Part shown: piece by piece, positions 1 through 24,558 of the stretch
Position numbering within the stretch: position 1 is the stretch's first letter
Layout: every line of letters starts with the position of its first letter
IMG/VR virus record: IMGVR_UViG_3300030329_000796
Coordinates: 1 to 24,558 of that record
Length of the DNA stretch: 24,558 bases
Reading direction: 5' to 3' (one strand)
From: a virus
Position numbers and translations under genes: made by a program
Notes under the pieces: model-generated
What the model was told of the DNA's origin: nothing
What the model saw: the letters and a program-made list of their open reading frames with translations, nothing else
Databases searched by the model: none

Positions 1-1026
1 GGGTGTACCCGCACTTACGGTTGCGCTTGCGCCTGATCCAGAAGTTACACAAGGAACAACTACATTTTGAAAATTAGACCAATCAGCCGTAGTATATGCC
101 GTAGCAATACACGCTTGCTTGTTTGAATCATAACACACATCTACATGAGCACCACCGGAAGCATCTGTGTAGATTGTTGTTTGTGTATTAAATACGGCTG
201 AACCTGTTGAAACATCAATAGTCTGTGCGGAAAAATGAGTGCCAACGCCGTCGTGACTTGCGATAACACACAATCCAGAACTCGGATCAAAAGCCATAGC
301 GGTGTTCATTGCAGAAATAGCGTTCGTTCCATTCTGTACCGCAGCTCCTGTGACCGATAGACTACTGGTGGAAACTACGGTTATAACAGAACTTCGTTGG
401 TAGTTATTACCACTACCTTGTATCCCATATAAAGCCACAACTTTGTTATTAGTCGTATCGTATACAATAGCACCAGAAGTAGCTGTGGCAGCCGCACTTT
501 GTATAATTAGTGGCGATCCTAAACTAACGCTAGAACCAGAAACAACAAGAGGGACTATAGCCGGATAATCTGTATAACTTGCATCTTGGCTTCTAAAAAA
601 TAAAAGGGGAAAGCCGTTATCTTCATCATAACAAAGATTACAATTTAAGTTTGCATTACCGTAGGTTGCGCCCGAAAGAGTTACAGGTGTTCCCCAAGTG
701 ATACTGCTGGCTCCCACTTCACCTGCTACTACCAACACCCTGTCAGCACCCCCAGAAATACGAGCATTTATAGCCGCTATAACTCTGTCTGCGGTAGGAT
801 CATAAATAATGTCACGAGCCATAGCCCCAAAATCAACATAAGTAGACTCATTACCTAAAGGATCAGAAGTGCTTCCTATTGACTCGGCAATACTACTAAT
901 CGCACTCACTGTCCCATCGCTATTAAGAACTACTGGAGCTTTTGAAGATATTCCACTACCACTGTCAGTAAAGGTCAGTTGTTTGGCTGCGGCTCCTGCG
1001 GGGAGTAGATCAGATAAATTGCTCAC
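1..1026 (-). CDS. Fibre-tip/receptor-binding protein (paralogue 3), cut by the window edge
   Basis: A third member starts at GTG 1026, overlapping the previous stop, and stays open for 342 codons to the left edge of the window, so the true end is not visible. It begins MSNLSDLLPAGAAAKQ, like paralogues 1 and 2 (M[ST]NL[AS]DL[LF]PAG), and continues with repeats of the same kind: IIYDPTADRVIAAI, IVYDTTNNKVVALYG and VCYDSNKQACIATAY, each with a SGASSITWG-like end. The reading was checked by translation at both ends with no stop found. GC content and codon pattern appear like its neighbours. It should have about the same role as the others. Confidence 0.83.
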   Translation of the reverse strand, partial: MSNLSDLLPAGAAAKQLTFTDSGSGISSKAPVVLNSDGTVSAISSIAESIGSTSDPLGNESTYVDFGAMARDIIYDPTADRVIAAINARISGGADRVLVVAGEVGASSITWGTPVTLSGATYGNANLNCNLCYDEDNGFPLLFFRSQDASYTDYPAIVPLVVSGSSVSLGSPLIIQSAAATATSGAIVYDTTNNKVVALYGIQGSGNNYQRSSVITVVSTSSLSVTGAAVQNGTNAISAMNTAMAFDPSSGLCVIASHDGVGTHFSAQTIDVSTGSAVFNTQTTIYTDASGGAHVDVCYDSNKQACIATAYTTADWSNFQNVVVPCVTSGSGASATVSAGTP

Positions 1027-2516
1027 GATTGATACTCCAAATTAATTGCGGTGGCTGACAGGGCTTTACCCGCTTTTACATCACTGCTGACAGTCGTTAT
1101 CGTCCCGTCATTCTGAACATAATAATCGCTTGCGGGAGTCAACGAACTCAAACCTGTCGAGGCTATGCCGCCTTTTATTGTTATGTTTCCAGTAGCTGCG
1201 CTACTAATAGCTGCGTCTGATATGCCGAGGAAGTTTGTTGATGTGAGGTTGGTAGTCTCTACTTTAAATGTTTTTGCATAGCCTTCATCTGTTCCATCAT
1301 AATTGTAATATGCCATAACAAACTGGGAAGTATCAGGGTCGTAAACCACCCCCTGTTGTTGAGCAATTAAAGTGCTATTCACAATCTCCAAAAGAGTAGA
1401 ATCAATTGTAAGCGTAGTTCCTGAAACGGTAGCTTTTTGTGCGTAAGTTCCTAGATTATTACTTGTCCAAGAGCAAACTGTAACTGCCGCTGTCGGATCG
1501 TAGTCAGTGTATTGCATATCAGGCCACTGAGAGTTTGCCGCTGATTGCGTAACCTTTGTTCCAAAGGTTGCACTGCTACTACTGTCGATTGTTACTACTT
1601 GGTAAGACAGATAGTTACTATTGTCTGCATCATAGACGGTTATGACACACTTGTTATTGACCGTATCATATCCAATATCGCCTCCCCCAAAACCAGAACT
1701 AGACCAAGCACTATTTGTTAATAGTGTTCCTGTTGGCGTTGCCCCTGAACAATCAACTAGACTGAGGTATCCAACAACAGATGGGCCACGATAACTAAGC
1801 AAAACTACCCCCTGATCTGGGTCATGCACACCACGAAGGGCTATGAAAGAATTATCAACATTATCTGTGCCAGAAAAGTTGTAAGCACTAGAAGCAGAAG
1901 GGGCATAGGAGACATCGACAGATATTGCAAAACACTGCCCTTTGCTTGAACTATCCCGACAAAACAACAAAGTTTTATTATTTGTAGAATCAAAAACTGC
2001 TTTAACAAGCCCATACGTTGCAGAGGAAACAACTAACGCCGAACCAGAGTTTACCGTAATAACCGTTCCGGAAACTGTGCCTGTATAACATTTTAAATTA
2101 GAATGTTCTTGGCATACCACCACAAAACAATTTCGTAAAGAATCAAAAACAATATCGTAAGTATCTGTGTTTGCGGGGAACCCAACGGCTACGACTGCCC
2201 CAAAAGTAAAATTGGTTCCACTTAGAGTAGCGGCTATGACAGAAAGAGCGTTGCTGTTATTCGCATCTTTAAACGCGATTATGAATACATCATTTGTAGT
2301 GTCGTAGCAAACGCTTTGTGGACCACCCCCACCATATGCTGTAGTGGGAGTGAATTGGTCGGGCGAACCAACACTTGATGCAGAACCACTCACCTCACTC
2401 ACAGTTCCATCACTATTCAAGACAACAGGCTTACCAGAAGAGGTGACATTACCGCTTGCCGTGAAACTTACTTGCTTCCCCGCTCCCGCAGGAAAAAGAT
2501 CGCTTAGATTCGTCAT
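1023..2516 (-). CDS. Fibre-tip/receptor-binding protein (paralogue 2)
   Basis: A 497-residue protein closely related in plan to its upstream neighbour. It starts MTNLSDLFPAGAGK, runs through about six repeats of the type VCYDTTNDVFIIAFKDANN and VSGT, then has NLTSTNFLGISDAAIS and DYYVQNDGTI, and ends GKALSATAINLEYQS. It lacks the second repeat block of paralogue 1. The start overlaps the previous stop by ATGA, and its own TGA overlaps the next GTG (GTGA). Three in tandem with this layout indicate gene duplication. Receptor binding is an inference from repeats and place. Fewer acidic residues are seen than in the other fibres, which has no clear meaning. Confidence 0.8.
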   Translation of the reverse strand: MTNLSDLFPAGAGKQVSFTASGNVTSSGKPVVLNSDGTVSEVSGSASSVGSPDQFTPTTAYGGGGPQSVCYDTTNDVFIIAFKDANNSNALSVIAATLSGTNFTFGAVVAVGFPANTDTYDIVFDSLRNCFVVVCQEHSNLKCYTGTVSGTVITVNSGSALVVSSATYGLVKAVFDSTNNKTLLFCRDSSSKGQCFAISVDVSYAPSASSAYNFSGTDNVDNSFIALRGVHDPDQGVVLLSYRGPSVVGYLSLVDCSGATPTGTLLTNSAWSSSGFGGGDIGYDTVNNKCVITVYDADNSNYLSYQVVTIDSSSSATFGTKVTQSAANSQWPDMQYTDYDPTAAVTVCSWTSNNLGTYAQKATVSGTTLTIDSTLLEIVNSTLIAQQQGVVYDPDTSQFVMAYYNYDGTDEGYAKTFKVETTNLTSTNFLGISDAAISSAATGNITIKGGIASTGLSSLTPASDYYVQNDGTITTVSSDVKAGKALSATAINLEYQS

Positions 2517-4756
2517 CCTGTGTAATCCTTGATGTTAATTTGTGTGGCTGTAATTGCTTTGCCAATAAGATGGTCCGTTGTAAAAGAAGTGGCAGTTGTC
2601 GCGTATTGATAAACAGAATCATTTTGGTTTCCAACAATAAAGAGTTTCGTTCCGTCAGAATTAAACGCCATCCCCATTGGAGAGGTATCTTGAGAAGCAA
2701 GAGAAGAACCTGTTGAAGTATAGGAGGCTGTAGATACATCAAATCCACTGGTGAGGGTGTATTGAATAAGAGCATCAGTGTCATCTCCTACGATCCACAT
2801 TGTCGTTCCGTCAGAATTAAATAATAAATCCTGCGGGTTAGTCTCTTCACTTGCTATGCTAAAAAGATCGACAAAAGAAGCAGTAGATACGTCGTATGCA
2901 CTGGACAAAGCGTACTCATTAACATCATCTCCACCAATCCCTGTAATAAGCATTACAGTTCCGTCACTGTTAAAAGCTACTCCGCGAACATCTGCTTCTT
3001 GAGATGCAACATTAAAATTATGAGTATAGGATGCTGAAGAGACATCAAAAGCTGAACTTAATGCGTACTGGAGAATGGTAGAGTTATAAGCCTCCGCTAC
3101 AAACATTATTGTTCCATCAGGTTTAAAAGCAATACCGGAGGGGGCTGTTGATTGACTAGCGACACTAAAGCTCTGTGTAAAAGAGGCAGTCGAAATATCA
3201 AACCCCGTGGATAAAGCATATTCGTGAATCGCGCTAGCGGAGTTTCCTACGACAAACATTTTTGTCCCATCGGTATTGAAAGCTAAACCTGTTGGGTGTG
3301 TATCTTGGGATGATACTGAAAATGCTTGGGTGTAAGTAAGTGCAGAAATATCGTAAGCGATGCTTGTCGATCCCGCCGCTATTGTGCCGTCTGTCTGAAC
3401 ATAGTAATCAGAGCCTATTGTCAAGCCTGTTTGCACCTCGTTCCTAGAACCCCAAGTATTGATCGTGCCTGTCGCTGTGTCGCTTATTGCGCCAGAGGCG
3501 ATGCCTAAGAGGTTTGTTGAGGTGAGGTTTGTTTGGCTTGGTTGGTAACCATAACCTACTCCGTCACTATCGCCTTCATCGTCCACAGCAAGGTAAGTTC
3601 TATAAACGCTACCATAAACAGAAGGGCAAGTTGAATGCCAATTAGTGCCGTTAGTATTAACAGTAGTGGCATCACTCACAGTTACAGTTGTTCCAGAAAT
3701 AGTTGTTTCTCGGACTTTAGCTTTATAACTGTCACTTGCGTCACCATACAACAATACACATTTTGACGCATAAGAATTGTAAGAAATATCATTGTGCCAA
3801 CCCGCACCCGCACCGCCATAATCAGTTGCCGCTCCAAAACTAATATCAGTTCCCGAAACAGTACCCGCAATTACTTTAGGTGTACCAGTAAACGCATCAG
3901 TGTAAGCAATAATTGTTTTGTTGGCGGCTGCATCGTACGCACACCGAGTATAATCAATATAGTCCGTAAATTTTGTTTTTGTTCCGAAACTTATGGCTCC
4001 ACTACTTGTTGTAGCAACTACACCATAACCTCCGTTTGATGCAAGTTTGTAACCAATAACGCATTTTTGAGCAGTAGAATCATAGCTAATCCCAAATTGA
4101 TCCCCTACCTCTGCACTATCTATAACGTATTCCGTACCCCAACTCACACTTGTTCCACTTATGGTGGCGGCACACGCTGTAGCGTAACTACTATTCCCCT
4201 GATCGGTGTATACAACGATTACTTTTTGATCAGAAGCATCATAAGCGCATTGGCAGTATTGAGTAGGCGCAGCGTTAAAACTGGCAAGCGCACCAAAAGA
4301 TATACTGGTTCCTGAAACTGTTCCTACGCACCCTTGTCCTAAACTACTTCCGTTGTTATCAAACACAACAACAATTTTGTGTTCGTTTTCATCCCATGCA
4401 CAATCCGTATAATTGGTGCTTGCTGAGTTAAAAACTACGGGAGTTCCATACGAAACAAGGCCGTTGCCATAAATTTGAGCTACTACTGCTGTGCCATACC
4501 CTGAATTACCATTGTCTCGATAGGTCGTTATGACTACATTATCCGGTGCGCCCATAAAGCAAGTGCCAATATATAAGCTTCGTGCCGCCTCAAACTGATA
4601 CTCACTACCCAAATCCGCAGCGGAACTACTTATCGGTGCAGCCTTCCCCGCCGCCGTGAGAATGACAGGCGCACCCGCGCTGATATTACCGTCAGCTACA
4701 AACTCTGTGTTGTTTTGACCGCCACCTGCGGGCAGCAGATCGGCTAAATTCGTCAT
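2513..4756 (-). CDS. Fibre-tip/receptor-binding protein with two propeller-like repeat blocks (paralogue 1)
   Basis: A 747-residue protein. Residues 1-55 (MTNLADLLPAGGGQ...) form a short module shared with the next two genes. About 60-390 holds roughly six 45-55-residue units with a YD-x(n)-K-x-V-[VI]-x-Y-x-D core and a VSGTSISFG end. A shared section follows (NLTSTNLLGIASGAIS; GSDYYVQTDGTI). About 465-720 holds five further ~50-residue repeats, with the core GLAFNTDGTKMFVVG and the boundary FDISTASFTQ, typical of beta-propeller blades. It closes with LIGKAITATQINI, also shared. The second block is missing from the paralogues, so it looks inserted. Propellers often bind glycans or proteins, and receptor binding is the best guess. 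Confidence 0.82.
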   Translation of the reverse strand: MTNLADLLPAGGGQNNTEFVADGNISAGAPVILTAAGKAAPISSSAADLGSEYQFEAARSLYIGTCFMGAPDNVVITTYRDNGNSGYGTAVVAQIYGNGLVSYGTPVVFNSASTNYTDCAWDENEHKIVVVFDNNGSSLGQGCVGTVSGTSISFGALASFNAAPTQYCQCAYDASDQKVIVVYTDQGNSSYATACAATISGTSVSWGTEYVIDSAEVGDQFGISYDSTAQKCVIGYKLASNGGYGVVATTSSGAISFGTKTKFTDYIDYTRCAYDAAANKTIIAYTDAFTGTPKVIAGTVSGTDISFGAATDYGGAGAGWHNDISYNSYASKCVLLYGDASDSYKAKVRETTISGTTVTVSDATTVNTNGTNWHSTCPSVYGSVYRTYLAVDDEGDSDGVGYGYQPSQTNLTSTNLLGIASGAISDTATGTINTWGSRNEVQTGLTIGSDYYVQTDGTIAAGSTSIAYDISALTYTQAFSVSSQDTHPTGLAFNTDGTKMFVVGNSASAIHEYALSTGFDISTASFTQSFSVASQSTAPSGIAFKPDGTIMFVAEAYNSTILQYALSSAFDVSSASYTHNFNVASQEADVRGVAFNSDGTVMLITGIGGDDVNEYALSSAYDVSTASFVDLFSIASEETNPQDLLFNSDGTTMWIVGDDTDALIQYTLTSGFDVSTASYTSTGSSLASQDTSPMGMAFNSDGTKLFIVGNQNDSVYQYATTATSFTTDHLIGKAITATQINIKDYTG

Positions 4757-5767
4757 TTATACGCTCCAACCAATGGTTCCATCGATGTAGGTCATTGTTA
4801 TTTCAGCGAAGTTCTTGTCAAACGTCAGGTCAGTAGCTGAACTGGCAATGTTGCTACCGTTACGGGCTACCGCAAAACTTGTAGTTGCAGCGGCTCCGGT
4901 CCCATCCTTCACGATAACGAAGTCACCCGCCGACGGTGCTGCCGGTAAAGTAATCGTAATGCTACCTGCTGTCGCTACAATAAACTGCCCTGCTGTAGCG
5001 GCTAAGTTGACACCTGTCAAAGTAGGATCGGGTTGTCCACTCGGTGCAGAGGAAGCCCAAGCAGAACCTGTGCTTTTAAGTACGTTGCCTGAAGTACCGG
5101 GGGAAACAGTGCTGACAGCAGAGGTGTCGCTGCCTATCAAGACGGCATTGGCTGTAAGCGACGTTGCCCCTGTGCCACCGTTGGCTACCGGCAAAGTACC
5201 AGTGACTGCTGCCGCTAAATCCACATTGGCTAATGTACCGCCCAGTGTTAAATCACCCGAAGAGGTGACTGTACCACTCAAAGTCAAACCGTTGACCGTA
5301 CCTGTACCGCCTACCGAAGTCACAGTGCCATCGCCCACATCTACAAATTGTAGAGCGTCGTTTACAGCACCCGTGGCTCCTGCACCGTCGGTATACAAGA
5401 TAACCGCTTTACCCGTGGCAATCGTAACTTCGTTACCAGAGCCTTGCTTGATGTTAATCGACTGAGCACCGCTCGTAGCGTTCTCAACAATCCACATTTT
5501 AGAAACCGTATTAGGTGCTAATGTGACCGTGCGAGTAGTAGTTAAACTTACCGCTGATGTGATTTTAAGATAAAAGGCACGGGTTGAATCCGAAGACCCA
5601 TCGGCCATAGTAAACGTCTCATTACTATCCGCAGACATTTGTTTTGTGCCATAACCCAATCCCTGACCAATTAACTCAAGGTTGGTGTTCGTTGAAGTAC
5701 CCCAAGTACCGCTCTCATCACCCGTAGCGATCTCTTTGAGTCTTAAATTGTTTACATAAGTTGCCAT
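4757..5767 (-). CDS. Tail fibre protein
   Basis: A 336-residue protein with the features of tail fibres. The start LKEIATGDESGTWGTSTNTN (10-29) is common in phage fibre N-termini. A beta section (62-145) follows, then fibre repeats about 147-200 (TVTSVGGTGTVNGLTLSG and GTLPVANGGTGAT), and a globular end (about 245-336). The PVANGGTGAT motif is a hallmark of many phage and prophage fibre shafts. GAGG lies about 8 bases before the ATG. Its stop abuts the next start (TAAATG). It likely attaches to the tail and either binds receptor or holds the propeller-like proteins that follow; which of these is not visible. Confidence 0.86.
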   Translation of the reverse strand: MATYVNNLRLKEIATGDESGTWGTSTNTNLELIGQGLGYGTKQMSADSNETFTMADGSSDSTRAFYLKITSAVSLTTTRTVTLAPNTVSKMWIVENATSGAQSINIKQGSGNEVTIATGKAVILYTDGAGATGAVNDALQFVDVGDGTVTSVGGTGTVNGLTLSGTVTSSGDLTLGGTLANVDLAAAVTGTLPVANGGTGATSLTANAVLIGSDTSAVSTVSPGTSGNVLKSTGSAWASSAPSGQPDPTLTGVNLAATAGQFIVATAGSITITLPAAPSAGDFVIVKDGTGAAATTSFAVARNGSNIASSATDLTFDKNFAEITMTYIDGTIGWSV

Positions 5768-5780
5768 TGTTTAGCCCTCA

Positions 5781-6479
5781 CTAAGCTGCCATCGGAACCC
5801 AATTAGGTGTTTGTGACGGCTGAATTTCAATCCACATTGAAGTACCGCCCACGTGTCCCGTTGCCTGTACTCCCGTCAAATTCACTGTAATACTTGTACT
5901 TTGCGTTACTGTACCAACTTCTCCGGTAGCTGACACGCCTGTTACGCCAAAAATCGCCGGTATACTCGGCGTTACGGCGTTCACATAAGCGGTGGCTTCT
6001 ACTCCGGTTAGCGTTACATTAGCTGTACCTGTAGTCGTAACGGACCCTACAGCCGTCGTGGCTTCGACGCCATCGACGTTGGCAGTGCCTTGCGCTATGG
6101 CAACCACTGAGCCTACAGCAGTTGTAGCCTCTGATCCGGCGCTAGAGTAACCCCAACCGGCATCACCCCAATCGCCTATTCCCCAACCATCCAACGGTAT
6201 GGTAACGGGAATGCTTCCAACTGCCGTTCCTACACTGGTAGTAGCGGCCACACCTGTCAAATTGACAGTAACGTGAAATATCACGTTGACCAACACCGAA
6301 CCAACGGCGGTGGTAGCCTCTACTCCTGTTAAAGTTACACTAGAATCACCTGCAAGTGTAACCTGACCAACACCTCCGGTAGCCTCTACTCCTGCGGAGG
6401 TTTGCCCCCAGCCATAGGTCGAAGAACCCCAACTGGAAACACCCCATCCTTCTAAGCGGATGGTTACGTCCGTAGCCAC
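5781..6479 (-). CDS. Repeat-rich virion protein (LTGVEATTAVGSV repeats)
   Basis: A 232-residue protein, starting at GTG, made of about eight copies of a 12-14-residue unit of the form [LV]TGV-x-AT-x2-VG-x-V, at about residues 30, 50, 74, 115, 136, 157, 178 and 200. Two Trp/Gly-rich segments (GWGVSSWGSSTYGWG at 11-25; GWGIGDWGDAGWG at 98-110) punctuate it, each followed by a repeat. It ends with WIEIQPSQTPNWVPM. Short repeats of this type form beta-rich rods in fibres or baseplate parts. A single matching unit occurs in the copper-motif protein, so the two may share ancestry. There are no catalytic residues. Confidence 0.78.
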   Translation of the reverse strand: MATDVTIRLEGWGVSSWGSSTYGWGQTSAGVEATGGVGQVTLAGDSSVTLTGVEATTAVGSVLVNVIFHVTVNLTGVAATTSVGTAVGSIPVTIPLDGWGIGDWGDAGWGYSSAGSEATTAVGSVVAIAQGTANVDGVEATTAVGSVTTTGTANVTLTGVEATAYVNAVTPSIPAIFGVTGVSATGEVGTVTQSTSITVNLTGVQATGHVGGTSMWIEIQPSQTPNWVPMAA

Positions 6480-6913
6480 TAGGCAATCCTAATAAGCGCC
6501 GAACTTGAGTTAAACGTAGGCATTACAACTGCAAAATCACCTGCGCTTGACGATTTGTTTGATCCAAAATCTAAAACCACGACTGCCGGATCGCCTGAAG
6601 CTGTATCATTATAGATCAAAGCTCCTCGTGCCGTAATCGTAGAAGTAGACCACGTTTGATCACCAAACTCTGCATAAGCGGTCGTGCCACTAGTCAGAGG
6701 ATCTACGTTAGTTAAATTTTTACCGGGCGCACTATAACCCGACCCAGATACTTCGTTCGACGAAGTATACGCGGTGGTGCTTGCATCCAAGGTAGCAGCG
6801 TCTGTATAGAGCGCCATCTTAAAAGTGTTACCTCCAGACAGAGATAAATTGTGTATACCCTGCATTAGCTCTTTTTTAAAGCTAGTACACATATAGTTTC
6901 CAGTAAAAGCCAT
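6479..6913 (-). CDS. Structural protein of the tail/fibre block
   Basis: A 144-residue protein, predicted mainly beta: MCTSFKKELMQGIHNLSL, NTFKMALYTDAATLDAST, TAYTSSNEVSGSGYSAPGK, LTNVDPLTSGTTAYAEFGDQ, STITARGALIYNDTAS, and AVVVLDFGSNKSSSAGDF. This order of segments recurs in many phage structural proteins I recall, near fibre or baseplate-like genes, with no named role. It has no transmembrane part. The TAG stop overlaps the GTG start of the next gene. Confidence 0.8.
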   Translation of the reverse strand: MAFTGNYMCTSFKKELMQGIHNLSLSGGNTFKMALYTDAATLDASTTAYTSSNEVSGSGYSAPGKNLTNVDPLTSGTTAYAEFGDQTWSTSTITARGALIYNDTASGDPAVVVLDFGSNKSSSAGDFAVVMPTFNSSSALIRIA

Positions 6914-6914
6914 G

Positions 6915-7205
6915 TCATAATCTCCTAATCAAGTCGGCTAGTTTGGGTTGTCCAGCATCGTTTAACGCATTATAAATTGTAGTTCTGTCACTTTGAATTG
7001 CTTCTTTAATGTAATGAGCAATGACCGACTCTATATTTCCTTTAAAAGCATGAGCCTGTTGTTGCAATATGGGGTTAGCTTGGTCCGAAATACTAATAAT
7101 CCTGTCTACACAGCGCGAAGCTACTTCTTCGGGAGTAAAACCTCGATTTGTCGTAGTATGAACTTCTACTGCTCCCGCAGACATTGTTAAACCGTTTGTG
7201 ATCAT
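6915..7205 (-). CDS. Small conserved helical phage protein
   Basis: A 96-residue, mainly helical protein: GFTPEEVASRCVDRIISISDQ, then a helix ILQQQAHAFKGNIESVIAHY and an ending KEAIQSDRTTIYNALNDAGQ...LADLIRRL. The SDRTTIYNAL and LADLIRRL ends recur in marine phages beside the tail genes, from memory, with unknown function. The ATGA overlap with the adaptor stop suggests they are made together. It could act as a connector, tail chaperone or regulator of assembly; nothing in the sequence decides. Confidence 0.78.
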   Translation of the reverse strand: MITNGLTMSAGAVEVHTTTNRGFTPEEVASRCVDRIISISDQANPILQQQAHAFKGNIESVIAHYIKEAIQSDRTTIYNALNDAGQPKLADLIRRL

Positions 7206-7852
7206 GTTTTCTCCCGTATAACCATGCCTGTACGATACTCATCGGTGACTTCTTTAGCCTCACCGTATTGTTTAAGTGCAACTAATGATTCCGCATAACG
7301 CTGTTCATATTCTTGCATCAGACCCGGATCGCCTTTCATGTAAACATAAGCTTCTATTAAGCATCCGTACAATAAAGTTAATTCTGCATTTTGACTCAAC
7401 CATGTTTCACCGCTACCCGCCCCCGCTGTCAAACTTGCAGGGCGATAATAGTAATGTAATTCAACAGCATAACTACTGTTTGGCGTTGGACCCAAAATAA
7501 AAGAGCTTACGTCAAAGTTGGCGTAGTAACGCGGTTCTCCCGTAACCGTGCGATCAGGGTTAAATTCTTGTATAAAGTTTACGCTTTTAAAATCTAAAAA
7601 CTTTTTGTCGTTATTAGCGTCAGTAAAAGATAAAGAAAAAGGCGCAAGAAAATCAGTCGGTTGTATTAAATATTCGTCACTGGCCGTCATGTTTCCCGTG
7701 CTATTTTTACGAAACAACGTCAACTGCACCGTTTTCAATATACGTTCTTCAGCCGACCGTATAAACACGGGCAGATTAGTCACAAAAGACGTTTCGGTAT
7801 TCTGCGTATAATCCTGAATTGCTGTTTTAAGTTGATCGTATGTAAACGCCAT
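7202..7852 (-). CDS. SU10-type head-tail adaptor protein
   Basis: A 216-residue protein that matches the adaptor proteins of SU10-like short-tailed phages as I know them. Landmarks are the N-terminal MAFTYDQLKTAIQDYTQNTE, FIRSAEERILKTVQL, the beta segment with PTDFLAPFSLSF, KFLDFKSVNFIQEF, GEPRYYANFDVSSFILGPTP and VELHYYYRPASL, and a helical C-terminus YGCLIEAYVYMKGDPGLMQEY. It should sit on the portal and take tail parts. This fits with the gp4-like protein upstream, though both might have overlapping adaptor duties. The start follows directly on the previous stop; its own stop makes an ATGA overlap with the next ATG. Confidence 0.84.
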   Translation of the reverse strand: MAFTYDQLKTAIQDYTQNTETSFVTNLPVFIRSAEERILKTVQLTLFRKNSTGNMTASDEYLIQPTDFLAPFSLSFTDANNDKKFLDFKSVNFIQEFNPDRTVTGEPRYYANFDVSSFILGPTPNSSYAVELHYYYRPASLTAGAGSGETWLSQNAELTLLYGCLIEAYVYMKGDPGLMQEYEQRYAESLVALKQYGEAKEVTDEYRTGMVIREKT

Positions 7853-8091
7853 TATCTATGTCTTCTCGTTTTTTTCGCTATTTTCTTAGGTTGAGCGGAA
7901 AACTGTTTGCCAGCTTTAGTATCTTTCCTTTTTTTACGTGTTGTCGCTGCATATTCTTGTGAAGACAACGATTTTATTGCACTCTTTGGCAAATATCTTT
8001 CTCCGGTTTTTGCGCTGGGCTTGCCTGATTTTGTGCCCCACTTCTGCTTAGTCCATTTTTTCAAAGACTTTTGCGATTTTTTAAGAGCCAT
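7852..8091 (-). CDS. DUF5872-like small basic protein
   Basis: A 79-residue, extremely basic protein matching, as I recall, the DUF5872 pattern: KKWTKQKWGTKSGK, GERYLPKSAIKSLSS, EYAATTRKKRKDTKAGKQFS and a KK/RR tail. Members occur in phages and in large DNA viruses of eukaryotes, with no known function. The pattern of basic patches and aromatic residues suggests a nucleic-acid or virion binding role. Its ATG overlaps the previous stop (TAATG). No secretion or membrane signal is present. Confidence 0.82.
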   Translation of the reverse strand: MALKKSQKSLKKWTKQKWGTKSGKPSAKTGERYLPKSAIKSLSSQEYAATTRKKRKDTKAGKQFSAQPKKIAKKTRRHR

Positions 8092-8327
8092 TAATTACGA
8101 TAACCTCCACCCTTTGCCTTGTATTCTTTCGCTAACATTTGCGCTTTTCTTGCCGACCATTGGCCCGGATTACCACCCTTGCCACCCGCTTTAATTCTGT
8201 TAAACAACTGCTTACGCATACCGGGTTTAGTGTAGTTTCCGGCCTCATTAACTTTTGACTTTTTGGCTTCGCCGCCTTTGTTCATACGCAAAGGACAACC
8301 TGCCCCTAAATTTACTCGACGTTCCAT
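8091..8327 (-). CDS. Small basic protein with MNKGGEAKKSKVNEAGNYTKP motif
   Basis: A 78-residue protein from the ATG at 8327. A longer frame to 8399 would lie within the previous gene and is not favoured. Another in-frame ATG at 8285 precedes the conserved part, so that start is also possible. The core MNKGGEAKKSKVNEAGNYTK, then GMRKQLFNRIKAGGKGGNPG and WSARKAQMLAKEYKAKGG, matches a well-known short phage protein family of unknown function. It is very basic and Gly/Lys-rich. It sits between a probable neck protein and another basic protein, so it is likely a virion component, or a DNA- or RNA-binding factor. Confidence 0.78.
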   Translation of the reverse strand: MERRVNLGAGCPLRMNKGGEAKKSKVNEAGNYTKPGMRKQLFNRIKAGGKGGNPGQWSARKAQMLAKEYKAKGGGYRN

Positions 8328-8331
8328 AATC

Positions 8332-9045
8332 TTACGGCGTATTCGCCTGTCCTCCCATTCCTGAATGATTAGAACAATAATAATATAAAGTAGGCGCACC
8401 AGTAGCCACTTCGATTTCGGTGTAAGCCCCCGAAGTGCCCGGTGTGCCCGCTGTAGTCACGCCGGTGGTATATTCCGACCCGCCGCCCCATGTACCATCG
8501 CTTATTGTAGAAAAACGCAAAGGATGCGTGGGAGAGCCGTTAGAAGAGTCGGATTGATCAAACCTGTACGTGGAACCCTCGTTTAAGTTAAGAGTCGCTT
8601 GTTGTACGCCGTCTATGTAAAACTTATTACCCGAACCCGGATTAGCCACAGTTACAGTGTATGTAGTAGTTGGCGTAACGCTGACAGACCCTACGCTCGA
8701 CGTAGATCCCAAACCAGTTAAAGAAACCGTCACATCGTTTAAGTTGGTGTTAACAGTAACGTCGCCTACAAATCCAAAGGCAGTAAGGTTTCTCAAGTTA
8801 GGGTCTTCAACCAAAGGAACCCCTACATAGATAGATAAAACCATTGGAGTGGTGGGTCGAGGATTTTTTAAAGCTTGCGGATCACTAATATGTTTGCGCG
8901 GATCTAATTGAGGTTGTTTCTTTTCCCATTCATCAGGACCCACTAAAGCTCCTGTCCACTCTAAGCGCATATCATTTAATTTATACACGAAGCCGGAGCG
9001 ATCAGAGACGCCTAATGCGTATTTACCGGCTGCAAACTTGCTCAT
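8332..9045 (-). CDS. Virion protein with C-terminal cupredoxin-like (type-1 copper) domain
   Basis: A 237-residue protein, in two parts. The N-terminal 95 residues (AAGKYALGVSDRSGF; MRLEWTGALVGPDEW; PQLDPRKHISDPQALK) look like a conserved marine-phage neck or tail segment. At 104-122 there is one copy of a VSLTGLGSTSSVGSV repeat like that of a neighbour. Residues about 125-233 appear beta-rich: TYTVTVANPG, FYIDGVQQATLNL, THPLRFSTISDGTWGG, GAYTEIEV, TLYYYCSNHSGMGG. They contain H174 and C224-x2-H227-x2-M230, exactly the ligand order and short ligand loop of amicyanin-type blue copper proteins. Whether it binds copper, has another metal or is a relic is unknown. Its end runs just past the start of the next gene only if the longer frame there is used; with the start at 8327 there is a four-base gap. 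Confidence 0.82.
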   Translation of the reverse strand: MSKFAAGKYALGVSDRSGFVYKLNDMRLEWTGALVGPDEWEKKQPQLDPRKHISDPQALKNPRPTTPMVLSIYVGVPLVEDPNLRNLTAFGFVGDVTVNTNLNDVTVSLTGLGSTSSVGSVSVTPTTTYTVTVANPGSGNKFYIDGVQQATLNLNEGSTYRFDQSDSSNGSPTHPLRFSTISDGTWGGGSEYTTGVTTAGTPGTSGAYTEIEVATGAPTLYYYCSNHSGMGGQANTP

Positions 9046-9932
9046 TAAATGGGCCTCGCATAAGCAATAGAAGGCTGAATAGTAAAGGAGGCTCTATCTC
9101 TGTCTTCTGTTGCCGCTACAATAAACTCTTCTTCATACAAGGTTTTGAGCATGGTCGTTCGATCTGGAGCAAGTTTTAACGATAAATAATAAGCTAATCC
9201 CGCTGCCAAACATGGGTAAAACCGAAAAGGTACTTCCATTGTGTTAATAAACGTATCGGCATCCTGTATCCGCGTCAGCCTGTTAAAAATAATTTTATCC
9301 GTGTTATTAGCGGGTGTAGGCCAAACTTCAAGCTGCGGTGTTATTAGCCTATTGAGAAAAAATTGATCTACTCGTCCCGTTGTTGTTTTATTCGGAATGG
9401 TTAAATAATCATCTCGACTGACGCGAGGAATAGAGTAGTCAGTGTTGTCTCGACGGATTACTGCACTTAAAAAATCAATAGTGCTTCTGACATCTTCAAA
9501 GTTGATAGCCGAGGACAATGTGGTAACCGTTCCTGTTGTTCCGCCGGTAATATTTTCTCCATTAGAAAACGTCCCTGTAGGAATAGTTATCGCAAAACTT
9601 GTTGCACTCGGAATGCTTGTAATTTGACACGTAGCTCCGCTAGTGCCTCCCGTCAAAGTTTCACCAATAGAAAAGTTGGCTGTAGCAGCCACAGCCATGT
9701 TTAAAATGCCGCCCGGATAAACCCGAATGTTAGCCGCTAAATCTATTGTTGTTTCTTTGATGGTCCACTGATTTAAGCCTCTGTTAGCCCACTCTGCTAA
9801 CAAAAGATTAAGTGAGCGTTTTGCTGTTTTGAGGTCATAGCCGGTACGAACGGTGCGTCCGCACCGCTCAAACGCCTCTTCGATGTAGTCAGCTACATCA
9901 AGCTCAAAATCAGTAGAAGACGAAGTTGCCAT
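9045..9932 (-). CDS. P22 gp4-like head completion / connector protein with inserted repeat domain
   Basis: At 295 residues this should bind beneath the portal ring and form part of the head-tail connector, as P22 gp4 does. The framework is clear: a helical N-terminus (DVADYIEEAFERCG; LKTAKRSLNLLLAEWANRGLN), then FLSAVIRRDNTDYSIPRVSRD, DYLTIPNKTTTGRVDQFFLNR, LEVWPTP and a C-terminal helical bundle LAYYLSLKLAPDR. Between residues about 75 and 141 lies an insert absent from the usual family layout, with two halves, SIGETLTGGTSGATCQ and SNGENITGGTTGT, that look like internal repeats of a beta element. The insert sits at the point where gp4-like proteins have only a short turn. ATG overlaps the previous TAA. 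Confidence 0.85.
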   Translation of the reverse strand: MATSSSTDFELDVADYIEEAFERCGRTVRTGYDLKTAKRSLNLLLAEWANRGLNQWTIKETTIDLAANIRVYPGGILNMAVAATANFSIGETLTGGTSGATCQITSIPSATSFAITIPTGTFSNGENITGGTTGTVTTLSSAINFEDVRSTIDFLSAVIRRDNTDYSIPRVSRDDYLTIPNKTTTGRVDQFFLNRLITPQLEVWPTPANNTDKIIFNRLTRIQDADTFINTMEVPFRFYPCLAAGLAYYLSLKLAPDRTTMLKTLYEEEFIVAATEDRDRASFTIQPSIAYARPI

Positions 9933-10318
9933 TAGCCACGAGGCCCTCTAACTCTTTTCATTTTTTTAACTGCACCCCCGCCTCGCATTCGCACAGGAGA
10001 TTTTCCTTGTGGAACTTTTTGTCCCATTGCCATGCGTTTGTGTTGAGGAGTTAAGTCAGAGGAAGAAGTAGAGGTGGTCCTGCCGCCAACAGGTCCGCCA
10101 TTGCCTAAATTAACCACCCTCTTGGCTTTAGCTTTTTTCATTTTCCTGTTTCCTTTGTCCATCGTGGAAACAGCGGAATAAGCTCTCTTACCCATCGCTT
10201 TTTCTGTCCCTTTGCTTTCATCTCGACGAGACTTTAAGCTCTGGGTTTTTTTACCTTTGTTCCTTGCCCCAAGGGACTCGTCTAAACGTGCGTTGTAACC
10301 TTGTTTTTTACGTGCCAT
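9932..10318 (-). CDS. Basic conserved protein (MARKKQGYNARLDESLGARNKGK type)
   Basis: A 128-residue protein from the ATG at 10318, with GGAGG 7 bases upstream; an in-frame GTG at 10345 has poorer support. Its start MARKKQGYNARLDESLGAR, the middle RDESKGTEKAMGKRAYS and the basic GKSPVRMRGGGAVKKMKR tail match a small phage family of unknown function that recurs between connector genes. It has few hydrophobic residues, so it is probably disordered. The very high positive charge would suit DNA or RNA contact or filling gaps in the head. No metal site is apparent. It overlaps the gene before by 11 bases and the gene after by one (TAATG). Confidence 0.78.
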   Translation of the reverse strand: MARKKQGYNARLDESLGARNKGKKTQSLKSRRDESKGTEKAMGKRAYSAVSTMDKGNRKMKKAKAKRVVNLGNGGPVGGRTTSTSSSDLTPQHKRMAMGQKVPQGKSPVRMRGGGAVKKMKRVRGPRG

Positions 10319-10874
10319 CTTTAAGCCTCCGATAATAAGTTTCACGTACTCTTAACATTTCCATCAAACCAAACTGCTGCTCATATTCTTTGTAATAGTC
10401 TGTTTTCTTTAACTTTTCTGCGGCTTCATGCAACTTGCTTAATCGTTGTATAAAAACCATTGCGTAGTCGGTATCAATTACGCCTTCAAAAACCTCGTCG
10501 GCATAAACCAATTCGTTTGGTTCATCATCTGGATGATAAGACATCAACCAAAGATCTTTGTCGATAAAAATACCTTGAGCAATCCCTTCGTTTAAACCAT
10601 CCACGTAAGCGTAAAAACGCTCTCGGTCTTTCATATAATCCAAATCAACCAATATAGTCAGATCATACTTATCGTCCCAAGTTGACAATATAGTGGTTAG
10701 GTCTTGCCACGAGGGCGATCTTTTAAATCCAATACCTACACGATCCGTCTCCCAAGCGTTTTCGGCATAAGGGCACGGTGGTAAGTTACCAAAATTAGGG
10801 TTTATTTGTTCTAAAGATTCTTTAGACCAAGACCTTATTTCTTCCGTAATCGTAACTTCTATGTCTTTTACCAT
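10308..10874 (-). CDS. Hypothetical protein with CPYA and SYHPDDE motifs (possible DUF1415 relative)
   Basis: A 188-residue acidic soluble protein that overlaps its upstream neighbour by 7 bases. Landmarks are PPCPYAENAW (32-41), DLTILVDLDYMKDRERFYAY (71-90), DLWLMSYHPDDEPNE (107-121) and a charged helical C-terminus rich in Tyr. I know close relatives only as unnamed proteins in cyanophages and marine phages. The order CP[FY]A, a TTLLV-like strand, an acidic/aromatic helix, then [FY]HP resembles the bacterial DUF1415 family. The match is by eye and low confidence. Its site among connector genes may not reflect a virion role, and an enzyme-like function cannot be excluded. Confidence 0.75.
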   Translation of the reverse strand: MVKDIEVTITEEIRSWSKESLEQINPNFGNLPPCPYAENAWETDRVGIGFKRSPSWQDLTTILSTWDDKYDLTILVDLDYMKDRERFYAYVDGLNEGIAQGIFIDKDLWLMSYHPDDEPNELVYADEVFEGVIDTDYAMVFIQRLSKLHEAAEKLKKTDYYKEYEQQFGLMEMLRVRETYYRRLKDGT

Positions 10875-11152
10875 GCTTTACATGACCAGTATCTAGCCGT
10901 AAATTTATCTTTTGCCGTGTCACAATTATGTCTAGCTCTAAAGTTTTTGCGCCTTCCGGGCTGACTTTTCTTAATAGTCATATTGGCGTCACCGAATCGA
11001 ACTAACTTTACTTCAGTTCCTTTTTTCGCCAAAACAACCGACTTTTTAGCCCCTTTGACACTTCTTTTAGGCTTGTTGTATCCCGCAAAAGTTTCGCCTC
11101 GGTATTTCAAACGCCCACTGGGTAAACGCTCTACATTCTTGGTCGTAGCCAT
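10868..11152 (-). CDS. Small basic protein with RRKNFRARHNCD motif
   Basis: A 94-residue, very basic protein in two parts: a Lys-rich N-terminus (to residue 45) and a C-terminal module VKLVRFGDANMTIKK, then RRKNFRARHNCDTA and RYWSCKAW. The C-terminal module is found in many phages, and in some giant-virus proteins, as a small domain of unknown function, as I recall. Its His and two Cys residues (H75, C77, C91) and many Arg suggest zinc and/or nucleic-acid binding, which is an inference. The ATG overlaps the previous stop (TAATG). Confidence 0.78.
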   Translation of the reverse strand: MATTKNVERLPSGRLKYRGETFAGYNKPKRSVKGAKKSVVLAKKGTEVKLVRFGDANMTIKKSQPGRRKNFRARHNCDTAKDKFTARYWSCKAW

Positions 11153-11772
11153 TAGTTATAAAACACCGTAAAAGCTGCAACATCAGCGGCCAAGAAATTA
11201 ACAAAAACCCCGTTGGCACACAAAATGCCCTCGTCGGGTATATCTGGATAATCCGCAGTATTTTGAGTACCCGCAGTTTGCAAAGTCATTACAGTGTCGC
11301 CATTGTTTCCATTTTTAAATGCCAACGGACCTGCGCTATTGGTATTTACAAAATAAATGCCTCTAATACGCGCCCTTCCTGCGAAAATCGTTTCCGAAAC
11401 AGTGGTCCCACTACCCACCGTAACATCTCCTGTCAAAGCCGCGCTGACAGCAATCTGCGTGATAGTTTTGAACACTTTAGTAGTGCTCACAGTCGCAGAT
11501 GAACCCGGACCATTTATTGTCTCAGTGACAGCGTTGCCGTTGGCATCTGTGCCAGTAAACGTAAAAGTTTTCCCTGTTTCCGAAGAACCGGCAGACGTTA
11601 CTGTCGCGTTTCTTGCGGGAACAAGAGTAGCCACACCTCCGTCCGTAAGAGCGCCGTCTATGGTTAAATTAGCTGCACCACTGGTGCTTTGTGTAGTACA
11701 AACACCATCTGGATCGGCAGCGGCAATGTCGGACGACAAGACATGGGTAGAAAAAACATCTGATCCCGCCAT
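11152..11772 (-). CDS. Virion structural protein, beta-rich
   Basis: A 206-residue protein, beginning MAGSDVFSTHVLSSD, rich in Thr, Gly, Ala and Ser with regular beta-strand spacing: TFTFTGTDANGNAVTETI, TKVFKTITQIAVSAAL, ARIRGIYFVN and ADVAAFTVFYN. The phrase TFTGTDANGNAVTETI-x-GP resembles head or tail proteins in many phages. No catalytic or membrane signals are found. GGAG directly follows the stop of the upstream gene. It could be a head-decoration, fibre-like or stopper protein; the present evidence does not choose. Confidence 0.72.
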   Translation of the reverse strand: MAGSDVFSTHVLSSDIAAADPDGVCTTQSTSGAANLTIDGALTDGGVATLVPARNATVTSAGSSETGKTFTFTGTDANGNAVTETINGPGSSATVSTTKVFKTITQIAVSAALTGDVTVGSGTTVSETIFAGRARIRGIYFVNTNSAGPLAFKNGNNGDTVMTLQTAGTQNTADYPDIPDEGILCANGVFVNFLAADVAAFTVFYN

Positions 11773-11775
11773 AAG

Positions 11776-12027
11776 TTACTCCTTAATTTCGCCACGCAAA
11801 AGCATGGCTTTGTATGCAGCACTGCCCGGATGTGGTAATCCGGCTTTTGCCTTTGGAGCAGCAGCTTTTTTAGCAGGTGCTTTCTTAGCTGCGGCTTTCT
11901 TAGCTGGAGCTTTTTTAGTAGCCACGGTAGTGTCCTCCCAAGCTTCATTAATATCGGGAGTAGAGGGGTCATCCCCTCTAAACTTCCCGCTTTCATTTCG
12001 AGCACGTTTACGAGTTGTCGTAGCCAT
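11776..12027 (-). CDS. Short Lys/Ala-rich basic protein (histone H1-like tail)
   Basis: An 83-residue protein from the ATG at 12027, beginning MATTTRKRARNESGKF; a further in-frame GTG at 12036 would add three residues but lies inside the previous gene. After an acidic section (PSTPDINEAWEDTT) comes a repeated KKAPAKKAAAKKAPAKKAAAPK-like stretch near residues 38-62, quite like histone H1 or bacterial H1-like tails. The C-terminus HPGSAAYKAMLLRGEIKE is short and polar. Such tails bind DNA non-specifically, so it may neutralise packaged DNA or bind head components; this is inferred from composition. The ATG is one base after the previous stop. Confidence 0.72.
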   Translation of the reverse strand: MATTTRKRARNESGKFRGDDPSTPDINEAWEDTTVATKKAPAKKAAAKKAPAKKAAAPKAKAGLPHPGSAAYKAMLLRGEIKE

Positions 12028-12028
12028 G

Positions 12029-12787
12029 CTATACACTCAAGTTGTAAGCAACACCCCGATCTTGTGCAGTTAGCACGTAATCGATGCCCATGCTTTTAGT
12101 TCCAGTACCATCTCCGCTAACCGAAATAATAGCTGGAGTTACATTCGCAGTAGGGACGTGTGTTGTATGTGTTCCCACCAGTTGCTTATCTACATAAAAT
12201 TGAACTACGTCAGTTCCATTAGTAGCCTTACCTTTGGTTGCAGTAAAGCCTAATGTGACGAAAGTACCGTCAGTCATGTCGTGAGTGCTTGCCAAGACAG
12301 TTTCTGTCTCAGTGCCTCCACTTTCGGTAATTAACCGAAGCCTTGCACTGCCATCATCTAATTGAAAACCAATACGGTTAGCCGACAAAAACCCATTTTC
12401 GGGGTCAGTTGCGAAGTTTTCACACAATCCCCAGAAAGCGTCCATTTGACCCACACCAGAACCTGATGTGCTGTCTACATAAACTCTCGTTTCAAAGTAA
12501 ACCATTTCACCTTGAACATTAGGAAGTCTAAATATTTCATTAGCTTGGATTGATCCGCCATCGTCATCTGTGGTGGCAGCAGAAGTAATAACCAGCACAC
12601 CATTGGCTACGTCAGCCGCAATAGATACGTCTGCGCCAGCGTCTTTTACAACAGTCCAGCCAGTGTCTAATTCCATTACGAAATCGTCCCACTTAGTGCA
12701 TTGATCAGGCCATACGCCTATGTTTAAATTTTCAAGCCCTTTCTGGGCTGCCGAATAAAGAATCGGGCCTTTAAAATGTGTAGCCAT
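12029..12787 (-). CDS. Virion structural protein with lectin-like beta-sandwich features
   Basis: A 252-residue protein beginning MATHFKGPILYSAAQKGLEN and then NIGVWPDQCTKWDDF. The body looks like an all-beta jelly roll: VYFETRVYV, FWGLCENF, RIGFQLDDGSARLRLI, VTLGFTATKG, VVQFYVDKQLVGTH and SMGIDYVLTAQDRG are alternating strands as in concanavalin-like/LamG folds, where FYVDKQLVG is a typical strand-turn-strand. Related proteins starting MATHFKGP-x-YS in marine phages sit just after the capsid gene. A surface decoration, or a carbohydrate-binding head protein, is a reasonable guess. AGGAG lies 8 bases before the ATG. It is the first gene after the predicted new promoter. Confidence 0.75.
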   Translation of the reverse strand: MATHFKGPILYSAAQKGLENLNIGVWPDQCTKWDDFVMELDTGWTVVKDAGADVSIAADVANGVLVITSAATTDDDGGSIQANEIFRLPNVQGEMVYFETRVYVDSTSGSGVGQMDAFWGLCENFATDPENGFLSANRIGFQLDDGSARLRLITESGGTETETVLASTHDMTDGTFVTLGFTATKGKATNGTDVVQFYVDKQLVGTHTTHVPTANVTPAIISVSGDGTGTKSMGIDYVLTAQDRGVAYNLSV

Positions 12788-12814
12788 GTAGTGTTCTCCT
12801 GTCGTGGCTAGTGT

Positions 12815-12833
12815 CTATCACGGGATGCGATAG
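12815..12833 (-). other. 5'-leader hairpin
   Basis: The minus strand reads CTATCGC, loop ATCCC, GTGATAG: a 7-base-pair stem with one G-U pair. It would lie within 10-30 bases of the predicted transcription start and well upstream of the AGGAG at 12796-12800, so it would not mask the ribosome site. No T-run follows, so it is not a terminator; a 5' stabiliser or processing site is possible. Confidence 0.5.
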
Positions 12834-12848
12834 TCAGTGAACAATAGC

Positions 12849-12877
12849 AGTATAAACCAATAAAAAAAGGGCGACAA
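12849..12877 (-). promoter_or_regulatory. Putative sigma70 promoter for the downstream structural genes
   Basis: The minus strand has -35 TTGTCG (4 of 6 to consensus) and -10 TATACT (5 of 6) with exactly 17 bases between. The predicted start is near 12842, about 55 bases before the next ATG. The -35 box lies within the terminator stem, so the terminator and the promoter share DNA. It would restart transcription of head and tail genes independently of the assembly operon. Confidence 0.6.
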
Positions 12878-12889
12878 TAATGCCGCCCT
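12862..12889 (-). terminator. Rho-independent terminator after the major capsid gene
   Basis: On the minus strand AGGGCGGC, loop ATTATT, then GTCGCCCT form an 8-base-pair stem (one G-U pair), followed immediately by a run of seven T (counting the last stem T). This is a textbook intrinsic terminator about 20 bases after the capsid stop. It likely cuts off or reduces readthrough from the assembly operon and defines the capsid mRNA end. Confidence 0.9.
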
Positions 12890-12895
12890 CTTTGT

Positions 12896-12911
12896 GTAAC
12901 TCAAAAGTTAC
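12896..12911 (-). other. Hairpin abutting the capsid stop codon
   Basis: A perfect 6-base-pair inverted repeat (GTAACT, 4-base loop TTTG, AGTTAC on the minus strand) begins at the last base of the capsid gene's TAG. It stands a few bases ahead of the terminator. It is short and AT-rich, so it may stabilise the mRNA 3' end, or be chance. Confidence 0.5.
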
Positions 12912-13816
12912 TATGCGCCCGGTGTGCCAAAGACACAACGCCAATCAGAGACGCCAAAAGCGTATCTCTCACGAGCCTTGAAACGCATATTGCCTGTATC
13001 AAAATCTCCTTCCATCGCTGTTTTAAGCGGAGTACGGTTGAAGAGTTTGAAGCCGTTAGGGCAGTCAGTTTTGACAAAATACGCATCGGCATCAGTGAAG
13101 AAGTGGTTTACCACCGCGCCTTCTGGGAGCATTCCCATTGATTTCATTGCGTTTATGTCGTTATCTGCTGAACCCGGACGTAGGTTTGAGTTAATGATCC
13201 TTTCAGCTATAAACTGAAGTTCTTTAGGAATCAATAACTTAGTTCCACGAACAGCTATTTTCAATCCTCTTTCATCAGTAAATCCAGCAATCTGAATAAG
13301 AATGTCTTCTAATGAAGTCTCATTCAAATCAGCAGGAGTTGCTAACAAGTTAGACTGATCACCTGACAAACTAGGGTGAGCCGCTGAACACAATGCTGCT
13401 CCATCACCTATTGGTGATGCAGTAGAAAAAGCGTTATTCAGTACAGTTGCACCTTTAATTTGCTTGGTTTGAGCCATAGAACGAGCCAATGCACGAGTGT
13501 ATCGGGCCGCTAGACGATCATAAAGATTGTCTTCTACAGCTTCTTCTGTAATGGAGAAAGCAAGCGCAATAGTTTCCATTGTGTAACGAGCAGTATAAGT
13601 TTCCTGCGCGTCATCAAAGTTAATTGCACTACCTTCAGATTTAACCGGAGCAGTTCCGAAACCGGACAGCATAACTTCTTCTTCGAAAGCTCTATCAGAA
13701 CCTTCAGATTCAAAGATCTCTGCTGCTTCGTTTTCGTACCGATCATACTCCAACCCAAATAAAGCATTTAGGCCGGGTTCTAGTTCTTTCGCTAATTGAG
13801 CGCGAGAAATAGTCAT
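12911..13816 (-). CDS. Major capsid protein
   Basis: A 301-residue protein that should form the icosahedral shell. Signs are the helical N-terminus with GLNALFGLEYDRYENEAAEIF, the loop GTAPVKSEGSAINFDDAQET, the helix SITEEAVEDNLYDRLAARYTRALARSMA, the SAAHPSLSG stretch, and a C-terminal RERYAFGVSDWRCVFG. These are common in marine phage capsid proteins of HK97-like type as I know them, though no HK97-style N-terminal delta-domain protease site is apparent. The AAGGAGG before the start is the strongest ribosome site in the window, which fits very high expression. Directly after the stop lie two hairpins, the second an intrinsic terminator. The position after scaffold and decoration genes fully supports the call. 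Confidence 0.92.
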   Translation of the reverse strand: MTISRAQLAKELEPGLNALFGLEYDRYENEAAEIFESEGSDRAFEEEVMLSGFGTAPVKSEGSAINFDDAQETYTARYTMETIALAFSITEEAVEDNLYDRLAARYTRALARSMAQTKQIKGATVLNNAFSTASPIGDGAALCSAAHPSLSGDQSNLLATPADLNETSLEDILIQIAGFTDERGLKIAVRGTKLLIPKELQFIAERIINSNLRPGSADNDINAMKSMGMLPEGAVVNHFFTDADAYFVKTDCPNGFKLFNRTPLKTAMEGDFDTGNMRFKARERYAFGVSDWRCVFGTPGA

Positions 13817-13827
13817 TTAGGGCCTCC

Positions 13828-14478
13828 TTAAATGCCTGTTGAGTCAGCAGTCGTCTGGGAATCAAACGAACGAGTTGCTGCGTTAAAGTGAGCGTTCAAC
13901 CGCACTTTGAGCGGGATACCCGCCGCAGTGAAGTCATCATTTGCGTCATCATCTACGATGCCCACAATACGCAAAGGTAATGTAGCTGTCGTATTGATGT
14001 TTGCCACACTGGCTTGAGAGTTTGACTTACCTGTATCGGTAGAACCGGTACGGGCAGAAGTGCCCAAGTCTGTGTTTGCAAAGACGGCTGCTTGAGCAGT
14101 CGCTTTATCTGTCAAAGATGCATCAGAAGCACATTGGAATATCTGATTGGGGTTATCAGCAACATAAGCCATGACAGGATGATTCGTGTCAACGCTTACG
14201 CTGTTGGAACCGGGCCAATAGTTAAGCCAAACTGGTTTCTTTTGCACGGAATCGTGATACATAACTCCAGTAAGCACGCCTAATGCTTGAGTTGTACCAC
14301 CTGCGGTATCACCCGCTTGGTCAATAAATCCACTGGCTAGAGGAACGACAATACCGCCGTTAAAGATAGCATTGGTGTTATTCGTTGCTATCTCATATTC
14401 CGTGATACCCGTTGAATTGGGACCACTACCCACCATACCAATAGGACGTAGACCATAGGCTGTTTCTTGGTTAGCCAT
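13828..14478 (-). CDS. Probable capsid decoration or head-associated protein
   Basis: A 216-residue protein with a beta-rich, Gly/Ser/Thr/Asn-rich composition. It starts MANQETAYGLRPIGMVG and continues GPNSTGITEYEIA and TNAIFNGGIVVPL; the middle has ALGVLTGVMY. The end SQTTADSTGI is very polar. Proteins with the GLRPIGMVG-x-GPNSTG start are encoded just upstream of capsid genes in marine phages I recall, and are usually left unnamed. An outer-surface decoration role would fit its position between scaffold and capsid genes and its fold-like composition, but no domain proves it. It has a good AGGAG site and a short spacer after the previous gene. Confidence 0.78.
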   Translation of the reverse strand: MANQETAYGLRPIGMVGSGPNSTGITEYEIATNNTNAIFNGGIVVPLASGFIDQAGDTAGGTTQALGVLTGVMYHDSVQKKPVWLNYWPGSNSVSVDTNHPVMAYVADNPNQIFQCASDASLTDKATAQAAVFANTDLGTSARTGSTDTGKSNSQASVANINTTATLPLRIVGIVDDDANDDFTAAGIPLKVRLNAHFNAATRSFDSQTTADSTGI

Positions 14479-14498
14479 AGAACTAATCTCCTAAAAGG

Positions 14499-14984
14499 TC
14501 ACTCTTTCAGAGGACCACCAAAGTTTACACGAGATTGACGGTCAGGTTTGCTGATCGTCATTGTATTGTGAGCGTTCTCTCGCTGTAACTCTTGGTCTAC
14601 CGCATCTTGCAGGTCTTTAGCGCGACCTTGATAATAATCGTTTCTTTCTTTGACGGTTTCCAAAGGTATACGAGCTAACATAAGCCCACCGACCCCGATG
14701 ACACCTTCATATTTACCTGAATCAATAACCGGCGCTTCAAAGTCAGGATATTCTTCAGCACGTACCAATTCATATCCTTCTCGTAATCTTGCCGATACAT
14801 TTTTTGTATCCACAAACCCACGAGCTTCTGAACGTATCCACCGGTGTTTATACCCTTCGGGCGCAGGTGGTGCATCTAAACTAGAGGAGGGTGCCCACGG
14901 CTTACGCCGTTCGGTCTTTTCTCTAGTGCTTGTAGCGCGAGGAGTTCTGGTGCCCTCAAACCCTTTTTTGTTCGTTGACATCAT
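14499..14984 (-). CDS. Hypothetical protein of the capsid-assembly block
   Basis: A 161-residue polar protein: a basic, Thr/Arg-rich start (TRTPRATSTREKTERRKPW), the motif PPAPEGYKHRWIRSE at about 40-54, and a helical end (about 105-140, LETVKERNDYYQGRAKDLQD) before a basic tail. The PPAPEGYKHRW motif recurs in marine phage proteins next to capsid genes, as I recall, with unknown function. Two adjacent ATGs are available, at 14984 and 14981. AGGAG lies only 3 bases before the first but 6 before the second, so 14981 may be the true start. It follows the scaffold at once and precedes the decoration-like protein, so a virion-assembly role is likely. It has no membrane segment. Confidence 0.78.
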   Translation of the reverse strand: MMSTNKKGFEGTRTPRATSTREKTERRKPWAPSSSLDAPPAPEGYKHRWIRSEARGFVDTKNVSARLREGYELVRAEEYPDFEAPVIDSGKYEGVIGVGGLMLARIPLETVKERNDYYQGRAKDLQDAVDQELQRENAHNTMTISKPDRQSRVNFGGPLKE

Positions 14985-14990
14985 ATTCTC

Positions 14991-15956
14991 CTAATTTTTC
15001 ACATGCTTCGCGTATTCTTCTAGCGGCACCCCAAGTTTTTTCGCAATAGCTACTTGGCTTTGGGTGAGTTTTACTTGCTTGTTGCGTCCTCTACTTCTAC
15101 TGCGGGAATTTCCGGCTACATTTTGGACGGGTTTTCTGCCGGAACCGTTATCAAACTCTGCTGGGAATTTACCCCTTATGCGAGAATCTAGCTCATCATA
15201 ATAGTCATCGCTTTTCGGGTCAAATCCTTCGTTCTCTACCATTGCTTTATGTATGCCAAAAGCGGCAAAAGTCATGGCCTCATCTTTTCCAAACCATTCG
15301 TTTTTTGCAGCCCACTCCTCTGCTTTTGGATCAGGAGCCTGTTGGACAGGTTGTTCGAAAGCTTGTGGCTGCGGTGCTTGAGCTTGTTGCGCTTGTGGCT
15401 GCGGTGCGTGAGCCTGTGTTTGATCAGGAGCCTGTTGCTCTCGATTCCTTTGTACATTTTTATAGCGATCAGCAGAAACGGCTAATTCCGCTAACTTACG
15501 CTGACCTTTTATCACAGCATCCGTGTCGCCTCTATCCATTGCATCTTTTATTTGCTGCTCTGTTTGAGTTTGCTCAATATTTAAACGGTTACCATATTCC
15601 GTCATATAACCTTGATCAACCGTTTGCAGCCGACTCTTCATGCTTGCCGCTTCGGCTTGCACACTTTTTGCGTAGTTTATAGCCTCCTGCTCTCTACGTT
15701 CGGCTTCGCGCATTTTCTTGGTGAGTCTATCTATACGTTTTTTTACGTTCTTAGACACCTCATCATGCTCGTCTTCATCGTTTTCTTGAGCAACTTTGAC
15801 TTCTTCTTCTTTTTTGACAGGCTCCTCTACCGCAACCTCTTCATTTTCTTTTTTTTCTTCCGAGGGCAGATTCACCGTAGTTTCTTCATATTCCTCAAAA
15901 TTTAGGTCTACCTGACCGTCGTCTACCTCATGCGTATTGCTTTTTTCGTTTGCCAT
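14991..15956 (-). CDS. Capsid scaffolding protein
   Basis: This 321-residue protein should guide the capsid protein into a procapsid and then leave or be destroyed. It is strongly acidic from residues 1-70 (many Glu and Asp) and has a long coiled-coil region about 70-170 (RIDRLTKKMREAERREQEA and onward). A low-complexity Gln/Ala/Pro tract follows (about 175-210, with APQPQA repeats), and a basic C-terminus (RSRSRGRNKQVK near residues 283-295) ends the protein. Acidic, helical and ending in a basic helix that could bind capsid protein, it matches how known scaffolds look. Position two genes before the capsid gene supports the call. AAGGAC precedes the ATG. No protease domain is seen. Sequence alone cannot prove scaffold function, but alternatives are weak. 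Confidence 0.85.
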   Translation of the reverse strand: MANEKSNTHEVDDGQVDLNFEEYEETTVNLPSEEKKENEEVAVEEPVKKEEEVKVAQENDEDEHDEVSKNVKKRIDRLTKKMREAERREQEAINYAKSVQAEAASMKSRLQTVDQGYMTEYGNRLNIEQTQTEQQIKDAMDRGDTDAVIKGQRKLAELAVSADRYKNVQRNREQQAPDQTQAHAPQPQAQQAQAPQPQAFEQPVQQAPDPKAEEWAAKNEWFGKDEAMTFAAFGIHKAMVENEGFDPKSDDYYDELDSRIRGKFPAEFDNGSGRKPVQNVAGNSRSRSRGRNKQVKLTQSQVAIAKKLGVPLEEYAKHVKN

Positions 15957-15966
15957 TGAATTGTCC

Positions 15967-16419
15967 TTAGAAGCTCAAAATGTCGTCTGGGTTTTGAATT
16001 GTTGCTATGACCTCATCGTCGTTTAGAACACGGACCTCGCCGCCCTCTATCTTGAAACGAGATCCAGCATAGCGCGGAAACACTATCCAATCCTTTTCTT
16101 TGCACCAAGCACCTGACGGAAACTTCTCTTTGTCGGCATAAGCCAAAGGACCCACCTTTAATACATAACCTACAACAGTTTGTATTTGGTCCTCGTCAAT
16201 TGTTTGTTTGCTCAATGCAATACCGCCGCTAGTCATGCCTTTGCCCCGATAAGGCAAAATTAACAATCGCCATCCCGTGGGGTTTGGCATACGTTCTAGT
16301 AGGGTACCTTGTAACTTTGAAGGGTCTAAGACTCTTTCGTCAGGATCAACGTAAGAGCTTTCAATGGTTTGCGTGCTGGCGGATACGCCATCGGGTGTAA
16401 CTATTGCGGCTTCACTCAT
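15967..16419 (-). CDS. GroES-like co-chaperonin
   Basis: A 150-residue protein whose residues about 46-143 match the Cpn10 fold. The start of the barrel is GWRLLILPY. The mobile loop RGKGMTSGGIALSKQ contains the hydrophobic tripeptide I67-A68-L69, equivalent to the I-V-L of GroES that docks on GroEL. Later strands are VVGYVLKVGP, DWIVFPRYAGSRF and the closing DDEVIATI. About 45 extra N-terminal residues, acidic and Ser/Thr-rich, are not in bacterial GroES. It most likely caps the host GroEL and helps fold the capsid protein, as T4 gp31 does. The setting fits, since scaffold and capsid genes follow at once. No GroEL gene is present in the window. The acidic N-terminal extension has no known function. 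Confidence 0.9.
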   Translation of the reverse strand: MSEAAIVTPDGVSASTQTIESSYVDPDERVLDPSKLQGTLLERMPNPTGWRLLILPYRGKGMTSGGIALSKQTIDEDQIQTVVGYVLKVGPLAYADKEKFPSGAWCKEKDWIVFPRYAGSRFKIEGGEVRVLNDDEVIATIQNPDDILSF

Positions 16420-16609
16420 CTATCTGCTCCTGTTTTTGTATAAGGCTCGTGAGTTCCTGTTCTACATAAAATAAAGCGTCCATTTCTCCCATCAACTTCT
16501 GATACTGCTCCATGCTTTGAACGCCGTTGTTTTCTAATATTTCTCTTACGCTTTGCTTCCTGTTTCTAATGACTTTTTGTATAGCGTCGATTAATCTAAA
16601 AACATCCAT
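16412..16609 (-). CDS. Small helical conserved phage protein
   Basis: A 65-residue, almost wholly helical protein: MDVFRLIDAIQKVIRNRKQ at the start, a middle MEQYQKLMGEMDALFYVEQE and a polar end. Similar short proteins starting MDVF-x-LLDAI and carrying YVEQE occur beside structural genes in cyanopodoviruses and other marine phages, from memory, without known function. AAGGAA lies about 8 bases before the ATG. Its stop overlaps the start of the GroES-like gene by 8 bases, so the two are probably coupled. The heptad-like pattern suggests it dimerises or binds a partner, which is inference. Confidence 0.78.
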   Translation of the reverse strand: MDVFRLIDAIQKVIRNRKQSVREILENNGVQSMEQYQKLMGEMDALFYVEQELTSLIQKQEQIDE

Positions 16610-16641
16610 TCTTATATTTCCTTATTAAATCGGACACTATC

Positions 16642-17040
16642 TTATACTATTCTTTTACGATTCTCCAGATGTGCTTGTTTGATTGCGTGTTTACTTTGAC
16701 CAAAATATTCTACAGCGTGATAATGCTTAATTAACTCAGCGCATAGCCATTTGTCGTATCGTTTAAAATCCCCAAGGTATCTGCCGTATTTGCCTTTTTC
16801 ATGTGTTCTCAACAACACCTGAGAACCTATTGGTAAAAACTCTTGGACAAATTCTTTGGCGAGAAGTCCGTATTTTTTTTCTTCCAAATCTCTAGTGCGA
16901 GACTCCGGACAATCCACTCCGAACAGCCTAATACGCTGATTAACAACAGAAATATTCCAGCCGAGATCCACATCCACATCGATTGTATCTCCGTCGATTA
17001 TTTTAAGGATAGTAGCGTTAAAGACATAAGGATCAGACAT
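16642..17040 (-). CDS. Staphylococcal-nuclease-like (thermonuclease) protein
   Basis: A 132-residue calcium-dependent nuclease of the SNase fold, which hydrolyses DNA and RNA to 3'-phosphates. The known catalytic set is complete: D16 and D18 in IDGDT (staphylococcal Asp19 and Asp21), R38, D43 and E46 in RLFGVDCPE (Arg35, Asp40, Glu43), and R87 in KYGRYLGD (Arg87). There is no signal peptide, so it should act in the host cytoplasm or be packaged. It overlaps the endolysin end by 8 bases and is followed by a 32-base gap. Possible jobs are host DNA breakdown for nucleotide recycling, or trimming DNA during packaging; the sequence does not decide between them. Lengths around 130 are normal for stand-alone SNase domains. 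Confidence 0.92.
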   Translation of the reverse strand: MSDPYVFNATILKIIDGDTIDVDVDLGWNISVVNQRIRLFGVDCPESRTRDLEEKKYGLLAKEFVQEFLPIGSQVLLRTHEKGKYGRYLGDFKRYDKWLCAELIKHYHAVEYFGQSKHAIKQAHLENRKRIV

Positions 17041-17467
17041 AAGTATTAGTCTTGATCATATCTGTAACTTCTAAACTTCTACCCTTAACTTGTTTAGCCC
17101 AACGCGAATCAAGAAACTCAGCGGCCGCCGCGTCGTAGTTTCCACTTTCCATATGGCCGATGGCTTTTACAAACTTCGCAAAACGAGTTCGGCCGAGATT
17201 AAAATGCATGTTGATAATACCATCACGACGCGCACCTTCTTCTAGTTCTTGAAACCAGCGATACTCTTCGCTTAACTCCTGAATAGTACGAGCAATGTCG
17301 TTAGAAAGCATAAAATCAATTTCGTCGTGAGTAATACCTACGCCTTGGTTCGGTCCTTCTGGGTGTATATTACGGCCCACACCAATGTGCCACGTACCCA
17401 TAGGATCTTGATAAGCACGAGTTTTAACGCCTTCATGGCGTTTTAGTGTTTCGATTAATTTATCCAT
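17033..17467 (-). CDS. Endolysin, GH24 T4-like lysozyme
   Basis: A muramidase that cleaves the peptidoglycan glycan strand at lysis. From the ATG at 17467 (2 bases past the holin stop) it has 144 residues, beginning MDKLIETLKRHEG. The T4 lysozyme active site aligns without gaps: E12 (T4 Glu11) in RHEG and D21 (Asp20) in YQDPMG. The third position, T4 Thr26, is H27 in WHIGVGRN. The C-terminal part carries IINMHFNLGRTRF, the usual GH24 helix. A longer reading in the same frame from 17566 or 17572 adds a hydrophobic start MLLLLTWLLATS; a GGAG lies 9 bases before the 17566 ATG, whereas the 17467 start has no clear ribosome site. Either a cytoplasmic enzyme (short form) or an anchored or exported one (long form) is possible. 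It overlaps the next gene by 8 bases. Confidence 0.88.
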   Translation of the reverse strand: MDKLIETLKRHEGVKTRAYQDPMGTWHIGVGRNIHPEGPNQGVGITHDEIDFMLSNDIARTIQELSEEYRWFQELEEGARRDGIINMHFNLGRTRFAKFVKAIGHMESGNYDAAAAEFLDSRWAKQVKGRSLEVTDMIKTNTYV

Positions 17468-17468
17468 C

Positions 17469-17945
17469 TTATTTTCGGACACTGCTACTGGACCCGTAGA
17501 AGCTAGAGGCGGCGGATGATACAAGACCTCCGAGGTAGCCAATAACCAAGTTAGTAGTAGCAGCATCAACATCTGCTCCCATCAAAGTTACAAAAAAGCA
17601 ATATATTAAGAACCCTATTAAAGAAATCAAGGCAAAAGCTTTACTTGTCCTGTCTTTACTAAAATGCCGTCGAGCGTCTTTGGCGTCTTGCGCTTCTGTT
17701 TGAAAAGCTTCCAGATCAATTTCCATTTCTCGGATTTTATCCTCGAACTCCCGATCCGCTTCCTTAACCTCGGCTACCCGATCTGGGTTCTTTTCCAGAA
17801 ACTTTTCTATCTTCGCTGGGTTCTTTTCGTCAATGCCTAGTTTGTCAGCCAGTATCTTGACCGCCATGCCCGCCACCGGATTGCTAGAGGCAATCGTCTT
17901 GGTGATTGTCGGTGCAAGCGTTTTAAGTAATCCACTAAGTTTCAT
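17469..17945 (-). CDS. Holin (3TM-type phage holin family, two segments visible)
   Basis: This 158-residue protein should form the inner-membrane lesions that time lysis and release the endolysin. The N-terminus is weakly amphipathic. Next comes a long charged helix (about 35-100, rich in Glu, Asp, Lys and Arg). Two hydrophobic segments follow, at about 103-122 (ALISLIGFLIYCFFVTLM) and 132-148 (LVIGYLGGLVSSAASSFYG), and then a short basic end SSSSVRK. A terminal YLGG...SSFYGSS segment is typical of phage 3TM-type holins. It lies between the lipoprotein and the GH24 endolysin, which supports the role. Its end overlaps an alternative, longer reading of the endolysin. A weak GTGGG is the only ribosome site seen. 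Confidence 0.8.
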   Translation of the reverse strand: MKLSGLLKTLAPTITKTIASSNPVAGMAVKILADKLGIDEKNPAKIEKFLEKNPDRVAEVKEADREFEDKIREMEIDLEAFQTEAQDAKDARRHFSKDRTSKAFALISLIGFLIYCFFVTLMGADVDAATTNLVIGYLGGLVSSAASSFYGSSSSVRK

Positions 17946-17987
17946 TGAGCAATACCCACAGTTTGATTAGGGCTTCGAGGTTTTTCA

Positions 17988-18200
17988 CTACTTTCCCTCG
18001 GCGTCTTCCTCCACGATTTCGTCAATCGTATCGCACACATCAGGAATCCGTATTCCGGTAGTAACTTCAGTAGTTACACGGCCTACAGCACGTATGCCCT
18101 TGTAGACACCAGAGCAATACAATTCTTTGTTAGCGATCATGTCTTCAGAAACGGAGCAACTGCTCAATAGAAATAGGGTAATTAGACAGAAATGTTTCAC
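17988..18200 (-). CDS. Small lipoprotein in the lysis cassette (possible spanin-like)
   Basis: A 70-residue protein starting at GTG, with a strong AAGGAG site 8-9 bases upstream. It has a short charged start (MKH), a hydrophobic segment [11 protein letters not shown] and the lipobox LSSC, giving a predicted lipidated Cys15 followed by Ser at +2, the usual signal for outer-membrane sorting in Gram-negative hosts. The mature part is about 56 residues, ends in an acidic stretch and has two further cysteines (29 and 56). Sitting directly before holin and endolysin genes, it could be an outer-membrane spanin subunit acting in the last step of lysis. Classic Rz1 proteins are proline-rich and this one is not, and no inner-membrane partner is seen, so it may instead be an unrelated virion or entry-exclusion lipoprotein. 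Confidence 0.7.
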
Positions 18201-18343
18201 GTGGAACGTCTCCTTTTGCGTCGGCTCTTACCGGCGGTGTTTAGCGCGATGGCTACCGCTTGTTTCTGCGGATAACCTTCGCGTTTTAGTTGCTTAACAT
18301 TGCTTTTAACTGTTTTTTGACTCTTACCTTTTTTTAAGGGCAT
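18197..18343 (-). CDS. 48-residue basic conserved protein ([11 protein letters not shown]...[12 protein letters not shown] type)
   Basis: A small open frame of 48 codons begins inside the end of the previous gene and stops at TGA 18197-18199, overlapping the next GTG start (GTGA). It begins [19 protein letters not shown], continues with [19 protein letters not shown] and ends in a run of basic residues. The pattern of a basic N-terminus followed by [13 protein letters not shown] is a widespread short phage protein of unknown function as I recall it, so this is very likely a real gene despite its size. The helix [11 protein letters not shown] and the basic ends would fit nucleic-acid binding, but this is inference. 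It fills what would otherwise be a gap between two genes. Confidence 0.85.
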
Positions 18344-18567
18344 GATTCACCTACATTAACAAAAATTGGAGTTTGATCCCCGACCCAAGCGCCTATTACA
18401 TTAAAATCAAAATACTCCAAGGCTTCTTCATAAGACATTCCCTGAGACTGCAAGATTTCAATACATTTTTGTCTGTCGTAAACCGCAAGAGTAGGTTGAC
18501 CACAACGCTCCCCAGTGCCTATAAGAGCGTCTTCAAATCCATCTGCGAGTAAAAGTTCTTTTTCCAT
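18334..18567 (-). CDS. Small conserved phage protein with [15 protein letters not shown] motif
   Basis: A 77-residue acidic protein. The first half has [20 protein letters not shown], the middle is a helix with [12 protein letters not shown], and the end is [13 protein letters not shown] recall close relatives in many T4-like and podoviral cyanophages and other marine phages, always as small proteins of unknown function. The ATG shares its first base with the TAA of the previous gene (TAATG), so it is almost certainly translated by coupling. The cysteines at residues 22, 35 and 76 are not arranged as a known metal site. The gene call is safe; the function is unknown. Confidence 0.82.
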
Positions 18568-18776
18568 TAACTAATAGTAAACTTTCCGCCGCGCAACATG
18601 GCTCCCATACCCCGACACGTGCCCGTAGTAACCGTGCCTTTGCCTAAATTCTTAGGTGTAGGAATTTCTTTAAAATCACTAAAAGGTGCTTTGCCTTGAT
18701 CTTGAATTACTTCAAATTTAGTGGCTGCGGGTGTTTTAGGTGGCGGAGCACCGTTAATTTTTACTGTTCTACTCAT
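18567..18776 (-). CDS. Small conserved phage protein
   Basis: A 69-residue basic protein with a Pro/Ala-rich N-terminus (APPPKTPAATK) and a conserved-looking C-terminus containing TCRGMGAMLRGGKF. Short proteins with an RGMGA-x2-RGG-x-F ending recur beside portal genes in marine phages as I recall them, with no known function. It overlaps the portal stop by ATGA, and GGAG lies 7 bases before the start, so it is probably translated together with the portal. There is no signal peptide or membrane segment. A portal-associated or virion role is possible but not shown. Confidence 0.75.
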   Translation of the reverse strand: MSRTVKINGAPPPKTPAATKFEVIQDQGKAPFSDFKEIPTPKNLGKGTVTTGTCRGMGAMLRGGKFTIS

Positions 18777-21208
18777 GGAGTTTCTCCTAGTTTTTCACGT
18801 AACCTCATGTTTTCACGCATATTTGATGCATTTATGCGCTGTTCAGTTTGTTTTTCCTGCGATTCTAGCCGATCGTCAAACTGACGGCTTCTTTCTTGCA
18901 TTTTTTGCTCTTCTAAGCCCAGTTTTGCCTGATCATTAGCAATATCTGCCTGTGTCTTCTGGCCTTTGATGTCAATTTCTTGCTGTTTAAGCGCAATTAA
19001 TGGATCAGGACCTTCTTCTGCTCCTCCACCCATGATTTGTTGACTTAATTCACGTACCGCCGTCAATTCTTGAGCTATAATCTGCGCTACGAGTGCTTCA
19101 ATCTGTAACATCTGGTCCTCGGTAGCCGGTTGACCCTGATTCTGCTGCACAAACTGGATAGCCGCTTGCTCTCTAGCCTTCAATTTCACGTGTTCGAGCA
19201 CGTGTTTCTGCAAGGCCACGATAACATTAGGCAGTTGCTGCACCATTCCACTCGCCATGAAGGTCAAATGCGCCAAAATATGCGCGTCATGGTCCTGTCC
19301 TTCAAACGCTTTAAGTGAGATCTCTTCTAAAGCGTCCACATTTTCTTGTGCAGGATCTTTTGGTTGCGGTTCTTCCACTTCAGGGGCTTTCAAAATACTA
19401 TCAATGTCCCTAACACCCAAGGCTTCGTACATTCTTCTGAACGCTTCCTGTTGATTATGTAGCTGCGGAGCTTGCATGGCTAGTTCAAGCTGACTCTGAG
19501 CCAACGCAATACGCTGCGCTTGGGAAAAGATGTTGGGATTAGACACCGGAATCACGTCTATCCTGTCGTCAAAGTCTGACGCCATGATGGTTTGCTCACC
19601 ACCCGCCACCGAATACGGATATTCCTGCGGCAAAGACTCGTGCATTACCCTTGCCAGAATCTTAAACTCCTTACGCATGGCATAGTGCAAGCGTTTATGC
19701 ACCGCACTCATTACCCGTGCGCCCTGCTCCAACATAGCGACCGTCGTGCCCACCGCCGCGCTCTGGTTACCATCACCCACTTTCATATCGGTAATCGTAG
19801 CAAACCTTTGCGCCGCATCGACCACAAAGCCCAGTAACTGAAACAAAGTCGTATCAGGACCTTTAAACGGCAACGCCATCAAGCTGTCCCGGATTGCACC
19901 ACCGGGCGCGTCAACATCTCGGAACTCACCGGGCTGTAACGGATCAGCGTCGTCCCTGACCCGTAAACCACGGGCCTTGAAACCCGCCGGTAAGTTAGAC
20001 AAAGTGCCCGCATCAATAAGCTGACGTAACGCGGCAGTAGCAGTCCGCGATAAACCGCCTATTGTATGTATCAGTCCTAGGCCATAAAAACCGAAACCGG
20101 GCAGAAACTTGTAATGCACAAAATAAGCAATCTTCTCTTTCTTGGGATCGTCCTCGGCATAGTTACGTCGGATAGACAGCACCGTGCCTTTCTCCTCGCT
20201 AATCGTTACGATGTAAGGAAGCTTGATACCAGTAGGCTCGTTGGCATCATCCATGTCTTCAAAGCCTTCCAAATCAAGTTCTACATGAAACTCCAACAAG
20301 TTTACGTCGTAGTTAACCGTGCTCGACGGGTCCACGCCCTCTATCTTGTTGATTTCTTTCTGAACTTCGTTATCGTCGGCTTGCTGTGGCTCAAGCTCCA
20401 CGTCACGGTAAAATCCTGCAAGTTGTTGTTTTCTAAGGTCATTAGCTGACATAGGCACAACGTGCGTAATGATCGGACACGTCTCAAGGTTAGACGTTTC
20501 ATACGGAACCACTAAATGCTCCGCCGGAACAAAGGTACTGACAGGACGCTCTAACGCAGCATCGTAGTACACTTTCTTAAACGTAGACCCGGCTAAAGGT
20601 AAATAAAACAACATCTGATCAAACTCAGGAGTGTATTCCTCCATAATGTCCGTCAGATAAAAATTCATAAACTGCTTAACCCGTTGAGCTTGCTGTTCTT
20701 TTTCTTTGGTCAACGCACCCATGATGGTAGTGCGAACAGGACCTTCTGGCGGCAAAAGCTCGTTGTAAGCCTGTGCCTGAAACTGGGTTGCTGCTTCAGC
20801 AAGTAACGGATGCGTTACACCCGTGGCTCCGCGAAACGGCTGAGTTCGTTCTTCATAGTGAAAACCTAAGAGCTTGAGTCCCTCGGAGTAAGTATCCATC
20901 CACTCTTTGCGGGTTTCCTTATTCCCTTCATACTGTCCCTGCAAATCATTAGACAAGGTTCCTAGCACTACTTCGTCCATGTCTTCGGCTAAATTGCGGT
21001 AAAAATCACCCTCATCCACCATCCTTTCTTCTCGGGGATCAAAGTCAACCAACACACCGCCATCGTCAGTATCACTAATCTCTACTTCCGACATTAGCTC
21101 TTCAATGTTTAAACCTGTTGTATTAGGAGCGCCAATCTCAACATCGTCCATGATTTCTATGTCAACAGTCTTTTCAACCATTGGCGTGATGCCTTCACCA
21201 TTAGCCAT
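18773..21208 (-). CDS. Portal protein (P22 gp1-like, large podovirus type)
   Basis: The portal forms the dodecameric ring at one capsid vertex: the channel for DNA entry and exit and the docking site for the terminase and connector. At 811 residues it is long for a portal but fits the P22-like or large podovirus class. Supporting features are an acidic N-terminus, the conserved clip/wing region with QPFRGATGVTHPLLAEAA (123-140) and LLPPEGP (151-157), then LVVPYETSN and LPGFGFYGLGLIHTIGGLS further on, and a long Gln/Glu/Lys-rich coiled-coil C-terminus, as expected for an extended barrel. It begins directly after the upstream stop codon, with AGGAG 8-9 bases before the ATG. Its own TGA overlaps the next ATG (ATGA). 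The assignment is strong; whether the barrel reaches deep into the capsid is unknown. Confidence 0.93.
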   Translation of the reverse strand: MANGEGITPMVEKTVDIEIMDDVEIGAPNTTGLNIEELMSEVEISDTDDGGVLVDFDPREERMVDEGDFYRNLAEDMDEVVLGTLSNDLQGQYEGNKETRKEWMDTYSEGLKLLGFHYEERTQPFRGATGVTHPLLAEAATQFQAQAYNELLPPEGPVRTTIMGALTKEKEQQAQRVKQFMNFYLTDIMEEYTPEFDQMLFYLPLAGSTFKKVYYDAALERPVSTFVPAEHLVVPYETSNLETCPIITHVVPMSANDLRKQQLAGFYRDVELEPQQADDNEVQKEINKIEGVDPSSTVNYDVNLLEFHVELDLEGFEDMDDANEPTGIKLPYIVTISEEKGTVLSIRRNYAEDDPKKEKIAYFVHYKFLPGFGFYGLGLIHTIGGLSRTATAALRQLIDAGTLSNLPAGFKARGLRVRDDADPLQPGEFRDVDAPGGAIRDSLMALPFKGPDTTLFQLLGFVVDAAQRFATITDMKVGDGNQSAAVGTTVAMLEQGARVMSAVHKRLHYAMRKEFKILARVMHESLPQEYPYSVAGGEQTIMASDFDDRIDVIPVSNPNIFSQAQRIALAQSQLELAMQAPQLHNQQEAFRRMYEALGVRDIDSILKAPEVEEPQPKDPAQENVDALEEISLKAFEGQDHDAHILAHLTFMASGMVQQLPNVIVALQKHVLEHVKLKAREQAAIQFVQQNQGQPATEDQMLQIEALVAQIIAQELTAVRELSQQIMGGGAEEGPDPLIALKQQEIDIKGQKTQADIANDQAKLGLEEQKMQERSRQFDDRLESQEKQTEQRINASNMRENMRLREKLGETP

Positions 21209-22966
21209 CTACTTTCTCCTCGCCATAATGCGATCTAGTGAGTCCGCCATCTCTGGACTCATATTCTTGGCTTGCATACTGCCTATCCCTGCTTGGGCCA
21301 TGAGCCGTGATCCGACAGCCGCGTCTCGCGAGTCTTCGACCTCGCCTCCGTGGGCAAAACCCAAGGCTCCCAAATCAATTCCTAAAGTGTCTGCTTGCGC
21401 TCTTACGTCGTCTTCGCTCATATCAAAAGCCGCCCCGGCATCTGCCAAGCTCATACCCTGACGCCTCGCGTAGTCCAGACCACGCATCGCGGCTTCCTGC
21501 TCAGTATAGGGACCCGTCCCTATAGCAGCATCCTGTGTATTAAGAAACTGCAAGGCGGCTTGTTTTCCCGCTAAATCAGGTTCAAACCCTGCTGTTAGTG
21601 TCTCTAAATCCATAGGAGGCGTAGTTCCTGCCCCATAGATAGGGGAATAGTTGTCCACTCCAGTGGTGAGCATTCCAATAGGAGTTTTGGTTCCATATCC
21701 AAACTGATCCACCGCTTCCAACACATCAGTGGCCCCGACGTCAGGGGAAATACCAAAAGTGGGCTGTTGTCCAAGAACCGGCTTTACTGCTTCGGCAATC
21801 TCTTCGGCAGTAATCCCGCCGACGGACGCCGCATAGTCACCTATTCTCTGAGCAGCAATGTCTTTAGTCTGCGAAGTGTTAAACAAATTTTGTATGACCT
21901 CGGCGCGGGTGGGAGTAGGATCAGGAGGATCAATCGTAGGAGGCGTAGGTGGCGTTACCGTAGTAATAGGTCCCTTAGTCACCGTGTTTCCCTGAGTCCC
22001 CAAAACATTGGGATCTATTGTGCTTATAGGATTAGCCGCGACACCGGGGTCTACCATGTTCAACGTGTCGGCGCTGCTGGCTACGATGTTGCCCGTAGTT
22101 GGCTGCGTTCCAACAGTCGCGGTCCCTGTGCCGTCAGCGTTGATACCCATGCCCGTGCTCGGCAAAATGGCTGAAATATCTAGCTCCCCAATAGTGGGTC
22201 CCGAAGGCGAAGCCGCTGCCGTGCCCATCGTAATTCCTGTAGTCGGGTTACCCTGCGCGTCGATTCCTTTAGTGACCACGGGGACCCCACGGTTAATCGT
22301 GCGCTCTGGAAAATTAATTCGATCAAACATGGTCGTGCCAAGCTTGTCCGCTACCGTAAACGCCGGAGTATCCTGCGTGACCCGCGCTACCTGCCTGTCT
22401 CTGGGCAAAAAAGCATCTAACTGTGTTACTAATTGATCCGGGGTCGGTGCAGCAAAGTCCGTGGCTACCCGCACGTCCTCCAAAGTCACATCCGCTGGCG
22501 TAAAGCTAGAATCTGGCTTGGTTGCAAAAACACTCTTACCGCCTCGCGCTTCATAGGCCGCTTCTGAATCAGGATCGTAATCCCTGAACGCCGAACGTAT
22601 TACGACGCCGTAATCCTCAGAATTTGGAAACAAATAATCTTTATCCGTAAAATCGTAAGTGTAATACTGGGCTGTCGCTTGAGCGGGAGTCAGTCCCACC
22701 GCTTTGGCAAAGTCTTCTTCGCTAAACGTAATCTCATCGTTTTCGCGCATCAGTTTCACTAACTCAGCGCGGGCCTGTTCTCGGGCCGCTGTCAAAGCGT
22801 CACCTTGCAGTCCCCTGCTCTCAAGCTTGGCGTCTAAACCATCTAGTTCTGCCTGTATTTGTGCAAGGGTCAGAGTAACCGGTCCGCCAGAAAAGCCGCT
22901 TCCTCCGAGATCCTCACCTTCTAAACGATTATGAATTTTGTACTCAAAGAACTTGTTAAGCTTCAT
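21209..22966 (-). CDS. Large hypothetical protein between terminase and portal
   Basis: I do not recognise a named family in these 585 residues. The N-terminal third contains a charged helical stretch (about 33-77) and then an acidic, aromatic-rich segment (81-145). The middle (about 235-355) is low in charge and rich in Thr, Pro and Gly, with a Pro/Thr run at 334-353, so it is probably a flexible linker. The C-terminal part is predicted helical and includes GMSLADAGAAF (504-514) followed by MSEDDVRAQA (516-525). It resembles a helix-turn-helix-like element but is not diagnostic. A FAHGGEV motif (537-543) precedes a short basic tail. Its place between terminase and portal suggests a packaging, head-vertex or virion-associated role, which is inference only. 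No clear Shine-Dalgarno sequence precedes the start, so coupling to the terminase stop 5 bases upstream is likely. Confidence 0.8.
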   Translation of the reverse strand: MKLNKFFEYKIHNRLEGEDLGGSGFSGGPVTLTLAQIQAELDGLDAKLESRGLQGDALTAAREQARAELVKLMRENDEITFSEEDFAKAVGLTPAQATAQYYTYDFTDKDYLFPNSEDYGVVIRSAFRDYDPDSEAAYEARGGKSVFATKPDSSFTPADVTLEDVRVATDFAAPTPDQLVTQLDAFLPRDRQVARVTQDTPAFTVADKLGTTMFDRINFPERTINRGVPVVTKGIDAQGNPTTGITMGTAAASPSGPTIGELDISAILPSTGMGINADGTGTATVGTQPTTGNIVASSADTLNMVDPGVAANPISTIDPNVLGTQGNTVTKGPITTVTPPTPPTIDPPDPTPTRAEVIQNLFNTSQTKDIAAQRIGDYAASVGGITAEEIAEAVKPVLGQQPTFGISPDVGATDVLEAVDQFGYGTKTPIGMLTTGVDNYSPIYGAGTTPPMDLETLTAGFEPDLAGKQAALQFLNTQDAAIGTGPYTEQEAAMRGLDYARRQGMSLADAGAAFDMSEDDVRAQADTLGIDLGALGFAHGGEVEDSRDAAVGSRLMAQAGIGSMQAKNMSPEMADSLDRIMARRK

Positions 22967-22971
22967 AGTGA

Positions 22972-24426
22972 TTAGCCATAATACTGTATCTCTGTAGGTT
23001 CAGGAGTGTCCCAATCGTCCGAAGGCAACTGTACAAAGTTACCCTGTCGATAACGCATCAACGCTTGTGTCGTGCTATCCACCAAGTCGTCATACTCCCC
23101 ATTTGGAAATGCCGCACACTCTTCGATTAGCTCCTCGGCCCATGTTGCTTCGGGTGCCCAGATCATCCCACTTTCAAATAACGGAGCCACACTGTGTACA
23201 CGCGATACTTTATCATTACCCCTAGAAGGCGTAAAGTTTACAACAGGGATTCCCATGCTTCTTAACTCATGTGTCAAAGGAACTCCCGTGGCTTTTGCTT
23301 CTATAATTACTGTTTCGGGGTCCCAAAATTTATACAAATCAAACGCCACCTGTTTCAGTTCAGGAAAATCCCAACGTCCTTTCTGCGAATCCAACAATAT
23401 TAAATTAGGGGTCCCTGACTCATTGGGATAGAACACACCCCACGTAGTTATTGCACTGAAGTCCGCCGTCTCCTTTTTAGTAAACGCCGTATCGTAACTT
23501 TGTATCACATACTCCAGAGCAGGAACCTGTTTCTTTTCCCAAAGGTTCCACCACTCCCGTTTCAAAATAGACGTTTCATCGCCGGTCGGATTCTGCTGAT
23601 ACTGCGCGTTCCACTTGGAAACAGGAATAGACGCCTTGACCGCCGTCAAATCCTCGTTGCTCCAGTACTCCGGCCAACACGCATCCCCGGAAGGAAGCTC
23701 CATCGGGAACTCCACAATTTCCCACTGGTCGGCCAAAGGGTCGCGGGCCATGCTACGTGTTAACTGACCTGTCAGATCCTTCTCGGACCACCGGGTCATT
23801 ACGACAATTATCGCGCCTCCCGGTTGAAGACGTTGACGCGGGCCACCTGTGTACCAATCCCACGCATCATCGAAACCAGTATTAGACATAGCTGTTTGCT
23901 CAGAATGAGGATCATCAATAATACACAAGTCAGCACCGCGACCTGCAAGATTAGACCCCACCCCAACAGCATAATACATGCCTCCACGGGCTGTATCCCA
24001 GCGACCCGAAGCTTTTGAATCAACTGCAAGTTTTGCATCAGGAAATATCTCCAAGTATTCATCTCGCTCCAATAAATTTTTTACTTTGCGGCCAAAGCCC
24101 ACAGCAAGTTCCGTGGTGTGTGTGGCTTGGATAATCTTCATGGCAGGATTCTTTCCTATCATCCATGCAGGAAACAGGTAACTAGCGAACTCCGATTTCG
24201 TGTGACGAGGCGGCATATTGATGATCAAGCGTTTTAGCTCACCTTTTGCAACGCGCTCTAGTTTGTCAGCTATGATTTTGTGATGACGCCCTGTAATGAA
24301 CTCAGGCCACATAGAACGAACGAAAGGAATAAACCCCTCGTGACATGCGTCTATGCGATCAAGTTGCGCTAACCGAAGCTCAAGCTTCAGAATCTGGTCT
24401 TCTGTGTCACTTGTCGGGTTTGCCAT
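22972..24426 (-). CDS. terL: Terminase large subunit (packaging ATPase and nuclease)
   Basis: This is the motor that pumps DNA into the procapsid through the portal and cuts the concatemer. The 484 residues carry both terminase domains. In the ATPase, the Walker A-like loop is PPRHTKS (residues 72-78), Walker B is LCIIDD (167-172), and the coupling motif MTRW is at 210-213. In the RNase H-fold nuclease, the acidic residues are D312 (YDTAF), E376 (IIEAKATG) and D446/D447 (EYDDLVD). The P-loop lacks the textbook GxxGxGKS but matches the PPxHxKS variant used by many phage terminases. An AGGGG ribosome site lies 7 bases before the ATG. No small terminase subunit is recognisable downstream. Length and motif order are normal, so the enzyme looks intact. 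Confidence 0.96.
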   Translation of the reverse strand: MANPTSDTEDQILKLELRLAQLDRIDACHEGFIPFVRSMWPEFITGRHHKIIADKLERVAKGELKRLIINMPPRHTKSEFASYLFPAWMIGKNPAMKIIQATHTTELAVGFGRKVKNLLERDEYLEIFPDAKLAVDSKASGRWDTARGGMYYAVGVGSNLAGRGADLCIIDDPHSEQTAMSNTGFDDAWDWYTGGPRQRLQPGGAIIVVMTRWSEKDLTGQLTRSMARDPLADQWEIVEFPMELPSGDACWPEYWSNEDLTAVKASIPVSKWNAQYQQNPTGDETSILKREWWNLWEKKQVPALEYVIQSYDTAFTKKETADFSAITTWGVFYPNESGTPNLILLDSQKGRWDFPELKQVAFDLYKFWDPETVIIEAKATGVPLTHELRSMGIPVVNFTPSRGNDKVSRVHSVAPLFESGMIWAPEATWAEELIEECAAFPNGEYDDLVDSTTQALMRYRQGNFVQLPSDDWDTPEPTEIQYYG

Positions 24427-24471
24427 TCTTGCCCCTATTTTATGAGATCGTGTAAGACTTTATCGACGACG

Positions 24472-24477
24472 ATTATA
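24472..24477 (-). promoter_or_regulatory. Putative sigma70 -10 element upstream of the terminase gene
   Basis: On the minus strand the hexamer is a perfect TATAAT preceded by GGG. It lies about 45 bases upstream of the terminase start, which would leave a leader of roughly 38 bases. No good -35 hexamer is found at a 16-18 base spacing, so it may be weak, activator-dependent or recognised by another sigma factor. It is the only promoter-like sequence seen ahead of the packaging and assembly genes. Confidence 0.42.
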
Positions 24478-24485
24478 CCCTCTAT

Positions 24486-24558
24486 TTAAACACAAAACTC
24501 ATTATTTTTTTTGCGTAATTGTTCGTGAGAAACATGCTCTAGCACCTCGGCACAGGGA
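24486..24558 (-). CDS. 3' end of an unidentified upstream gene (partial)
   Basis: An open frame enters from the right edge of the window and ends at a TAA at 24486-24488. It gives 24 codons ending EQLRKKNNEFCV. The piece is rich in charged residues and lies just upstream of the large terminase, where a small terminase subunit or another packaging gene would often sit. It is too short to identify, and an open frame of this length can occur by chance. The only support is that it is open on the same strand as everything else and stops just before a promoter-like element. Confidence 0.35.
   Translation of the reverse strand, partial: PCAEVLEHVSHEQLRKKNNEFCV

Follow-up and report, generated by a model that had tools for sequence, protein, structure and literature searches.

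The gene at 8332..9045 on the minus strand of the window, by which we mean the whole 24,558-nucleotide stretch of the IMG/VR virus record IMGVR_UViG_3300030329_000796 analysed here, encodes a neck scaffold protein of 237 residues with a C-terminal cupredoxin-like domain (ATG start, stop codon included in the interval). With some reservation, we favor the view that residues 120–237 carry an intact type-1 copper site, and that the domain is an optional, mobile display module of the virion, loaded late and serving host contact or stability. In this assignment we infer that the metal is copper, when it is loaded, that the domain lies at the surface, and that it acts in adhesion or stability.

The gene and its neck context

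Only the minus strand offers an open reading frame here, and the plus strand of 8332–9045 is interrupted by many stops; the preliminary description gave the correct coordinates for this coding interval and omitted the strand. Comparison of the window gene with the near relative L003 gave a dN of 0.11 and a dS of 1.8, and among the near relatives dN is far below dS, also when the C-terminal part is taken alone. Because of this large excess of dS over dN, the open reading frame is regarded as a real gene under purifying selection. Its product contains one Cys, three His, and four Met residues, and returned no match in Pfam or NCBIfam scans.

Residues 1–65 (8851..9045, minus strand; phrog_28581) form the conserved neck scaffold, which is common to HTVC023P/HTVC027P, CRP-901/902, DSL-LC04, and 023Pt_psg01. 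As expected for a scaffold of the HTVC023P/HTVC027P type, this N-terminal part of about 65 residues is encoded beside an adaptor gene. The upstream neighbor (9045..9932, minus strand; phrog_12985) encodes an adaptor-like protein whose DSL-LC04 relative is annotated as a Pam1 adaptor, and the downstream neighbor (7202..7852, minus strand) encodes an SU10-type adaptor (PF24175, E 6.5e-24); PDB searches with these two adaptor proteins gave no match. The gene lies within a cluster of terminase, portal, and head proteins, and the window terminase is closest to those of Pelagibacter phage HTVC027P, 023Pt_psg01, and DSL-LC04 (~61%). Phages of the HTVC023P type are treated as Podoviridae in PMC9599517. 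The N-terminal scaffold (window 8851–9045, minus strand; also L293 3995–4399) resembles a zinc ribbon stripped of its cysteines, with LCDYCG...KVCPDDYE in the DSL-LC04 scaffold corresponding to VSDRSG...LVGPDEWE in the window. Elsewhere in the window, positions 2513–4756 (minus strand) encode a 747-residue protein, probably a fiber, with repeated segments and a Pfam match to the SMP-30/gluconolactonase beta-propeller (E 1.6e-6), and the start of a 497-residue protein encoded at 1023–2516 is similar to the start of this protein.

In other phages, the scaffold stops at about 100 residues or bears different C-terminal parts. In 023Pt_psg01 (L089 2950–4047), the adaptor, a relative of the upstream neighbor, carries the cupredoxin domain as an N-terminal fusion, and the adjacent scaffold protein is devoid of it. 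This adaptor fusion is the strongest indication that the neck is the proper place of the domain, and it shows that the domain has changed position between two neighboring genes. The initial placement of the domain in a virion neck or tail protein is thus upheld by the neighboring adaptor genes, the adaptor fusion, and relatives annotated by their depositors as virion structural or tail-fiber proteins.

Predicted fold and relationship to known cupredoxins

The cupredoxin-like domain (residues 120–237; 8335..8688, minus strand) is assigned from structure prediction and fold matches. The AF2 model of these residues, built with 97 relatives and thus on an alignment of 98 divergent domain copies (A2), consists mainly of beta strands, with a pLDDT of 95.2 and a pTM of 0.87; a prediction of the full protein from the bare sequence reached a pLDDT of 37 and was set aside. 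In the Foldseek comparison with the PDB, copper-protein entries were found throughout the 50 matches listed, including rusticyanin (3.8e-4), a three-domain nitrite reductase (5e-4), AcoP, amicyanin, pseudoazurin, laccases, and other multicopper oxidases. Superposition with VIA-align on residues 24–131 of 2dv6_A gave a Z score of 10.0 and an rmsd of 2.4 Å over 97 residues. Together, the AF2, Foldseek, and VIA-align results predict the Greek-key beta-barrel of the cupredoxin superfamily, and the beta-rich C-terminal fold proposed in the preliminary description is borne out by a confident model whose listed PDB matches are copper-protein entries. Matches in BFVD placed the same domain in virion, tail-fiber, and baseplate proteins of cyanophages. 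The BFVD entries A0A481Z6J5 and A0A481Z7Q7, small pithovirus "beta-sandwich proteins", also match the model (Foldseek E 1.6e-5).

For comparison at the sequence level, we built a profile of five cupredoxins, namely amicyanin (letters checked against PDB 1aac) and four PF00127 proteins from marine genomes. Alignment of this profile with A2 by hhalign gave a pairwise E of 9.9e-5 and a probability of 58%, and placed H174, C224, H227, and M230 of the phage domain on H53, C92, H95, and M98 of amicyanin, so that the type-1 set His...Cys-His-Met occurs in order and aligned to known ligands. The ligand loop taken alone also aligns with that of amicyanin. The divergent alignment A2 was required for this result; with the narrow alignment A3, hhalign gave a weak match. 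A search of PDB sequences with A2 (hmmsearch) returned 14 weak matches (E 0.13–0.93), the majority of them plastocyanins, which match the phage sequences position for position at the first His and the C-x2-H; a nitrite reductase, a copper oxidase, and amicyanin were also among the 14. PF00127 matched 10 of the 98 relatives (best 9.3e-5), and no match above the Pfam gathering score was obtained for the window protein itself. A PDB search with the single window sequence returned one antibody at E 0.21 and nothing else, and searches with the more canonical-looking copy L177 and with a full-length profile gave no match. The suggested kinship with cupredoxin families is therefore weak but consistent in the profile comparisons: the homology is weak by sequence yet agrees from three sides, and is strong by predicted fold.

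Comparison of the phage domain with amicyanin of Paracoccus denitrificans (PDB 1aac) showed agreement in ligand order and in C-x2-H-x2-M spacing at about 15% identity. The residue after the first His is Asn in amicyanin (PHNVHF), whereas it is Pro in the phage domain (HPLRF), and the distance from the first His to the Cys is 39 residues in amicyanin and 50 in the phage domain. Amicyanin is a small periplasmic protein that stands alone and carries electrons in partnership with methylamine dehydrogenase, whereas the phage domain is part of a neck protein, and no signal peptide was found at the start of the window protein. The closest folds among the matches listed, rusticyanin (1rcy) and the N-terminal cupredoxin domain of the Hyphomicrobium nitrite reductase (2dv6), share 14–18% identity with the phage domain, and are cellular redox proteins. 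The domain should accordingly be called a cupredoxin-like domain with an amicyanin-type loop, and neither an amicyanin nor a PF00127 member.

Conservation and loss of the candidate copper ligands

The four candidate ligands lie exactly where the preliminary description had located them, with H174 in THPLRF and C224, H227, and M230 in YYYCSNHSGMGG, and the blue-copper ligand order that it recognized is accompanied by a C-x2-H-x2-M loop with spacing identical to that of amicyanin. Conservation and alignment point to the codons of H174 (8524..8526), C224 (8374..8376), H227 (8365..8367), and M230 (8356..8358), all on the minus strand, as those of the first His ligand, the Cys ligand, the second His ligand, and the axial Met, respectively. 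A chance origin of the motif was rejected, since H-x(30-60)-C-x2-H-x2-M arose in 10 of 300,000 shuffles of the protein's own residues and a relaxed form of the motif is absent from every other open reading frame in the window. An internal disulfide at C224 was also rejected: 226 of 235 intact copies have one Cys per domain, and therefore no disulfide can form within the domain in those copies. Counted over the full-length protein, the Cys is still the only one in 53 of 64 cases.

IMG/VR was the source of the domain relatives, of which 246 distinct copies were scored for the ligands. The H-C-H-M set is complete in 235 of them, at a median pairwise identity of 39% among the intact cluster representatives. 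The 74 distinct domains of close relatives show no variation at C224 or H227, and 73 of them retain H174 and 73 retain M230. Over the 34 clusters formed at 70% identity, the four ligands occupy conservation ranks 3, 4, 6, and 7 among the 108 columns. The Cys and the second His vanish jointly in all seven copies that miss either one (ligand-position letters DATM, twice, AATM, YAPM, HNTM, NSNT, and NSTA), and this joint loss took place in at least two separate lineages, the PSS2-like stand-alone proteins and L251. Joint loss of the Cys and the second His is expected of a shared metal site. The ligands are thus kept among homologs and do not vary freely, with losses that occur together, in line with the preliminary proposal.

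One of the six search patterns used to find the IMG/VR relatives included the Cys-His motif, and relatives were therefore also recruited through the N-terminal part alone. In this set, the domain was present in 17 of 51 distinct complete proteins, and C-H-M was kept in 17 of 17. A second set recruited by the N-terminal part includes a divergent group with HP...C-x2-H-x3-M, in which the ligand loop differs in length and C, H, and M are retained. In HTVC027P-like loci (L351, L356, L360, L361, and others), a divergent C-x2-H-x3-M copy is found at the start of the product of another gene, which lies downstream of the scaffold gene. One distant query retrieved no relatives.

The ligand-less copies bear on the possibility that the domain is a metal-free beta-sandwich for structure or adhesion, in which the four residues are kept for packing. 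Display beta-sandwiches are common on phages, and copies devoid of the ligands occur in the PSS2 gp080 family, L251, L254, and L255, and as the degenerate second copy in S-H9-2. However, the ligand columns rank with the best conserved despite the median identity of 39%, and C, H, and M persist while the loop length shifts. Because the ligands are lost jointly, a metal-free adhesin is disfavored, and we judge it quite unlikely. Some relatives without the site still keep the fold, and the metal is therefore not always needed. In the stand-alone copies of cyanophage PSS2 (gp080, L085 3992–4330) and L252–L255, the His, Cys, and His are gone together with the Met retained, and one PSS2-like stand-alone copy is annotated as a baseplate wedge subunit.

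Spread of the domain and its proposed role in the virion

A search of IMG/VR for the domain gave at least 600 matches, indicating that it is common in marine phages. It is missing from 34 of the 51 distinct scaffold relatives recruited by the neck part, and is thus not essential to the neck. Cyanophage S-TIM5 and Pelagibacter phage HTVC028P are among the isolates that carry it. In cyanophages and pelagiphages, depositors' annotations place the domain inside large tail-fiber and virion structural proteins as well; it stands alone, with its ligands lost, in PSS2 gp080, is present as a degenerate second copy in S-H9-2, and occurs as two tandem copies each in L006 and L270. The SAR86 proteins L282, L286, and L289, encoded on contigs as long as 471 kb, carry the domain behind a lipobox-like start, which points to export. 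The lipobox-like starts on the SAR86 contigs L282, L286, L288, and L289 read AACGGGG, VSCGGGG, and ASCGGGG, and the SAR86 genomes with the domain also encode ordinary PF00127 copper proteins. The domain is best read as a mobile, optional, cupredoxin-type display domain on virions.

The presence of the domain in neck, tail-fiber, and baseplate proteins would also suit a copper Trojan horse, in which the copper-loaded domain acts as attachment bait for a metal-uptake receptor in the host outer membrane, and an analogous proposal for iron has been made for a marine phage (PMC11705849). We consider this unlikely, as no host receptor is known and receptor binding does not usually take place at the neck. 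The tandem copies in L006 and L270 could be taken to favor copper buffering, with the domain sequestering copper freed at lysis and sparing the particle or nearby new hosts; one metal per domain would provide a small capacity, and no connection with copper genes was noted in the window, making this role most improbable. Type-1 sites of known cupredoxins are electron-transfer sites, and the ligand set of the phage domain is complete, raising the alternative of a redox role at the host envelope, with the site acting as a sensor or handing on electrons, for instance to trigger DNA release. This redox function appears very improbable to us, since no redox partner gene was recognized among the window proteins scanned, and the optional occurrence of the domain in many different virion proteins fits a display module better than a trigger.

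For the favored display module, the following course may be envisaged. The cupredoxin domain, joined to a small scaffold protein in the neck of an HTVC023P/HTVC027P-like podophage, would be produced in the host cytoplasm in the apo form, and copper would be taken up after lysis or upon encounter with the host surface. The bound metal would then lock or stiffen the ligand loop of the barrel and present a copper-bearing face that either contacts the host envelope or stabilizes the particle.

No report of this domain was found in open-licence full texts, which is weak evidence of novelty. The fold and the site are already known; a cupredoxin serving as a widespread virion module is absent from the open-licence papers searched. 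The tail fiber of Alteromonas phage R22Y, for which iron binding through six HxH motifs has been proposed, is likewise a tail protein of an ocean phage that is predicted to bear metal (PMC11705849). It differs from the present domain in that iron and six HxH motifs are replaced here by one His2-Cys-Met site in a cupredoxin barrel. Entries now labeled "hypothetical" or "virion structural protein" can be annotated with a cupredoxin-like domain.

If the site is loaded, virions would hold a pool of protein-bound copper, paralleling the iron idea for phage tails (PMC11705849), and many marine virus particles may carry copper. It is possible, as a more tentative extension, that marine phages commonly display copper-loaded cupredoxin domains as a module of the particle surface, that the metal is used in infection, and that virions constitute an unrecognized class of copper proteins in the ocean. 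The domain offers a concrete test of whether particle-borne metal matters to phage.
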